Assembly (NCBI RefSeq): GCF_000179555.1
Contig: NZ_AECZ01000020.1
Coordinates: forward strand, 1-64,000
Origin: Solidesulfovibrio fructosivorans JJ]
Lineage (GTDB): Bacteria; Desulfobacterota; Desulfovibrionia; Desulfovibrionales; Desulfovibrionaceae
DNA: 64,000 nt
Direction: 5' to 3'
A model generated the notes under the pieces. That model had not been told where the DNA came from. It worked only from the letters and a program-made list of their open reading frames with translations, and ran no database searches. This document shows, in pieces, positions 1 to 64,000 of the stretch. The stretch's first letter is position 1. Each line of letters begins with the position of its first letter. The position numbers and the translations under genes were made by a program.

Positions 1-27
1 CCGGGGCCCGGGGCGGAGCCCCGCGCC
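1..27 (-). terminator. GC hairpin after proS (GGGGCTCCGCCCC family)
   Basis: A short inverted repeat at 9-23 (CGGGGC, loop GGA, GCCCCG) sits just beyond the proS stop codon. The same GGGGCTCCGCCCC core follows the genes ending at 48440 and 48954, in the same orientation relative to each gene. That recurrence suggests a transcription terminator or REP-like element. There is no strong T-run, so the function is inferred. Confidence 0.45.
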
Positions 28-40
28 TCTCCCGCCGCAG

Positions 41-1768
41 CTACTCCAGCCCCCAGCCCTGGCGCACGCCTTCGCGCCAGGCAACAAAGGCGTCCATGAA
101 ACCGTCGAGCGGCAGTTCGCCCTTCTCGCCGGTGCGGCGGTCCTTGGTTTCGACGATGCCCCGGGCCAGGCCTTTGCCGCCGAGGGTAAGCTGGATGGGG
201 AATCCCATGAGGTCGGCGTCCTTGAATTTGCTGCCCGGGCGTTCCTCGCGGTCGTCGAGGAGGGTTTCGATGCCGGCGGCGGTCAGGGCGTCGTAGAGTT
301 CGTCGGCCTTGGCGCTGGCCTCGGCGTCCTTGGCGTTGAGGTTTAAAAGCGCGACCTCGAAGGGGGCGATGGCCGGCGGAAAGACGATGCCGGATGCGTC
401 GTTATTTTGTTCGATGCAGGCGGCCACGATGCGCGAGACGCCGATGCCGTAGCAGCCCATGATCATGAACTGCTCCTTGCCGGCCTCGTCGAGGAAGGTG
501 GCGTTTAACGACTTGGAATACTTGAGTCCCAACTTGAAGACGTGGCCGACTTCGATGCCCTTGGCAAAGGAGAGGGGCGCGCCGCACTTGGGGCACGGGT
601 CACCGGGAGCGACCTGGCGCAGGTCGGTGAAGGAAAGGATTGCGGCATCGCGGCCGAGGTCCACATGGCGCAGGTGGGCGTCGGCGGCGTTGGCCCCGAC
701 GATCCAGTCGGCGGCCAGGGAGAGTTCCCGGTCGGCGTAAACGGGGATGCCAGCAAGTCCCACCGGACCGGCGAACCCGACCGGAGCCTTGGTCGCGGCG
801 GTGACTTCCTCGGGGCTGGCCAGACGGAGGTCCTTGGCGTCGAGAAGGTTCTTGAATTTGACCTCGTTGAGTTCGCGGTCACCGCGCACAAGGGCGGCCA
901 CGGTCTTGCCGTCGGCGACGTAGACGAGCGTCTTGACGATCCTGTCCGGCGTGACTTCGAGGAAGGCGGCCACCTCTTCCACGGTGTGCTGGCCCAGGGT
1001 GGCCACGGTTTCGGCCGGCGGACAGGGGGCGATGTCGCCGGGGGGCGGGCAGACGGCCTCGGCCTTTTCCACGTTGGCCCCGAAGTCGCAGGCGTCGCAG
1101 TAGGCGATGGTGTCCTCGCCGGTTTCGGCCAGGACCATGAATTCGTGAGAGAACGAGCCGCCGATGGCCCCGGAATCGGCCGAGACGGCCCGGAATTTGA
1201 GTCCCAGGCGCTCGAAGATACGGATATAGGCCTTGTACATGGCCCAGTAGCTGGCGTCGGCTCCGGCATCGTCCTTGTCGAAGGAGTAGGCGTCCTTCAT
1301 GACGAATTCCCGGCCGCGCATGAGCCCGAAACGGGGGCGGATCTCGTCGCGAAATTTCGTCTGGATCTGGTAGAGGTTGATGGGAAGCTGGCGGTAGGAG
1401 CGAATCTCGTGGCGCACGAGGTCGGTGACGACTTCCTCATGGGTGGGGCCCAGGCAGAATTCGCGCTCGTGGCGGTCGACGAAACGCAGGAGTTCGCGGC
1501 CGTAGAACTCCCAGCGGCCGGATTCCTTCCAAAGGTCGGCCGGCTGCACGGCGGGCATGAGGATTTCCAGGGCTCCGGCCCGATCCATTTCCTCGCGCAC
1601 GATGCGGGCGACGTTGTTGAGCGCCTTTAGCCCCAGCGGCAGATAGGTATAGATGCCGGCGGTGAGCTTGCGGATCATGCCGGCGCGCAGCAAAAGCTTA
1701 TGGCTTACGACCTCGGCTTCGGCCGGAGTCTCTTTAAGGGTCGGGGCATAGTAGCGGCTCAGTCGCAT
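41..1768 (-). CDS. proS: prolyl-tRNA synthetase
   Basis: This class II synthetase charges tRNA-Pro with proline in the cytosol. The 575-residue length matches bacterial-type ProS. The N-terminal catalytic core includes the region around residues 120-165 (PTHEE and [13 protein letters not shown]). An INS/YbaK-like editing insertion lies at about 230-390, followed by a second catalytic block (GCYGIGVSR near 445) and a C-terminal anticodon-binding domain. The start overlaps the 3' end of ispG by ten bases and has an AAGGAAA ribosome site inside that gene, so the two are probably translationally coupled. The ispG-proS order also occurs in other delta-proteobacteria. Identification is secure. Confidence 0.97.
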
Positions 1769-2862
1769 GAGGTTTCCTTTTTTTCGGTGAGATAACGGTC
1801 CAGTTCGTCCATGAAGGCGGGAATGAGATTGTCGGCGCCGCGCACCTTGCCGAGCACCTGGCCCTTGCGGAAGATGATGCCGCAGTCCCGGCCGCCGGCG
1901 ATGCCGATGTCGGCCTCGCGGGCCTCGCCCGGGCCGTTGACCACACAGCCCATGACGGCGACGGTGAAGACCTCGGTCACGCCGCGAAGGCGCTCCTCCA
2001 CGGCCTCGGCCAGGCCGACGAGGTCGATCTCGGTGCGGCCGCAGGTGGGGCAGGAGATGATTTCCGGGCCCCGGGCGCGGATGTCGAGGGAACGCAAAAT
2101 TTCATAGGCCACGCCGATTTCCGTGACCGGGTCGCCGGTCAGCGAGACCCGAAGCGTGTCGCCAAGCCCCTCGGAGAGCAGAATCCCCAGGCCCACGGCG
2201 GACTTGACCGCGCCGCGCATGGGGGTTCCGGCCTCGGTGACGCCGATGTGCAGCGGATAGTCGACCTTTCCCGCCAACAGGCGATAGGCGGCCACGGTGC
2301 GGGGCACGGAGGAGGATTTGAGCGACACCTTGATGTCGTGAAAGCCCCGTTTTTCCAGATAGGCGATATGGGTCAGGGCGCTTTCGACCATGGCCTCGGG
2401 GGTGGGACCGCCGAATTTTTTGAGCAGGTCCTTTTGCACCGAGCCGGAATTGACGCCGATGCGGATCGGCGCGCCGTGGTCCTTAGCCGCCGCGACCACC
2501 GTGTCCACGGCCGCCTCGGAACCGATGTTGCCGGGATTGATGCGAAGCGCCTCGATGCCGGCGGCAAGCGCCGCAACGGCGAGGCGGTGGTCGAAATGGA
2601 TGTCGGCCACCAGCGGCACGGGCGAGGCCTCATGGATGGGCCGCAAGGCCGCCGCCGCGTCCTCGTCGAGCACGGCCAGACGCACGATCTCGCAACCGGC
2701 GTCGGCCAGGGCCCGGATCTGGGCCAGGGTGGCCGGCACGTCGCGAGTGTCGGTGTTGGTCATGCTCTGGACGCGCACGGGGTTGTCGCCGCCGACGCCG
2801 ACATTGCCGATGGTCACGGCACGGGTGGGGTGCCTCGGAGGGGGTTGCGAATTGTCGCGCAT
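1759..2862 (-). CDS. ispG: 4-hydroxy-3-methylbut-2-en-1-yl diphosphate synthase
   Basis: IspG (GcpE) converts methylerythritol cyclodiphosphate to HMBPP in the MEP isoprenoid pathway using a [4Fe-4S] cluster. The 367-residue protein has the N-terminal TIM-barrel start ([20 protein letters not shown]) and the C-terminal iron-sulfur domain, with SCPTCGR near residue 271 and [11 protein letters not shown] near 305. These supply the three cluster cysteines. It is the compact bacterial form without the plant-type central insertion. It lies directly upstream of proS and overlaps it by ten bases. Nothing is missing. Confidence 0.97.
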
Positions 2863-2905
2863 GGGATGGGTGGTTGCGGGTTGGGAAAAACGCGGGACGC
2901 CGGGG

Positions 2906-3223
2906 TTACTTGCCCTGGGTCACGCGGGTTACGGAAAGATAGACGTCGTCCCCGGACTTTTTGGCCACGGCGCCCTCGATACGGCACGGCGCGTCCTTTT
3001 TGCCCAGGGCAAAGAGCTGCTCGATAACTTCCTTGGCGGTGACATCGTCGCAGATCATGTATTGCTTCTTCTCGTTGCTCGTAAACGACAGGCAGATGGT
3101 CTGCGTCTCCGGGTACTGCATGACGCCGGAAACCCGGCCGTCGAGGGTTACGGATTGCGCCGCCCGGGCCGGAACGCCGCACAACAAGCCGGTCAGGACC
3201 AAGGCCCACAGCAAACTACGCAT
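2906..3223 (-). CDS. small secreted hypothetical protein
   Basis: This 105-residue protein has a clear signal peptide (MRSLLWALVLTGLLCGVPARA). The mature part is small and beta-rich, with a VTLDGRVSGVMQYPETQTICLS-like beginning, two internal cysteines (one in YMICDD) and a basic end. The shape suggests an OB-fold-like periplasmic protein, but I recognise no family. The ATG at 3223 is preferred over an upstream TTG because GGAGG lies eight bases before it. It is on the ispG strand, 43 bases upstream of ispG, and may share its transcript. Confidence 0.7.
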   Translation of the reverse strand: MRSLLWALVLTGLLCGVPARAAQSVTLDGRVSGVMQYPETQTICLSFTSNEKKQYMICDDVTAKEVIEQLFALGKKDAPCRIEGAVAKKSGDDVYLSVTRVTQGK

Positions 3224-3259
3224 CAGTCGAACCTCCAAAACCCTCCCGGAAAACCGCGC

Positions 3260-3574
3260 TTAGGAGGAAACCTCGCCGCCGTCGCGGGCGGACGATTTCC
3301 CGAGAAGCGTCAGCAACCAGATGCAGCAGGTCACGGCCGCCGCCTGGTAGACCACGTCCTGGCCCATGACCCAGACAAGGGCCGCGCGCGGCGCGCCGTC
3401 CGGGAGGCGAAACACCCAGCGCACCACGATATCCGGCAGAAAATCGCCGAGCGGCCAATCGAGCCACAGTCCATCCCGCAGCGCCACGAAAAGCTTCATG
3501 CCGCACAAGGTGTATAAGGCCGCCAGGCTGGTCCAGAGGCAGCCCCGGCCGAGGACGTCGCTTCGGGTTGTCAT
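3260..3574 (-). CDS. small inner-membrane hypothetical protein
   Basis: The product is 104 residues with two or three hydrophobic segments: about 12-30 (LWTSLAALYTLCGMKLFVAL), a weaker one near 45-55, and about 76-92 (VYQAAAVTCCIWLLTLL). The C-terminal tail is short and polar. No known domain is recognised. It lies 36 bases upstream of the small secreted protein on the same strand, so the two could be co-transcribed and both be envelope components. Codon use is high-GC3, like its neighbours, which supports it being a real gene. Confidence 0.6.
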   Translation of the reverse strand: MTTRSDVLGRGCLWTSLAALYTLCGMKLFVALRDGLWLDWPLGDFLPDIVVRWVFRLPDGAPRAALVWVMGQDVVYQAAAVTCCIWLLTLLGKSSARDGGEVSS

Positions 3575-3681
3575 GAAACCGCCCTATCCGGTCGCCGTTT
3601 TGCGGTGGCGGCACTATATGTGCGGCAGGCCGACCTGTAAACGCCCGTGGCGCGTCTTTCTCCCCGAGAGAGGCCGCGCGG

Positions 3682-4407
3682 TCAACCGACGGGTTGCGCG
3701 GCAAGGTGCCCCATGGCCGCCTGACGGTCCGCAAACCGAGGGGCGCGGCCGGTGACGCCGAGCCGGTCGAGCACCTTGGCGAAATTGTCCGAAAGGCCGC
3801 AAATCGCCGCCGGGCGGCTGCTCCCCTCCTCCGTGGCCTGCAACAGCAGGTCGAGGCCGGCGCCGTTGATCGAGGCGTCGGGGCTGAAGGCGAAAAGCAG
3901 TTTGCCGGCGTCGGCGAGTTCGCGCATGGCCCGCGTCAGATAGGGCTCGGTTTCGCCGGTCAGGTTGCCCCGTATGACGACGATCCCCACCTCGCCGTCC
4001 CGCTCCACGCCGATGGGCTCGGTGCCCCCAGCCGCACCGGCCTGGTCCAGCCGGCCGTTGGCCCGGGCCAGGGCAGCTTCCAGGGCCTCGCGCCGGATGG
4101 GTTTGTCGATGAAATCGGTGGCCCGAAGCCCGAGCGCGGTCAGGGCCAGATCGACGTCGCCATGGCCGGTGATGACGACCACCTCGGTGCGCGGGCTCAT
4201 TTCCTTGATAGCGCGCAGCACGGCCAGGCCGTCCATGCCGGGCATCTTGATGTCGGTGAGCACGATGGGCGGCTCTTTCTCGGTGAAAACGGCCAGCCCC
4301 TCCTCGCCGCTGGCGGCCGTCAGCACCGGATAGCCATAGGCCCCGAGGTAGAGCTCGAACATCTGGAGCGTCGGACGCTCGTCGTCGATGACCAATATGG
4401 TGCGCAT
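3682..4407 (-). CDS. response regulator: receiver plus STAS domain
   Basis: The first 120 residues form a CheY-like receiver (ILVIDDE at the start, LTDIKMPGMDG with the phospho-acceptor Asp near 52, and FIDKPI with the conserved Lys). The C-terminal half is not a DNA-binding domain. It resembles a STAS/anti-anti-sigma domain (VGIVVIRGNLTGETEPYL, ASINGAGLDLLL), so output is probably by protein-protein contact. The ATG at 4407 follows GGGAG at good spacing; a start 30 bases upstream is possible. It lies 54 bases downstream of the histidine kinase and is its likely partner. The C-terminal assignment is from pattern only. Confidence 0.85.
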   Translation of the reverse strand: MRTILVIDDERPTLQMFELYLGAYGYPVLTAASGEEGLAVFTEKEPPIVLTDIKMPGMDGLAVLRAIKEMSPRTEVVVITGHGDVDLALTALGLRATDFIDKPIRREALEAALARANGRLDQAGAAGGTEPIGVERDGEVGIVVIRGNLTGETEPYLTRAMRELADAGKLLFAFSPDASINGAGLDLLLQATEEGSSRPAAICGLSDNFAKVLDRLGVTGRAPRFADRQAAMGHLAAQPVG

Positions 4408-4461
4408 GCCGTACTCCCGGGGATGACGGAGCGTCATGTTTGCAGGCAGGCGGAGCCGTCG

Positions 4462-6471
4462 TCAAGCCGTGGCACTGGCGGGAGCGCCATCCGCGACCGG
4501 AAAGCTCAGGCGAAAAAGACTGCCACCGCCCGGGGCCTCGTCCACCGCGATGTCCCCGCCGTAATCCTTGACGATGCCGTAGGTGATGGCGAGCCCGAGG
4601 CCCATGCCCTGCCCGGTCTGCTTGGTGGTGAAAAACGGCTCGAAAATCTTATGCCGCTTGGCCTCGGGGATGCCGCAGCCGGTATCGGCCACGGTCACCG
4701 TCACCCGGGGGCCTTCCCGAAAACACCGGATGCGAAGTCGCCTGACCTCGGAGGCCCTGTCCGGACAGCCGTTTCCCACCATGGCGTCGCGGGCGTTGAC
4801 CACGAGGTTGAAAAAAACCTGCTCCAGGCGGTTGGCATGGGCCCGGATGGGCGGCACGGGCCGCAAATCCAGGTCGATCTCGATGCCGGCCAGGGACAGT
4901 TCGTGGCCGATCATGGCAAAAACGCCCCGGATGGGCACGGCGATGTCCACATCCTCCAGGACCGGCTCGGACTTGCGGCCGAAGTCGCGCAGGTGGCCGA
5001 TGATAGCGGCGGCGCGGTCCACCTGTTCGCTGATCTGGGCGGTGACGGCCAGCAGGTTCTCCAGGGGCGGCGGATGGCCGGACTCGGCCACCAGACGCAG
5101 GTAGTCGCTGCCCATCTTGACGGCGTTGAGCGGCTGGTTGAGCTCGTGGGCGATGCCGGCCGACATTTCACCCAAGGTCTTCATCTTGCTCGCCTGGATG
5201 AGGTGGGCGTCCTTTTCCACCTGCTCGGTGATGTCGGTGGTGGAAAAAATCACGGCGTCGCGGCCCCGGTAGGCGATGCGGCAGGCGTGCAGGTTGACGA
5301 AAAGCGGCGTGCCGTCTTTTCGCACATGGCGCAGCTTGGCGAAAAGCACCCGGTCCGGCGCATCGCGGTCCTGCAAATAGGCCGAGACCCCGCCCGGGGG
5401 GCCGTCGGACTCCAGCACCTCCACGGCCCGGCCGACCAGCGCGTCCCGGGGATAGCCATAGACGTCCTCGGCCTGGGAATTGGCGTCCAGGATACGGCCG
5501 GTCGCCGTGTCGACGACAAAAACCGGGTCGGGGTTGCTGTCGAAAAGGGATCGGTACTTTTCCTCGGATTCCCGCAGCCGGCGGCGGTAGAGCCGGATGC
5601 TCCAGATCATGTTGCCGAAGGATTCGGCGAGCTGGGCCACCTCGTCGCCGCCGCCGTCCTTGCGGTAGAAGCGGCACTCCCGGCAGGTGGGAGCGTTGGC
5701 CGGATTGTCGGAGCCGCTCTCCCCCGCGCTCTGGTCGAAATGCCAGCAGGGAAGGTCCGTGTCGGCATAGGCCGGGCAATCCCGGGGCGCGGTCTCGCGC
5801 AGGCCAAGGAGCGTCGCCGGCTCGTCCAGACTGCCGCGACTGACGGCGTCAGCGGCCTTGGTCAGCCGGGAGATGGGTCGGGCCACGGCATTGGACAGGC
5901 GCAGCACGATGATGAACATGACCACGGTCACAACGGCGATAAAGCCCAGGAAGGTGGTGCGCAACGTGCCGACCAGGGAATCGATGTGGCTTTTGGAAAG
6001 CCCCACGTGGACCGCGCCCAGGGTGTAGATGCCCTCGCGCACGGGCACGGCGATGTCGATGGCCTGGCTGCCCTCGAAATGGACCAGCCTGATGCGGGAC
6101 TCGACGCCCTCGGGCAGCGGATTGGCCCGCAAAAGCGCCTTGGGAAAGATCCGCATGAAGGTATTGGCCAGAATATGGCCGTCAGTGTTCTCGATGAAAA
6201 TGTAGGAAACGAGGATGCGCCGCTCGCCAAGCTGGGCCGCGTCGAACACCAGGCTGACGAGATTGGCCCGGTCCTTGTCCAGGATGTAGCCGCTGGCCCG
6301 TTCGGCGATGCTCTGGCCGATGGCCACGCCGCGCTGCTCCAGCTCGCGGTTGAGGCTCGTGACCAGTATCCAGCGGGCGAGAAGCGCGATGACGGCGCTG
6401 ACCAGAAGCACCACGGCCATGGCCCCGCCGAACATCTTGAGTTTGAGGCTTATGCGCCGCTTGGAAAACAT
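4462..6471 (-). CDS. membrane histidine kinase with HAMP, Cys-rich insert and PAS
   Basis: This 669-residue sensor kinase has a transmembrane segment at about 13-33, a periplasmic sensor region to about 170, and a second transmembrane segment ([14 protein letters not shown]). A HAMP region follows, then a Cys-rich stretch at about 232-266 (CPAY...CW...CREC.FY), a PAS domain near 310-420, an H-box ([14 protein letters not shown], His about 436) and a HATPase domain (NARDAM, DTGCGIP, GMGLGL). All catalytic motifs are present. The Cys pattern recalls cysteine clusters in other delta-proteobacterial sensors and may bind metal or an Fe-S cluster. It sits between the response regulator and a binding lipoprotein, suggesting one signalling unit. 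Confidence 0.93.
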
Positions 6472-6483
6472 GCCGTCCGCCGT

Positions 6484-7779
6484 CTATTGCGCGGACGCGG
6501 GCGCGCCCGTGCCGCCGCCCTCGCCCGTCGCCGGAGCGGCAAGCGAATCCTTGAGCCGCTTCCAATCCGTGACCAGACGAAACACGCCATGGTCGAATCG
6601 GGTGAAATAGACGCGCTCCATGCCCTGGTGCCGGTTCGGGGCGAAACTGACCGGGCTGGCGATGCCCACGGAAAAATTCTCGATGGAATCCACGGCGTCG
6701 ATGAAGCGCTCACGCGTCAGGTCGCGCCCGGCCCGGCGCAGGCCCTCGATAAGCACCCGGGCGTTGACGTAGCCCTCGAGCCCCACCAGGTTTGGGCTTT
6801 CCTTGGGAAAATAGCGGGCCAGATCCCGGGCGTACGCCTCCACCCCGGAGAGCAGCGAGACCGACTCGGGCAGACCCGGCGGCGGCACCACCTGGGACAT
6901 GATAAGCGGCACATTGCTTTGCCGGCCAAGGATACGGGCGATTTCGTCCGCCCCGACAAAGGACACGGCGTAAAAAAGCCCCTTGTAGCCACGTCCCTGG
7001 GCGAGGGTTATGGCCTTGGCGCAGGGGCTGTAGGCCCCGATCATGACGATGGCCTGGGGGGTGGCCTCCAGGATGCGCGAAATCCCCTCCTCCACGTCCA
7101 TGGTGCCCCGGATGTAGGAGCCGCGCGCCACCGGAGCCAGCCCGTGGGCCTTAAGCGCCATTTCCGTGCCCTTAAGTCCGTCGAAGCCGTACGCGTCGTA
7201 CTGGTAGAAGACCGCCACCCGTTCGATGCCCAGGTCGTTGACCAGATGCTCCACGGCGGCGGCGGTTTCCTGGTAGTAGGACGGCCGGACGTTTATGATG
7301 TAGCGCCGCGCGGGGGTGCGCAGGGCATCGGCCCCGGTGAAGCTTCCCACCAGCGGCACCTTGGCCTCTTCCAGCATGGGGATGATTTTGACCGTGGTCG
7401 GCGTGCCCACGTAGCTGAAAAGACAAAACACCTGGTCGTCGACAATGAGCCGCTGGGTGTTGGCCACACAACGCGGCGGATCGTAGCCGTCATCCAGGGC
7501 CAGGACCTTGATCCTGCGCCCGGCCACGCCGCCGGCATCGTTGACGGCGTTGATGCGGGCCAGGGCTCCGAAAAGCGTTTGCTTGCCCAGATAGCTGGCA
7601 TGGCCCGTGAGCGGCAAAGACGAGCCGACAAGCACGGAATCGGAAGTCACGCCGGGCACGCGGGCGTCCGCGTTCTCCGGAGCGGGCTTTCCGGAACAGG
7701 CGGCCAGGGCCAGCAGGCAACAAAGCGCCAACACGGCGGCCGACAACGGGTGTGTTTTTTTGGCAGGCGTATCCGGCAT
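6484..7779 (-). CDS. branched-chain-amino-acid-type periplasmic binding lipoprotein
   Basis: This 431-residue protein has a lipoprotein signal (LLALAAC, Cys28) and a type I periplasmic-binding fold typical of Leu/Ile/Val-binding and AmiC-like proteins (VLVGSSLPLTGHASYLG, INAVNDAGGVAGRRI, LDDGYDPPR). No ABC permease or ATPase genes are nearby. It lies 12 bases upstream of the histidine kinase on the same strand. I infer that it presents a ligand to the kinase rather than feeding a transporter. The ligand cannot be predicted. The C-terminal tail is low-complexity (Gly/Ala/Thr). Confidence 0.9.
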   Translation of the reverse strand: MPDTPAKKTHPLSAAVLALCCLLALAACSGKPAPENADARVPGVTSDSVLVGSSLPLTGHASYLGKQTLFGALARINAVNDAGGVAGRRIKVLALDDGYDPPRCVANTQRLIVDDQVFCLFSYVGTPTTVKIIPMLEEAKVPLVGSFTGADALRTPARRYIINVRPSYYQETAAAVEHLVNDLGIERVAVFYQYDAYGFDGLKGTEMALKAHGLAPVARGSYIRGTMDVEEGISRILEATPQAIVMIGAYSPCAKAITLAQGRGYKGLFYAVSFVGADEIARILGRQSNVPLIMSQVVPPPGLPESVSLLSGVEAYARDLARYFPKESPNLVGLEGYVNARVLIEGLRRAGRDLTRERFIDAVDSIENFSVGIASPVSFAPNRHQGMERVYFTRFDHGVFRLVTDWKRLKDSLAAPATGEGGGTGAPASAQ

Positions 7780-7920
7780 ACGACGGGAGATATCAGATCA
7801 TGTCAGCCGGTCAACCGGCCGCCCCCGGGGGCCGTGGCAGCGGCTCCCCGAAGCGGACGCGGCGGGACGTTGCGGAGCATTCCCGATCACCAGTTTTTGC
7901 GGATAATGCGTTTGGCCGGG

Positions 7921-7996
7921 AGGTGGCGGGGTGTGCCTGCCGCGTGCGGCGCATATTCGAAGAATACGCCTTCGCGTCCGGCACACCCCGCCGCCT
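7921..7996. repeat. long palindromic element, copy 1
   Basis: Arms of 17 bases (7921-7937 and 7980-7996, one G/T mismatch) flank an inner core containing GCGCATATTCGAAGAATACG. A second copy at 39650-39728 has the same core in reverse orientation and even longer arms. The gene-free stretch 7780-8174 holds only this element and the hairpin at 8108-8147. The function is unknown; a small mobile palindrome or structured RNA is possible. Confidence 0.65.
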
Positions 7997-8107
7997 CCCT
8001 TGGCCGCACGCCCCCATCCCTGGGAACAACCCTTCCACGACACCGGAGGCGACAGCTCGAACCCTTGTCGCTCCCAGCATCATTTAAAAGTTTAGGAAGG
8101 GGAGAGC

Positions 8108-8147
8108 GCGAGAGGGGAAACCCTTTTCAAAGGGTTTCCCCTCTCGC
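8108..8147 (-). terminator. long hairpin after fdhB (GCGAGAGGGG family)
   Basis: A near-perfect 18-base stem (GCGAGAGGGGAAACCCTT and its complement) lies 28 bases past the fdhB stop. Read on the minus strand, the hairpin is followed by pyrimidine-rich sequence ending in AAACTTTTAAAT. Nearly identical hairpins follow other genes at 13122, 18659, 29981, 38418 and 52874, each oriented to stop the adjacent gene. Confidence 0.65.
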
Positions 8148-8174
8148 ACTTTTCTGCCTCCTCTCCTCCTCTCC

Positions 8175-8897
8175 CTAACCGAATGCGCGCAGGGGCCGCA
8201 GCACTTTGGCCAGGAAGGCCTTGCGGCTCAGCACGCTCGGCGCGGCGTCGCCGTACTGGACGTACTTATAGTAGGCGCTCGGCGGCTGCGGGCACAGGAA
8301 GATGGCCCGCACCGTGGAAGCGTCCACAAGCTCCGCCTGGGGATACTTGGGCTTGAGCGCGGCCAGGCGATTTTTCGCCAGGGCCAGCATGTCCTCGCGG
8401 TCACCGAAGTTCATGGTCCCTGTCGGGCAGGTCTTCACGCACGAGGGGAGTAGGCCGGCATGGACCCGGTCGTTGCACATGTCGCATTTGTACATGACCT
8501 TGGTCGCCGGATCGACGCGGGGGATGTCATAGGGACAGGCCTCGCGCACGGCATCGGCCGTGAGCCCCTTGGTCTTTTCGGTGAAGACCACGGCCCCGGT
8601 TTCCGGGTCCTGGACGATGGCGTCTTGGATCTCGGAATCCCCCACCATCTTGCAGGGCGCGTCCAGGCAATGCCGGCATTGGTCCGGGAAGAACAGCCAG
8701 TGGAACTTGCCGCCGACGGTGACCTCGGTGAAGCGCACGACCTTGAGCGTCTGCCAGGACAGGTCGGGCGGGTTCTGGTGGGAGCCGGTATTGACCGTGG
8801 GTTCCACGGGCTTGTTCTTCCACTGCTTGCAGGCCACCTGGCAGCCCCGGCAGCCGGTGCAGCGCGACAGGTCGATAAAGAAACTTTTTCCGTTCAT
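8175..8897 (-). CDS. fdhB: formate dehydrogenase beta subunit, 4 x [4Fe-4S]
   Basis: This 240-residue electron-transfer subunit passes electrons from the catalytic subunit to periplasmic cytochromes. It has four Cys groups typical of polyferredoxin beta subunits: CTGCRGCQVACK near residue 13, CRHCLDAPC near 73, CDMCNDRVHAG near 139, and ACPYD/SCVKTCPTG. There is no signal peptide and no C-terminal membrane anchor. It therefore resembles the soluble two-subunit FdhAB of Desulfovibrio, exported by riding on the Tat signal of FdhA. It begins 12 bases after fdhA ends and forms an operon with it. Confidence 0.93.
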   Translation of the reverse strand: MNGKSFFIDLSRCTGCRGCQVACKQWKNKPVEPTVNTGSHQNPPDLSWQTLKVVRFTEVTVGGKFHWLFFPDQCRHCLDAPCKMVGDSEIQDAIVQDPETGAVVFTEKTKGLTADAVREACPYDIPRVDPATKVMYKCDMCNDRVHAGLLPSCVKTCPTGTMNFGDREDMLALAKNRLAALKPKYPQAELVDASTVRAIFLCPQPPSAYYKYVQYGDAAPSVLSRKAFLAKVLRPLRAFG

Positions 8898-8909
8898 GGC
8901 CGTCCTCCC

Positions 8910-11900
8910 TTACGCCTTTTTCACGTTGACCATGAAGGCCTTGGTTTCGGGGATGCCCGTATTGGGATCGCCGACGGACGGGCACAGGATATTGGCCGAA
9001 TCGCCGCCTTCCTTGGGCCAGGTCCAGCCGTAGTGCCAGGGCACGCCCACCTGGTGGATGGTATGCCCCATGACGGTAAAGGGCTGGAGACGTTCGGTGA
9101 CGATGGCCTTGGCCCAAAGCGAGCCGCGGGTGCTTTCGAGGATCACCTTGTCGCCGTTGCCGATGCCGCGCATCTTGGCCAGTTGCGGGCTCATTTCGCA
9201 AAACATCTGCGGTTCGGCCTCGAGCAGCCAGGGCGAGTTGCGGGTCATGACGCCGGTCTGCCAGTGCTCGGTGACCCGGTAGGTCGAGCACACGAAGGGA
9301 TAGCGCGGATCGCAGACGGCATGGACTTCAGTCGGGCCGGTGAAGGTCAGCGCCGTGGGGTTGTTGAGCTGCTTGGAGAAGGGATGCTCGCCAACCGGAC
9401 ACTCCAAGGGCTCGTAGTATTCGGGCAGGGGGCCGTCGTTTCTCCCGGGGCCGAAGATCTGTCCCATGCCTTCGCTCTCCATGATGAAGGGGTACTTGCC
9501 CTTCTTGGAATCGGCCATGGGCGGCCAGCCGCCGTCGGGCACGTCGCCCACCCACTTGCCGTCCTTCCACTCGATGACCGGCTTTTGCGGCTGCCAGGGC
9601 TTGCCCTGGGGGTCCACCGAAGCGCGGTTGTAGAGGATGCGCCGGTTGACCGGCCAGGCCCAGGTCCAGCCCGGGTACAGCCCGATTTTGGCCTGCATGG
9701 GCGTCTGGGTCTTGTCGCGGCGGGCGGCCATGTTCTTATCCGTGTAGGAACCGGAGTAAATCCAGTTGCCGGAACAGGTGGAGCCGTCGGTCTGGAGCAT
9801 GGCGAAGCTCGGCACGGGGTCGCCGGGCTTGAAGGTCTTGTCCTTGCCGCCGACCTTGAGCGTCTTCTCCTTCAGAAACACGCCGTTGATGATCTTGGCC
9901 ACCTTGTGGCTGTCGAAGGCATGGTTCGTGGCGAAGTCCCACTTGAGGTTTTTGATCGGATCGGGGAACGCCCCGCCTTCCTTGGCATAGAGCGCCCGGA
10001 TCTTCTCGAAGAGCTCGAAGATGATGTCGCCGTCCGGCTTGGTGTCGCCAAGGGGCTTCTGGGCGGCGTAACGCCACTGCATCCAGCGGCCGGAGTTGGA
10101 GATGGAGCCTTCCTTTTCGAAAGCCACGGCGCAGGGCAGGAAGAAGACCTCGGTCTTGACCTTCTTCGGGTCCATGCCCGGGCCCTTCCAGAAGGAGCCG
10201 GTCTCGGTCTCGAAGATGTTGACCGTGACCATCCAGTCGAGCTTGGCCATGGCCTCGCGGGTCTTGTTGGCGTTGGCCGTGCTCGCGGCCGGGTTCTGGC
10301 CCCAGGCGAAAAAGCCCTTGAAGGCGCCCTTGTGCATGGCGTCGAACATGGACAGCCAGGAGTAGTTCTTGCCCGGCTCGAGCTTGGGCAGATAACTGTA
10401 GCCGGTCTCCAGGTTCTGGTCCGGGTAGAGCGACTTCACAAAGCTCGCCATGTACTTGGGCCTGTTCCCCCACCAGTTGGCGCTCTGCGGGTCCTTGGTC
10501 ATGGGGGTGGTTTTCTCGCCGTAGACCTGCAAGCTCTCCATGGTGGCGTTCGGCGTCGGCAGATAGCCCGGCAGGATGTGGTAGAGCAGCGCATGGTCGG
10601 TGGAGCCCTGGACGTTGGCCTCGCCGCGAAGCGCGTTGATGCCGCCGCCGGCCACGCCCATGTTGCCCAAAAGGAGCTGGACGATGGACATGGCCCGGAT
10701 GTTCTGCACGCCGACCGTATGCTGGGTCTGGCCCATGGCGTAGAGCATGGTGCCGGATTTCTCCGGGACGCCTGTGGCGGCAAAGGTCTGGTAGACGAGC
10801 TGCAAATCCGCTTCGGGCGTGCCGCTGATCTCCGAGACGGTCTTCAGCGTATAGCGGTCATAGTGCTTGCGCAGGATCTGGAACACGCAACGGGGATCGC
10901 GCAAAGTCGGGTCTTTTTTGATCCGCCCGTCCACATCCTTGGCAAAGGCCCAGGCCGACTTGTCATAGGCGCGCTTGACCGGGTCGTAGCCCGAGAAAAG
11001 CCCGTCCTTGAAGTCGAACTTGTCGCCGAGGATGAACGAGGCGTTGGTGTAATTGACGACGTAATCCTTGAAATACAGATTGTTGGCCAGAATATAGCGG
11101 ATAAATCCGCCGAAAAAGGCGATGTCGGACCCCGAGCGCAGCCGGGTGAACACATCCGCGTGGGCCGAGGTGCGCGTGTAGCGCGGGTCCACGTGAATGA
11201 TCTTGGCGCCTTTGTCCTGGGCCCGAAGCGCCCACTTGAACGAAATGGGATGGTTCTCGGCGGCGTTGCTGCCGATAATGAGAATGCAATCCGAATTGGC
11301 GATGTCGATCCAGTGGTTCGTCATCGCCCCGCGTCCGAACGACTCTGCCAGAGCCGCTACAGTGGCGCTGTGTCAGATACGGGCCTGATGCTCGATGTAG
11401 GTAAATCCCAGGGCACGGAGCATGCCCTGGTATATCCAGCATTCCTCGTTGTCCATGGCCGCCGAGCCGACCGAGGCCAGCGTTTCCAGACGGTTGACGA
11501 CGCGGCCCTTGGCGTCCTTGACGGTAAAGGACGCGTCGCGCGCTTCCTTGACCTTGCGGGCGATGCGATCCAGGGCGAAATCCCAGCTTTTCTCTTCCCA
11601 ATTCTCGCTGTACGGGGCGCGGTAGAGCACCTTGGTGATGCGCCGGTCGTTTTTGCCGAGCTGGTAGTGGGACGCGCCCTTGGGGCAAAGCGAACCCTCG
11701 CTGATCGGATGGTCCGGGTCGCCCTCGATATTGACCACCCTGCCCTCGCCGTTCTTGTCGGTGCTGGCGATAAGCCCGCAGCCGACCGAACAGTAGCAGC
11801 ATACCGAAGTGGTCTGCTTGGTGAATTTGAGCTTGTCGGCCTGGGCCAGCGCCGCGGCCTTAGCCTGGCCGAGGTCAAAGCCGAGACCGCCAAAGGCCGC

Positions 11901-11954
11901 CACGGCCGAGGTCGCGCCCGCGATCTTGAGGAACTCGCGCCGGTTCCATTCCAT
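8910..11954 (-). CDS. fdhA: formate dehydrogenase alpha subunit, selenocysteine-containing
   Basis: The catalytic subunit (1014 residues, matching FdnG-type enzymes) oxidises formate in the periplasm at a W/Mo-bis-pyranopterin centre. The ATG at 11954 follows AAGGAGA and opens a Tat signal (NRREFLK). A [4Fe-4S] motif (CCYCSVGCG) follows. The in-frame UGA at 11373-11375 falls in the context ARI-U-HSATVAALAESFGRGAM, exactly where the family has its active-site Sec/Cys, giving Sec194. A hairpin just downstream fits a bacterial SECIS. Reading stops at this UGA unless it is decoded as selenocysteine, so standard gene calling would split the gene in two. The C-terminal part carries the molybdopterin dinucleotide-binding domain. 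Confidence 0.95.
11340..11356 (-). promoter_or_regulatory. SECIS-like hairpin in fdhA
   Basis: On the transcript, CGGCUCU pairs with AGAGUCG (seven pairs including one G-U) around a GGC loop, starting 17 bases after the UGA. The location fits a bacterial SelB-binding element. The stem was found by eye; its energy was not calculated. Confidence 0.7.
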
Positions 11955-12021
11955 AAACGTGTCTCCTTTGCCGCCCCGCCGAGGCGGCCTGCCCGTCCGC
12001 CGGGCCTGCCGGGTCATCTCT

Positions 12022-12045
12022 ACTTATGCTAAATTTAGCATAAGT
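12022..12045. promoter_or_regulatory. perfect 24-base palindrome upstream of fdhA
   Basis: The half-site ACTTATGCTAAA is followed immediately by its exact complement, about 68 bases before the fdhA start and inside the only AT-rich stretch nearby. Such symmetry suggests an operator for a dimeric regulator of fdhAB. I do not recognise the motif; a molybdate/tungstate- or redox-responsive regulator would fit the gene's function, which is inference. Confidence 0.6.
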
Positions 12046-12123
12046 TAAAAATAACATAGACTTCCGCAAACACTGTCACCATTTAACTAGAAAAGGGGTG
12101 GCAGACGGTCAAAGAAAAAAGAA

Positions 12124-12984
12124 TTACGCAAGATCCGGCACAAATGAGCAGATATTAGTGAGCAAAATAGGTAGGATATCTTCGTTTCGGTGGTTGTAGC
12201 GGAATTCCAGCTCCTTGAGATAGAGCGGAAATTTGCGGGCCGTGACTCCGTGGAACCGGGCCAGCCGCTCCCGGGCATAAGGCCAGAACCCGTCCCTACT
12301 GGGCTCGACCGATGGGGCGCGCCCCGCCACCTCCACAAAGCGCCGGGACAACACCTCCGCGCCGCAGGTCACGAGCGTGGCGTAGCGCTGGTAGCGGTCG
12401 GAATAGACGATGGCCCCGAGCCGGGACAACGGCAGGGAAAAGTGCAGGTTGTAGTGCAGCAGGTCCTCGGGAGTCATGTCGGGCAGGTAGTCGATAAAGA
12501 CCATGCCCCCGCGCTCCAGGATGCCGAAGACCGGCACGGCGGCGAGCGGCGCGTCGGCCGGGACCGGGCGCAACGTCTTGCCGGAAAAACCGAGATCATT
12601 GCCGAGGTGACCGCGCAGCACGGCCAGACCGTCGAGGCTCTCGGCCAAAAGGGCCAGGCGAATGAGCGTGGCCGCCTTGTAGGCGGTGTTGTAGGCCAGA
12701 TCCAGGGCGGCGGCCATGGCGTGGGCCGTCTCCTCGGCGGCGAAAAGCGCCGCGAGCCGCAGCCATTGGCGGGCCGTCAACCCGGCCAGACCGGCGAAAC
12801 GCCCGGTCAGCAGACGATAGGTATAGCGGCAGCCGGCGCAGCGCAGCCGCCCTTCGGCCAAAGCGTAAGCTTTTCTACTCCCGCAACGCGGGCACACCGG
12901 CTGCCCGTCCGGCCAGCAGTACTTCTCCAGCAAACGCCGCGCGCTCGCCTCGCTGCGCGTATGCCGGTCAATGTCAAAAGCCAT
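12124..12984 (-). CDS. IS1595-like transposase, orphan
   Basis: The 286-residue protein has an N-terminal zinc ribbon (CPRCG...CAGC at about 30-55) and an ISXO2/IS1595-type DDE domain: ND near 150, VFGILERGG, VYSDRY near 215, and LKELEFRYNHR near the end. The start is taken at the ATG at 12984, because farther upstream the frame only reads through repeat hairpins. I see no terminal inverted repeats or target duplications, so it may be a remnant or a domesticated copy. It separates moaA from fdhA on the same strand. The first acidic motif has lost the Glu of VDE, so activity is uncertain. Confidence 0.8.
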   Translation of the reverse strand: MAFDIDRHTRSEASARRLLEKYCWPDGQPVCPRCGSRKAYALAEGRLRCAGCRYTYRLLTGRFAGLAGLTARQWLRLAALFAAEETAHAMAAALDLAYNTAYKAATLIRLALLAESLDGLAVLRGHLGNDLGFSGKTLRPVPADAPLAAVPVFGILERGGMVFIDYLPDMTPEDLLHYNLHFSLPLSRLGAIVYSDRYQRYATLVTCGAEVLSRRFVEVAGRAPSVEPSRDGFWPYARERLARFHGVTARKFPLYLKELEFRYNHRNEDILPILLTNICSFVPDLA

Positions 12985-12998
12985 TATGGAATAACAAA

Positions 12999-13162
12999 CC
13001 GGGGGAAAACCTTTCTGAAGAAAGGTTCTTCCCCCGGGCCCCCTTTCCAAAGACTTTCGCCAAGGGGACGGAACATCATGTGGGCACCAATAAGAGGAAG
13101 AAGATTTAGGAAAGGGAGAGCGCGAGAGGGGAGAACCCTTTCCAAAGGGTTTCCCCTCTCGC
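12999..13162. repeat. composite double-hairpin module, copy 1
   Basis: A CCGGGGGAAAACC-type hairpin (12999-13037) and a GCGAGAGGGG-type hairpin (13122-13162) face each other across a spacer of 84 bases. The spacer begins CCCCCTTTCCAAAGACTTT and ends ATTTAGGAAAGGGAGAGC. Three more copies lie at 29859, 38418 and 52750. Here the right hairpin follows moaA (minus strand). The left one points at no plus-strand gene and lies 15 bases before the transposase start. Confidence 0.7.
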
Positions 13163-13185
13163 ACTTTCTTTCCTCAAAATACACT

Positions 13186-14190
13186 CTATCCTCCGATGGC
13201 CGACATTTTGCGGGCTTTTTTGGTGCCGCCGGGGTTTAGGACCTCGTAGCCGAGCGGCTTGTTGCGCAGGGCCAGGGCGATGACCCGGCGCACCATGGGC
13301 AGTCCGAGCTTGGGGTTTCGCAGCAGTTGGCGCAGCCTGTATTCGCGCTCGGAGAAGAGGCAGGTCCGCAGTTTGCCGTCAGAGGTGATGCGCAGCCGGT
13401 TGCAGGTAGCGCAAAAATGGTCGCTTAAGGGCGAGATGACGCCGAATCGGCCGACGCCGCCGTCGATACTGTACATCCTGGCCGGCCCGCCTGTGGTGTG
13501 CTCGTGGGGTATGGGCGTGAGCTGCGCCGTCCGCTCGGCCAGTTCCAGCACCTCCTTGGCGGCGATGTAGTTTTCCTTTTTCCAGAGCGTGCCGCCGCCG
13601 ACGGGCATAAATTCGATGAAGCGCACGTCCAGGGGATAGGCTTTGGCCAAGGCCACGAAGTCGCCGATCTCGTCGGTATTGACCCCGCGCAGGGCCACGG
13701 CGTTGAGCTTGACCCGAAGCCCGGCCTCCAGGCTTTCGTCGATGGCCTGGCGCACGGCGTCGAACCGGTCGAGGCCGGTGATGTCCGCGTATTTTTTGCG
13801 GTCCAGGGTATCGAGGGAAATGTTGACGGCCGAGACGCCAAGGGCGGCCAGGGCGGCCGGTTTGCCGGCCAACAGCGTGGCGTTGGTGGTGAGCCGCAGG
13901 TCCAGACCCGGATAGCGGTCCAAAAGCGCGGCGATGAAATCCATGAGCCCCCGCCTGGCGAAGGGCTCCCCGCCGGTGAGGCGCAGCTTGCCGATGCCGA
14001 GTTCCCGGGCGAGCCCGACGAGACTCAGCATCTCCTCATAGCGCAGAATCTTGTCGTGCGGAATGAAGGTGAAGCTGTGCCGGGGCCGGCAGTAGAGGCA
14101 GGAGAGATTGCAGCGGTCGGTGACGGAAAGGCGCAGGTAGCTGACCTCGCGCCCCCGGCCGTCGCGCAGATGGGGTGTGACGTCGGTCAT
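13186..14190 (-). CDS. moaA: GTP 3',8-cyclase (molybdenum cofactor biosynthesis)
   Basis: MoaA is a radical-SAM enzyme that starts pterin synthesis for the Mo/W cofactor. The N-terminal SAM motif CNLSCLYC (residues about 27-34) binds the first [4Fe-4S] cluster. The second cluster motif (CATCNRLRI...KLRTC near 255-275) and the C-terminal GG tail needed for activity are both present. The length of 334 residues is normal. Its start overlaps the mobA stop by four bases, so it belongs to the fdhE-fdhD-mobA-moaA operon and supports formate dehydrogenase maturation. Confidence 0.96.
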   Translation of the reverse strand: MTDVTPHLRDGRGREVSYLRLSVTDRCNLSCLYCRPRHSFTFIPHDKILRYEEMLSLVGLARELGIGKLRLTGGEPFARRGLMDFIAALLDRYPGLDLRLTTNATLLAGKPAALAALGVSAVNISLDTLDRKKYADITGLDRFDAVRQAIDESLEAGLRVKLNAVALRGVNTDEIGDFVALAKAYPLDVRFIEFMPVGGGTLWKKENYIAAKEVLELAERTAQLTPIPHEHTTGGPARMYSIDGGVGRFGVISPLSDHFCATCNRLRITSDGKLRTCLFSEREYRLRQLLRNPKLGLPMVRRVIALALRNKPLGYEVLNPGGTKKARKMSAIGG

Positions 14191-14798
14191 ATCCGGGTCT
14201 CCATGCTCCGGGCCCGGGTCAGGTCCGGCGGCGCATTGACGTTGAAAAAGGGTCGGGCCGCGTCCGCGTCGGCCTGGCTGTAATCGATGTGCCAGCGGAC
14301 CTCTTCGGGGAAAATGGCGGAAAGGCGGAGCTGCCCCTGTTCCAGGTTGCGGCGCAAACGCCCCTCCCCGGCCGGGTCGTAGATGGCGACCAGGGATTCC
14401 ACGTAGCCGGTCTCGACGATCCGGTAAGTGGTCATCAGCGCGCTGGCCGGGCGCTGTCGCCAGGCGGCGGCCAGCCGGTCCAGGGTCGGCTCGTCCAGAA
14501 AGGGCAGATCGCAGGACACGACGAGGCAGGGCCGGCCGGTGGCGGCAAGGACGGTCAATACGCCGCCGGCCGGGCCGTGTCCGGGCTGCTCGTCGGGGAG
14601 CCAGGGGGCGTCGATGCCAAAAACGGACGGATCGCGACCGGAAACAAGCAGATCACCGGTGACGTTTCGCACCACGCTTGCCACCCGGGCCAGAAGCGGC
14701 TGCCCGAAAAAGGACAGCCAGGCCTTGTCGCGGCCCATGCGGCTGGATTTGCCGCCGGCCAGGATCACGCCGAGCAGCGGCTGCATCGCCCCGCTCAC
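14187..14798 (-). CDS. mobA: molybdenum cofactor guanylyltransferase
   Basis: MobA transfers GMP from GTP onto molybdopterin to make the dinucleotide cofactor used by FdhA. The nucleotide-binding signature LGVILAGGKSSRMGRDK is at residues about 8-25, and CDLPFLD follows near 95. The length of 203 residues is usual. It overlaps fdhD and moaA by four bases each, a tightly coupled arrangement. Confidence 0.93.
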   Translation of the reverse strand: MSGAMQPLLGVILAGGKSSRMGRDKAWLSFFGQPLLARVASVVRNVTGDLLVSGRDPSVFGIDAPWLPDEQPGHGPAGGVLTVLAATGRPCLVVSCDLPFLDEPTLDRLAAAWRQRPASALMTTYRIVETGYVESLVAIYDPAGEGRLRRNLEQGQLRLSAIFPEEVRWHIDYSQADADAARPFFNVNAPPDLTRARSMETRI

Positions 14799-15505
14799 GC
14801 GGCGATCCTCCCGGCCGCGTCGGCAAAGACGGTAAAGCGCGCTTCGGCGTCCCGGGCGAAGCCGACCAGGGTGACGCCATGCTCACGCGCCAGGGAAACC
14901 GCCGCGCCGGTCACGGCCGAGCGGCTGACGATCAGACGCAGGCCGGCCCGAAGCGCTTTTTCCATCATGGAGGCCGTCACCCGGCAAGAGAGAAAAAGGA
15001 GATGCTCGGGCAAGGCGATTCCCTGGCGCAGGCCGAAGCCGGCCAGTCGGTCCAGGCAGTTGTGGCGGCCGATGTCCTCGGCCCGGACCACGAAATCGCC
15101 AGCGCGCGGATCGTAAAGCGCGGCCCGGTGGAAACAGCCCGTGCCGTCCCACAGCCCGGGCGCGGCGATAAAGCGCGTGACCAGGGCAAGGAGTTCCGGC
15201 GCGGCGAGGGTCCCCGGCAGGGAGGGATCGGGTTCGGGGCGCGTATCCGGGGCCGTCTCCAGATCGAAGCACAGCCCTTCGGCCCGGGCCAGCACGGGAA
15301 TGCGGCCGGGGCCGAGCATGTCCAGGGCGGCATGGCCAAGGGCCAACCCCTCGGGGTCGATAGGCGAGGCAAAAAGACGGCAGGCGCCGACGCCGGCCAG
15401 ACGCACCGTGACCCGGATCTCTTCGGCCACGTCATCGGTGATCTCGCGCCAGCGCCCGTCCTTGAACCGGCGGCAGGGGACCTCGCGGGTCAGCGCCGCG
15501 TCCAC
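14795..15505 (-). CDS. fdhD: formate dehydrogenase accessory sulfurtransferase
   Basis: FdhD passes sulfur to the Mo/W cofactor before insertion into formate dehydrogenase. Family motifs are present: GTGCFHRAALYD (the TGG.H.A region carrying a Cys), AEDIGRHNCLDRL, and the C-terminal block SCRVTASMMEKALRAG...VSRSAVT. At 236 residues it is slightly shorter than the E. coli protein, mostly at the N terminus. It overlaps mobA by four bases and follows fdhE almost directly. Confidence 0.93.
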   Translation of the reverse strand: MDAALTREVPCRRFKDGRWREITDDVAEEIRVTVRLAGVGACRLFASPIDPEGLALGHAALDMLGPGRIPVLARAEGLCFDLETAPDTRPEPDPSLPGTLAAPELLALVTRFIAAPGLWDGTGCFHRAALYDPRAGDFVVRAEDIGRHNCLDRLAGFGLRQGIALPEHLLFLSCRVTASMMEKALRAGLRLIVSRSAVTGAAVSLAREHGVTLVGFARDAEARFTVFADAAGRIAA

Positions 15506-15506
15506 G

Positions 15507-16391
15507 TCAAAATCCCCAGGCGGACAACACCGGCCGGGCGTAGCCCTGGTTGCGGGCGGCGATGTCCAGGGTCAGCGACTCCAGGTCGTCGAGGCTGGAG
15601 ACGCTTGGCCGATCGAGGTCGCGAAAGTCGGCCGTCTTGATGTAATTCCTGCAGCGCAGGCAGACATGGACGGCGTAGCCCGGCTCGTCCGGGGCGGTGA
15701 AGACCTCGAGCAGCTTGTGGTCCTCCTCGCCGCAGTAGGGACACATGAGGCGCTTGGCCCGGTATTCGAGCTGGCAAAAGGAGCAGGTCAAATGGCGCGC
15801 GCCCTCCTTGCCGACAAGCCGCGCCATCAAGGGCGGCGCGCCGCAGACCGGGCACTGGCCGAAGCTCCAGGTGCGATCGGCCGGAAAATGCGCGTACACG
15901 GCCTCGCCGATGGCGGCCAGCTGCGGGGCCAGCGCGGCCTGGGCCAGAAAGGCCAGCAGGCGCGGCGCATCCGGGGTCCTCTCGCCGAAAGCGGCGAAAA
16001 AAGCGTCGTCCCCGGCCACATGGCGGGCGAAGGCGGCGCGAATATCCAATTCTCCGGAGGCCAAGGCCGCGTCGATGGCGGCCATGCCGACGGCCAGATG
16101 GGGCTCGTCCTCCCGGACGATGCGGGAAAGCTCGGCGAAAAACGTTTCGGCCCTGGCCGCATCGACGGGAAAAGCGTCCCGGGCCAGCATGGTCGCGCCG
16201 CGAAGCACCCTTTCGATCTCTTCCAGCCGGGCGGGATCGAGGGTCACGGCGAATCCGGCCCGCTCGGCCAACTGGGCGCGGCAGGTGGCGGCCACGAGCG
16301 TGACCATGGGCGCGGGCAGCACCGTTTTATGGGCGATGTCGGCCAGCTTTTTTTCCAGCCGGCGACCGTAAGCGGCGGCATCAAAGGGCAT
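15507..16391 (-). CDS. fdhE: formate dehydrogenase accessory protein
   Basis: This 294-residue protein has an alpha-helical N-terminal half and a C-terminal rubredoxin-like zinc/iron domain with four CxxC motifs (CPVCG near 182, CSFC, CPYCGEED, CLRC). These are characteristic of FdhE, a chaperone acting on redox subunits before Tat export. It is the first gene of the maturation operon, and an AAGGAG site precedes the ATG at 16391. It fits the Tat-exported selenoenzyme encoded downstream. Confidence 0.92.
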   Translation of the reverse strand: MPFDAAAYGRRLEKKLADIAHKTVLPAPMVTLVAATCRAQLAERAGFAVTLDPARLEEIERVLRGATMLARDAFPVDAARAETFFAELSRIVREDEPHLAVGMAAIDAALASGELDIRAAFARHVAGDDAFFAAFGERTPDAPRLLAFLAQAALAPQLAAIGEAVYAHFPADRTWSFGQCPVCGAPPLMARLVGKEGARHLTCSFCQLEYRAKRLMCPYCGEEDHKLLEVFTAPDEPGYAVHVCLRCRNYIKTADFRDLDRPSVSSLDDLESLTLDIAARNQGYARPVLSAWGF

Positions 16392-16617
16392 GGAGGCTCC
16401 TTGTTGAAAGGACTTGGCGCAGGCGCGCCGGGCCTTGGTGACAGTATGGTGACGCGGCTAAAAATAGCAAGGGGGGGAAGCGCCGCTGGCCGGCGCAGCC
16501 GGAAGGGCGGAGAAGATGTCCCGGAAAAAGCACAGGGGCCGACGGACACGCCGCCGACCCCCGCGCTTGGACGTGCTTGGGGAAATAATGGGACAGGAGT
16601 GGGACAGACGGGACTTC

Positions 16618-16665
16618 AAAAAACAAACAGCGAGTCGCGCCATGGGAACCCATGTTCGCAACTCG
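16618..16665 (-). terminator. intrinsic terminator after tRNA-Leu
   Basis: An imperfect hairpin at 16631-16665 (arms CGAGT/ACTCG and CATGGG/CCCATG) is followed, on the minus strand, by TGTTTGTTTTTTG. It lies 13 bases past the tRNA CCA end, a standard rho-independent layout. Confidence 0.75.
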
Positions 16666-16677
16666 TTGATATTGTTT

Positions 16678-16764
16678 TGGTACCGGGAGGGGGACTCGAA
16701 CCCCCAAGAGGTTGCCCTCGGCGGATTTTGAGTCCGCTGCGTCTACCAATTCCGCCATCCCGGC
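16678..16764 (-). tRNA. tRNA-Leu (anticodon CAA)
   Basis: An 87-base class II tRNA with encoded CCA. The acceptor stem GCCGGGA pairs with TCCCGGT, the D-arm has GGTAGACGC, and the anticodon loop CTCAAAA gives CAA, which reads UUG. A long variable arm is present, as expected for leucine, with TTCGAGT in the T-loop. Confidence 0.97.
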
Positions 16765-16775
16765 TCGAATTTAGT

Positions 16776-16805
16776 ACTATACCCTAATACTTCAGATGCT
16801 GTCAA
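16776..16805 (-). promoter_or_regulatory. sigma-70 promoter of tRNA-Leu
   Basis: On the minus strand, TTGACA (16805-16800) and TATAGT (16781-16776) are separated by 18 bases, with the -10 box eleven bases before the tRNA 5' end. This is close to consensus. Confidence 0.85.
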
Positions 16806-16878
16806 TCATCTTCTCCCTTGAGACAACCCGCTGAAACTGCTAGCCCTCCCCTGTCCCACTCGGGCAAGGAGTACCGCA

Positions 16879-17562
16879 ATGCTTCCCCTCGGTCCCCTGG
16901 TCAATGGCGCTGCCATCATCGCGGGCGGCCTGCTCGGACTCACGCTCCACGGCCGCTTCCCGGATCGTGTGCGCATCATCATGTTCCAGGCCCTCGGCCT
17001 TTCCATCCTCCTTATCGGCTTCAAGATGGCGCTGGCCGTCACCGCCCCCCTGGTCGTGGTCATCAGTATGCTCGTCGGCGCGGTGGTCGGCGAACTCATG
17101 GACATCGAACGCGCCATGGCCCGCATCGGCGACGGACTCAAGGCCCGGTTGCGCTCGAACAACGCCCTTTTCACCGACGGGCTGGTCACAGCCTCGGTCA
17201 TCTTCTGCACCGGCACCATGGCCATCCTCGGCGCCTTCGACGAGGCGCTTCGCGCCGACCACACCCTTCTTTTCACCAAGGCCGCCCTGGACGGCTCCGT
17301 GGCCTTGATCCTGGCCACCACCCACGGCTTCGGCGTGCTGCTCTCCTTTATTCCCGTAGCCCTCTACGAAGGCGCGCTGGTCTACCTCGGCGCGGCCGGC
17401 CACGACTATTTCACCCCGGACCGGCTCACCCAGCTCACCGCCGTCGGCGGACTCCTCATCGCGGCCATCGGCATCAACATGCTGGGCTTGCTCAAAATAA
17501 AGGTGGCCAATCTCCTGCCGGCCATGGTCGTGGCCGTGCTTTTGGCCCCGTTTTTCAAGTAA
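16879..17562 (+). CDS. DUF554 family membrane protein
   Basis: This 227-residue integral membrane protein has about seven hydrophobic segments and the start LGPLVNGAAIIAGGLLGL, typical of the DUF554 (YdfK-like) family. The repeat-like motifs GTMAILG and HGFGVLLSF are also typical. Members are predicted transporters or channels of unknown substrate. It opens the plus-strand run into hypA and hypB, with 59 bases before hypA. Involvement in nickel supply would be speculation. Confidence 0.88.
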   Translation: MLPLGPLVNGAAIIAGGLLGLTLHGRFPDRVRIIMFQALGLSILLIGFKMALAVTAPLVVVISMLVGAVVGELMDIERAMARIGDGLKARLRSNNALFTDGLVTASVIFCTGTMAILGAFDEALRADHTLLFTKAALDGSVALILATTHGFGVLLSFIPVALYEGALVYLGAAGHDYFTPDRLTQLTAVGGLLIAAIGINMLGLLKIKVANLLPAMVVAVLLAPFFK

Positions 17563-17621
17563 CCCCTTTTGCAGCCGGTCTTCTTTACGCGCACACCGTT
17601 TTGCCGTACGACGGACCGGCC

Positions 17622-17972
17622 ATGCATGAACTCTCCATCGCCCAAAGCCTGCTCGCCATCATCGAAGACGAAATGACCAAGCACGGTAAGGAGAAACTCC
17701 TGACCGTCAAGGTCCGCCACGGCCGCCTCTCGGCCATTGTCCCCGAGGCCCTGGAAACGGCCTTCGAGGTACTGACCGTCGACTCCCGGCTGGCCGGCTC
17801 GAAATTGGAGATGGAGGAGACGCCCGTGGTTCTGCGCTGCCGCGCCTGTGGCCGCGAATTTTCGCCCGAGGGCGACTCGGCCTTCGCCCCCTGCCCCGGC
17901 TGCGGCGAGGAACTCGGACACACCGTGCTTTCCGGCCGCGAACTCTACATCGAATATCTCGAACTCGAATAG
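17622..17972 (+). CDS. hypA: hydrogenase nickel incorporation protein HypA
   Basis: HypA delivers nickel to [NiFe]-hydrogenase precursors together with HypB. The 116-residue protein begins MHELSIAQSLL, in which His2 and the amino terminus bind nickel. It has the zinc site CRACG...CPGCG at about 74-92. The start is fixed by the conserved MHE; longer upstream reading frames lack this logic. It lies 12 bases before hypB. Confidence 0.96.
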   Translation: MHELSIAQSLLAIIEDEMTKHGKEKLLTVKVRHGRLSAIVPEALETAFEVLTVDSRLAGSKLEMEETPVVLRCRACGREFSPEGDSAFAPCPGCGEELGHTVLSGRELYIEYLELE

Positions 17973-17984
17973 CGGAGGCTTGCC

Positions 17985-18647
17985 ATGCAGATTCCCGTGG
18001 TGCGCAACATCCTGGAGGCCAACGACCGTATCGCCCTGGAACTCAAGGATTTCTTCGGCCACAAAGGCATCCTCGTGGTCAACATCATGAGCTCGCCCGG
18101 CGCGGGCAAGACCACGCTCCTCGAACGAACCCTCGCCGAACTTGCCGGCGAGATGCGCATGGCCGTGGTCGAGGGCGACCTGCAAACCGACAACGACGCC
18201 CGCCGCGTGGCCGCGACCGGCGCCCAGGCCGTGCAGATCAATACCGAGGGCGGCTGCCACCTGACCAGTTCGCAGGTCCAGGAAGCCATCAAGAGCCTCG
18301 ACCTGACCGGCCTCGACATCCTTTTTATCGAAAACGTCGGCAACCTGGTCTGCCCGGCCGAATTCGACGTGGGCGAGGATTTCAAGATCACGCTTTTAAG
18401 CGTCACCGAGGGCGACGACAAGCCCGAGAAATACCCGCTGATGTTCAATATTTCCGCAGCCCTGGTGCTCAACAAGATCGACCTGCTCCCCTATGTGGAC
18501 TTCGACATGGAGCGGGCCAGCCGCCACGCCCGCGTGCTCAACGAACACATCGCCATCTTCCCGGTCTCGGCCCGCAGCGGCGAGGGACTTGCCGACTGGT
18601 ACGACTGGCTGCGCGCCCGGCTCCGGGAAAAACGCGCCACGGCCTAG
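17985..18647 (+). CDS. hypB: hydrogenase maturation GTPase HypB
   Basis: This 220-residue SIMIBI GTPase drives nickel insertion. It has the P-loop SSPGAGKTTLL (about 36-46), VVEGDLQTDNDA, the metal-site pair in GGCHL, ENVGNLVCPAEFD, and the specificity motif LNKIDLL. It lacks the His-rich nickel-storage N terminus seen in some species. It follows hypA by 12 bases. No hydrogenase structural genes are in the window. Confidence 0.96.
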   Translation: MQIPVVRNILEANDRIALELKDFFGHKGILVVNIMSSPGAGKTTLLERTLAELAGEMRMAVVEGDLQTDNDARRVAATGAQAVQINTEGGCHLTSSQVQEAIKSLDLTGLDILFIENVGNLVCPAEFDVGEDFKITLLSVTEGDDKPEKYPLMFNISAALVLNKIDLLPYVDFDMERASRHARVLNEHIAIFPVSARSGEGLADWYDWLRARLREKRATA

Positions 18648-18658
18648 CCATGAGGAAC

Positions 18659-18703
18659 GTGCGAGAGGGAAGACCCTTTAAACAAGGGTTCTTCCCTCTC
18701 ACG
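18659..18703 (+). terminator. long hairpin after hypB (GCGAGAGGG family)
   Basis: GTGCGAGAGGGAAGACCCTT pairs with AAGGGTTCTTCCCTCTCACG, and CTTCCCTTCCCAAAGTCTTT follows on the plus strand. It is a diverged single copy of the hairpin family found at 8108 and in the composite modules. The rest of the gap to 19134 holds only the possible promoter at 19073. Confidence 0.65.
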
Positions 18704-19072
18704 CTCTTCCCTTCCCAAAGTCTTTATTTGGACAGTTCGCGTCCACTCGTCGTTTTCCCGATATAACGAGAAATTCCCTTTCGCTTTATAAGGTTAGAGC
18801 GGCGTCCCTGCACGGGAACGTAAAGGGGCCCTCGGAAAAGCGGCTGCGCTGAAAAATCTTCCGGAGCCCGTTGCTCCCGCTGCCCGGCCTGTCTGGCGTC
18901 CTTCCCCGGCTTCTCTCGCCCCCCCGAACGGAGTGGATAAACCAAAAGCTGTTTCACTTTCTGAAAGAGTCAAACATCCCCAGGTGTTGTCTGCGTTCCC
19001 CGGAGTGGACGGTTGAGATAAAAGCTATTTATATTGAGACGGTTAGCGATAAATCGCCATATTCCCTGATGA

Positions 19073-19088
19073 TGGCATGGCTTTTGTA
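19073..19088 (+). promoter_or_regulatory. possible sigma-54 promoter
   Basis: TGGCATGGCTTTTGTA matches the sigma-54 layout (GG, ten bases, then GT instead of GC) about 47 bases before the barrel-protein start codon. The -12 element is imperfect, so this is only a candidate. Confidence 0.3.
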
Positions 19089-19134
19089 GAGTGCTGTCCG
19101 ATTCCATAGTCCGCAACATATCAGGGAGAAGGTT

Positions 19135-19722
19135 ATGGACGCTCTGTATCGCAAACTCGTGTACACACTTGCCGTCGCCTGCCTGGCGCTTGCCGCCTCG
19201 GCCACCTGGGTCATGGCCCAGACGCAAGGCTTCGCGGCCGGATCGTTCAATTTCGAACCGCGATTTGGCATCTACGGCACCACCAACCAACGGGTCAATT
19301 CCATCTACACCTACGGTGGGGCGCTCAACTACTACGTCTTCGACAACGTGGCCGTGGAAGTCGAAGGCATGGGCGTCTATGTCGACCAGAACAAACGCTT
19401 TGAGACCGCCACCGGCATCGGCTCCAAGGCTTCGCCGGCCAGCGGCATCGCCGGCAACTTCAACGCCCGGTGGCACTTCGTGGCCACTTCCCAGGCGAGC
19501 ATTTTCGCCGGCGCGGGTTTCGGCGGCCTGTGGTGCGACACCCAGGTGCCCTACAACGGATTTGAAAACAGCCTGACCGAAAACGGCGAACTGGGCGCGA
19601 CCTATTCCCTCACCCAGCAGCTGAGCCTCAAGGGCGCCGTCAAATACTGGCACATCGGCCAGTTCAACAACCAGGGCGTCGACGCCTTCGGCGGCACCTT
19701 CGGCCTCAACGTGAGCTTCTAG
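19135..19722 (+). CDS. small outer-membrane beta-barrel protein
   Basis: This 195-residue protein has a signal peptide ending near VMAQ, followed by alternating hydrophobic strands and a terminal aromatic residue (NVSF). The pattern is typical of an eight-stranded outer-membrane barrel of the OmpA/OmpW size class. It is a paralogue of the protein at 54297-54860: both contain GxYGTTNxxVN, TYGGA.xYYV and VAVE.EG.G. The gene has GGAGAAGG before the ATG and its own terminator, so it is monocistronic. The function is unknown. Confidence 0.82.
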   Translation: MDALYRKLVYTLAVACLALAASATWVMAQTQGFAAGSFNFEPRFGIYGTTNQRVNSIYTYGGALNYYVFDNVAVEVEGMGVYVDQNKRFETATGIGSKASPASGIAGNFNARWHFVATSQASIFAGAGFGGLWCDTQVPYNGFENSLTENGELGATYSLTQQLSLKGAVKYWHIGQFNNQGVDAFGGTFGLNVSF

Positions 19723-19767
19723 CAAGCCCCTCCAAGGCCTTTTTGCCAATGCCCCTTTCGTTAGCCG

Positions 19768-19800
19768 GCCGGCCGTCCAAAAGACGGCCGGCTTTTGTTT
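19768..19800 (+). terminator. intrinsic terminator after barrel-protein gene
   Basis: GCCGGCCGTC, loop CAAAA, GACGGCCGGC, then TTTTGTTT. This is a canonical rho-independent terminator 46 bases past the stop codon. Confidence 0.88.
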
Positions 19801-19864
19801 CTCCCCTTTTCATTTCGCGCCGACATCCCTATAGTTTGGGCGCGACAGGCCGAAAGGTTCCTAT

Positions 19865-20845
19865 ATGAGCAAAATTCTGGATCAGGACGAGGTCGATGCG
19901 CTGCTGCGGGGACTCTCCGGCGGCGAAATCGAGGCGGAAAACGACATCCTGGAGGACGACTCCGGGGTCGTGGTCTTCGACCTGTCCAACCAGGACCGCA
20001 TCATCCGGGGCCGCATGCCGGTTCTGGAGATCATCAACGACCGCTTCGCCCGGCTCGCTTCCAACGCCATGGCCAACGCCATGCGCAAGCGCGCCGACGT
20101 CAACCCCATTTCCATCGACATGTCGAAATTCGGGGATTTCATGCGGTCGCTGCCCGTGCCCACCTCCATCAACATCTTCAAGCTCGACCCCCTGCGCGGC
20201 AACGCCATCCTCGTCGTCGACTCGCGGCTGGTCTTCGCCATGGTGGAGAGCTTTTTCGGCGGGGCCGGATCGCAGCCCAAGATCGAAGGCCGCGATTTCA
20301 CCCCTATCGAGCAGGCCATCATCAACCGTGTGGTGCGCATTGCCCTGGAAAACATGGAGGAATCCTGGCAGCCCGTGCACGAGGTCCACATCGAGCTCGT
20401 GCGCAGCGAAGTCAACCCCCAGTTCGCCGCCATCGTGCCGCCAAGCGACGTGGTCATCGTGGTCACCTTCGAGGTGGAGCTCGAAAACGCCATCGGCTCG
20501 CTGATCGTCTGCCTGCCCTACGCCACCATCGAGCCCATCCGCACCAAGCTCTACGCCTCCTTCCAGACCGAACGCCTGGAAGTGGACCATGCCTGGATCG
20601 CCCGCTTCAAGGAGCGGCTCATGGAGACGCCGGTGGAGATGCTGGTGCGTTTCGGCCGGTCCCAGGTCACCGGCCGTCAGCTCCTTTCCTTGAAGCCCGG
20701 GGACATCATCATGCTCGACAACGACGTGGACGCCCTGCTCGAAGCCGAAGTCCAGGGCGTGCGCAAGTTCAGGGGCATCCCGGGGCTGGTCAAGTCCAAC
20801 AAGGCCTTCCAGATCGTCAAGGAAGAGGAAATCCACGTCGAATAA
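19865..20845 (+). CDS. fliM: flagellar motor switch protein FliM
   Basis: FliM is part of the flagellar C-ring and binds phosphorylated CheY to switch rotation. The N-terminal peptide ILDQDEVDALLRGLSGG matches the CheY-binding EIDALL motif. The middle domain has the GGAG motif region (ESFFGGAG), and the C-terminal SpoA-like domain (LSLKPGDIIMLD...) completes it. The length of 326 residues is normal. No other flagellar structural genes are adjacent. Confidence 0.95.
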   Translation: MSKILDQDEVDALLRGLSGGEIEAENDILEDDSGVVVFDLSNQDRIIRGRMPVLEIINDRFARLASNAMANAMRKRADVNPISIDMSKFGDFMRSLPVPTSINIFKLDPLRGNAILVVDSRLVFAMVESFFGGAGSQPKIEGRDFTPIEQAIINRVVRIALENMEESWQPVHEVHIELVRSEVNPQFAAIVPPSDVVIVVTFEVELENAIGSLIVCLPYATIEPIRTKLYASFQTERLEVDHAWIARFKERLMETPVEMLVRFGRSQVTGRQLLSLKPGDIIMLDNDVDALLEAEVQGVRKFRGIPGLVKSNKAFQIVKEEEIHVE

Positions 20846-21040
20846 CCCGGATCAAACGCTGCGGCGGACCCGCCCGGCGCGTTCCCGGCCGCGTCCTTTC
20901 CCTTTGGCCCAACACCCCCGACAAGCAGCCGTGATCGCACCTTCTTTTTTCCATAATACGCCGATATACCTCGCCTAAACAAAAAATATGCCTCTCCTGT
21001 CCCATGGCCAACCGCTTTGGGCCGTGATAGGGGCCAGCCC

Positions 21041-21766
21041 GTGGAACCCAAACTCGCCATTCCCATTGCCGCCCAGCCCGACGACACCACCTGCGGCCCC
21101 ACCTGTCTGCAGGCCATCTACCGCTATTACGGCGACGACATGGCGCTCGATTCCGTCATCCACGAAGTGAAAACCCTGCCCGGCGGCGGCACCCTGGCCG
21201 CCTATCTCGGCTGCCATGCCCTGGCCCGGGGCTACGCGGCCAGGCTCTACACCTTCGACCTGACCGTCTTCGACAGCACCTGGTTCGACGGCGCGCACGT
21301 GGATTTGGCGGCCAAGCTCAAAAAGCAGCGCCAGTATAAAAAAAGCCGGCGACTGACGTCCACGACCGAGGCCTGTCTCGAATTTCTGGAAATGGGCGGC
21401 GTCATCCGCTTCGAGGACCTGACGGCCGGGCTCATCCGCGCCATCCTCAAGCGCGACCGGCCGATTCTGGCCGGGCTTTCCGCCACCTACCTCTACCGCA
21501 CCGCGCGCGAACGCGATGAAAGCGGGACTCTGGTCTACGATGACGTGCGCGGCGAGCCGGCGGGACATTTCGTGGTGATAAGCGGCTACGATACGGAGCG
21601 GCGCTCGACCCATATCGCCGATCCGCTGTTGCCCAATCCCATAAGCCAGAGCCAGTATTACGAAGTGACGCTCAACCACCTCGTGTGCGCCGTCATGCTC
21701 GGCATCATCACCTGCGACGCCAACCTGCTCGTGCTTTCCCCCAAAAAACGCGGCCGTCCCAAATGA
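21041..21766 (+). CDS. C39-like papain-fold cysteine peptidase
   Basis: This 241-residue protein resembles bacteriocin-processing C39 peptidases. Gln12 (oxyanion), Cys18 in DTTCGPTC, His near 174 in GHFVVISGYD, and Asp near 192 in ADPL form a complete catalytic set. There is no signal peptide and no ABC transporter fusion, so it acts in the cytosol. The GTG at 21041 follows AGGGG at good spacing; a TTG at 21017 is an alternative. It ends in a basic KKRGRPK tail. It is the first of four genes that appear to form one pathway. Confidence 0.85.
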   Translation: MEPKLAIPIAAQPDDTTCGPTCLQAIYRYYGDDMALDSVIHEVKTLPGGGTLAAYLGCHALARGYAARLYTFDLTVFDSTWFDGAHVDLAAKLKKQRQYKKSRRLTSTTEACLEFLEMGGVIRFEDLTAGLIRAILKRDRPILAGLSATYLYRTARERDESGTLVYDDVRGEPAGHFVVISGYDTERRSTHIADPLLPNPISQSQYYEVTLNHLVCAVMLGIITCDANLLVLSPKKRGRPK

Positions 21767-21787
21767 CGGCAAAGGAGCGTATCCCCC

Positions 21788-23257
21788 GTGTCCGTTCTGG
21801 TGGTCATCGAGAACCCCGAAGACTGTTCCCTGGTCTTTTCCGGCGTGGAGCCGGTGGCGGCCAGGACCTACCTGACCGACGAAACCTTCACCGGCCTGCG
21901 CGGTGTCAAGATCATCAATATCTGCCGTTCCTACCGCTACCAGTCCATGGGCTACTACGTGTCGCTTCTGGCTGAAGCGCGCGGCCACAAGCCCATTCCG
22001 TCCATCACCGCCATCCAGGACATGAAGTCCGTGGGGATCATCCGGGTGGCCTCGGGTGAGCTGGAAGACGTGCTGGCCAAAGCGTTGGCCGATCGCGAGC
22101 CCGGCAAGGTCAGCTTTTCCGCCTACTTCGGCAAGACACCGGAAAAGGGGCTGGAGCAGCTCGCCTCGAGACTGTTCAAGCTCTTCCCCGCGCCCTTTCT
22201 GCGGGCCGACGTCAGCTTCCAGAACGGCTGGCAGCTCCAGAATGTCTCGCCGCTTTCGGTCAAGGACATCCCGCCCGGGGAACGCGATTTCGCCGAATCC
22301 GTGTCCACGGAGTACTTCGCCGGCAAAAAGCTCATCATCCCCAAACGCCCGGTCTCCCGCTACGACCTGGCCATCCTGCACGATCCCGAGGAGGCCCGTC
22401 CCCCTTCGAGCGCCCGGGCCATCAAGCGTTTCGTCAAGGCGGCCGAAACGCTCGGCGTCGGGGTGGAGCTCATCACCAAGGACGACTCCAACCGCCTGTC
22501 GGAATTCGACGCCCTGTTCATCCGCGAGACGACCAACGTCGACCACCACACCTACCGCATGGCGCGAAAGGCCGTGGCCGAGGGGCTCGTGGTCATCGAC
22601 GACCCGGAATCCATCCTGCGCTGCTCCAACAAGGTCTACCTGGCCGAGGTGCTGGCCCGGCACAAGATTCCGGCCCCGCGCACGGTCATCGCCCATTGCA
22701 AGAATTTGGACCACATCCTGGAGGAGCTTTCCCTGCCCTGCGTGCTCAAGCAGCCGGACAGCGCCTTTTCCCAGGGCGTGGTGCTGGTCCGGGAATCCGA
22801 CGTCTTGATGGCCGAGGCCAGACGGTTTCTCAGCAAATCCGATCTGGTCATCGCCCAGGAATACCTGCCCTCGGATTTCGACTGGCGCATCGGCATCCTT
22901 GACAGGCGCCCCCTTTTCGCCTGCAAGTACTTCATGGCTTCCGGCCACTGGCAAATCTTGCGTAAGGGCAAAAGCGGCAAGGATATTTACGGCCGGGTGG
23001 AAACCCTGCCCGTGGGCAAGGTGCCCAGAAAGGTCATCTCCGCCGCGCTCAAGGCCGCCGACGCCATCGGCGACGGACTCTACGGCGTGGACCTCAAGCA
23101 GGTCGGGGACAAGGTGTACGTCATCGAGGTCAACGACAACCCCAACATCGACGCCGGGTACGAGGACGAGGTGCTCCAGGACGAACTGTATCTGCGAGTG
23201 GTGGAAGTCTTTCTCAAGCGCATCGAACTCCGAAAAACCGGGAGCCTCAACATATGA
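21788..23257 (+). CDS. RimK-type ATP-grasp ligase with RLAN N-terminal domain
   Basis: This 489-residue protein has an N-terminal region of about 150-200 residues matching the RimK-like-associated N-terminal (RLAN) type (VLVVIENPEDC, GVKIINICRSYRYQSMGYYVS). A RimK-type ATP-grasp domain at about 280-480 follows (LKQPDSAFSQGV, VIAQEYLPSDFDWRIG, VIEVNDNPNID carrying the Mg ligands). ATP-grasp enzymes of this type form amide or peptide bonds by acyl-phosphate chemistry, and RimK itself adds glutamates to ribosomal protein S6. It overlaps the next gene by four bases. The substrate is unknown. Confidence 0.88.
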   Translation: MSVLVVIENPEDCSLVFSGVEPVAARTYLTDETFTGLRGVKIINICRSYRYQSMGYYVSLLAEARGHKPIPSITAIQDMKSVGIIRVASGELEDVLAKALADREPGKVSFSAYFGKTPEKGLEQLASRLFKLFPAPFLRADVSFQNGWQLQNVSPLSVKDIPPGERDFAESVSTEYFAGKKLIIPKRPVSRYDLAILHDPEEARPPSSARAIKRFVKAAETLGVGVELITKDDSNRLSEFDALFIRETTNVDHHTYRMARKAVAEGLVVIDDPESILRCSNKVYLAEVLARHKIPAPRTVIAHCKNLDHILEELSLPCVLKQPDSAFSQGVVLVRESDVLMAEARRFLSKSDLVIAQEYLPSDFDWRIGILDRRPLFACKYFMASGHWQILRKGKSGKDIYGRVETLPVGKVPRKVISAALKAADAIGDGLYGVDLKQVGDKVYVIEVNDNPNIDAGYEDEVLQDELYLRVVEVFLKRIELRKTGSLNI

Positions 23258-24519
23258 GCCGGGCCAAACCTCTTTTTTCCGCCTACGGGATCGAAATCGA
23301 ATACATGATCGTGGACCGCGAGACGCTTGCCGTGCTGCCCGTGGCCGACAAGCTGCTCGCCGCCGCCGCCAAGAAGGAAAACGCCTCGGATGTGGAGAGG
23401 GGCGAGATCACCTGGTCCAACGAGCTGGTCAACCACGTGCTCGAAATGAAGGTGTCAAAGCCCGCCAAAAGCCTTTCCGGGCTCGCCGCCGCCTTTGCCG
23501 AAAACATCGCCGCGGCCGACGCCCTGCTCGCGCCCATGGGGGGGCGGCTTATGCCCACGGGCGCGCATCCCTTCATGGACCCGCATACGGAAACGCAACT
23601 TTGGCCCCATGCCTACAGCGACGTCTACCAGGCCTTCGACGCCGCCTTCAATTGCAAGGGGCACGGCTGGGCGAACCTGCAGAGCATGCACATCAACCTG
23701 CCCTTTCGCGGCGACGAGGAGTTCGGCCGGCTCCACGCCGCCATCCGCGCGCTCCTGCCCATCATGCCTGCCCTGGCCGCTTCCACGCCCATCCTGGACG
23801 GACATTTCACCGGATTTCTCGACGCCCGCATGGAGCACTACTCCAAAAACGCCGCCCGCGTGCCCTCGGTCATGGGCGTGGTCATTCCCGAGCCGGTCTT
23901 TTCCGAACAGGAATACCGCGACAGGATCCTGGCCCCCATGTACCGCGACATCGCACCGCTGGATCCCAAGGGCGTGTTGCACGACGAATTCTTAAACGCC
24001 CGGGGGGCCATCGCCCGCTTCAAGCGCTCGACCATCGAAATCCGGATCCTCGACACCCAGGAATGCCCGGCCGCCGACCTGGCTTTGGCCGGTGTGGTCG
24101 TTTCCGCGCTCAAGGGGCTGGTGGAGGAACGCTGGTCCAGCTACGAGGAGCAAAAAGCCCTTTCCACCCACGACCTCGCGGCCATCTTCAACCAGACCAT
24201 CGCCAATGCCGGCCGCACCGTGGTGCCCGAGGAATACGCCCGGCTGTTCGGGGTTTACGCTCCGTCGAGCATTCCGGCCCGCGTCATCTGGCGGCGTCTG
24301 GCGCTGAACACGCTTCCGGCCATGGATTTCGACCCGGATTGGGAAAAGCCGCTGGCCGTGCTCGTCGACCAATCGAGCCTGGCCCGACGCATCCTGGCCG
24401 CCGTGGACGGCGACTACCGGCATCCCGCGATCAAGCGGACGTACGGGGAGCTGTGCGACTGTCTGGCCGCCAACACACCCTTCAATGCCGGCATCCTGGG
24501 CGCTCCTTATTTCCTGTGA
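23254..24519 (+). CDS. GCS2-type glutamate-cysteine ligase-like amidoligase
   Basis: The 421-residue protein belongs to the carboxylate-amine ligase (GCS2) group: FSAYGIEIEYMIVDRETL at the N terminus, TGAHPFMDPHTETQLWPH near 103, and MHINLPF near 145. It probably condenses a glutamate-like gamma-carboxyl with an amine. It starts inside the end of the RimK-type gene (ATGA overlap), and the following gene starts 35 bases before it ends, indicating strong coupling. No glutathione synthetase is present, so ordinary glutathione synthesis is unlikely. Confidence 0.87.
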   Translation: MSRAKPLFSAYGIEIEYMIVDRETLAVLPVADKLLAAAAKKENASDVERGEITWSNELVNHVLEMKVSKPAKSLSGLAAAFAENIAAADALLAPMGGRLMPTGAHPFMDPHTETQLWPHAYSDVYQAFDAAFNCKGHGWANLQSMHINLPFRGDEEFGRLHAAIRALLPIMPALAASTPILDGHFTGFLDARMEHYSKNAARVPSVMGVVIPEPVFSEQEYRDRILAPMYRDIAPLDPKGVLHDEFLNARGAIARFKRSTIEIRILDTQECPAADLALAGVVVSALKGLVEERWSSYEEQKALSTHDLAAIFNQTIANAGRTVVPEEYARLFGVYAPSSIPARVIWRRLALNTLPAMDFDPDWEKPLAVLVDQSSLARRILAAVDGDYRHPAIKRTYGELCDCLAANTPFNAGILGAPYFL

Positions 24520-25204
24520 GCACGGCGGCAACGCCGTGCCGCCGGAGTATGCGCCGCTTTTCGCGCATTGGCGGGACCTGCTCGTCTCCCACCGGGGCTT
24601 CGACGCCGGGGCGCTGGTCACGGCGGGCGCCCTGGCCGCCGCTTGCGACGCGCCGCTTTTCGCGGCCACCACCAGCCGGCTGGTGGTGGACCTCAACCGC
24701 TCGGTCGGCCACCCCGGACTTTTTTCCGAGATCACCAAGCCCCTGCCCGCCGCAGTCAAAAAAAACATCCTGGCCGCGCACTACCGGCCCCATCGGGAGG
24801 CGGTGACCGCGGCCGTGGCCGGGCTGCGCGCGCAGGGGAAAACCGTGCTCCACATCGCCAGCCACAGCTTCACCCCGCGTCTGGCCGGCGTGACGCGGCA
24901 CTGCGACGTGGCCTTTCTCTACGATCCCAAGAGGCCGGTCGAAAAGACCTTTTGCCTGAACTGGCGGCGCAAGCTGGCCCTTCTTGCCCCCAACCTTCTC
25001 CTGCGCCGAAACTACCCGTACCGAGGCGCGGCGGACGGCCTGACCACGGCGCTTCGCCGCCGCTTCGGCGAAGGCTATCTGGGCGTGGAGCTGGAGGTGA
25101 ACCAGCGCTTTGTCCAGGCCGGCGAGGCCGATCTGGCCGCGCTCAATGATCGCCTTGTCGCGGCGCTGGGTCAGGCGCTGGCACGAACGCCCCTCACGCC
25201 GTAG
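24485..25204 (+). CDS. N-formylglutamate amidohydrolase-like hydrolase
   Basis: The 239-residue protein has NFGAH signatures: LISCEHGGNAVPPEY at the start, HRGFDAGA, VVDLNRSVGHP, and HIASHSFTP. The metal-binding His and Glu residues are present. Classical members hydrolyse N-formylglutamate in histidine breakdown, but no hut genes are nearby. In this context it more likely trims an amide made by the two ligases. The start lies inside the end of the amidoligase gene. Confidence 0.87.
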   Translation: MPASWALLISCEHGGNAVPPEYAPLFAHWRDLLVSHRGFDAGALVTAGALAAACDAPLFAATTSRLVVDLNRSVGHPGLFSEITKPLPAAVKKNILAAHYRPHREAVTAAVAGLRAQGKTVLHIASHSFTPRLAGVTRHCDVAFLYDPKRPVEKTFCLNWRRKLALLAPNLLLRRNYPYRGAADGLTTALRRRFGEGYLGVELEVNQRFVQAGEADLAALNDRLVAALGQALARTPLTP

Positions 25205-25264
25205 TCCGGGAGGGCCGGCCGCGCCGGCTTGTTGCGCGTACGCCGGCCTGCTATCCTCGCCGCC

Positions 25265-26173
25265 ATGTCCCATATCCGATCCCGATCCGGCCGCCATGCG
25301 GCCCTGCTCCTGGCGCTTGTGGGCGTGCTTTTGTTGTGCGCCGCTTCACCGCTTGCCGCCAAGTCCCGGCCGGATTTCACCGTGGCCAACCTGCCGACCC
25401 GGCTGGCCCGGGTCGGGGACGGCGTCATCGCCTACAAGACCATAGGCAGCGGGCCGCCGCTGCTCCTTTTGACCGGCTACGCCTGTTCCATGGACAGCTG
25501 GGACGGGACCCTCGTTGGCGATCTGGCCGCCGGACGACGGCTGATCCTGTGCGATTACCCGGGCGTCGGGCGCTCCACCGCCCTGGCCGCGCCGCTCACC
25601 CTGCGCGGTCTGGCCGACGTTGCCGCCGGACTCCTCACCGCCCTGGCCATCCCCAAGGCGGATGTCCTCGGCTGGTCCATGGGCGCGGTCGCCGCCCTGG
25701 AGCTGGCCCTTGCCCACCCGGGCCGCGTGGGCAAAGTGGCCTGCCTCGGCGCGGCCTTTTCCCCGGAGACGGTGGTAAAATCGGTTGCGCGCCTAAGCGC
25801 CATGACGCCCGAGGCCTTTCGGGACAGCCTTTTTCCCCAATCCTGGCGGGACGCACATCCCGAAGCGTTTTCCCGCCTGCCCCGCCAAACAACCCCGATT
25901 CCGGCCGCGACCCTGGCCGGGGAGCGCCAGGCCCTGGCGTCCTGGCCCGGATTCGCCGGCCGGCTGCGAAGCCTCGAAACGCCGGTATTGCTGGTGGTGG
26001 GCGACGAGGACTGGGTCACGCCGCCCGGGGAAAGCGCCGCCCTGGCCCGGCAACTTCCCCGCGGCCGCCTCGTGCGCATGAAAAACGCCGGGCACTGGCT
26101 CCAATACCAGGACCCGGCGGAACTGGCCCGGCTTATCGGCTGGTTCCTCAAAGGACGCCCGGCCGCCCCTTGA
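25265..26173 (+). CDS. secreted alpha/beta-fold hydrolase
   Basis: This 302-residue protein has a hydrophobic export signal (HAALLLALVGVLLLCAASPLAA) and an alpha/beta-hydrolase core. The nucleophile elbow is GWSMG (Ser about 139), the acid is in DEDWVTPP, and the base is in NAGHWLQY. An esterase, lipase or peptidase activity in the envelope is likely, but the substrate is unknown. The ATG at 25265 is preferred because an upstream TTG would add a basic run. It lies 60 bases after the amidohydrolase and could be co-transcribed. Confidence 0.83.
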   Translation: MSHIRSRSGRHAALLLALVGVLLLCAASPLAAKSRPDFTVANLPTRLARVGDGVIAYKTIGSGPPLLLLTGYACSMDSWDGTLVGDLAAGRRLILCDYPGVGRSTALAAPLTLRGLADVAAGLLTALAIPKADVLGWSMGAVAALELALAHPGRVGKVACLGAAFSPETVVKSVARLSAMTPEAFRDSLFPQSWRDAHPEAFSRLPRQTTPIPAATLAGERQALASWPGFAGRLRSLETPVLLVVGDEDWVTPPGESAALARQLPRGRLVRMKNAGHWLQYQDPAELARLIGWFLKGRPAAP

Positions 26174-26205
26174 CGCCGGCCAGCTTCCCAAGCCATTTTC
26201 AGGCC

Positions 26206-26538
26206 ATGTCTCCCAGCCCGACGCCGTCCCCGACGCCGCTTCCCGCCATCAAGCTCAACAGCGTGCGGCTGCGCACCTGGCAGGCGCTTTTCGTCGTCCC
26301 GCCGCGAAGCGACATCGCCTGGAACGAGGTCATCGCGCTGATACGGGCCTTCGGCGGCCAGGAGCTGCACCACCGCCAGAAAACCGCCGGTTCGCGCGTC
26401 CGTTTCCTGCTCGGCGGGGTCAAGGGCTTTTTCCACCGCCCCCATCCCGAAAACGTGCTCGGCAAGGGCTGCGCCGCCGATGTCCGGGAATTCCTCATCC
26501 GGGCCGGCATGGCCGCGCAAGATCAGGAGACCGCATGA
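26206..26538 (+). CDS. hicA: HicA-like protein (toxin family)
   Basis: This 110-residue protein has a HicA-type dsRBD-like fold: IAWNEVIALIRAFGG, AGSRVRFLL, FFHRPHPE, and DVREFLIRAGM. It has a Pro/Ser/Thr-rich N-terminal extension. HicA toxins cleave mRNA. The catalytic His common in the GSH motif is replaced here by Arg (GSR), a variant also found in other HicA groups. It overlaps hicB by four bases, in the usual toxin-antitoxin order. Confidence 0.8.
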   Translation: MSPSPTPSPTPLPAIKLNSVRLRTWQALFVVPPRSDIAWNEVIALIRAFGGQELHHRQKTAGSRVRFLLGGVKGFFHRPHPENVLGKGCAADVREFLIRAGMAAQDQETA

Positions 26539-26756
26539 TGGCCGACGACGCCTGCTATACGATCTACAAGGGCTATTGTCTGGAATGCGCCGAGGAAGAC
26601 GGCGAACTGCACGGCCGCATCGCCGGCATCCGCGACGTGGTGACCTTTCACGGCGAAACCCCGGAAGCGCTCATGGACGCCTTCAGGGAGGCCGTGGACG
26701 ATTATCTGGAAGTCTGCGGCGAAGCCTGCCTATCGCCTGATGCCGCCGCGCCCTGA
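26535..26756 (+). CDS. hicB: HicB-like antitoxin, truncated form
   Basis: This 73-residue protein matches the HicB core (YTIYKGYCLECAEEDGELHGRI, GIRDVVTFHGETPEALMDAFREAVDDYLE). It ends just after that core and lacks the C-terminal ribbon-helix-helix DNA-binding part usual in HicB proteins of this type. It may bind HicA without acting as a repressor. The start overlaps hicA by four bases; the second ATG (26538) is equally possible. Confidence 0.8.
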   Translation: MMADDACYTIYKGYCLECAEEDGELHGRIAGIRDVVTFHGETPEALMDAFREAVDDYLEVCGEACLSPDAAAP

Positions 26757-26896
26757 CGTCTTGTCCCCGCGCCGATCCGCTTCATTATCCCGGCAAAATC
26801 ACCGCCAGACACGCTCCGGCGTTTTCAGACGGTGCGGAAGTTTCGCCCGGTCAACCAGCGGGTTCGCACCATTGCTCACCGTCATCCCTTCCTGTA

Positions 26897-26925
26897 TTGA
26901 CATCGATTTTCATTTTCAATATCAG
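26897..26925 (+). promoter_or_regulatory. candidate promoter with Fur-like box
   Basis: TTGACA (26897-26902) and TATCAG (26920-26925) are 17 bases apart. Overlapping them, 26905-26923 reads GATTTTCATTTTCAATATC, matching 13 of 19 positions of the classical Fur box. The AT-rich patch stands out in the 306-base gap 26757-27062, which holds nothing else I can identify. Iron control of the downstream operon is an inference. Confidence 0.4.
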
Positions 26926-27062
26926 ACAAGTGTCCCGGCCATCTCCCCGGCGGTCATGCCCGGCGCGCCGGCGGTTCGGAAGTCCGCGCCGGACCGTCTG
27001 CCCGTCCCTGCACCCGGACGGAGGCCGGCCGGGACAATCTCTCTTTCCGGAGGCTTGCCCCA

Positions 27063-28046
27063 GTGATCCCTTCCCAGATCGCCACCGCCCTTGAAACCCT
27101 CTTTCCCATCCGTCAGCCAGCATTCCTCTGGGGACCGCCGGGCGTCGGCAAAAGCCGGATCGTGGCCCAGACCGCCGCCCGGCTGGACCTGCCCCTAACC
27201 GACATCAGGGCCGTGCTCCTCGATCCCGTGGACCTGCGCGGCCTGCCCCATATCGGCGATGACGGCCGCACCCACTGGCGCGCGCCGGCCTTTCTGCCGC
27301 GCGAGGGTCGCGGCGTACTCTTTCTCGACGAACTCAACGCCGCCCCGCCCCTGGTCCAGGCCGCCTGCTACCAGCTCATCCTGGACCGCTCTCTCGGCGA
27401 ATACCGCCTGCCGGACGGCTGGACCGTCATCGCCGCCGGCAACCGCGATCAGGACCGGGCCGTCACCCACCGCATGCCCACGGCCCTGGCCAACCGCTTC
27501 GTGCATCTGGACGTCGCGCCGGATCTCGACGACTGGGTAACCTGGGCCAAAACGGCAGACATTGCTCCCGAGGTCGTCGCTTTTTTGCGCTTTCGCCCAA
27601 GCCTGCTCCACGATTTCGATCCTTCCCGGGAAACACGCTCGTTCCCCTCGCCACGCTCCTGGGAATTTGTCTCGAACATGCTGGGGGCCACACGCGACGG
27701 ACGGATTTGTCGGGAGCTTTTCGCCGGCGCCATCGGCGAGGGCGCTGCGGTGGAATTCGCGGGATTCCTTTCCCTGTGGCGAAAACTGCCGGACACCGAC
27801 GCCGTGCTGGCCGCGCCGGACGACGCGCCGGCCCCGTCCGAACCAGCGGCGGTCTATGCCATCTGCGAGGCGCTGGGACGTCGGGCCACACCCGAAACCA
27901 TGCCGGCGCTCACCCGCTACGCCGCCCGGCTGCCGATGGAATTCGGCGTGCTGCTCATGCGCGACGCGGTGCGCGCCGATAGCGCCACAGCCCGTACCGA
28001 GGCCTTCGCCGCCTGGGCCCGGGACAACGCCGAGGTATTCGCATGA
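27063..28046 (+). CDS. MoxR-family AAA+ ATPase
   Basis: This 327-residue ATPase has Walker A GPPGVGKS (about 24-31), Walker B VLFLDELNAAPP (about 85), a sensor-1 region (VIAAGNRDQD) and an arginine-finger region (ALANRFVHLD). MoxR proteins act as chaperone-like remodelers, usually with a VWA-domain partner, and here such a partner is encoded next with a four-base overlap. The start is GTG with GGAGG upstream. The target protein is not known. Confidence 0.9.
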   Translation: MIPSQIATALETLFPIRQPAFLWGPPGVGKSRIVAQTAARLDLPLTDIRAVLLDPVDLRGLPHIGDDGRTHWRAPAFLPREGRGVLFLDELNAAPPLVQAACYQLILDRSLGEYRLPDGWTVIAAGNRDQDRAVTHRMPTALANRFVHLDVAPDLDDWVTWAKTADIAPEVVAFLRFRPSLLHDFDPSRETRSFPSPRSWEFVSNMLGATRDGRICRELFAGAIGEGAAVEFAGFLSLWRKLPDTDAVLAAPDDAPAPSEPAAVYAICEALGRRATPETMPALTRYAARLPMEFGVLLMRDAVRADSATARTEAFAAWARDNAEVFA

Positions 28047-29371
28047 ACGGCCCGGACCCGGTATCGCGCGCGATCGCCAGAGCCAGGATGGAGCTCGTGC
28101 TCGGCCATCCCTTTTTCGGGGCCATGGTCCTCCAGCTCCTCATGCGCGAGGATACGGACTGCCCCGACCTTTGGACCGACGGCGTGACGCTCGGCTACAA
28201 CCCCAACACGTTGGCCGGCTGCGACGAGGAGGAAATCGCGGCCATGCTCGCCCACGAGGTGCTGCATCTGGCCTGCGAACATCATCTGCGACGCGGCCGC
28301 CGCGATCCGGGCCTGTGGAACAAGGCCTGCGACTTGGCCATAAACGGCTTGCTCGTGGAGTCCGGCTTCACCCTTCCCCGGGGCTATGCCTTCGATGCGG
28401 CCCATGCCGGCCGCCCCGCTGAAGCCATCTACGCCACACTTTCCGGCGAGATGGAGGAACGCCCTGGCGGTAAAGGCGACCAAGGGGGCAAGAAAAAGGA
28501 TGCTTCGGCCGAAGATGCCGACGGCGGTGGCCAGGGAGATACGCCCTTTGCCGGGCCAAACCGCCTGCGCCAGGCCGAAGCCGGAAACGCCAAGGATACG
28601 GCCGCCCGGAAAAAACGCCAATCCGCCTCGGGTCCCAAGGACGGGCGGGACAAACGCCCCGACGGCAAGCCGACGCAAAGCGTCGGCGAGGTGCGAGACC
28701 ACCCGGGACTGCGCGGCGAACCGAGCGAAAGCGCGCGGCGCGAACTGACCGCCGCCCTGCGCCAGGATGTCGCCCAATCGCTTCGCGCCGCCGCCGACAT
28801 GGGAAACCTCTCGGCCCATCTGGCCCGGGTACTGGGCGATCTGGCCCGGCCCAAGCTCCCCTGGGGCCTCATCCTGCGCCGGTTCGTCATGGCCCGGGCG
28901 GTCAACGACTACACCTGGTCCCCGCCCAACCGCCGCCACATCCATGCCGGGCTGTACCTGCCCTCGCCGCGGAGCCAGACGCTCGGCGACGTGGTGCTGG
29001 CCATCGACACGTCCGGATCCGTCGGCGATGCGCTCCTGGCCGCCTTTTGCGCCGAGCTGGCCGCCATTTTGGACGCCTGCGACGCCCGGCTCCTGGTCTA
29101 TTTCTGCGACGCCGCCGCCCACGGCCCCCAGGTTTTCACCCGGCACGATCCTCCGCCGCTCCTTGCCCCCAAGGGCGGCGGGGGCACGGATTACCGGCCG
29201 GTATTCGCCAAGGTCGCGGGGGAAGGGCTGCGGCCGGCCTGCCTTGTCTACCTGACGGATTTCGAATGCGACCGCTTTCCCGAGGAGCCGGCCTATCCGG
29301 TGCTGTGGGCGGTGCCGGAAACGGCAACGCGCCGCCCCCCATTCGGCGAAGTTCTCAAACTGCCCCGTTAA
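28043..29371 (+). CDS. DUF2201-like metallopeptidase fused to VWA-like domain
   Basis: This 442-residue protein has an N-terminal zinc-peptidase-like domain with LAHEVLHLACEHH (HExxH near 71) and a charged low-complexity linker at about 140-230 (Lys/Asp/Gly-rich). The C-terminal VWA-like domain starts VVLAIDTSGSVGD (MIDAS motif near 321). Together with the MoxR ATPase it forms a conserved but functionally unassigned pair. A cytosolic location is likely because no signal peptide is visible. Confidence 0.88.
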   Translation: MNGPDPVSRAIARARMELVLGHPFFGAMVLQLLMREDTDCPDLWTDGVTLGYNPNTLAGCDEEEIAAMLAHEVLHLACEHHLRRGRRDPGLWNKACDLAINGLLVESGFTLPRGYAFDAAHAGRPAEAIYATLSGEMEERPGGKGDQGGKKKDASAEDADGGGQGDTPFAGPNRLRQAEAGNAKDTAARKKRQSASGPKDGRDKRPDGKPTQSVGEVRDHPGLRGEPSESARRELTAALRQDVAQSLRAAADMGNLSAHLARVLGDLARPKLPWGLILRRFVMARAVNDYTWSPPNRRHIHAGLYLPSPRSQTLGDVVLAIDTSGSVGDALLAAFCAELAAILDACDARLLVYFCDAAAHGPQVFTRHDPPPLLAPKGGGGTDYRPVFAKVAGEGLRPACLVYLTDFECDRFPEEPAYPVLWAVPETATRRPPFGEVLKLPR

Positions 29372-29385
29372 GGAGGAAGCAGTTT

Positions 29386-29847
29386 ATGCGCATCACCTGG
29401 TATATCGAAAAAAAGCGCGGCAACCTGCGTCCCAAACTGACCTATTCCGTGGTGCTCGAAGGCTACGAAAAGGAACTGGCCCTGCCCTACGTACGGATCA
29501 CCTCCACCATCCCCGAACCGCCGTCATCGTGGCAGCCCCATTGCCATCCCGGCGAGTTCGAGCGAAGCGGCGCACCCGCCGCCGGCTGCTACGAACTGGC
29601 CACGCCAAGCCATCTCATGCGCAACGGATCGGGGCAGACCCTGCGGCTGCCCTGGCGGGAGGACAATGCCTACCCCGAAGTGGACGCGTCGTTTCAGGCC
29701 TTGCGGGAAGCTTTCGAGGAGGCCCTGGCCACGGCCCATGCCAGCGAGCCCATGGACGAACGGGGGGAACTGGTCGTCTCGCCGGCGCTCAAACGCGACA
29801 TGGCCCCGGCCATCATGGCCGACCGCCTGCTGCGTCTCGCCAAGTGA
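29386..29847 (+). CDS. conserved hypothetical protein linked to MoxR/VWA genes
   Basis: This 153-residue protein has no domain I recognise. It begins with beta-like segments (RITWYIEKKRGNLRPKLTYSVVLEGYEKELAL) and ends with a helical acidic section. A strong AAGGAGGAAG site precedes the ATG, 14 bases after the VWA gene, so it is the third gene of that operon. It is soluble, with one Cys-His pair near the middle (PHCHPGEF). Confidence 0.75.
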   Translation: MRITWYIEKKRGNLRPKLTYSVVLEGYEKELALPYVRITSTIPEPPSSWQPHCHPGEFERSGAPAAGCYELATPSHLMRNGSGQTLRLPWREDNAYPEVDASFQALREAFEEALATAHASEPMDERGELVVSPALKRDMAPAIMADRLLRLAK

Positions 29848-29858
29848 GGGAGGAAAAG

Positions 29859-30021
29859 CCCGGGGGGAAACTTTTCTGAAGAAAAGTTTCCCCCCGGGCC
29901 CCCTTTCAAAAGACTTTAGTGGTGACGGGATGTTATACGTCACCCATTCGTATAGCTATAAAATTTAGGAAAGGGAGAGCGCGAGAGGGGAGAACCCTTT
30001 TTAAAGGGTTTCCCCTCTCGC
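29859..30021. repeat. composite double-hairpin module, copy 2
   Basis: CCCGGGGGGAAACTTTTC forms a hairpin at 29859-29898, and the GCGAGAGGGG hairpin lies at 29981-30021. The two converge on a variable AT-rich centre. The module sits exactly between the plus-strand gene ending at 29847 and pgi ending at 30038 on the minus strand. That position fits a two-way terminator. Confidence 0.75.
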
Positions 30022-30037
30022 ACTTTCTTCCTCTTCC

Positions 30038-31681
30038 TCAACTTCTTAGCTGTTTATAATAAGTAATGAGCGCGTTGGTGGAGCAGTCGTGGGAGGCGAC
30101 CGAGGCGTTGTTCTCGAGTTCCTTGAGGATGGTGCCGGCCAGCACCTTGCCCAGTTCCACGCCCATCTGGTCGTAGGAATTGATGTCCCAGATGGTGCCC
30201 TGGGTGAAGATCTTGTGCTCGTAGAGCGCGATGAGGGTGCCGAGGGTCTTGGGATCGAGGGTCTTGTAGAGAAACGAGTTGGTCGGCCGGTTGCCGGAAA
30301 AGGACTTGGCCCGGGAAAGCAGGGCGAGGCGATCGGTGTCGTAGCCCTTGTCGGCCAGTTCCGCTTTGGCCTCCTCCTCGGTCTTGCCGCGCATGAGCGC
30401 CTCGGTCTGGGCGAAGAAGTTCGACAGCAGCATGTCCTGGTGCCGGCCGAGCGGATTGTGGCTGACGGCGGCGGCCAGGAAGTCGCAGGGGATGAGCTTC
30501 GTGCCCTGGTGGATGAGCTGGTAAAAGGCATGCTGGCCGTTGGTGCCGGGCTCGCCCCAGATGATCGGGCCGGTGGAGTACGGAACGTAACGGCCGTCGG
30601 CGGCCACGGATTTGCCGTCGCTTTCCATGTCGCCCTGCTGAAAATAGGCGGCAAACCGGGTCAGATACTGGTCATAGGGCAAAATGGCCTGGGTCTGGGC
30701 GCCAAAGAAGTTGTTGTACCAGATCCCGACAAGTCCCATGACGACCGGAATGTTTTTTTCCAGCGGCGTGTTGCGGAAATGCTCGTCCGCGACGAACGCC
30801 CCTTCCAGCATGGCCTCGTAGTTGTCGAACCCCACGGCCAGGGCGATGGACAGGCCAATGGCCGACCACAGCGAATAGCGCCCGCCGACCCAGTCCCAGA
30901 AAGCGAACATGTTGGCCGTGTCGATGCCGAATTTGGCCACGGCCTCGGCGTTGGTGGAAAGGGCCACGAAATGCTTGGCCACGGCCGCCTCGTCCCCCGC
31001 CGCCGCCAGGAACCAGTCCCGGGCCGTGTGGGCGTTGGCCATGGTCTCCAGGGTCGTGAAGGTCTTGGAGGCGATGATAAAAAGCGTGGTCTCGGGCGAG
31101 ACGCGCTTGAAGGTCTCGGCCAGATGCGTGCCGTCCACGTTGGACACGAAATGGGCGGTGATGCCGGGCACGGCGTAATGGGCCAGGGCCAGCGTCGCCA
31201 TCTGCGGGCCCAGGTCCGAGCCGCCGATGCCGATATTGACCACGTCGGTGATCTTTTTCCCGGTGTAGCCCGTCCAGGCTCCGGAGTGCACCTTGGCGCA
31301 AAAATCGCGCATCTGCTCAAGGACCCGGTTCACCTCGGGCATGACGTCCGCGCCGTCGACCAGGATCGGCCGATTGGCCCTGTTGCGAAGGGCCACGTGC
31401 AGCACGGCCCGGTCTTCGGTGCGGTTGATCTTCTCGCCGGAAAACATGGCGTCGCGCCGCGCTTCGACCCCTGCCTGCCGGGCCAGGTCGAAAAGCAGCG
31501 CCATGGTTTCCGCCGTGATCCTGTTCTTGGAATAGTCGAACAGGATATCCCCCAGGCGCAACGAGAACTTGGCGAACCGATCGGGATCGGCGGCAAAAAG
31601 GTCCCGCATGTGCAGGTCATGGATCGCGGCGTGGTGTCTGACCAGAGCCGCATGGGCGGGCAATTCGGTCATAAGCGGCAT
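30038..31681 (-). CDS. pgi: glucose-6-phosphate isomerase
   Basis: This 547-residue protein has both PGI signatures: the region [13 protein letters not shown]...[12 protein letters not shown] and the second, [15 protein letters not shown], with [16 protein letters not shown] between them and the C-terminus. The catalytic Glu/His/Lys set is present. It interconverts glucose-6-P and fructose-6-P for glycogen metabolism and gluconeogenesis. It lies 30 bases downstream of the P-type ATPase gene on the same strand. Confidence 0.97.
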
Positions 31682-31711
31682 GGCGAAAGCTCCTTGGGAC
31701 GAATACGTCGG

Positions 31712-34216
31712 TTAACGGGCCGCCATCCTGGCCGCGTGCGGGTGCAGCAGCCGGTTGACACGGCCCAGAAAACGCTTGTGATGCGGTCGCTCCAGAGCCA
31801 GATGCTCGTAAACCACGAGTTTGGCCCAATCCTCGATGAAAAGCCAGACAAGGCAGTATCCCCAGATAAGGCCCACGTATTCCCAGGGCACGGCGGCCAC
31901 GAACCAACCGAGGCCCACGCAGGCCGTGGCCAACGCCTTGGTGGCCACGGCCGACCAGATCATGGCCGGCGCGGGATAGGGCGAGGCCCAGAAAGGCTTT
32001 CGCGTGCGGGCGACGAACAGGGTCAGGTGTCCGGCCACGGCGAGCTTCAAAAAGACGAAGGACTGGATCTGGGCCAGATCGAGTTTGAGGTAGGTCTTGG
32101 CAAGAATGAGCAGACCGAAGGTCTCGATGACGCCGATGGTGCCGAGCACCGTGGAAAGCGTCAGCACCCGGCGCATGTCCCAGCGCACCGGATTGGGGTC
32201 GAGATAAGTGTTGTCGTAGGCGATGGTCATGATCGGCACGTCGTTTAACAGCGCCAGCAGGATGATCATGACCGCGGTGATGGGATAGAAGTTGTAGACC
32301 AGGATGGCCAGCACCACGAAGAACATGATGCGGATGGTCTCGGTGATGCGGTAGATGGCGTAGGAATTCATGCGCTCGAAGATGCGCCGGGCGTATTCCA
32401 CGGCCGAGACGATGACGGAAAGCCCGGGCGCGGTCAGCACCAGATCGGCGGCGGCCCGGGCGGCGTCGGTGGCTCCGGACACGGCGATGCCGACGTCGGC
32501 CTGCTTGAGGGCCGGGGCGTCGTTGACGCCGTCGCCGGTCATGCCGACCAGATGCCCGCGGTCCTGCAAGGCGCGCACGATGCCGTACTTGTGCTCGGGA
32601 AAGACCTGGGCGAAACCGTCGGCCTCCTCGATGCGCCGTTCGACATCGCCCGGCAAGCGCGAGACGTCGGCATCGGCGGCGAAAAACTCCCCGGCCGGGA
32701 TCATATTGACGCCGAGCCCGAGCTGACGGGAAATTTCCCGGCCGATGGCCGTGTTGTCGCCGGTGACCATCTTGACGGCGATGCCGTGCTCCTTGGCCTT
32801 GGCGATGGTGGTCGCCGAATCCTCGCGCGGCGGATCGGACAGCGGCAGGATGCCGGAAAAGGTCCAGCCCCCCTCCCCGTCCTTGCGGGCCACGCCCAGG
32901 GTCCGCGACCCCTTGGCGGCAAGTGCTTCGATGGCGGCGTCGGCCTTGGCCGCGTCGTCCTTGGACAGGGCGCAAAGGCCCATGACCACCTGGGGCGCGC
33001 CCTTGGTCACGGCAAACGTCGCGCCCGAGGCGTCGGCGACGGTGGCCTCGGTGCGCTTGCCCACCGGATCGAAGGGGGTAAACGCCGTCTGCTTGTAGGC
33101 GTCGAGGGACTTGGGATCGGCCAGGGAGTGGATGATGGCCAGGTCGATGACGTCGTTGTCCTCGGCCTTGGAGGCCAGCGCCCCGGTCAGGATCAGGTCG
33201 GCGGCGTCCTTGGCGGCGAACACCAGCGGTTCGCCGAGGGTCAGCTTGTTCTGGGTGAGCGTCCCGGTCTTGTCCGAGCACAGGATGTCCATGCCGGCCA
33301 TTTCCTCGATGGCCTCAAGGCGCGAGACGATGGCCTTGAGCCGGGAAAGCGCCAGCGCGCCCACGGCCATGGTCACGGAGAGCACCGCCGGCATGGCCAC
33401 CGGAATGGCGGCCACGGTCAAAATAAGGGCGAACTGGACCAGATCCAGCACCTTCTCGCCCCGGTCGAGGCCGACCAGGATGAGGACCGCGACCAGGGCC
33501 AGGGTCAGGTAAATCAGATAGTCGCCGATGGTCATGACGGCTTTCTGGAAATGGGACACCGAACCGGCGCTGGAGACGAGCTTGGCCGTCTTGCCGAAAA
33601 AGGTGTTGGCCCCGGTGGCCGTGACCACGGCCGTCATCTCGCCCTGCTTGGCCACGGACCCGGAATAGACCGTATCCCCCACCTTCTTGGTCACGGGCAG
33701 GGATTCGCCGGTCAGGGCCGCCTGATCGACGCTCAAGTAATCGCCGGACAGACAGCAGGCGTCGGCCGGCACCACGTCGCCCAGGCGCAGGCGGATGACG
33801 TCGCCCGGCACGAGCGTGTCGGCCGCGATCTGGACAAGCTTGCCGTCGCGGTAGGCCCGGGCCATGAGCGCCAGCTGGTTTTTCAGCGCGGCCAGGGCGC
33901 CCGCCGCCTTGTGCTCCTCGAAAAAGCCGATGGCCGCGTTGAAGATGAGCAACACCAAAATGATGGTCAGGTCGGCCCAGTGCTTGACCACGGCCGACAG
34001 CACCGCCGCCGCCTCGATCATCCAGGGGATGGGGCCCCAGAAATAGCTGAGCAGGCGCAGAAGCGGGTTGACCTTTTTCTCCGGCAGGGCGTTGGGGCCG
34101 TACTTGGCCAGACGGTTGGACGCCTCGTCGGCGCTCAGGCCGGCCGGGGTGGTTTCCATTTCCTTGAGGATGTCGTCGACGTTTGTTTGGGGGGATGTGG
34201 CAGTGGTATCGGCCAT
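31712..34216 (-). CDS. plasma-membrane-type proton-efflux P-type ATPase
   Basis: This 834-residue P-type ATPase of the H+-ATPase (P3A) group has a cation-ATPase N-terminal domain, the phosphorylation motif DKTGTLTQNK (Asp about 314), TGDGVNDAPALKQADVGIAV, and about ten membrane segments. It lacks the long C-terminal autoinhibitory domain of plant and yeast pumps. It probably exports protons. Related genes occur in other Desulfovibrio-like bacteria. It is likely co-transcribed with pgi. Confidence 0.92.
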   Translation of the reverse strand: MADTTATSPQTNVDDILKEMETTPAGLSADEASNRLAKYGPNALPEKKVNPLLRLLSYFWGPIPWMIEAAAVLSAVVKHWADLTIILVLLIFNAAIGFFEEHKAAGALAALKNQLALMARAYRDGKLVQIAADTLVPGDVIRLRLGDVVPADACCLSGDYLSVDQAALTGESLPVTKKVGDTVYSGSVAKQGEMTAVVTATGANTFFGKTAKLVSSAGSVSHFQKAVMTIGDYLIYLTLALVAVLILVGLDRGEKVLDLVQFALILTVAAIPVAMPAVLSVTMAVGALALSRLKAIVSRLEAIEEMAGMDILCSDKTGTLTQNKLTLGEPLVFAAKDAADLILTGALASKAEDNDVIDLAIIHSLADPKSLDAYKQTAFTPFDPVGKRTEATVADASGATFAVTKGAPQVVMGLCALSKDDAAKADAAIEALAAKGSRTLGVARKDGEGGWTFSGILPLSDPPREDSATTIAKAKEHGIAVKMVTGDNTAIGREISRQLGLGVNMIPAGEFFAADADVSRLPGDVERRIEEADGFAQVFPEHKYGIVRALQDRGHLVGMTGDGVNDAPALKQADVGIAVSGATDAARAAADLVLTAPGLSVIVSAVEYARRIFERMNSYAIYRITETIRIMFFVVLAILVYNFYPITAVMIILLALLNDVPIMTIAYDNTYLDPNPVRWDMRRVLTLSTVLGTIGVIETFGLLILAKTYLKLDLAQIQSFVFLKLAVAGHLTLFVARTRKPFWASPYPAPAMIWSAVATKALATACVGLGWFVAAVPWEYVGLIWGYCLVWLFIEDWAKLVVYEHLALERPHHKRFLGRVNRLLHPHAARMAAR

Positions 34217-34334
34217 GGAGGACCTCCTTGGACAAAATGACGGGGGGAATAACGCGACGGTATCGATCCGCTAGCACATCGGCGGGCAAAATGCACGACT
34301 TCGCGCGCGTTTTGTCGGGATCGCAACGGGATCG

Positions 34335-36098
34335 TTACGCGTCCGGCGCGGGGGCGGCCAATTGAAGCACCGCCTTGGCATACCCCTGGCGCAGGGCTTC
34401 CATGTAGGCGGCGTCCACCGGCCCTTTCCAGGTGGTGATCTGGGAAAACCGCTTGGGGATGCGCGTTTTGGTCGGATCGTAGCCGGTTTCCATCTTGCGC
34501 CGCCAGCGTTCGCGCCTCGCATGCTCGCTCGCCGCGTCGAGGTTGGCGGCAAGCTCGCCATGGCCCAGGCAGGTCAGCACGTCGCCGACGACCTCGGGCT
34601 TGTAGACCTCGCGGGCGAACAGGCAGGCCACGAGACAGGTGAGTTGCACGCGTTCGCGTTCGTCGTCCACGAGGAATTTGACCACCGCGTCCACGTCCTT
34701 TTCCTTGTGCTTCTGGTCGTAGGAATAGGCCCCGGTGTCGAGGTGGGAATGGCGGAAGGCCACGGTCTGGGAGGCGAAATAGGTCTCGCCCGTGGCGTAG
34801 CCGGCCATCTCCTGGCCCAGCACGCAGGCGAAGTCCTCGCCGCCGTACCGGGAGGCCGCGACCAGCGCCCCCTGGCCAAGGGCGGCGTAAAAGTCGTTGG
34901 CCTTGTGCCCGAGCAGCCACATGGCCCGCTTGAAGGCGGCCGCGTCGCCGAAGGCCAGTTTCACCTCGGTTTCCTTTTCGGAAACGAGCCCCTTGGTCGT
35001 GGCCTCCACGGCCCAGGCCAAGGCCACGCCGGCCGAGATGATGTCCAGTCCCTGCCGGTCGGCCACGTCGTTTATGGCCAGCACCTCGGTCGGATCGGTG
35101 ACGCCGAGCATGGGGCCGGCGGCGAAATTGGGTTCGTGGTCGTAGGCCACCTGATGGATGGCGAAGCGGTGGGAGGCGGAAAACATCTCGCGCACCATGC
35201 CCACGTGGATGCAGCCCACCGGGCAGCCGGAACAGGCGGCGTTGTGCATGAGGAGCTTTTCGGCAAAGGCCTCGCCCGAGATTTTATCCGCCTCGGGGTC
35301 GCTCGTCGCGGCCAGGTTGCGCCAGGGCAGGGACTTGAGCTCGTTTAAGGGCAGCACGTTGGCCGGAGTGCCGAGGTTGTGGTATTTCTCCATCATCCCC
35401 GAGGCCGTGACCTTCTCGTGGATGTCCTTGAAAAGATTGGAATAACTCTTGTCCTCGGGCAGGGGCAGGTCGCCGTCGCCCATGACCACCACGGCCTTGC
35501 AGTTTTTGGCTCCCATGACGGCCCCGGCCCCGAGCCGGCCGAAATGGCGGTAGGTGTCGACGTTGATGCAGGCGTAGGCGCTGCCGTTTTCCCCGGCCGG
35601 GCCGATGCGCATGATGGAGCGGTGGCCGGAAGCGCCGGCGGCGATCTTGCGCAGGAGCTTGCCCGTGGTGAAGACGTCGGCCCCGCGCAGGTAGTGCACG
35701 TCGATCAGTTCGATGCGCCTCGATCCCACCGCCAGCACGGACAGGCGCGGTGCCCGGCCCGTCACGACGAGCGCATCGAGCCCGGCGAAACGCAAGGCCA
35801 GGGCCGAACGGCCGCCGGCGTGGGACTCGGCGTAATTATCGTTATAGGGTGATTTGAAGCCGCACACGGTCTTGCTCATGAGCGGAAAATAGCCTGTTGC
35901 CGGGCCGATGGCGAAAATGAGCGGCTGGCGCGGATCGAACGGGGCCTCCCCGGGCAGGCCGTACTTGGAATAGAGCAGCGCCGCCAGCCCCGAACCGCCG
36001 ATCCACAAGCCGCGCCCGGGCAGCATGACCAGATCGCCCCGCCCCTGGGACAGGTCGTAAACGAGCACGCGGAATTGGTCGTTATCACTTGGCGACAT
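34335..36098 (-). CDS. aor: tungsten-containing aldehyde:ferredoxin oxidoreductase
   Basis: This 587-residue enzyme of the AOR family oxidises aldehydes to acids at a tungsto-bis-pterin. N- and middle-domain motifs include GGSGLAALLYSKYG and GPAGENG. The [4Fe-4S] cysteines lie in CSGCPVGC at about 286-293, with a later Cys near LTCLG. The ATG at 36098 lies inside the end of the ferredoxin gene (14-base overlap), so both subunits are made together. The natural substrate is unknown; detoxifying aldehydes from alcohol use is plausible. Confidence 0.9.
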   Translation of the reverse strand: MSPSDNDQFRVLVYDLSQGRGDLVMLPGRGLWIGGSGLAALLYSKYGLPGEAPFDPRQPLIFAIGPATGYFPLMSKTVCGFKSPYNDNYAESHAGGRSALALRFAGLDALVVTGRAPRLSVLAVGSRRIELIDVHYLRGADVFTTGKLLRKIAAGASGHRSIMRIGPAGENGSAYACINVDTYRHFGRLGAGAVMGAKNCKAVVVMGDGDLPLPEDKSYSNLFKDIHEKVTASGMMEKYHNLGTPANVLPLNELKSLPWRNLAATSDPEADKISGEAFAEKLLMHNAACSGCPVGCIHVGMVREMFSASHRFAIHQVAYDHEPNFAAGPMLGVTDPTEVLAINDVADRQGLDIISAGVALAWAVEATTKGLVSEKETEVKLAFGDAAAFKRAMWLLGHKANDFYAALGQGALVAASRYGGEDFACVLGQEMAGYATGETYFASQTVAFRHSHLDTGAYSYDQKHKEKDVDAVVKFLVDDERERVQLTCLVACLFAREVYKPEVVGDVLTCLGHGELAANLDAASEHARRERWRRKMETGYDPTKTRIPKRFSQITTWKGPVDAAYMEALRQGYAKAVLQLAAPAPDA

Positions 36099-36531
36099 CG
36101 CAGCTCTCCAGGCAGGGCGCGGCGGACGCCTCGGCGTCGACGAGCTCCAGGCAGCCGTGGGGACAATACGGAATGCACTGGCCGCAGTGGATGCACACGC
36201 TGGGGTTGCCGGCGGCGTCGATGTTGATGGCCTCCACCGGGCAGGACTTGGCGCACTGGCCGCAACGGATGCACAGGGATTTCTTGAGCAGCACCCCGCC
36301 GCCGGATTTGCGCTGGACCATGGCTCCGGTGGGACAGGCGGCGGCGCAGGGGGCGGGATCGCAGGCCAGGCACAAAATGGCCTGGAAGCCGCTGGAGACG
36401 CCACCTGTGGAGCGGATGCGGATGCCGGCCGTATTCCAGGATAAATTCTTGTAAACCAACCGGGCGCAGGCCAGCGAGCAGGAATGGCAACCAATACAGC
36501 GTTCCATGCGCACGGCGCGATGGATCTTCAT
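36085..36531 (-). CDS. polyferredoxin partner of aldehyde oxidoreductase
   Basis: This 148-residue iron-sulfur protein has four Cys clusters: CIGCHSCSLAC (about 13-23), CLACDPAPCAAACPTG, CIRCGQCAKSCP and CIHCGQCIPYCPHG, which is room for about four [4Fe-4S] centres. It is the probable electron acceptor of the downstream AOR. No membrane segment or Tat signal is seen, so the pair is cytosolic. Confidence 0.9.
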   Translation of the reverse strand: MKIHRAVRMERCIGCHSCSLACARLVYKNLSWNTAGIRIRSTGGVSSGFQAILCLACDPAPCAAACPTGAMVQRKSGGGVLLKKSLCIRCGQCAKSCPVEAINIDAAGNPSVCIHCGQCIPYCPHGCLELVDAEASAAPCLESCDVAK

Positions 36532-36670
36532 GTGAAACTCCAGCCCCTTGGCCTAAAAAGGCATAATCGTTCCGGGGGATTCCAGGTAGTCATAGTGGCA
36601 AACCCGTCAAAGCAGGTCAACAGTCGCGGCGTGTCTCTTTTGTTTTTTCCAAGGTCGCGAGAAGGATTTC

Positions 36671-36699
36671 TTGACCAGCCGCCCGATTGCGCCTATAGA
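36671..36699 (+). promoter_or_regulatory. sigma-70 promoter of tRNA-Ala
   Basis: TTGACC (36671-36676) and TATAGA (36694-36699) are separated by 17 bases, and the tRNA begins 14 bases after the -10 box. Confidence 0.85.
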
Positions 36700-36712
36700 G
36701 CTTTCTCCCGAT

Positions 36713-36788
36713 GGGGGCGTAGCTCAGCTGGGAGAGCGACGCGTTCGCAACGCGTAGGTAGTGGGTTCAAGTCCCATCGCCTCCACCA
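36713..36788 (+). tRNA. tRNA-Ala (anticodon CGC)
   Basis: A 76-base tRNA with encoded CCA. The acceptor GGGGGCG pairs with CGCCTCC and contains the G3-U70 pair that identifies alanine. The anticodon loop TTCGCAA gives CGC, reading GCG. The D and T arms are regular (GTTCAAG in the T-loop). Confidence 0.97.
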
Positions 36789-36797
36789 AGAAAATAA

Positions 36798-36833
36798 GGG
36801 CCTTGCGGTAAACACCGCAGGGCCCATTTTCTT
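36798..36833 (+). terminator. intrinsic terminator after tRNA-Ala
   Basis: GGGCCTTGCGGT, loop AAAC, ACCGCAGGGCCC, then ATTTTCTTT, starting ten bases past the CCA end. Confidence 0.88.
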
Positions 36834-36912
36834 TGCCCACCCCGCCAGCCATTGCCCCTCCCCCGAAATTCCTGCATATTACCAACAAATCCGCTACCCA
36901 TGGGAGGTCGCC

Positions 36913-37860
36913 TTGCCCCCATCCGCCCGAGAGCTCCTGACCAGGCTGGCTCCGGATTTCCCCGCCCGGCACGTCGGCGAAATCCACACCGACACCACCG
37001 AATTCATGAGCATCAGCGCCGGCGACGTGATCCAACTCGGCGCGCGACATTTCCTGGTCCTTCGCGACGAAGCCGAACGCCGCTTCGGCCTGGAAGACCC
37101 CAAATTCTGGGTCAAGCGCTGCCGCAACCTGGAAACCGGCAACCGCAACATACTCAAGCTCGTCTTCCACGAGAGCTTCCCCATGACCATCGGCTCCATG
37201 GTCGTCACCTGCACCAGAAGCCCCCGCAAGGAATCGCGCATCCTGGATCTCGTGCGCGGCGACCACCGCTTCATGCAAGGCGAAACGGTCCTGGACACAG
37301 CCGGAAATCCGGTGCGCATCCTGGAGGTCGTGGCCGGCAAACGCCTGGACGAAAAAATCGAAGCCCTGGAAATGTCCCACCGGGACTATTTCCACACCCT
37401 CTTCCCCGACGTGCTGGCCCGGTTCATCGAGGCCTGCGAAGCCATCGCCTGGCTCCACGACCACAACGAGAAACACGGCGACGTGCGCCGCGACCACCTT
37501 TACGTCAGCTACGACACGGGCCGCTACGTCTGGATCGACTTCGACTACACCTTCGATTTCCAGGAAAGCCCCTTCGGCCTGGACCTCTTCGGACTCGGCA
37601 ACATCATCCAGTTTCTGGTGGGCATGGGCCAGCACACCACGCAGTCCATCACCCCGGCCCAGCGCAAGCTGATCGAAGCCGAGGACTGCTCCATCATGTT
37701 CGCCAACCGCATCGTGAACCTCAAAAAACTCTTTCCGTACATACCGGATGCGCTCAACAACGTCCTGTTGCGGTTTTCGCTCGGAGCGAACGTCTTTTAC
37801 GACGCAACCAGGGACCTCATCCGCGACCTGACCAAGGCGCATAAGGCCCTCGGCGCGTAA
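36913..37860 (+). CDS. protein-kinase-like protein
   Basis: This 315-residue protein has kinase-like C-lobe motifs: HGDVRRDHLYV near 188 (HxD loop) and WIDFDYTF (metal-binding Asp), preceded by AIAWLHDHNEK. The N-terminal part has a beta-rich lobe with VKRC and ILKLVFHE, a candidate for the ATP lysine. This resembles the LPS-kinase/RIO-like branch of the fold. A TTG start at 36913 is used because GGGAGG lies five bases before it; no ATG is available until well inside the protein. The universal stress gene follows after 52 bases. Confidence 0.75.
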   Translation: MPPSARELLTRLAPDFPARHVGEIHTDTTEFMSISAGDVIQLGARHFLVLRDEAERRFGLEDPKFWVKRCRNLETGNRNILKLVFHESFPMTIGSMVVTCTRSPRKESRILDLVRGDHRFMQGETVLDTAGNPVRILEVVAGKRLDEKIEALEMSHRDYFHTLFPDVLARFIEACEAIAWLHDHNEKHGDVRRDHLYVSYDTGRYVWIDFDYTFDFQESPFGLDLFGLGNIIQFLVGMGQHTTQSITPAQRKLIEAEDCSIMFANRIVNLKKLFPYIPDALNNVLLRFSLGANVFYDATRDLIRDLTKAHKALGA

Positions 37861-37912
37861 AACCGACCCCAATCCCGCCACCATACGGCCGGAAACACCT
37901 CCCGGAGGCAGC

Positions 37913-38401
37913 ATGAGCGAGACAAAAATCCTGATCGCCTTCGACGGCTCGGAAAATTCATTGCGGGCCGTTTCCTACACCGCCGCCATGATCGGCGGCG
38001 GCCAGAAACGCCACGTCGCCGTGGCCGCCATCGAACGGCCGCCGGACCGCGACCTGTTCCCGGACGATCTTTCCTGGAAGGCGGAATGCGCCCGCCGCGT
38101 GGACGCCATGCGCGCCTCGCTGCTCGACGCCAAGGCCATGCTGGTCGCGGCCGGCATCCCCGACGACTGGGTGGAGACGCGGTTCGTGGAAAGCTGCCGC
38201 TCGCCGCTACGGGAATCCATGGAATGCAGCATTGGCACGAGCATCGCGCTCGAGATCCTGCGGCTGGCCGAGGAAGGCGGCTTCGGCACGGTGGTGGTCG
38301 GCCGGCGCGGCGTGTCCAAACAGGAGGAATTCCTCTTCGGCTCCGTGTCGACCAAGATCATCCACGCGGCCAAAGGCCGGGCCGTGTGGGTGGTAGCTTA
38401 G
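37913..38401 (+). CDS. universal stress protein (UspA family)
   Basis: This 162-residue UspA-fold protein has the N-terminal strand KILIAFDGSENS and the nucleotide-binding GRRGVSKQEEFLFGSVS motif (GxxG-9x-GS), so it probably binds ATP. An insertion of about 30 residues in the middle (DLFPDDLSWKAECARRVDAM) is mostly helical. It is probably in one transcript with the kinase-like gene. The module at 38418 follows it. Confidence 0.92.
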   Translation: MSETKILIAFDGSENSLRAVSYTAAMIGGGQKRHVAVAAIERPPDRDLFPDDLSWKAECARRVDAMRASLLDAKAMLVAAGIPDDWVETRFVESCRSPLRESMECSIGTSIALEILRLAEEGGFGTVVVGRRGVSKQEEFLFGSVSTKIIHAAKGRAVWVVA

Positions 38402-38417
38402 GAAAAGTGAAGAAGGT

Positions 38418-38580
38418 GCGAGAGGGGAAACCCTTTGGAAAGGGTTCTCCCCTCTCGCGCTCTCCCCTTCCTAAATTTTCCAACTATACCGCGATGATAT
38501 CGACAACACCTTGTCACTATTAAAAGTCTTTGGGAAGGGGGTCCGGGGGGAACCCTTTCTTCAGAAAGGGTTCCCCCCGG
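38418..38580. repeat. composite double-hairpin module, copy 3 (reversed)
   Basis: Here the GCGAGAGGGG hairpin (38418-38458) comes first and the CCGGGGGGAACC hairpin (38543-38580) second, the mirror image of the other copies. It lies between the convergent universal stress gene and pdxA. The spacer again ends with AAAAGTCTTTGGGAAGGGG next to the second hairpin. Confidence 0.75.
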
Positions 38581-38586
38581 CTCTTC

Positions 38587-39585
38587 TCAAACCAAACGCA
38601 TCGCCAAGTCGAGTGCGGCTTCCAGGCTGCCGGTATCGGCCCGGCCGGAGCCGACGAGGCCGAAGGCCGTGCCGTGTCCGACCGAGGTGCGCACGAAGGG
38701 GAGCCCGAGGGTCACGTTCACCGTTTCGTTAAAGTGGAACATCTTGAGCGGCGGCAGCCCCTGGTCATGGTACATGGCCAGGATGGCGGAAAATTCCCCG
38801 CCGACCGCCCGGTGAAAGACCGTGTCCGCCGGCAACGGCCCGACCGCCCCCATCCCCTTGGCCACGGCCGCCATGACGGCCGGGCGCACCACATCCTCGT
38901 CCTCGCGGCCGAGAAGCCCGCCCTCCCCGGCATGGGGATTGAGCCCGCAGACCGCGATGGGTTTGTCCGCCACGCCCAGCCGCTTCACATAATCCCAGGT
39001 CAGCTCCAAACAGCGCGCCACCCGGTCGTAGGTGACGAGGGCCGGCACCCGGGACAGCGGCGGGTGGGTGGTGACGAGGCTGACCCGCAGCACCGGCCCG
39101 CACAGGTGCATGCACACGCCCTCGCGCCCCACTCCCGAACGCTCGGCCAGAAATTCCGTGTGCCCGGGGAAGGCGAACCCCGCTTCATTGAGCGCCGCCT
39201 TGGACAACGGCCCGGTAACAAGCCCCCAGTCCGGATGCTTGGCCAGGATGGGCACGGCGTATTCCAGGGATTCGCCCGCGGCCAGCCCGCCGGCCGGGGT
39301 TTCCTTGCCCGGTGTGGCCGGGAGGCCGGCCAGACGCGGCGGCGTCAGGAGATAGATTCCGGGCGCGCGATCAGCCAGGGCGCTCGGGTTGGCCGGGTCC
39401 AGGGGGGTCCAGAAAGGGGTGATGGAAAAATGCCGGCAGTGGTGGACGAGCGGCGCTTCCGGGCCGATCAGGGCCAACCGAAGATCCGGGTAGGCCTTGG
39501 CGGCGAGAAGCCGGCAGATCAGTTCCGGCCCGATGCCGTTGGCGTCGCCCAGGGTCATGAGGACGGGGGAGAGTGTTTTGTACAT
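38587..39585 (-). CDS. pdxA: 4-hydroxythreonine-4-phosphate dehydrogenase
   Basis: PdxA catalyses an NAD-dependent step of pyridoxal phosphate synthesis. The 332-residue protein has LGDANGIGPELI at the start, VTGPLSKAALNEAGFAFPGHTEFLAE, MYHDQGLPPLK, and GHGTAFGLVGSGRAD, with the metal-binding His residues intact. It is monocistronic: the composite module follows it and a 345-base gap precedes it. Confidence 0.96.
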   Translation of the reverse strand: MYKTLSPVLMTLGDANGIGPELICRLLAAKAYPDLRLALIGPEAPLVHHCRHFSITPFWTPLDPANPSALADRAPGIYLLTPPRLAGLPATPGKETPAGGLAAGESLEYAVPILAKHPDWGLVTGPLSKAALNEAGFAFPGHTEFLAERSGVGREGVCMHLCGPVLRVSLVTTHPPLSRVPALVTYDRVARCLELTWDYVKRLGVADKPIAVCGLNPHAGEGGLLGREDEDVVRPAVMAAVAKGMGAVGPLPADTVFHRAVGGEFSAILAMYHDQGLPPLKMFHFNETVNVTLGLPFVRTSVGHGTAFGLVGSGRADTGSLEAALDLAMRLV

Positions 39586-39649
39586 GGTATACCGTATGTT
39601 TTTCTTTTGAACGACGGGGGGTGACGGAATGGATCAAGATGGAGATGGA

Positions 39650-39728
39650 GGCCTGGGAGGGTGTGCCCGAGGCGAAGGCGTATTCTTCAAATATGCGCCG
39701 CCCGCCTCGGGCACACCCCTCCCAGGCC
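39650..39728. repeat. long palindromic element, copy 2
   Basis: Arms of about 25 bases (GGCCTGGGAGGGTGTGCCCG and onward) enclose a core with CGTATTCTTCAAATATGCG, the reverse of the core at 7921-7996. Conservation is strongest in the core and the inner GTGTGCC arms. It occupies the middle of the 39586-39930 gap. The only other structure in that gap is the pair of hairpins after glgB. Confidence 0.65.
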
Positions 39729-39862
39729 CAGTCCATGCGGTCCATCATCGCAACCGGGAAAGACCCGTTGTCCTGGTGGAAACGTAAGGAAATAGCCCGA
39801 ACTCGGCAAGATTCGGAGCTGGCAAGGAATGCCGTGCAAATCCCTTCGTCCATTAAAGGGGG

Positions 39863-39923
39863 CCGGGGGGAATTATTCCCCCCGGTGGTGGAGGGTCTGG
39901 GAGGAGGCAAAGCCTCCTCCCAG
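39863..39923 (-). terminator. tandem hairpins after glgB
   Basis: Read on the minus strand, CTGGGAGGAGGC-TTT-GCCTCCTCCCAG (39923-39897) comes first. CCGGGGGGAA-TAA-TTCCCCCCGG (39885-39863) comes second and is followed by CCCCCTTTAATGG. They lie 8 and 46 bases past the glgB stop. Termination is inferred. Confidence 0.6.
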
Positions 39924-39930
39924 CGCTTCC

Positions 39931-41859
39931 CTACTCGGGCGTGAAGGCGATGGCGGCCAGGGGGGGAAGTTTGATGGACAGGAAGTAGGGCCAGCCGCCG
40001 TAGGTGGTGGGCTGGGCCATGACGCCGCCGTCGTTGCCGACATCGCCACCGCCGAAGTAGGTGGAATCGGAATTGAAGATTTCGCGCCAGAAGCCCGGCA
40101 CGCGGCAGCCCACGGTATAGGCCTCGCGCACGACCGGGGTGAAGTTGAAGGCCCAGAGGATTTGCGAGCCGTCCGGGGCCTTGCGCAGGAAGGTGATGAC
40201 CGACGAGGCGTAGTCCGACAGGTCCACCCATTCGAAGCCGGTCCAGTCGTTATCCTGGACGTGCATGGCCGGGCGTGCCTTGTGCAGGGCGTTGAGCGCC
40301 CGCACGAGTTCCATGGCCCCCTGGTGCTGGGGGAACTCGGTCAGCACCCAATCAAGCTCCTCGTGGGAAGTCCACTCCTTCCATTGGCCGAATTCGCAGC
40401 CCATGAAAAGCAGCTTCTTGCCGGGGTGCGCCCACATATACGAGAGGAAAAGGCGCAGGTTGGCCATCTGTTGCCAGTGATCCCCAGGCATCTTGCCGAT
40501 GAGCGACCCCTTGCCGTGGGTCACCTCGTCGTGGGAGAGCGGCAGGATGAAATTCTCGTGGAAGGCGTAGAGCATGGAGAAAGTCAGCTGGTTCTGGTGG
40601 TAGGACCGGTAGACCGGGTCCTTGGTGAAATAATCCAGGGTGTCGTTCATCCAGCCCATGTTCCACTTGAAGGTGAAACCCAGGCCTCCGGTGTAGACCG
40701 GCCGGGACACGCCGGCCCAGGAGGTGGACTCCTCGGCGATCATGGACGCGCCGGGGAAATGCTCGTGCACCACGACGTTGAGGTCGCGCAGGAAATCGAT
40801 GGCATCGACATTTTCCTTGCCGCCGTATTTGTTGGGAATCCACTCCCCTTCATTACGGGAATAATCGAGGTAGAGCATGCTGGCCACGGCATCGATGCGC
40901 AGGCCGTCGATGTGGAATTCCTTGAACCAGTAGAGGGCGTTGGAAAAAAGGAAGTTGCGCACCTCGTGACGGCCGTAGTTGAAGACATAGGTGCCCCAAT
41001 CGGGATGCTCGCCCTGCCGCCAGTCCTCATGCTCGTAAAGCCCGGTGCCGTCGAAACGCCCCAGGCACCATTCGTCCTTGGGAAAATGGCCGGGCACCCA
41101 GTCGAGGATGACGCCAATACCCGCCTGGTGGCAGGCGTCGATCAGAAAGCGTAGGTCCTCGGGCGTGCCAAAGCGCGAGGTCGGGGCGAAATAATGTCCG
41201 GTCTGGTAGCCCCAGGATTCGTCCAGGGGATGTTCGGCCAGGGGCATAAACTCGATATGGGTGAACCCCAGATCGCGGACGTAGGGCACGAGCTTCGCGG
41301 CCAGTTCACGGTAGGTGTAAAACGAACCGTATTCCTTGGTGTTCCAGCGCCAGGACCCGGCGTGGACCTCGTAGACTGAAATGGCGTCGTCCAGGGGCAG
41401 CCCCTTGGCCCGGCGGGCATCCATCCAAGCGGCGTCGCCCCAGGTATAGTCGTCCAGGCCCCAGGCCCGGGCGGCCACGCCGGGGCGCATCTCGGCGAAC
41501 AAGGCGAAGGGATCGGTCTTGAAGACCGTGTCGCCGTATTTCCCGGTGACGGCGAACTTGTAGAGATCGCCGTGGGCAAGACCGGGAATGTAGCCGGCCC
41601 AGACACCCGAAGCCGCGACCGGAAAAAGTTCGTGCGTGCCGGGCTGCCAGTCGTTGAAATCCCCCACCACGGAGACGGCTTTGGCATTGGGCGCCCAGAC
41701 GGCGAAACGGTAGCCCGCTCCCTTTTCCCCTTCATGGGCATGGGCGCCGAGCACGCGGTAAAGGTCCCAATGCTTGCCCTGGCCGAAAAGATAAATATCG
41801 AGCTCGCCGATATTCACGGGCAGGCACGACGAACTGGTCTTCTTGCTTGATGCTTCCAT
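39931..41859 (-). CDS. glgB: 1,4-alpha-glucan branching enzyme
   Basis: GlgB introduces alpha-1,6 branches in glycogen. The 642-residue protein has an N-terminal CBM48 domain (YRFAVWAPNAKAVSVVGDFNDW) and a GH13 barrel: EFMPLAEHPLDESWGYQ, DWVPGHFPKDE, the nucleophile Asp in GLRIDAVASMLY, the acid Glu in AEEST, and LSHDEV. The start at 41859 follows AGGAGCC. It lies 35 bases downstream of glgA on the same strand. Confidence 0.96.
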   Translation of the reverse strand: MEASSKKTSSSCLPVNIGELDIYLFGQGKHWDLYRVLGAHAHEGEKGAGYRFAVWAPNAKAVSVVGDFNDWQPGTHELFPVAASGVWAGYIPGLAHGDLYKFAVTGKYGDTVFKTDPFALFAEMRPGVAARAWGLDDYTWGDAAWMDARRAKGLPLDDAISVYEVHAGSWRWNTKEYGSFYTYRELAAKLVPYVRDLGFTHIEFMPLAEHPLDESWGYQTGHYFAPTSRFGTPEDLRFLIDACHQAGIGVILDWVPGHFPKDEWCLGRFDGTGLYEHEDWRQGEHPDWGTYVFNYGRHEVRNFLFSNALYWFKEFHIDGLRIDAVASMLYLDYSRNEGEWIPNKYGGKENVDAIDFLRDLNVVVHEHFPGASMIAEESTSWAGVSRPVYTGGLGFTFKWNMGWMNDTLDYFTKDPVYRSYHQNQLTFSMLYAFHENFILPLSHDEVTHGKGSLIGKMPGDHWQQMANLRLFLSYMWAHPGKKLLFMGCEFGQWKEWTSHEELDWVLTEFPQHQGAMELVRALNALHKARPAMHVQDNDWTGFEWVDLSDYASSVITFLRKAPDGSQILWAFNFTPVVREAYTVGCRVPGFWREIFNSDSTYFGGGDVGNDGGVMAQPTTYGGWPYFLSIKLPPLAAIAFTPE

Positions 41860-41894
41860 GCGAGGGCTCCTTACAGTCATGACCAGACGGTTCC

Positions 41895-43352
41895 TTATAT
41901 GTCCGCGCCGAGTTCCCGGTACAAACTAATGTAGTTCTTGGCCGCCTTTTCCCAGGAATAGTCGGACCGCATGGCCCGCACCACCATGCCGCGCCAAGCC
42001 TCGGGCTGGTCCCAAAGCTCCAGGGCGTCGCGCACGGCCTGGAAGAAAAGCTCCGGATCGGGCTCGCGGAAGGTGAATCCCGTGGCCTCGGGATCGGGCC
42101 AGGGCACGATGGTGTCGCGAAGTCCGCCCACGGCCGTGGCCACGGGCGGCGTGCCGAAGCGCAGGGCGTACATCTGGGTCAGGCCGCAGGGCTCGTAGCG
42201 CGAGGGCATAAGGAAGATGTCCGACCCGGCCTGGATGCGGTGGGCCAAGTCCTCGGTGTAACCGATGCGCACCACCAGCTTGCCGGGATAGCTCTCCATC
42301 ATGTCGAGGAGCACGGCCTCGTAGTCCAGGCTTCCTTCGCCGAGGACCACCACGGCCACGTCCTGCTCCATGAGCCGGGCCATGATGTCGATCAGAAGGT
42401 CCACGCCCTTCTGGTCGCGGATGCGGCCGATAAAGCCGAGGATGGGCCGCTTGAGGAACCGGCGGTCGATGCCGAGCTCGGCCACGAGGTTGCGCTTGCA
42501 GGTTTTTTTCCCGGCCAGGTCGTCGGGATTGTAGGCGCTCGGCAGGTAGCGGTCGTTTATGGGGTCCCAGACGGTGTAATCCGCGCCGTTCAAAATGCCG
42601 CGCAGGTTCGAGGAGCGGCTGGACAGGATGCCTTCCAGGCCGCAGCCGAACTGGGGATAGAGGATTTCCAGGGCATAGGTGGGGCTGACCGTGGTCACGA
42701 TGTCGGAATAGGCGATGCCGGCCTTGAGCAGGTTGAAATCGCCCCAGAATTCCGCGCCGTCCATGTTCCAGGCCTCGCGCGGCAGGCCCGAATCCCAGAA
42801 AAGCCGCGAGGCGAACCGGCCCTGGAAGGCCAGGTTGTGGATGGTCATGACGGTTTTGGTGTTGCGCCAAAACGGCGCTTCCGGCCGCAGGAAACGCAGA
42901 TAGGCCGGGACCAGGGCGGCCTGCCAGTCGTGGGCGTGGACGATGGCCGGCGCGCCGTCGAGGCGGCTGGCCCAGGCCATGGTGGCCCGGCAGAAAAATA
43001 TGAAGCGCTCGCAGTTGTCGAAATAGTCGCCGTCGTGGGTATTGTAGTAGAACCGGCGGTCGAAGTACTCGCCCCGCGAGACGAAATAAACCGGCACGTC
43101 GTCGCAGGTGGCGGTGTAGATGTCGGCGGTGATGGGCGCCCAGGGATAGCCGACGCGGCATTGGGAATAGATCAGCCGCAACTGGTGGTCGGCGGTGTTG
43201 AGCCGGCCGTAGTACGGCGTAATCAGGGCGACGTTGACCCCCTGGCGCTTGAGTTCCTTGGGCAGCGCGCCCATGACGTCCCCAAGCCCACCGGTTTTGG
43301 AAAAGGGGTACATCTCCGAAGCGACAAAGAGGACCTTGTGATGAAACTTCAT
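41895..43352 (-). CDS. glgA: glycogen synthase (ADP-glucose, GT5)
   Basis: This 485-residue GT-B enzyme elongates glycogen using ADP-glucose. The [13 protein letters not shown] motif lies near residue 20. The C-terminal half has the acceptor and nucleotide motifs [30 protein letters not shown] and the usual E-x7-E arrangement. It forms an operon with glgB. No glgC is present in the window. Confidence 0.96.
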
Positions 43353-43530
43353 CGCACTCCTCGGCCTGGCCGGTTGCGTTCATGGGCGTGTGCCGACGCG
43401 TCTGCCGCGCCTGGATCGCGCCCCTCCAGCCGCCGTTATTCGGCTTGGCGGCTGTCAAAACGTGGCTGCCCCGGCGGGAGTTGCTCCAAAAGGGTTCGCC
43501 CCCGCCGAAAATCCCCTAGATTGTACCAGC

Positions 43531-43992
43531 CTAACGCGGATTGACCTTTTTGAACAGCGCGACGTAATCACTTAGAATCCGCGCGTGATCGAAGCATAGG
43601 GGGCTTGGCCACTGGCCGACGGGAAACACCCCGACCTCCTTGGCGTCGTCGCCGGCGGCCAGTTCGTCCGGATCGAGGGCCTGGGCGGTGTAAACGACGC
43701 TCATAGTATGTTGCCTGGGGTCCCGGGACGGATCGGAGTAGACGCCGAGCAACCCGGTCAGCTCGACGGTGAGCCCGGTTTCCTCCTTGGCCTCGCGCAC
43801 GCAGGCGATTTCCGCCGGCTCGCCATAATCGATAAATCCGCCGGGCAGGGCCCAGCCGAACGGTTCGTTCAAGCGTTTGACGAGCACGATTCCGCGTCCG
43901 GGAAGATGAATGAGGGCGTCCACGGTGGGGACGGGGTTGCGGTAATGCACCACGGGCTGACCGCAATGGGGGCAAGGCTTGGTAAGGGCCAT
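43531..43992 (-). CDS. Nudix hydrolase
   Basis: This 153-residue protein has a complete Nudix box at 51-73 (GGFIDYGEPAEIACVREAKEE, with the REAKEE core) and an N-terminal zinc-ribbon-like CPHCGQP. The latter resembles NudC/ADP-ribose-pyrophosphatase-like members. It probably hydrolyses a nucleoside diphosphate derivative; ADP-ribose or NADH-type substrates are possible but not provable. It stands alone between glgA and a divergently transcribed glycosyltransferase. Confidence 0.9.
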   Translation of the reverse strand: MALTKPCPHCGQPVVHYRNPVPTVDALIHLPGRGIVLVKRLNEPFGWALPGGFIDYGEPAEIACVREAKEETGLTVELTGLLGVYSDPSRDPRQHTMSVVYTAQALDPDELAAGDDAKEVGVFPVGQWPSPLCFDHARILSDYVALFKKVNPR

Positions 43993-44102
43993 GAGGCAGC
44001 GGCTCCTGAAGGGGCCTGGGACGCTTTTTCCCGCCTTTAAACGAAATATCGCGCAACCGGAAAAAACGGTCTCAAGCGTTTATAAAAATACGTTTTTCCA
44101 AC

Positions 44103-45044
44103 ATGTCCAAAGTACGCGAAATGCACTTCCCTGACAAGGTCGTTCTGGAACATGCCGGAGCTTTGGGAGATTTCCTTCTGGCCTGGCCCGCTTTCCTGTC
44201 CCTGGCCCGGCACTTCGCCGACCGCCCCATCCATTATGCCGTGCCTTCCGCCCACGCGCCCTGGCTGGCCCCGTTCGCCACGCCCTGCCCGCCCGCCTTG
44301 CGCCGGGGGCTCGACGCCCGGTTCGAGGGAAAGGCCTGGCCCATGGCGCTTGCGGGAACGCTGGTCGTGCGCCCTGGCCTGGGCAGGCGTCCGGAGCTCC
44401 CGGACTGGGAGGAATTCCTCTTTCTGCACGGCATGGCCGCCGACCGGGACGCCCCCCCGACGATGCTCTACCGCGAGGCCCTCACAAAGCGCGGCATCAC
44501 CTTTGCCGCGAACTGGGCCGAAACCTTTCAGGCCCATTTCGGCCGCCATGCCCCGGCCGGGGACACGGCGCTCCTTTTTGCCGGAGCCGGCAGCCAGGAC
44601 AAGGCCTGGCCGCTGCCCCGCCTTAAGTATCTGGCGGAAATGTTACGGGACCATGGCATGCGGCCGGTCTTTGTCCTTGGCCCGGTGGAGCGCGAACGCG
44701 GCATTGTCCCGGCCGGGGGCGAGATTGTCACGCCGGACACCATGGCCGAACTTTCCCGGGCGCTTTGCGCGGCCCGGTGCGTGGTCGGGCCGGACTGCGG
44801 CCCCATGCATCTGGCCGGGATGCACGGGGTGCCAGGAGTGGCGCTTTTCGGCCCGACGTCGCCGGCCCAGTGGGGGCCATTGGGCATGGAAATCGTCACG
44901 GCGGGGCTGCCCTGCGCGCCCTGCGCGGCCATGACGTCCGGGAATTTCGCGCCGCAGTGCCCCCGGCCGCTGCCGTGTCTGGCCGGCATTGCGGTGGAAA
45001 CCGTCTGGAACGCGCTGCGGCGTCGCCTGGCCCTCGCGAGTTGA
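44103..45044 (+). CDS. glycosyltransferase family 9 (heptosyltransferase-like)
   Basis: This 313-residue GT-B protein resembles lipopolysaccharide heptosyltransferases: EHAGALGDFLLAWP at the start, LLFAGAGSQDKAWPL, and GPDCGPMHLAGMHGVPGVALFGPTSP near the C terminus, the ADP-heptose binding region. It probably adds a sugar to LPS core or a related glycan. It is preceded by an AT-rich gap and followed by an unrelated protease gene. Confidence 0.88.
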   Translation: MSKVREMHFPDKVVLEHAGALGDFLLAWPAFLSLARHFADRPIHYAVPSAHAPWLAPFATPCPPALRRGLDARFEGKAWPMALAGTLVVRPGLGRRPELPDWEEFLFLHGMAADRDAPPTMLYREALTKRGITFAANWAETFQAHFGRHAPAGDTALLFAGAGSQDKAWPLPRLKYLAEMLRDHGMRPVFVLGPVERERGIVPAGGEIVTPDTMAELSRALCAARCVVGPDCGPMHLAGMHGVPGVALFGPTSPAQWGPLGMEIVTAGLPCAPCAAMTSGNFAPQCPRPLPCLAGIAVETVWNALRRRLALAS

Positions 45045-45158
45045 CAAGGCACAACGCTTCACACAGTATGCAAGGAAGCGGACAGTATGCAACGAAAGGG
45101 CCGTCTTTATACGCCCTCTGTACCGCGAATCCAAAACGTCCAATTTATAAAAAAGCCT

Positions 45159-46007
45159 ATGAAACAGGCCAAGATCGTCGTTGCGGCCATACTGGCCTGG
45201 ATGGTGCCGGCACTGTGTCTGGCGACGGATTTCAGCGCGATTTTCAAAAAAAACACGGACTCCGTCGTCACCATAAAATCCGGGAACAATATCGGAACCG
45301 GTTTTTATATCACGCCCAATCTCATCGTCACCAACCTGCACGTCATACGTAACGCCCCGGACATCAGCTTCGCCACATCGTACAAGGATGGATTCGCCAA
45401 GGTCGATGCCGTCGCCGCCGTGGACAAAGCCCACGACCTGGCCCTCCTCTACGCGAAAAACCCGGGCAAACCCGTCACCCTGGCCCGGTCCGCCGACCTC
45501 GTTCCCGGCATGGAGCTTGTCTCCATCGGTTCGCCCCAAGGGTTCGAAAAGACGTTTGCCGGCGGCAATTTCAGCCAGATGCGGCAAAACGGCCTGATGC
45601 AGATTTCCATTCCCGTGTCCCCGGGCTCGAGCGGGTCGCCGGTGTTTGACGCCAAGGGGCAGGTGGTAGGCGTGGTCGTTGCGCAGCGAAAAGGAGCCCA
45701 AAACCTCAATTTCGCCATACCGTCCGAATTCGTGCTCGCCCTCATGCAAAAGGCGGAAGGGATTCCCGAGCAGGAATACATGAGCACGGGCGCGTTCCAT
45801 CAGGCGAACAAAGACGATCGCCAGATCGAAGGGGCCGGGGCCGTCCTGAAAGATTACAGCAATATCGATACGGGCCGCGACGGGTGCAGAAATTTCAGCT
45901 CGACGTTTTTCGAATCGCCGGGCGCCGGCCCGATCAAGAAATGCGTCTGCAACGACGCCGTCATCTACACGAACATCATCTGCCAGTGTCCGGCATGTAG
46001 AAAATAA
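45159..46007 (+). CDS. secreted trypsin-like serine protease with Cys-rich tail
   Basis: This 282-residue protein has a signal peptide (MKQAKIVVAAILAWMVPALCLA) and an HtrA-like chymotrypsin fold with the triad His61 (TNLHVIR), Asp93 (KAHDLALL) and Ser158 (PGSSGSPV). No PDZ domain is present. Instead the last 60 residues hold five Cys (GCRNF, KKCVC, CQCPAC), suggesting disulfides or metal binding. An upstream ATG at 45087 with GGAAG before it is an alternative start; I prefer 45159 because it opens directly into the signal peptide. Confidence 0.85.
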   Translation: MKQAKIVVAAILAWMVPALCLATDFSAIFKKNTDSVVTIKSGNNIGTGFYITPNLIVTNLHVIRNAPDISFATSYKDGFAKVDAVAAVDKAHDLALLYAKNPGKPVTLARSADLVPGMELVSIGSPQGFEKTFAGGNFSQMRQNGLMQISIPVSPGSSGSPVFDAKGQVVGVVVAQRKGAQNLNFAIPSEFVLALMQKAEGIPEQEYMSTGAFHQANKDDRQIEGAGAVLKDYSNIDTGRDGCRNFSSTFFESPGAGPIKKCVCNDAVIYTNIICQCPACRK

Positions 46008-46019
46008 GGCCCGCGTGCG

Positions 46020-46658
46020 TCATTCCCGCACGAGGGTAAAACCCGCCGCCCGAAGCGCGCCAAGCGGCGTCGCGCCTTCCCGGAAAATGCGCAGCCGGCG
46101 GCCGCCCAAAAGTCCGGCCACGGTCGAGGCCACCCCGCCCCCGGGAGCCGGTCCCTCGGTCACGACGCCGTCAGCAGCCGCCACCACCGCCGGATCAAGA
46201 GCCTCGGGAGAAGCCGCCGGCGGGTTGCCGCTCACATTGGCGCTGGTGGCGACCACCGCCCCGCCGGCCAGACGGCACAGCGCCGCCGCCGTGGGATGCG
46301 GGGTGAACCGCACCGACACCCGGCCCGAAGCGTCCTTGACCAGCCCGGGCAACGCGTCGCGGCACGGCACCACGAGCGACAACGGCCCCGGCCAGAACCG
46401 GCGGGCTAGATCGTCGAAATCCGCGGCCAGGAGACCGGCTGCGAATCCCTCCGGCAATATGGCCGCAAACTGGCCCACCCCCCCCACGAGAAGCGGCAAG
46501 GGCTTGGTCGCCGGCCGGGCCTTTATGGACACAATGCGCGCCAGGGCCGCCGCTTCGGTGGCCAGCGCGCCAAGCGCGAAAAACGTCTCGGTCGGATAGA
46601 CCAGACAGCCCCCGGCCATAAGCCCGCGCGCCGCCGCCGCGATATCCAGGCGGGCCAT
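46020..46658 (-). CDS. Sua5/YrdC-family threonylcarbamoyl-AMP synthase
   Basis: This 212-residue protein has the YrdC fold: GGCLVYPTETFFALGALAT near the start, KARPATKPLPLLV, and WPGPLSLVVPCRD. The family makes threonylcarbamoyl-AMP for tRNA t6A. The start at 46658 follows GAGAGGGGGG. A YciO-type role is possible because some signature residues differ (FFALG instead of VYGLG). It converges on the protease gene with a 12-base gap. Confidence 0.85.
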   Translation of the reverse strand: MARLDIAAAARGLMAGGCLVYPTETFFALGALATEAAALARIVSIKARPATKPLPLLVGGVGQFAAILPEGFAAGLLAADFDDLARRFWPGPLSLVVPCRDALPGLVKDASGRVSVRFTPHPTAAALCRLAGGAVVATSANVSGNPPAASPEALDPAVVAAADGVVTEGPAPGGGVASTVAGLLGGRRLRIFREGATPLGALRAAGFTLVRE

Positions 46659-46769
46659 GCCGCCCCCCCTCTCCGTCGTTTGATCCGATGCTGGAATGGA
46701 CATTTATCCCCCGGTTCCGTACTTCCCGAAAAGAGCTAGCACCATTGCCGACAGGGGAAAAGAACCGTC

Positions 46770-48440
46770 ATGCCGACCAATCGCCAGGGCTGGGACCTGC
46801 CGCCCATGCCCGTCCCAAGCCCGGAATTTCCGGCCGCCATCCGCCAGGCCATGCCCATCTGGGCGCTCACCTCGCAACAACCGGAACTGCGCCTGTCGCT
46901 GTGCCGCATCCTGGCCGGCCAGTCGTCCTCCGATTGCCTGGCCGCCGCCCAGGGCATGCTCGCCTGGGCCTTTCAGGAAAACCCCTTCGACGCCGCGACC
47001 GCCGCCTTGCTGGAATCGCTCCAGGACGCGCACCCCTTTTTGCCGCCAAGGACAGCCGCCCTGCTGCGCCTGACGCGCGCAGCCACGGCCTCGCCCCCGG
47101 ACGATATCCGCTTCGACGAACTGCGCGCCGGCGGCGACACGGCGCTTATCGTCCGCTACCTGGAACTGGCGGCCAAGGACAAGGCAAGCGCGCTTTCCCG
47201 CCTGGCCCCGGCATTCGCCACCCTTTGCCGCCTGCCCGACGCCGACGCGGCCGCGTCCCTGCTCGCCGCCTTCGCCCCGAACCTGCCGCCCGCGCTTTTC
47301 GCCCGGCTCGCCGCCGAACTGGCCTGCCTGCGCCGGCCGCCCGAAGACGCCCTGCCGCTCCTTTTGACACTCGACCGCGAGGCCTGGGGCCTCTACGCCG
47401 CGGTTGCCGCCTCCCACTGTCTTTCGCGCCTGGGCGAACGCGACAAGGCGCGTGACGCCTGTCTGGCCGCGCGAAGCCTCCTGCCCCAGCACGTCAACCT
47501 GACGCTGCGGGCCTACGAACTCAGCCTTCCCCGCGCCACGCCGCCTACCCCGGAACCGAACGAAGCAGCCGTGTGCCTCTACTCCATGAACAAGGCGGAA
47601 CTCTTCCGCGACTGCCTGGCCCATCTGGCCACGACCGACCTCGGCGGCAGCCTCGTGGCCGTGCTGGACAACGGATCGAACGACCAGACCCCCGAGGTTC
47701 TGGCCGCCGTGGCCCCCCTTTTCCCCGAAGGGCGCTTCGTCTCCGTGCGCCTGCCCGTCAATATCGGCGCGCCCGGAGCCCGCAACTGGCTGCTCGCCCT
47801 GCCCGAAGTCGCCGCCTGCCGCAACGTGGCCTTCCTCGACGACGACGCCTTCCCCGAAGTCGACTGGCTGTCCCGGCTCCTGGAAAAAGCCCGCGAAGTC
47901 CCCGACGCCGGGGCCATCGGCTGCGCCATCGTGGATACGGACGCGCCAAACGACCACCAGTCCGCCGACTTCAATCTCTTTCCCCCGGAGATGGGCGCGC
48001 AAAGCCTGCCCGAGACCAACGAACGCCTGTTCGTGTGCGAGCCCTGCCGGGGCGCGCCGGACATAAGCCTTTTCGCCTACACCCGGCCCTGCCTGTCCGT
48101 CTCCGGCTGCTGCCACCTGCTCCCCCGCCGCGCCCTCGACGCCGTGGGCGGCTTCGACATCCGCTACAACCCCACCCAGTTCGACGACCTCGACCGCGAT
48201 ATCCGCTGCTTTCTGGCCAACCACCCCGCTCTCTACGCCGGGACCGTCCGCGTCGGCCACAAACAAGGCTCCAGCCTCGCCCTGGCCAAGACGCAGGCCC
48301 AGGTCGCCCATATCGTCGGCAACAAGATCAAACTCGAATACACCGTGTCCGACCCCGACGCCGACCGCCTGTGGCGGGAGAATTTGCAGGAGTTGCTACG
48401 GGATCTGGCCGAGAAGGACGCGGCCCTGGCATCAGGCTAG
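46770..48440 (+). CDS. two-part protein with C-terminal GT2 glycosyltransferase
   Basis: This 556-residue protein has an alanine-rich helical region (about 1-260, possibly TPR-like) and a GT-A domain (about 265-520): CLYSMNKAELFRDCL, VLDNGSNDQTPEVL, NIGAPGARNWLL, and FLDDDAF (the nucleotide-sugar Asp motif). Similar architectures act on surface or flagellar glycans in related bacteria. The start follows AGGGGAAAAG. A GGGGCTCCGCCCC-type terminator follows. Confidence 0.83.
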   Translation: MPTNRQGWDLPPMPVPSPEFPAAIRQAMPIWALTSQQPELRLSLCRILAGQSSSDCLAAAQGMLAWAFQENPFDAATAALLESLQDAHPFLPPRTAALLRLTRAATASPPDDIRFDELRAGGDTALIVRYLELAAKDKASALSRLAPAFATLCRLPDADAAASLLAAFAPNLPPALFARLAAELACLRRPPEDALPLLLTLDREAWGLYAAVAASHCLSRLGERDKARDACLAARSLLPQHVNLTLRAYELSLPRATPPTPEPNEAAVCLYSMNKAELFRDCLAHLATTDLGGSLVAVLDNGSNDQTPEVLAAVAPLFPEGRFVSVRLPVNIGAPGARNWLLALPEVAACRNVAFLDDDAFPEVDWLSRLLEKAREVPDAGAIGCAIVDTDAPNDHQSADFNLFPPEMGAQSLPETNERLFVCEPCRGAPDISLFAYTRPCLSVSGCCHLLPRRALDAVGGFDIRYNPTQFDDLDRDIRCFLANHPALYAGTVRVGHKQGSSLALAKTQAQVAHIVGNKIKLEYTVSDPDADRLWRENLQELLRDLAEKDAALASG

Positions 48441-48460
48441 GCGAGGCGAGGCTTGAGAGA

Positions 48461-48507
48461 CAGGGGCTCCGCCCCTGGACCCCGCCGGGGGACTTGATGT
48501 CCCCCGG
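48461..48507 (+). terminator. tandem GC hairpins after glycosyltransferase
   Basis: CAGGGGC-TCC-GCCCCTG (48461-48477) is followed by CCGGGGGAC-TTGAT-GTCCCCCGG (48485-48507) and ACCCCCTTTTACC. The mirror-image arrangement near 48870-48939 serves the opposing trmH gene. Confidence 0.6.
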
Positions 48508-48590
48508 ACCCCCTTTTACCGGGTTGGGTTGGTGGGGTGTGGGAGAGGCTGGTGGGTTGATGTCTTTGGGCGATGAGACGCCGTATGTTA

Positions 48591-48805
48591 GTTGCCGCAA
48601 TCGGCCCGGCGGCACGAGGCGCTTCGCGCCTCGACGCCGGACACGATTGCGGCAACAACCGCGCCAGCGGCGAAGCGCCGCATTTTAAAACAAGCAGTTT
48701 CTCTGAATGTCGCCCCCTTGGGGCGACGGCGTGGTGGAAGCGGAATTTGCTTGGGACGAGCTTGTCGCGAAGCGACATGCACCGTCCCGACAAATTCCGC
48801 CTCCA
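48591..48805. repeat. cluster of three large stem-loops
   Basis: Stem-loop 1 (48591-48656) has 13-base outer arms GTTGCCGCAATCG/CGATTGCGGCAAC and an inner CGAGGCG/CGCCTCG stem. Stem-loop 2 (48709-48727) is GTCGCCCC/GGGGCGAC. Stem-loop 3 (48735-48805) has near-perfect 23-base arms containing GCGGAATTTG and GGGACG. They fill the middle of the 513-base gap 48441-48953, flanked by terminators. No coding signal is seen. A structured RNA, a palindromic mobile element or a recombination site are possible. Confidence 0.6.
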
Positions 48806-48869
48806 TCTTCACCCAACCGCTTCCCCGCCAGCCAGCCCCTCCCCCGCCCAGCCAAAGCACACCAAACGG

Positions 48870-48939
48870 GGGGTCCGGGGGCCCGTGGCCTCCCGGCGGG
48901 TCCGGGCAGCGCCCGGCGGGGCCTGGGGCGGAGCCCCAG
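48870..48939 (-). terminator. GC hairpins after trmH
   Basis: On the minus strand CTGGGGC-TCC-GCCCCAG (48939-48923) is followed by GC-rich inverted repeats (CCGGGCGCTGCCCGG) and CCCCCGGACCCCCCGTTT. It is the counterpart of the set at 48461. No T-run is present, so termination is inferred. Confidence 0.5.
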
Positions 48940-48953
48940 ATACTCCGGTCGCC

Positions 48954-49544
48954 TTACTTCTGCTCCCAGGCGGCGGCGAGACGGTCGAATTCCTCGGGCG
49001 GCAGACAGGGCGCGTCATAGCAGCCGGCGGCGAGGCGCTGGCGGAAGCCTTCGTAGAGGATGACGGCGGCGGCCACGGACACATTGAGGCTTTGCACCAT
49101 GCCCTGCATCGGGATATAAAGCGCTCCGTCCACGTAGGGGGCGAGTTCTTCGTCGACACCCCGGTGTTCGTTGCCGAGGATGATGGCGACCTTGCCCGTC
49201 AGGTCCCATTCCTGAAGCGGCCTGGCCGTTTCGGAGAAGCTGGTGGCCACGAGGGCGAATCCTTGGCCTTTTAGGGAGGAGGCCAGGGAGGCGGCGTCGG
49301 GGTGGCGCGTGGTTTCCACCCATTTCTTGGCTGATCCGGACGATTTTTTCCCCAGAGCCGGAAAGGCCGTATCGGTATAGAGCAGATGCACGCGATGGAT
49401 GCCGAAGGCGTCGCAGCTTCTTAATATGGCCGACACGTTGTGCGGATCGTGGATGTTGTTTATGACCAGGGTCAGATCGGTCTGCCTTTTGGCCAGCACA
49501 TCCCTGATGCGGCCGGCCCGGCGTTCGGTGATGCAGGTTCGCAT
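48954..49544 (-). CDS. trmH: tRNA 2'-O-methyltransferase (SpoU/TrmH family)
   Basis: This 196-residue SPOUT methyltransferase aligns with TrmH (Gm18): RIRDVLAKRQTDLTLVINNIHDPHNVSAILRS at the start and all three motifs (NIHDPHNVSAILRSCDAFG, ILGNEHRGVD, IPMQGMVQSLNVSVAAA). It is slightly shorter than the E. coli protein at the C terminus. The ATG at 49544 is chosen by alignment. It is divergent from panB across a 57-base gap. Confidence 0.9.
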   Translation of the reverse strand: MRTCITERRAGRIRDVLAKRQTDLTLVINNIHDPHNVSAILRSCDAFGIHRVHLLYTDTAFPALGKKSSGSAKKWVETTRHPDAASLASSLKGQGFALVATSFSETARPLQEWDLTGKVAIILGNEHRGVDEELAPYVDGALYIPMQGMVQSLNVSVAAAVILYEGFRQRLAAGCYDAPCLPPEEFDRLAAAWEQK

Positions 49545-49601
49545 GGCCGTGGCACATAGGCCAAAGATCGTGTCGGCGCAAGAACGGAGGTTTTTGCGGA
49601 T

Positions 49602-50489
49602 ATGACCAGGATGACTGCTCCGGCGGTTGTCGCCGCCAAGGGCGTGCGCAAACTGCCGATGCTGACCGCGTACGATTATGCCGCCGCCAGGCTGGCCGAG
49701 GCCGCCGGGATCGACCTTCTTTTGGTGGGCGATTCGCTGGCCATGGTGGTGCTCGGCCATGAGGACACCTTGTCCGTGACAATGGAGGAGATGCTCCACC
49801 ATGTCCGGGCGGTGTCTCGCGGCGCGCAGAAGGCGCTGGTCATCGCCGACATGCCGTTCATGTCGTACCAGGCTTCGGTGGCCGAGGCCGTGACCAATGC
49901 CGGGCGTTTCCTCAAGGAGGGGCGAGCCGGGGCGGTCAAGCTCGAGGGCGGGCGCGAGGTGGCGCCGCAGGTGCGGGCCATGGTGGCCGCCGGCATTCCG
50001 GTGCTCGGGCATGTGGGGCTGACGCCGCAGCATGTGGCGGCGCTTGGCGGCTTCAAGGTGCAGTCGAAGACAGCGAAAGACGCCGCCGAACTGTTTGCCG
50101 ACGCCATGGCCCTGGCCGAAGCCGGCTGTTTCGGGGTGGTGCTGGAGTGCATTCCCGCGCCGGTGGCCGCCGCCGTGACCAAGGCCCTGCCCGTGCCGAC
50201 CATCGGCATCGGGGCCGGGCCGGACTGTGACGGACAGGTGCTGGTCTTCCACGACGTCCTGGGGCTCTACGATCGAATTCATCCAAAATTCGTCAAGCAA
50301 TACGCAGAGTTGGGAAAGTCCGCAGTGGAAGCGTTGACGCAGTACGCCCAAGCGGTTACCAAGGGGACCTTTCCGGGACCGGAGCATGTTTTTTCCATGG
50401 CTCCGGAGGCGCATGACACTTTCCTTTCCATGATTGCCGCCGCCACGTCCGCGAAACCCACGGACCCGAACGATCCAAGCAACCCGTAA
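49602..50489 (+). CDS. panB: 3-methyl-2-oxobutanoate hydroxymethyltransferase
   Basis: PanB makes ketopantoate for pantothenate/CoA. The 295-residue TIM-barrel protein has LPMLTAYDYAAARLAEAAGIDLLLVGDSLAMVVLG, VKLEGG, GHVGLTPQ, and IGIGAGPDCDGQVLV. The C-terminal 40 residues are longer than usual and polar. It is followed after 44 bases by the receiver-TPR gene. Confidence 0.96.
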   Translation: MTRMTAPAVVAAKGVRKLPMLTAYDYAAARLAEAAGIDLLLVGDSLAMVVLGHEDTLSVTMEEMLHHVRAVSRGAQKALVIADMPFMSYQASVAEAVTNAGRFLKEGRAGAVKLEGGREVAPQVRAMVAAGIPVLGHVGLTPQHVAALGGFKVQSKTAKDAAELFADAMALAEAGCFGVVLECIPAPVAAAVTKALPVPTIGIGAGPDCDGQVLVFHDVLGLYDRIHPKFVKQYAELGKSAVEALTQYAQAVTKGTFPGPEHVFSMAPEAHDTFLSMIAAATSAKPTDPNDPSNP

Positions 50490-50533
50490 GCAGCCCGTGA
50501 TCGCTCCGCGCGGCATTCTCCGATGAGCAGTAC

Positions 50534-51877
50534 ATGAAAAACAAGCAGTTCGACGACGACGTCAGGGAATTCGTCCTTTTGTTCAATGGCGTCTTTCTTG
50601 TCGTCAGCAACGATGCGCTCTTCAATAAAAACCTTCTGAGCACGCTGCAACGCCATCTTGGCATCAAGCAGGACTGCGTCTACAACGCCGCGACGATTGA
50701 AGCGCTCCACAAGGAGATCAAGGCGCTCCGCTCGAAAAGTAACAAGGTGCTGCTCTTTATCGAACGGGAGCTCAACGGCCGCAACATGGCGGACCTTATC
50801 CGCTATATCAAGACGGACTACAGCAACGAGGTCTATGTCGTCGTCCTGACCACGGAAGTGGAACGGGACAAGCTGGTCTTGCTCCACGAACTCGGCGCGG
50901 ACAACATCATCACCAAGCCCATTTCCCCGGACACCCTGGTGGAAAAAATCGCCTTCACGGTCAAGCCGCGCGGCCAGCTCGGCGAACTCATGGACCAGGG
51001 ACGGCAAAGCCTGGAGATGGGCAATCCCCTGGAAGCCGCCAAGATCGCCAAGCAGGTGCTGGAAATAAAGGCCAACAGCCCGTCGGGGCTGCTGCTCATG
51101 GGAGACGCGTTGCGCGAGATGGGCAAACGCGACGAGGCGCTTCGGGCCTACACCCAGGCGGAAAAAGGCGCCCGCCTGTTCCTGGACCCGCTCAAGAAAA
51201 TCGCCGCCCTGCACCACGATGAAGGCAACACGGCCGAGGAACTCAAGTTCCTGGAACGCCTGGACAAGCTCTCACCGCTCAATGTCGACCGCAAGGTGGA
51301 CATCGGCACGGGCTACGTGAAGCTCGGCGACACCGACAAGGCCAAGGCCGCCTTCGACCAGGCCGTGCGCATCGCCACCAAGGACGCCCTGGATGCGCTC
51401 AGCCGCGTCACCCAGACCATCGCCGCCCGCTGCATGGATGCCGCGCCGGAACTTTCCGAGCAGTATCTGCGCCAGACGCTCAACACGCGCAAGAACATGC
51501 TCGACCGCTCGGACATCGAGACGTTCAACCGCCTCGGGCTCATGTTGCGCCGCCAGGGCAAATGGCAGGAAGCCATCACCGAGTACCGCCGGGCGCTCAA
51601 GATATCCCCGGAGGACGCCGGGCTCTTCTACAACATTTCCATGGCCCTCACCGAAGGCAAGCAATACATCGAAGCCTACCAGTACCTGGACCGGGCGCTT
51701 TCGCTCAATGCCGACCTATGGCGCACCAGCGAGGCCATCTGCTACAATATCGCCACGGTCTACCGGCGCTACGGCAAGAAGGACCAGGCGGTCGGCTATC
51801 TGAAAAAGGCCCTGGGCATCAATCCGAAATACACCAAGGCCCAAACGCTGCTCCAGGAAATCGGCACCTCGGCCTGA
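50534..51877 (+). CDS. pseudo-receiver protein with TPR repeats
   Basis: This 447-residue protein has a receiver-like domain (about 15-130) lacking the phospho-acceptor. The usual Asp is Glu77 (LLFIERELNG), while Thr106 and Lys128 (ITKPIS) are kept. An Asp-to-Glu change can mimic permanent phosphorylation. The rest is TPR repeats (about 140-440) such as GKWQEAITEYRRALKISPED. It is probably a scaffold in signalling or motility. It is flanked by panB and lgt without functional link. Confidence 0.88.
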   Translation: MKNKQFDDDVREFVLLFNGVFLVVSNDALFNKNLLSTLQRHLGIKQDCVYNAATIEALHKEIKALRSKSNKVLLFIERELNGRNMADLIRYIKTDYSNEVYVVVLTTEVERDKLVLLHELGADNIITKPISPDTLVEKIAFTVKPRGQLGELMDQGRQSLEMGNPLEAAKIAKQVLEIKANSPSGLLLMGDALREMGKRDEALRAYTQAEKGARLFLDPLKKIAALHHDEGNTAEELKFLERLDKLSPLNVDRKVDIGTGYVKLGDTDKAKAAFDQAVRIATKDALDALSRVTQTIAARCMDAAPELSEQYLRQTLNTRKNMLDRSDIETFNRLGLMLRRQGKWQEAITEYRRALKISPEDAGLFYNISMALTEGKQYIEAYQYLDRALSLNADLWRTSEAICYNIATVYRRYGKKDQAVGYLKKALGINPKYTKAQTLLQEIGTSA

Positions 51878-51946
51878 CGCCATCCCCGGGCTGCCACGCC
51901 ATTTCTCCCGCACCGCAACCGGCTTTCCCGCCAAGGCACCTTAGCC

Positions 51947-52744
51947 ATGCTTGCCTATCCCCACTTCGATCCCGTCGCCCTGCACCTGGGCCCCTTAAAA
52001 GTCCGCTGGTACGGGCTGATGTACCTCATCGGCTTTTGCGCCGCCTGGCTGCTCGGCCGCTACCGGGCCAAGAAGCCCGATTCGGGCTGGACGCCGGTCA
52101 TGGTCGACGACCTGATCACCTACTCGGTGCTCGGCGTGGTGATCGGCGGCCGGGTGGGCTACGAACTTTTCTACGACCTGCCGGATTTCCTGGCCAATCC
52201 CCTGAACCTGTTCAAGGTCTGGGAGGGGGGCATGTCCTTCCACGGCGGCTTTCTGGGCATGGCTGTGGTCATCTGGTTTCTGGGCAAAAAGAGCGGCAAG
52301 GGCTTTTGGGGCGTGGCCGATTTCACCGTGCCGCTGATTCCCCTCGGCATCCTGGCCGGGCGCATCGGCAACTTCATCAACGGCGAGTTGTGGGGCAAGG
52401 TCACGAACCTGCCCTGGGGCATGGTCTTTCCCAGCCCGCTGGCCGGCGACCTGCCGCGCCATCCCTCCCAGCTCTACGAGGCAAGCCTGGAGGGGTTGGC
52501 GCTTTTTTGCATCGTGTGGTTCTACTCGGCCAAAAAGCGCAAGCCCGGCGCGGTCTCCGGCGCCTTCTGCCTGTGGTACGGCATCTTCCGCTTCGTCGTG
52601 GAGTTCGTGCGGGTGCCCGATCCGCAGCTCGGCTACCTGGCCCTCGGCTGGCTCACCATGGGCCAGATCCTCAGCATCCCGGTCATCGCCTTCGGCATCT
52701 GGCTGCTGTGGCTGCGCCCGGTGCCTGAAAACCTTCAGAAATAA
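51947..52744 (+). CDS. lgt: prolipoprotein diacylglyceryl transferase
   Basis: Lgt attaches diacylglycerol to lipobox cysteines in the inner membrane. The 265-residue protein has about seven membrane segments and the signature [14 protein letters not shown] near 145. [23 protein letters not shown] and [12 protein letters not shown] are typical. Substrates include the lipoprotein encoded at 6484-7779. Confidence 0.96.
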
Positions 52745-52749
52745 ATGAA

Positions 52750-52914
52750 CCTGGGGGGAAACCTTTCTGAAGAAAGGTTTTCCCCCCAGGCCCCCTTTCC
52801 AAAGACTTTTATCGATAGCAGATTGTTATCGATATCAGATTGATACCGTGAAAAAGTTTAGGAAAGGGAGAGCGCGAGAGGGGAGAAACCTTTTCCAAGG
52901 GTTTCCCCTCTCGC
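52750..52914. repeat. composite double-hairpin module, copy 4
   Basis: CCTGGGGGGAAACC hairpin (52750-52790) and GCGAGAGGGG hairpin (52874-52914), 83 bases apart. It is placed between lgt and the convergent gene ending at 52937. The spacer centre contains AT-rich repeats (ATCGATA, TATCGATATCAG) unlike those in the other copies. Confidence 0.75.
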
Positions 52915-52936
52915 ACTGTCTTCACTTTCTTAATCT

Positions 52937-53176
52937 TCATTCCTTGTTCAAGGGAATGAGCACGAATTCGCCGCACAGGTCGTCGGCCAAGGTCTCCGGC
53001 CAGACGGCCACGTAGGTTTTTCCCCGAGCCTGTTCCACCGGCACGCTGGCGGGCGCGGGGGCGTGGCGTTTGCAATAGCCCCAATCGCCGGAAGTCATCT
53101 CCTCGGGGGGACAATAGCGGTGTTCGGGGGGAATGGGCCCTTTCCAATACCGGCACATCCGGCACTTCTGCTTCAT
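52937..53176 (-). CDS. small Cys-rich protein
   Basis: This 79-residue protein starts MKQKCRMCRYWKG and has six Cys in total, five of them in the first half (CRMCRYW, YCPPEE, WGYCKRH) and one near the end (DLCGEF). A zinc or Fe-S site is possible. No family is recognised. The start at 53176 overlaps the stop of the upstream cyclotransferase gene (ATGA), so the two are coupled. Confidence 0.7.
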   Translation of the reverse strand: MKQKCRMCRYWKGPIPPEHRYCPPEEMTSGDWGYCKRHAPAPASVPVEQARGKTYVAVWPETLADDLCGEFVLIPLNKE

Positions 53177-53979
53177 GGTTGCCGCCTGGTCCCGCCGGGG
53201 TGTCCGAAAGGCAGCCCCGGGACCTTGATTTCGAATATTTTCGGCCAATGCTTACCCGTCACCCAGATCCGCCCCGTGGCCGGATCGCAGGCTATGCCAT
53301 TGAGGACGTCATCGGGGCTGGTCTTGGTTACGCCCGCGGCCAGGGCGGCGCAATCCACCCAGGCCAGCACCCTGCCCGAGGCCGGGTCGATCACCGCGAT
53401 GCGCGTATCGCCCCAGACATTGGCCCACACCATGCCGCCGATGGATTCCAACTCGTTTAAGCGGACCACGGGTTCGCCAGCATCGGTCACGGACACGGTC
53501 CGACGCAAGGCCATGGTTTCGGGGGCGTAAAAAAAGAGCTTGTCCGACCCGTCGCTGACGACCAGGTCGTGGCCGAGCGTGCAAGCCCCCCAGCCTTCAG
53601 TGGCCAGCGGCAACTCGCGGACGGGCGCGAGATCGGACAGCCGGGACACGAACACCCGCCCTTCCCGCCAAGTCAGCTGATACAGGTGATCGCCGGCAAG
53701 AGCCAACCCCTCGCCGAAATAGGGCTTGGCCAAGGCGCGGCTGGACAGCACCCTTCCCGTGGCCGGGTCGAGACGCCGCAGGGAGGACTGGCCGTAGAGC
53801 CCGGTGCTTTCGTAAAGCGCGCCGCCGTGGAAAAGCAGTCCCTGGGTGAAGGCGTCCGGATCGTGGGGAATGGCCGCCACGACCTGGACGGGGAAACTCG
53901 GCGCGGCCGCCAGGGCCGGGGCGGAAGAAAGCAGTGCCCATGCAAGCAGGAGCGCCGCCCGGATCGCGACCGGCGGCAT
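53173..53979 (-). CDS. secreted glutaminyl-peptide cyclotransferase
   Basis: This 268-residue protein has an export signal (AIRAALLLAWALLSSAPALA) and a beta-propeller of the bacterial/plant glutamine cyclotransferase type: PHDPDAFTQGLLFHGGALYESTGLYGQSSLR, TWREGRVF, SDGSDKLFF, LNELESI, and VLNGIA. The enzyme makes N-terminal pyroglutamate on exported proteins. The start at 53979 gives a proper signal peptide; a longer form from 54045 is less likely. Confidence 0.88.
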   Translation of the reverse strand: MPPVAIRAALLLAWALLSSAPALAAAPSFPVQVVAAIPHDPDAFTQGLLFHGGALYESTGLYGQSSLRRLDPATGRVLSSRALAKPYFGEGLALAGDHLYQLTWREGRVFVSRLSDLAPVRELPLATEGWGACTLGHDLVVSDGSDKLFFYAPETMALRRTVSVTDAGEPVVRLNELESIGGMVWANVWGDTRIAVIDPASGRVLAWVDCAALAAGVTKTSPDDVLNGIACDPATGRIWVTGKHWPKIFEIKVPGLPFGHPGGTRRQP

Positions 53980-54127
53980 GGCCGGCCGGCGTAGCGGCGA
54001 AAACAAGACGAAGCTTGCCGCAATATTACAGTCTTTTCTTGTCATACAAGGAGGTTAGCATTCCCAGGACAGGCTGGCAAGAACACGGGGCTTTACACGG
54101 CGGGAATTTCCGGCCATAGTTCACTCC

Positions 54128-54307
54128 ATGAACGATACCCTGCTTTTCGTCGGCATCATGGTTGCATGGTTTCTGGTCGTCCGTTTCATTTTCCCCAAGC
54201 TCGGCATACGGGGCTGAGGCATCGACACGGGGTGCGGTTCGCGCCCCAAGCCCCCGCACAAGCCGGAAGATCCGGACAGCATGCCGCCGGATCGCCCTAA
54301 AAACTGA
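54128..54307 (+). CDS. candidate small membrane selenoprotein (UGA at residue 30)
   Basis: An ATG at 54128 opens 29 codons for a membrane peptide (NDTLLFVGIMVAWFLVVRFIFP, then KLGIRG), then UGA at 54215-54217. The frame continues 29 more codons (GIDTGCGSRPKPPH..., Cys seven residues after the UGA) to a stop at 54305. GC at codon positions stays high at position 3 (about 79 percent) beyond the UGA, and a SECIS-like hairpin follows. The genome uses selenocysteine in fdhA. No clear ribosome site is seen. If the UGA is a stop, this is a 29-residue peptide or nothing. It overlaps the opposing barrel-protein gene by 11 bases. Confidence 0.5.
54229..54247 (+). promoter_or_regulatory. SECIS-like hairpin after UGA at 54215
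   Basis: GGGGUGCG pairs with CGCGCCCC (eight pairs, one U-G) around the loop GUU. The stem starts 12 bases after the UGA. The GGU at the loop lies 19-21 bases after the UGA, the same distance as the GGU of the E. coli fdhF SECIS. The element was found by inspection only. Confidence 0.5.
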
Positions 54308-54860
54308 TCTTGAGGCCGACGTTGCCGCCCAGGCTGTCGAGCCCGCTGTCCGAAAAAGACCCCATGTGCTGGAAACGTCCGGCCGCCTTGAGGCTCACGT
54401 TCTTGCCGAGCGCCACGGACGCGCCCAGATCGGCCTGGCCCATGCCGCTTCCGGTCTCGCCGTTGTAGGGCAGCTTCTTGTCGGAAAACACGCCGCCGCC
54501 GCCCGCGCCCACAAACAGCGTGCCCTTGTGCGTGCGCAGGAAGTTCCAGCGGGCCATGCCCGCCACGCTCACGGCATTGGTGGTCTCGCTTTGGGTGGCC
54601 TCTCCGAGCACGGTCCGGGTCTTTTTCTGCTGGTCCACGGCATAGCCCAGACCCTCGGCCTCCACAGCCACCCCGTCCATGACGTAGTAGCCGGCCGCGC
54701 CGCCGTAGGTGCCGATCGTGTTGACGTTGGGATTGGTGGTGCCGTAGACGCCGCCCCGGGGTTCGAGATAGGTGGTGCCCTTGGTGTACTCCTGGGCAGG
54801 GACGGCCCCGGCCCCAAGCAGCAGCACACAGGCGGCAAGGATCATGACGCGACGCTTCAT
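54297..54860 (-). CDS. small outer-membrane beta-barrel protein (paralogue)
   Basis: This 187-residue protein has a signal peptide (ACVLLLGAGAVPAQ) and beta-barrel strands ending in KISF. It is clearly related to the protein at 19135-19722 (GVYGTTNPNVN, TYGGAAGYYV, VAVEAEGLGY, DQQKK). The function is unknown. It follows the YbjQ-like gene on the same strand after 40 bases and may share its transcript. Confidence 0.82.
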   Translation of the reverse strand: MKRRVMILAACVLLLGAGAVPAQEYTKGTTYLEPRGGVYGTTNPNVNTIGTYGGAAGYYVMDGVAVEAEGLGYAVDQQKKTRTVLGEATQSETTNAVSVAGMARWNFLRTHKGTLFVGAGGGGVFSDKKLPYNGETGSGMGQADLGASVALGKNVSLKAAGRFQHMGSFSDSGLDSLGGNVGLKISF

Positions 54861-54900
54861 GGCGTTCCTCCTTGTCTTCCCCGGTCGCGGCGACCGGGAA

Positions 54901-55290
54901 TCAATGCATCAGGGACTTGACCCCGATGGTCTTTCGCGCGGCCTGGGCGGACGTTTCCCGCTCCAGGATGACGGCCGTGCCGTAGCAGGAGAAATAGCGC
55001 GAGCCGTCGGGATGGAAGGCCACGTTCTCCTGGTAGCCGATGATGGCGTCGGCGCCGATGTCGATGGCGCTGGCGGTCAGGCCGTAAAAAGCGCACTCGG
55101 AGTCGAAGCCGCGGCCGCTGACGAGCCCCAGCACCTTGCGGACCTTGCGGCCTTCGAGGCCCGGCGTGGTCACCACGGGAAACTTGCCGGAGAAAAACAT
55201 CTCTTTGGCGTTCTTGAGGCGCGCGCCTTTCTTGAGTTCTTCGTGACGTCCCCCACGGCTCTTCTTGTCGCCGCCGAAAAGTGAAAGCAT
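54901..55290 (-). CDS. YbjQ/UPF0145 family protein
   Basis: This 129-residue protein has the YbjQ-type fold: VVTTPGLEGRKVRKVLGLVSG, GADAIIGYQENVAF, and YGTAVILE. Members form pentameric rings and have been called heavy-metal-binding-like, but their role is unknown. The N-terminal 35 residues are basic and variable. It is the first gene of a short run with the barrel protein. Confidence 0.85.
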   Translation of the reverse strand: MLSLFGGDKKSRGGRHEELKKGARLKNAKEMFFSGKFPVVTTPGLEGRKVRKVLGLVSGRGFDSECAFYGLTASAIDIGADAIIGYQENVAFHPDGSRYFSCYGTAVILERETSAQAARKTIGVKSLMH

Positions 55291-55447
55291 GCCGTCCTCC
55301 TTTGTGCGCGTGCCCGGCCGGGCTGGCCGGACATTCCCTGCGTTCGTTCTTTCCTAGCAAGGAGCTTGCCAATTATTTTTCCATTCTATTTCGGAATGTT
55401 AAAAAGAAAGGCATACTGTTTTGTCAAAGTTCTGACTGCCGCTACAT

Positions 55448-55476
55448 AAAAAAAAAGCCGGGCCCGAAGGCCCGGC
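55448..55476 (-). terminator. intrinsic terminator
   Basis: On the minus strand, GCCGGGCC-TTCG-GGCCCGGC is followed by nine T residues, 31 bases past the stop of the gene ending at 55508. It is the most canonical terminator in the window. Confidence 0.92.
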
Positions 55477-55507
55477 GCGAAACCGAAAGTGCCAGAGGGG
55501 GGCACGA

Positions 55508-55858
55508 TCAACCAGCCTTGTCCAAATAGCGCCGTACGGCCGGATTGGGACGCACGCTGGTGCGATAGCCGGAAAGGCGCTGGTTTTCCTGCTTGGCCCG
55601 TTGCAGGTCGGACTGGAGTTCGGCGTGCAGACGCCTGGCTTCGACGGTCAGCTGGCCTTGCAGATTCTTCAGTTTAAGCAGCTTGTCCCGAAGCTGGGCG
55701 ATGCCGTCCGGATCGGTGGAACGCCAAGCCATCTCCAGCAGCTGACCGCGATCCTTGGCCAGCACTTCCGCCTCCTCGATTTCACCGGCGAGCAGGCAAT
55801 GCAGCTCGCGTTCGCCGGCAACCAATGCCGCTTCGAGATATTCAAGCTTGTCGGACAT
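55508..55858 (-). CDS. coiled-coil protein, possibly FlgN/FliT-like
   Basis: This 116-residue, mostly helical protein (LEYLEAALVAGERELHCLLAGEIEEAEVLAKDRG...) has coiled-coil-like spacing through about residue 95 and a basic, proline-containing tail. Size and helical pattern resemble flagellar export chaperones, but no signature proves it. It starts four bases after the upstream unknown gene ends, so the two are coupled. Confidence 0.65.
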   Translation of the reverse strand: MSDKLEYLEAALVAGERELHCLLAGEIEEAEVLAKDRGQLLEMAWRSTDPDGIAQLRDKLLKLKNLQGQLTVEARRLHAELQSDLQRAKQENQRLSGYRTSVRPNPAVRRYLDKAG

Positions 55859-55862
55859 GGCC

Positions 55863-56468
55863 TTATTCCTCGCGGATTCCTCGAAAGTTCTCCCGCAGCT
55901 CTGCAATGACGACCTTCCAACGGCCCATGGCCGGAATAAACTCGTATTCGAGCAGATCGGCGAGCAGGATCCAGTCCTCGTTCTCGAGGACTTCCAGCAT
56001 TTCGGAGAACAGGTTGGAAATTTCGTCGGCGGAGGCGTCGAATGAGCTGGATTCCTTGGTCAGGGACTCGCCGCGCAACACACCTATCATGTTGAGGAAA
56101 TCACGGGTGACATCCATCAGGTCCTGATAGACCTCCAGAGCCTCGGCATCCTCGGCCTGGCGGAACAGATCGGCCACGCGCCGGGCGCCGTGGTCCATGA
56201 GCACCACCACCTTGTCGAGCTCGGTGGCGATATCCAGGGCCATGCTGACCACGGGAACGCTCTTGACCTCGACCGAGGTGATCTCCTCGACCTCGATGTC
56301 CTCGGCCTGATGGGGGTAGATTTCGGAAAAGCTTTCGTTGTTGACGATGACATCCGTGACGACGCGACCTTCCAGTTCGCCGCCATCCATGATCTGAAGC
56401 AGGATTTCCTCGAGGTTGTGGAACTGTTTGATTTCCATGCCGGTCGCCCGGCCATCCACGCTTATCAT
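55863..56468 (-). CDS. acidic hypothetical protein
   Basis: This 201-residue, very acidic, largely helical protein begins MISVDGRATGMEIKQFHNLEEILL. It contains VVVLMDHGARRVADLFRQ and ends IAELRENFRGIREE. An internal ATG at residue 11 with spacing to upstream purines is a possible start. No known domain is recognised. It precedes the coiled-coil gene by four bases and follows a GT9 gene after 83 bases. A flagellar or surface role is a guess from neighbours. Confidence 0.7.
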   Translation of the reverse strand: MISVDGRATGMEIKQFHNLEEILLQIMDGGELEGRVVTDVIVNNESFSEIYPHQAEDIEVEEITSVEVKSVPVVSMALDIATELDKVVVLMDHGARRVADLFRQAEDAEALEVYQDLMDVTRDFLNMIGVLRGESLTKESSSFDASADEISNLFSEMLEVLENEDWILLADLLEYEFIPAMGRWKVVIAELRENFRGIREE

Positions 56469-56551
56469 GTCGCGCCTCCCTCTGGAGTTGTTGTCGGAGG
56501 GAAAGGATTTCCATTCCCGCCCCTTCTCTTACAACAACCGTGCCAAAGAGA

Positions 56552-58105
56552 TCAGGCGTGCCCGAGGCAGGCGGCCAGGGCCGCGATGCACTCGCCGTAG
56601 CGCCGGATGCGGGCGATAAGCCCGGGCAGGTCCGGCGGGGCCTGCTGGGCCTCCTGCATCCAGAGCCGGCCAAGCACGCCAAGCTCCGGCGAGGCCGTCC
56701 ACAGGGCGCTTAAGCGGTCCCAGCCGGCTAAAAACCGGGACTTCATGGCCTGGTTTTTCACCGACAACCCGGCCTGCCCTTCCAGGAGCCACAGCAACTC
56801 GGCGGATTGCCCGAGCAGCGTCAGCACGGCCTTGCGGCGGGTCTCGGGCAGGGAAAAAAGCTCCGGCCCCGGCCCGGTGAACGCCTCCTCGTCAAGGAAT
56901 TGGCGCAACACCCGACGCAACAGCCGCAACCAGACAGCCCGGGGCTCGGCGTCATGCCCTGACAGGGAGCGCATGTCCATGAATCCCCGCGCGTCGAGAG
57001 TCGACAACCAGGCCCTGGCCCCGGGATAGGCCCCGGTCGGAAACACGCCGCTTTCCAGAAAGGCGGCCACGGCCTCAAACACCGTTTGCGGGCCGATGGT
57101 CGTCAGGCAGGCGTTGGCGTTCGGACAGGAACGGCCGAACGGACAGGGATGGCAAGGCATATCTGGTTCCAGGCACAGGCAGCCTTCCCGGTAGGGACCG
57201 GTGTCGAAGGGTTGGGCCGTGGCCAGAAAAATGGCGACCGAAGGCACGTCCAAACCAGCGGCCAGGTGCAACGTGCCGGTATCGTTGGAAACGAGCAGCT
57301 GGATGCGGCAAACGACGGCGGCCAGGGTCGGCAGATCGGTGGCCCCGATCAGGTTCACGAAGGGGCCGCCGGCAAGCTCCCCGTAGCGCGCGCCGAGTTC
57401 GCGCTCCCCGGGCGCGCCGAGAAGGACAGGCACGGCCCGAAAGCGCTCCCACAACCGGTCCCCCACTTCGGCGAAGGCGGCCACGGGCCACTGCCGGGCG
57501 GCGGCGCTGGCCCCGAGCTGAAAGCCCACAAAAAAAGCCGTTTCCGCCGGCGCGGCCCCGGCCAGCCGATCTCCGGCCGCATCCAGGGCCTGCCGCAGCG
57601 GCCGGGCCAGGGCAAACCGGCCCGGCCCCACGCCGACTCCGGCGGCCTTGCGAAACAGGTCCACGACATTGAACGGACTCACCCCCCGGCTGGCCGAGGA
57701 GGCCTCCAGAAAGGTGGCCCAGGGCGAGGATTCGTGGCGATAGCCCAGGGGATCGAGGCCGAACCCCCGCACGGCCTCGCCGCAAAGCCGCCTGGCGAGC
57801 AACCGGGCGGCCAGGGCCGGGGTCAGGTTGACAACCGCCTCGGGAGCGAAATCCCGGATCGTCCGGTCGGTGAAATCGGCCACGGCGGCCAGGGCCGCAT
57901 GCCAGTCCCCGCTCAACCCCGCCAGCAGGCGCCCCCCGGGCAAAGGCAGGATCGCCCGGGCCTCGGGCAACAGCGCCGCCGCCCCGGCAAAATTTTCCAG
58001 GCAGGCCACGCCGATCTCATGCCCCTGCCCGGCCAGTTCGGCCAAAGCGGGTTGGGATTGGAGCAGATCGCCAAAACGCGTCAGATTCAGCAACAAAATT
58101 CTCAT
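56552..58105 (-). CDS. glycosyltransferase family 9 (heptosyltransferase-like), long form
   Basis: This 517-residue protein has a GT9 core of about 340 residues (MRILLLNLTRFGDLLQSQPALAEL, FQLGASAAARQWP, LVSNDTGTLHLAAGLDVPSVAIFL). A Cys-containing segment follows (EPDMPCHPCPFGRSCPNANACL), then a helical C-terminal extension of about 170 residues. The start at 58105 is placed at the GT9 N-terminal motif. It probably glycosylates LPS or flagellin; the acceptor is unknown. Confidence 0.87.
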   Translation of the reverse strand: MRILLLNLTRFGDLLQSQPALAELAGQGHEIGVACLENFAGAAALLPEARAILPLPGGRLLAGLSGDWHAALAAVADFTDRTIRDFAPEAVVNLTPALAARLLARRLCGEAVRGFGLDPLGYRHESSPWATFLEASSASRGVSPFNVVDLFRKAAGVGVGPGRFALARPLRQALDAAGDRLAGAAPAETAFFVGFQLGASAAARQWPVAAFAEVGDRLWERFRAVPVLLGAPGERELGARYGELAGGPFVNLIGATDLPTLAAVVCRIQLLVSNDTGTLHLAAGLDVPSVAIFLATAQPFDTGPYREGCLCLEPDMPCHPCPFGRSCPNANACLTTIGPQTVFEAVAAFLESGVFPTGAYPGARAWLSTLDARGFMDMRSLSGHDAEPRAVWLRLLRRVLRQFLDEEAFTGPGPELFSLPETRRKAVLTLLGQSAELLWLLEGQAGLSVKNQAMKSRFLAGWDRLSALWTASPELGVLGRLWMQEAQQAPPDLPGLIARIRRYGECIAALAACLGHA

Positions 58106-58352
58106 GACAGCTCCACAAGACGACGATAAGGGCATTATGCGGAGTCCGGCGCGAGGAAGACTCCCCAAAAAACTCCCGCGCATGGCCTTTTTCCCCGAGT
58201 TTTTGCCCGGGGGGCGTCCCCGGCCATCCTCATATTACGGACAACTCCGGGAAGGGGGGAAATTTCCGGGCCGCCGCACGGCTTGTTGGCCTCTCGCGAA
58301 GATGGTATTCCGCCACCATCAAGGAAATGACCGGACGTGCCGGCCTTACCCT

Positions 58353-59606
58353 ATGAACAACCCGCTCGCAGACGACGACCCGACCTCCGGCATCCTGGAG
58401 TTGCAGCGTTTTCTCCCCGAAGGCAAGCAAGAGGACTTGCGCTGCCTAGTGGAGGCTCTCGCCGCCTTCCGCCAGGACATCGAGCGGGAGAAAGCCGATC
58501 TTGCCGCCGCCCTTGACCGCAGCGAACAGGAACGAGACCGGCTGCGGGAACGGCTCCGCCGCATGGGAGCCCATCTGGAGCGCCTTCAGGACATCTTCCG
58601 CGTCAACGACCAGGCCTTCGCCACCTTCCGGGCCGCCCTGACCTTGTCGCGGCAGTTGCGCCGGCTGGCCGACCTGCCGGAGGTCGTGGCCGAACTTGGC
58701 CGGATCATGGGGGTGCGGGCGCTGTCCTGCCTGCTGGTCGGCGAAGACTTCGAGACCTTCGTGCCTCCGGGTTATCCCTGTCCGTCCCGGCAGGCCCTGG
58801 CCGACGCCCTGTCCTGCCTGCCCGAGGCCTCCAGAGGCAGACGCATCCATGTGGGCGCGGTCAAGGATCTGGTCCGGCCGGACTTTTTTTTCGCCCCGGC
58901 CGACCTGAACGCCTGCCCGGAACTGCTTGCCGGCTCGTGCTTCATCGCGGCGCTCGGCGACAAATACCATCCCGGCCGCGTCATCGGCGCGCTTTCCCTG
59001 GCCGATGTGGACCCGGACCGCTACACGCCCGAAAAAGGCACCGATTTTCTGGAGCATTTCTGCGAAGTTTTGGCCGGTGATCTGCTGCACGTCAAGATCC
59101 ACGAGGAACTGACGCGCCAGCGCGACAACGACGAGCTGACCGGCATTTCCAACCGGGCCTCCCTGCGCCGCAACGGCCCGGCCCTGCTCAATCTGGCCGA
59201 GCGTAAGCGAACGCCGGCGGCGCTGCTTTTTTGCGACCTCGACCATTTCAAGGCGGTCAACGACCTCCACGGCCACGAAACCGGCGATGCGGTGCTGCGC
59301 GACGTGGCCCGGGGCATGGCCGGCCGGGTGCGGGCCTACGACCTGCTCGCCAGGCTTGGCGGCGACGAGTTCGTGGTGCTCATGCCCGACGCCGGCCAGC
59401 AGGAAGCGGCGGTCATGGCCAAACGCCTGCGGGCCTGCGTGGCCCAGGTGGCCCGGGACCGCGGGCTGTCCGGAACGCCCGGCCTTTCGGTCTCCATCGG
59501 CGTGGCCCTTTTTACCCCGGGACAGACCATAGACGACCTCGTGCGCCGGGCCGACGCGGCCATGTACGCGGACAAGCGCGCCGACGCCAAAACCAAACCG
59601 GAATAA
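58353..59606 (+). CDS. diguanylate cyclase with coiled coil and GAF-like sensor
   Basis: This 417-residue protein has a coiled coil (about 45-95), a GAF/DUF484-like region (about 95-240), and a GGDEF domain with DNDELTGISNRASL and an intact active site, LARLGGDEFVVLMP, near 336. It makes cyclic di-GMP. An I-site RxxD is not evident. The start at 58353 lacks a strong ribosome site. It lies 11 bases before a GH3 gene and may be co-transcribed with it. Confidence 0.9.
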   Translation: MNNPLADDDPTSGILELQRFLPEGKQEDLRCLVEALAAFRQDIEREKADLAAALDRSEQERDRLRERLRRMGAHLERLQDIFRVNDQAFATFRAALTLSRQLRRLADLPEVVAELGRIMGVRALSCLLVGEDFETFVPPGYPCPSRQALADALSCLPEASRGRRIHVGAVKDLVRPDFFFAPADLNACPELLAGSCFIAALGDKYHPGRVIGALSLADVDPDRYTPEKGTDFLEHFCEVLAGDLLHVKIHEELTRQRDNDELTGISNRASLRRNGPALLNLAERKRTPAALLFCDLDHFKAVNDLHGHETGDAVLRDVARGMAGRVRAYDLLARLGGDEFVVLMPDAGQQEAAVMAKRLRACVAQVARDRGLSGTPGLSVSIGVALFTPGQTIDDLVRRADAAMYADKRADAKTKPE

Positions 59607-59617
59607 TCCACACCCAT

Positions 59618-61336
59618 ATGCCAATCCGCTCCCGCCGCTTTCTCGCCGTCTGCTGCGCCCTGCTCCTGCCGATCCTTTTTTGCCCGAAGGCGCGGGCCGC
59701 CTCCGAAACGTCCCGACTGCTTTCCTCCATGAGCCTGGAGGAAAAGGTCGGCCAGATCTTCATGCTCTGGTTCAGGGGACCGGTCGCCTCCGAGGACGCC
59801 GCCGCGCTCATCCGCGACCGCCATGTCGGCGGGCTGATCCTCTACGCCACGGCGGGCAACATCGAATCCCCGGGCCAGGTGGCGCGCCTGACGGCCGACA
59901 TGCAGGCGGTCGCCGCCGCCACGGGCCATGGCCTGGGGTTGCTTGTGGGCGTGGACCAGGAGGGCGGGCCGGTTGCGCGCCTGCGCAAGGGATTCACCGT
60001 CTTTCCGAGCCAGATGGCCCAAGCGGCCACGGGTCGGGCCGACCTGGCCCGGCGCGCCGCGTCGGCCACGGCCCGGGAGCTTGCGGCCGTGGGCATTAAC
60101 GTCGATTTCGCGCCCGTGGCCGACGTCAACGTCAATCCCGCCAACCCGGTCATCGGCATCCGCTCCTTCGGCTCCGACCCGGCCACGGCGGCCCGGTTCG
60201 CGGCCGCGGCCACCACCGGCTATCGCAACGCCGGGGTCATCTGCACGCCCAAGCACTTTCCCGGCCATGGCGACACGTCCGTGGATTCCCATGTCGGCCT
60301 GCCCCGGGTGGATCATGATCGAAGAACCCTCGACCGGGTGGATTTTCCGCCGTTTCGGGCGGCCCTGGCCGCCGGGGCCCCGGCCGTGATGACGGCCCAC
60401 GTCCTGGCTCCGGCCCTGGAGCCGCAGGGTCTGCCGGCCACACTCTCCCGGCGGGTTCTCGGAGGCATTTTGCGCGGCCGCATGGGATTTTCGGGGGTCA
60501 TCTTCACCGATTCCCTGGGCATGGGAGCGGTGGCCGACACCTGGGGCACGGCCGAGGCCGCCGTTTTGGCACTTAACGCCGGGGCCGACATCCTTCTTGT
60601 CGGCGCGGACGCCGGACGTCCGGCATCCGAACGCTTGCTGGCCATGGATGCCGTGGTCCAGGCCGTGCGCTCGGGCCGGGTGCCGGTCAAGCGGCTCGAC
60701 GCGGCGGTCGCCCGCGTGCTGCGCCTCAAGCAACGCTACGGGCTCCTTGTCGCTTCGAAACTGGCCCTACCCGCGCCGGACGCGGCGGAGCGCGCCGACA
60801 CGCCGCAAAACGCCGCCCTGGCCAAGCGCATCGCCGTGCGCGCCCTGACCGCCTTCGGCCCGACCAAACCGGCCCTGCCGGCGGCCCGGGACGCAGCGAC
60901 GCTCATTGTGCGGCCGCGTCTCGGCCGCGAAGCCATCGATGCCCTGGCCGAAGCCGGCATCGACGCCTGGCACGGCCCGCAAGCGCTTTTTTTGCCGCCC
61001 GATCCGGACGCGGGCGCCATCGCCCGGGCCGAAGCGGCGGCCAGACAGGCCTCCAAGGTGATCCTGCTCGCCACAAACGCCCGCAAATACCCGGGCCAAC
61101 GGCGGCTGGCCGAAAAGCTTGCCCTGGCGGCGCCCGGGCGGCTGGTCCTCGTCGCCGCCGAGTCGCCTTACGATCTGCCCCTTCTGCCCAAGGCCGCGGC
61201 CCGGCTGGCTATTTACGGCGAGACGCCGGCCGGCATGGCCGCCTTGGGAGACGCGCTTTTCACGACGCAACTCTTTGGCGGACGCTGTCCGGCCTGCATA
61301 GCGCCGGCCGGGCCGACGTTATTATCTACCAAATAA
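59618..61336 (+). CDS. secreted GH3 beta-N-acetylhexosaminidase-like enzyme
   Basis: This 572-residue protein has a signal peptide (FLAVCCALLLPILFCPKARA) and a GH3 domain of the NagZ type: VGVDQEGGPVARLRKG, TPKHFPGHGDTSVDSH near 212 (catalytic His/Asp loop), and FTDSLGMGAV with the nucleophile Asp. A C-terminal domain of about 200 residues follows. Export suggests a role in the envelope, such as peptidoglycan turnover, rather than cytosolic recycling. Confidence 0.9.
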   Translation: MPIRSRRFLAVCCALLLPILFCPKARAASETSRLLSSMSLEEKVGQIFMLWFRGPVASEDAAALIRDRHVGGLILYATAGNIESPGQVARLTADMQAVAAATGHGLGLLVGVDQEGGPVARLRKGFTVFPSQMAQAATGRADLARRAASATARELAAVGINVDFAPVADVNVNPANPVIGIRSFGSDPATAARFAAAATTGYRNAGVICTPKHFPGHGDTSVDSHVGLPRVDHDRRTLDRVDFPPFRAALAAGAPAVMTAHVLAPALEPQGLPATLSRRVLGGILRGRMGFSGVIFTDSLGMGAVADTWGTAEAAVLALNAGADILLVGADAGRPASERLLAMDAVVQAVRSGRVPVKRLDAAVARVLRLKQRYGLLVASKLALPAPDAAERADTPQNAALAKRIAVRALTAFGPTKPALPAARDAATLIVRPRLGREAIDALAEAGIDAWHGPQALFLPPDPDAGAIARAEAAARQASKVILLATNARKYPGQRRLAEKLALAAPGRLVLVAAESPYDLPLLPKAAARLAIYGETPAGMAALGDALFTTQLFGGRCPACIAPAGPTLLSTK

Positions 61337-61439
61337 AACCTTTATTTTCATAAGGTTAAATCTATATCTGTCGCACCCATAACGTTGACCTTTCCCGGGA
61401 AATATTTTTTGATCCCGCAAAAAGGTTTGGAGCGTCATC

Positions 61440-63575
61440 ATGAGCAATCACAATAGCCCATACAACCCAGGTTTCCTTTGCCTCCCCCTGGGCGCTCTCT
61501 TCGCCGTCTGCGTCATCGGAGCCACCCTGCTCGGCAACCTCATCGTCGCCGTGGTCCTGGCCATTGCCGGCCTGATCGTCGCCTGGCTCGCGACAAGCCG
61601 CATCAATGCTCCCCTCGGCAAGCTGCATGACGGCTTGTACCGGATCAACAATGATTCCAAGACGTTTTACCTCGACGAGGTGCTGTCCTGGAAAGCGCTT
61701 GGCCCCCTCGGCGCGGAAATGAGCAAGGCCCTGTCGTTTAACATGCTGCGCCGGGAATACTACCGCGGCGCGGTGTTCGGCGTGGGCACGCCCTTTTTCA
61801 TCTGCAACAAGGAAGGCCGCATCACCCACGCCAGCAAATCCCTGACCGAGATGCTTCGCAAAAAGCATGACGCCATCATCGGCAAGACCGTGAGCCAGGC
61901 CTTTTACAACAAGGACGGCGCGTCGTTGACGGAAAAGGCCCTTGCGGCCGGCGGCTCCGAGAACGCCGAGCGCGACCTCACCCTGTGGGACGGCCGTGTG
62001 ATCGCCTGCCATTTTTCCGTCAACTGCTTTCACGGCGTGCGCGACGACCTCCTCGGCGCGGTGACCTGCATCACCGACCTGTCCATCCTGCGCACCAAGC
62101 AACAGGAACTCGAACGCTCGCAAGCCGATCTGCACAACCTCGGCGGCGAGATCAACGAGCTGGCCCAGCGCGTGGCCTCGGCCTCGGAAGAGCTTTCCGC
62201 CTCCTCCGACGAACAGGCCCGGGGCGCGCAACAGCAAAAAGGACAATCCGACGCCGTGGCCACGGCCATGGAGGAAATGACGGCCACGGTCATGGAAGTG
62301 GCCAAGAACGCGTCCAAGACTTCCGAGGCGGCCGACAGCGCCAACGAGGCGGCGGAGACCGGCGCCGTCGAGGTGCGCGAAGCCGTGGCCGGCATCAAGG
62401 CCGTGGCCGAGTCCGCCGGCAAGCTCGGACAGGTGGTGACCGCCCTGGACGGCCAGGCAGCCGAAATCGGCCGCATCATCGGCGTCATCAACGACATCGC
62501 CGACCAGACCAACCTGCTGGCCTTAAACGCCGCCATCGAGGCGGCAAGGGCCGGCGAGGCCGGACGCGGATTCGCGGTCGTGGCCGACGAAGTCCGAAAA
62601 CTCGCCGAAAAGACCATGACCGCCACCAAGGAAGTGGAGAAATCCATCCACCAGATCCAGGAAGGCTCGCGCCATGCCGTGGACTCCATGCAGGAGACCG
62701 ACGCGCGCGTGGCCACGAGCACCGACGCCACCCACAAGGCCGGCCAGGCGCTGGAGCGCATCATGGAGCGCATCCACGAAGTGACCGGCCAGGTGAGCCA
62801 GATCGCCACGGCGGCCGAACAGCAATCCGCCGCCGCCGAAGAGATCAACCAGAATATCGAAGTCATCGCCCATGTGGCCGCCGAGGCCGACGAAGGCGCG
62901 TCCCAGACCGCCCAGGCCACCCGCGAGCTGGCCGAACTGGCCCAATCCCTCCTGACCCTGGCCGGCACCTTCGCCGACCGCCACGAGGAGGACTTGAAGC
63001 TGCGTACCTCCGATGGCAACATGAAAGGCATCCTGCCCAAGCTCATGCAGGAATTCATCACCGAGAAGTACGGTAAGACCGTCTTCAACGCCATGCAGGA
63101 GGAAATGGGGCATCCCACCTTCCTGCCGACCCAGAACTATCCCGACCAGGTGCTGCGCCAGATGGCGGAATTCGTTTCCGCCCAAACCGGCGTTTCGGTC
63201 AAAGACATCTTCCTCGCCATGGGCCGCTACACCATAAAGGGCTTCCACCACCTCTACCCCCGGTATTTCAAGGCCCACAACCTCAAGGACTTCTACCTGA
63301 CCATGAACGACACCCACACCCGGCTGACCAAGGACATGCCAGGGCTGGAGCCGCCGAAGTTCACCTACGAGGAAAAGGGCGCGACCCTGGTCATGACCTA
63401 CCACTCGCGGCGCGGCTACCCGGAATACTACGAGGGCATCCTGCGCGGCGCGGCCGAGTACTTCAAGGAGCCGGTCACCATCACCGTTTCGGCCGGCGAC
63501 AAGCATACGGTGCGGGCCGAGATCGCTTTCCCGTCCCTTCCCGGCGGGGGCTCCCGCAAGGCCCTGGCTTCCTGA
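61440..63575 (+). CDS. methyl-accepting chemotaxis protein with C-terminal H-NOX domain
   Basis: This 711-residue receptor has an N-terminal membrane anchor (about 12-50), a PAS domain (about 108-220), the MCP signalling domain (about 230-500, hairpin [26 protein letters not shown]) and an H-NOX heme domain (528-711). The heme ligand is His626 (NDTHTRLTK), with PP following and YxSxR at 654-658. Tyr663 aligns with Tyr140 of the Thermoanaerobacter (Caldanaerobacter) H-NOX, the residue that stabilises bound O2. An O2-responsive taxis receptor is inferred. Confidence 0.93.
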
Positions 63576-63638
63576 CGCGCCTGACGCCGGCGGACGGGCT
63601 CTCGCCGCCGCCGGCGTCACGATAGGCGTTCCAACAAC

Positions 63639-64000
63639 ATGATGCCCTCGGGCAAGGCCGCCATGTCCCTGACCATCGCCGCCTACAGCTTCGATGACCC
63701 GGCCTCGGCCTGCGCCAAGTTGCGCCTTTATGACCCGGCGGCCGCCCTTGCTTCCGCCGTGCGCCTGCTGCCGGGAGCCATCCCCGACGGTCCCGGCCAC
63801 CATCTGCGCCTGGATATCCTTCCCCAGGCGGATGCCATCCTGATCCAGCGCTATTTCCCGAGCCCGGACACGGCCGGCGTTCTGGAGACCCTTTTCGCCT
63901 CGGGCAAGCCGGTCGTTTACGACACCGACGACGACTGGACCGCGCTCGGGGCCGAACACCCCTTTGCCCCGGACATGGCGAAACGCCTGCCCCACATCCT
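63639..64000 (+). CDS. glycosyltransferase, partial (cut by window end)
   Basis: The first 120 codons of a protein that continues past the window. After MSLTIAAYSFDDPASACAKLRL it has LRLDILPQADAILIQRYFP and VVYDTDDDWTALG, patterns typical of GT4-like transferases that modify surface polysaccharides or proteins. The start could be any of three in-frame ATGs (63639, 63642, 63663); none has a strong ribosome site. Confidence 0.7.
   Translation, partial: MMPSGKAAMSLTIAAYSFDDPASACAKLRLYDPAAALASAVRLLPGAIPDGPGHHLRLDILPQADAILIQRYFPSPDTAGVLETLFASGKPVVYDTDDDWTALGAEHPFAPDMAKRLPHI

Follow-up and report, generated by a model that had tools for sequence, protein, structure and literature searches.

A family of small one-helix membrane proteins predicted to contain selenocysteine in Solidesulfovibrio and other bacteria

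Analysis of a 64,000-nucleotide stretch of the Solidesulfovibrio fructosivorans genome (the window) led us to what is, to judge from the conservation of its sequences, very probably a family of one-helix membrane proteins that contain selenocysteine (Sec), with a member encoded in the window itself. The gene lies on the forward strand at 54128-54307, from an ATG at 54128-54130 to a terminating TGA at 54305-54307, and its frame, translated through a UGA at codon 30 (54215-54217), gives the 59-residue product MNDTLLFVGIMVAWFLVVRFIFPKLGIRG-U-GIDTGCGSRPKPPHKPEDPDSMPPDRPKN. A preliminary description of this DNA had drawn the same 59-codon frame and read its internal UGA as Sec (U30), a reading that comparison with the relatives strongly supports. 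It had placed a cysteine seven residues past U, which is an error of count, as the cysteine is the sixth residue after it. The codon of this residue, Cys36 (54233-54235), which we propose as the partner of U30, is invariant in 37 of 37 members used in our profile. The high GC content at third codon positions past the UGA is real (0.79, versus 0.66 and 0.59 at the first and second positions), as is the 11-nt overlap of the tail with the convergent frame at 54297-54860.

With the product as the query and Sec entered as Cys, we searched 149 family genomes and recovered clear homologues that have a TGA in frame at the matching site, one Cys form (L028), and weaker matches that included FeoB-like and chance ones; a tblastn search of plasmids with the product gave zero matches. 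Each of the nine members from the genus has exactly one in-frame TGA, at an identical position. A profile built from 37 members and run on 395 genomes of the phylum at an E value of 0.01 found matches, which were read letter by letter in part, in 175 genomes (44%) and in 117 of the 246 genera. We also scanned 84,980 species with a degenerate DNA pattern comprising the end of the helix and an LP[KR]xG motif, with TGA, TGC, or TGT permitted at the Sec codon. This pattern retrieved at least 119 stretches, 80 of them listed with titles; a hydrophobic stretch precedes the motif in all 80, and the codon is TGA in 78 and TGC in 2, both of the latter from Verrucomicrobiota. The Desulfobacterota titles among the matches listed include Geobacter, Syntrophobacteraceae, Desulfacinum, and Solidesulfovibrio, and the others include KSB1, Planctomycetota (the named strain Aquisphaera insulae), Spirochaetes, Verrucomicrobiota, Armatimonadetes, Chloroflexi, Acidobacteria, and Geothermincola. 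Records titled as at least eight phyla besides Desulfobacterota contain the family, most titled records being metagenome bins that are possibly misassigned. In one locus from a Pirellulales bin (L122:1145-1660), the frame past the Sec codon reaches 172 residues, a possible extended or fused form.

We gathered 194 distinct members by the motif upstream of the Sec codon, requiring U or C at that codon, so that other residues there would be missed. Within this set, the codon is UGA in 191 and TGC in 3 (L028, L140, and L190), and even the outer members have a UGA at the same site with conserved residues past it. The 13 in-frame codons past the UGA are free of stops in 190 of the 191 UGA members, versus 152 and 107 in the other two frames, and the sole exception (L205) is cut by the end of its locus. 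Likewise, a Cys codon occurs within 12 codons past the UGA in 181 of the 191, versus 75 and 29 in the other frames, with four residues between Sec and Cys in 121 members, five in 36, and six in 12. The tail lacks a Cys in six members, the truncated L205 included, and the Sec-Cys pair is therefore not universal. Sec itself is residue 29, 30, or 31 in 182 of the 191, and the members are mostly 45 to 65 residues long. The two Cys forms from Verrucomicrobiota (L140 and L190) read TCMSCCC; their genomes have tRNA-Sec, indicating that the Cys form there is not tied to the loss of Sec decoding. Homologues with Sec or Cys aligned at residue 30, which the preliminary description had set down as the thing to look for, accordingly exist and are conserved downstream of it. 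Within the genus, the median dN/dS is 0.64 past the UGA and 0.23 ahead of it; the tail past the first codons after the UGA evolves freely, and this freedom, together with the overlap of a hairpin with the codons, is why the ratio past the UGA is not low.

This hairpin, at 54229-54247 on the forward strand, is of the SECIS type, with eight pairs (GGGGUGCG/CGCGCCCC) and a GUU loop at 54237-54239, as had been described from the letters alone. It begins 12 nt past the UGA, and its loop lies 20 to 22 nt past it. By energy it is ordinary (z of -0.71 against dinucleotide shuffles and p of 0.135 against synonymous recodings), and the decision therefore had to rest on the relatives. Folding of the 48 nt past the UGA in 189 sequences placed the center of the first loop 18 to 28 nt past the UGA in 146 of them, as against 945 of 2,688 for all loops in shuffles, and this first loop opens with a G in 116 of the 189. 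Hairpin energy falls below that of GC3-matched synonymous recodings with a mean z of -1.27 (n = 189; p < 0.05 for 52). In 121 sequences picked by their Cys spacing alone, the helix formed by positions 17-23 and 27-33 pairs in 66% of cells with a covariation of 0.438, and sliding the partner strand by 1 to 3 positions as a control gives at most 0.291. The hairpin of the family is conserved and covarying.

The machinery required for decoding UGA as Sec is present in the window's genome: the tRNA-Sec there scores 84.8 bits, and SelB scores 359.9 bits, above the cut-off. As a positive control, the window encodes a formate dehydrogenase alpha subunit (fdhA; 8916-11945, reverse strand) with one in-frame TGA, and a second fdhA with one in-frame TGA is found elsewhere in the same genome (contig C50, 13863-16865, reverse strand). 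That this genome decodes UGA as Sec, which the preliminary description had deduced from fdhA, is thus borne out on all three counts. Across the phylum, SelB was detected in 353 of 395 genomes. The 10 family-positive genomes without a detectable selB all have tRNA-Sec, and the 31 with neither selB nor the family comprise 11 with tRNA-Sec and 20 with none; of the 42 selB-less genomes behind these counts, 20 were listed and 21 obtained by elimination, and 1 was left out of the tRNA-Sec count. The family accordingly occurs in 175 of 374 Sec-decoding genomes versus 0 of 20 without Sec decoding (Fisher p of 7e-6, with shared ancestry ignored). The remaining 199 of the 374 give no match, indicating that the family is not essential to Sec users. 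Among 30 genomes from the wider scan by DNA pattern, picked by title mostly from other phyla (L167 being a Geobacter relative), tRNA-Sec was found at an E value of 1e-10 in 24, namely, 22 of 28 with Sec forms and both of those with Cys forms; in the other 6 of the 28, genomes of unstated completeness, it was not detected at this threshold.

Taken with the above, the family presents UGA/Cys exchange, coding conservation past the UGA, a bSECIS hairpin, and accompanying SelB and tRNA-Sec, the criteria for a bacterial selenoprotein. The reverse reading, under which the UGA is a true stop closing a conserved 29-residue membrane peptide and the hairpin is a terminator or other RNA element, could draw on the unexceptional energy of the window hairpin and on the absence of a Shine-Dalgarno match. 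It is nevertheless very improbable, given the Cys codons at the UGA site in three members, the conserved Cys and open frame downstream, a hairpin whose position and covariation fit a SECIS, and the absence of the family from the 20 genomes without Sec decoding; further, no terminator-like site was found within 53950-54420. A plain stop followed by a noncoding hairpin was rejected on the conservation past the UGA.

The preliminary description was also right that there is no clear ribosome site: a Shine-Dalgarno match is absent upstream of the window gene, as it is in all nine genus members, and is present in 24 of 28 other family members from outside the genus. We found a promoter-like site of the sigma-70 type, TTTACA-N17-CATAGT, on the forward strand at 54092-54120 (9 of 12 matches; 1 found versus a shuffle mean of 0.1). 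Its -10 box ends 7 nt upstream of the ATG, which would give a leaderless mRNA, and the missing ribosome site may be explicable by such a transcript. The nearest relative (L003) has hexamers and spacing identical to those in the window; in the seven remaining members of the genus, the match to the promoter is weaker, reaching at best 6 to 8 of 12. Of the genes on either side, the convergent one (54297-54860, reverse strand) encodes a beta-barrel-like protein (OMP_b-brl; 28.2 bits, just below the Pfam cut-off of 28.7) and the divergent one (53173-54045, reverse strand) a protein with the Pfam glutamine cyclotransferase domain (PF05096). Neither is thought to be part of the Sec-protein system, and the neighbors of the window gene point to no function.

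Scans of 37 and 86 members against Pfam and NCBIfam gave no believable match, the best E value being 0.0014, below the cut-off. This value belongs to Arabinose_trans, which appeared in 41 of the 86 members and was disbelieved on account of its score and its coverage of the helix only in the one member shown; a profile search of the PDB gave one arabinosyltransferase match (E value of 0.48), judged to be due to chance. There was likewise no match to the NCBIfam or Pfam models listed for the 119 selenoprotein families and subfamilies in Table 1 of a 2026 review (PMC13188914), families represented only by cd or PTHR models lying outside this test. The available portions of that inventory describe none of its 119 families as a one-helix peptide with the motif of the present family. 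Three hypothetical proteins, DG, DW, and DF, were reported by deep-Sep as Desulfobacterota selenoproteins without known domains (PMC12013277); their NCBIfam models (NF049953, NF041197, and NF049942, respectively; PMC13188914) are not among the matches of the members that we scanned. The deep-Sep method may itself miss selenoproteins that lack Cys homologues (PMC12013277). A search of the literature on small and new membrane selenoproteins found no description of the family among the papers covered, and it is likely to be new both to the literature and to the family libraries. With SelB/bSECIS-dependent selenoproteins such as FdhA, its members share the in-frame UGA, the Sec machinery, the rarity of Cys forms, and a hairpin with a G in a small loop about 20 to 26 nt downstream; they differ from them in being mostly 45- to 65-residue single-span membrane peptides.

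AlphaFold2 predicts a single membrane helix for codons 2 to 24 (54131-54199; mean pLDDT of 91 for residues 1 to 20), in agreement with the one-helix peptide of the preliminary description, and gives low confidence past the helix, where the tail is predicted to be disordered (mean pLDDT of 69.7 and pTM of 0.35 for the whole chain). The net charge is acidic over the first five residues and about +2 over residues 18 to 29, and the tail is mixed; from this distribution and the positive-inside rule, we infer that the C-terminal half is cytoplasmic. In the model that we favor, the gene would be expressed, translation would probably begin on a leaderless message, SelB, tRNA-Sec, and the downstream hairpin would decode the UGA of codon 30 as Sec, and the peptide would be inserted into the inner membrane. 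Sec30 would then sit at the membrane surface just past the conserved LP[KR]xG turn and probably form a reversible selenenylsulfide with Cys36, the whole probably serving as a selenol site, tethered to the membrane, for redox chemistry (or for a soft metal). In many relatives, an FmdB-type zinc-ribbon protein, apparently with a Sec at its own C terminus, is a likely partner. The simplest chemistry would be a Sec-Cys bond that forms reversibly, as the Sec follows a proline-glycine turn and usually has a Cys five to seven residues on; we give the redox mechanism taken alone about an even chance.

Two other roles for a genuine Sec protein merit consideration. The eukaryotic selenoproteins SELENOK and SELENOS cross the membrane once and carry their Sec in a short, disordered tail on the cytosolic side. 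They differ from the present family in length, SECIS type, and membrane and are comparable to it in layout. This similarity in layout, the largely variable gene context, and a structure of just one helix and a short tail, charged and disordered, which is smaller than a classical enzyme would need, would suit a structural or regulatory function of this design, for example, within a membrane complex as an adaptor or small subunit. We consider such a role less likely than not, as Sec is kept almost without exception, usually with a Cys some residues away, which favors chemistry at that site. Still less probable is a tether for metal or selenium, functionally related to the FeoB-associated Cys-rich proteins (PF12669), in which Sec and Cys would hold a soft metal ion on the cytoplasmic side of the membrane. 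In both families, a helix at the N terminus leads into positive residues and a tail that bears thiols; ours differs in having Sec instead of a CGCGC cluster. The window's genome encodes a one-helix Cys-rich FeoB_associated protein (G000:C8:152217-152318; PF12669 E value of 1.1e-8). The similar layout of this protein and the weak reach of the product search to such proteins (E values of about 0.005 to 0.1) would fit a tether of this kind. Set against it are the single conserved Cys besides Sec, the lack of a recurrent metal-transport family among the best 25 of the 103 families in 59 same-strand neighbors, and the lack of a PF12669 match in any member scanned, on which ground we also rejected membership of the family in FeoB_associated.

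Returning to a membrane-tethered selenol, we sought associations in the gene neighborhoods, in which the upstream and downstream genes mostly differ between loci. ArsR, C_GCAxxG_C_C, and YgaP-like_TM occur in 4 of 59 each (59 of 70 same-strand neighbors), as raw counts uncorrected for background. Genes for CcdA/DsbD_TM, a TlpA-like thioredoxin, and glyoxalase recur largely in Geobacter-type loci (e.g., L127, L141, L186, and L218), mostly on the opposite strand; as candidate partners they were set aside, their recurrence being treated as synteny. Of the 194 loci, 33 have a gene for an FmdB zinc-ribbon protein no more than 1.5 kb away, upstream or downstream and on the same strand in all 33, with some possibly missed in the many loci with short flanks. 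A rough chance expectation, taking two FmdB genes per 3,500 and two neighbors, is about 0.2, the FmdB-bearing loci being related to each other. Among the best 30 FmdB matches in the phylum, 23 have the membrane gene alongside by motif, and the pairing occurs in Desulfobacterota, KSB1, Chloroflexi, and other groups. The FmdB profile found no match at an E value of 1e-14 in the genome to which the window belongs.

Among the neighboring FmdB genes (e.g., L118:2665-2868, L121:4240-4455, and L070:1248-1463), all 32 that are complete have TGA as the first stop; the codon after it is GGN or GCN in 28, and a further stop follows after one to three codons in 31. The best 30 matches in the phylum behave in the same way, with TGA as the first stop in 30 and Ala or Gly after it in 26. 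The 42 nt past the TGA fold with a mean z of -1.23 (n = 32); 31 of 36 loops lie 16 to 27 nt downstream, versus 50% in shuffles, and G is the first loop base in 24 of these 31. The tails of other FmdB paralogues are rich in Cys (e.g., CSTCG). These patterns in the sequences suggest that the neighboring FmdB form probably carries a Sec within its final two to four residues. Its identity as an FmdB zinc-ribbon protein is given by TIGR02605, matched by 30 of 30 scanned (of the 32 complete), and by PF09723, matched by one representative. An FmdB-family selenoprotein, a putative regulatory protein from a 2008 analysis of GOS data, has been published with a CxxU motif (PMC2398784), and the 2026 review lists UxxU for this family (PMC13188914). 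The neighbor described here belongs to the same zinc-ribbon family and differs in keeping both CxxC motifs and in having a C-terminal UGA, mostly as F[ST]-U-[A/G], with a stop within one to three codons. We tentatively suggest, at somewhat under an even chance, that two undescribed selenoproteins, the membrane peptide and a soluble FmdB with Sec near its C terminus, form a conserved selenol relay, the membrane part of which would rank with the most widely distributed selenoprotein families in anaerobic bacteria and would have been overlooked on account of its tiny size and the near absence of Cys forms.

The family, present in 44% of the sampled genomes of the phylum and in several other phyla, is apparently missing from the libraries and the inventory with which we compared it. 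Its genes would be annotated as 29-codon fragments or skipped, and with its Cys forms so rare, it would tend to escape methods that depend on Cys/Sec pairs. Through the link to FmdB, a zinc-ribbon family that is poorly understood gains a possible role in redox chemistry, and the membrane family itself permits a direct test of the role of a membrane-tethered selenol in anaerobes.
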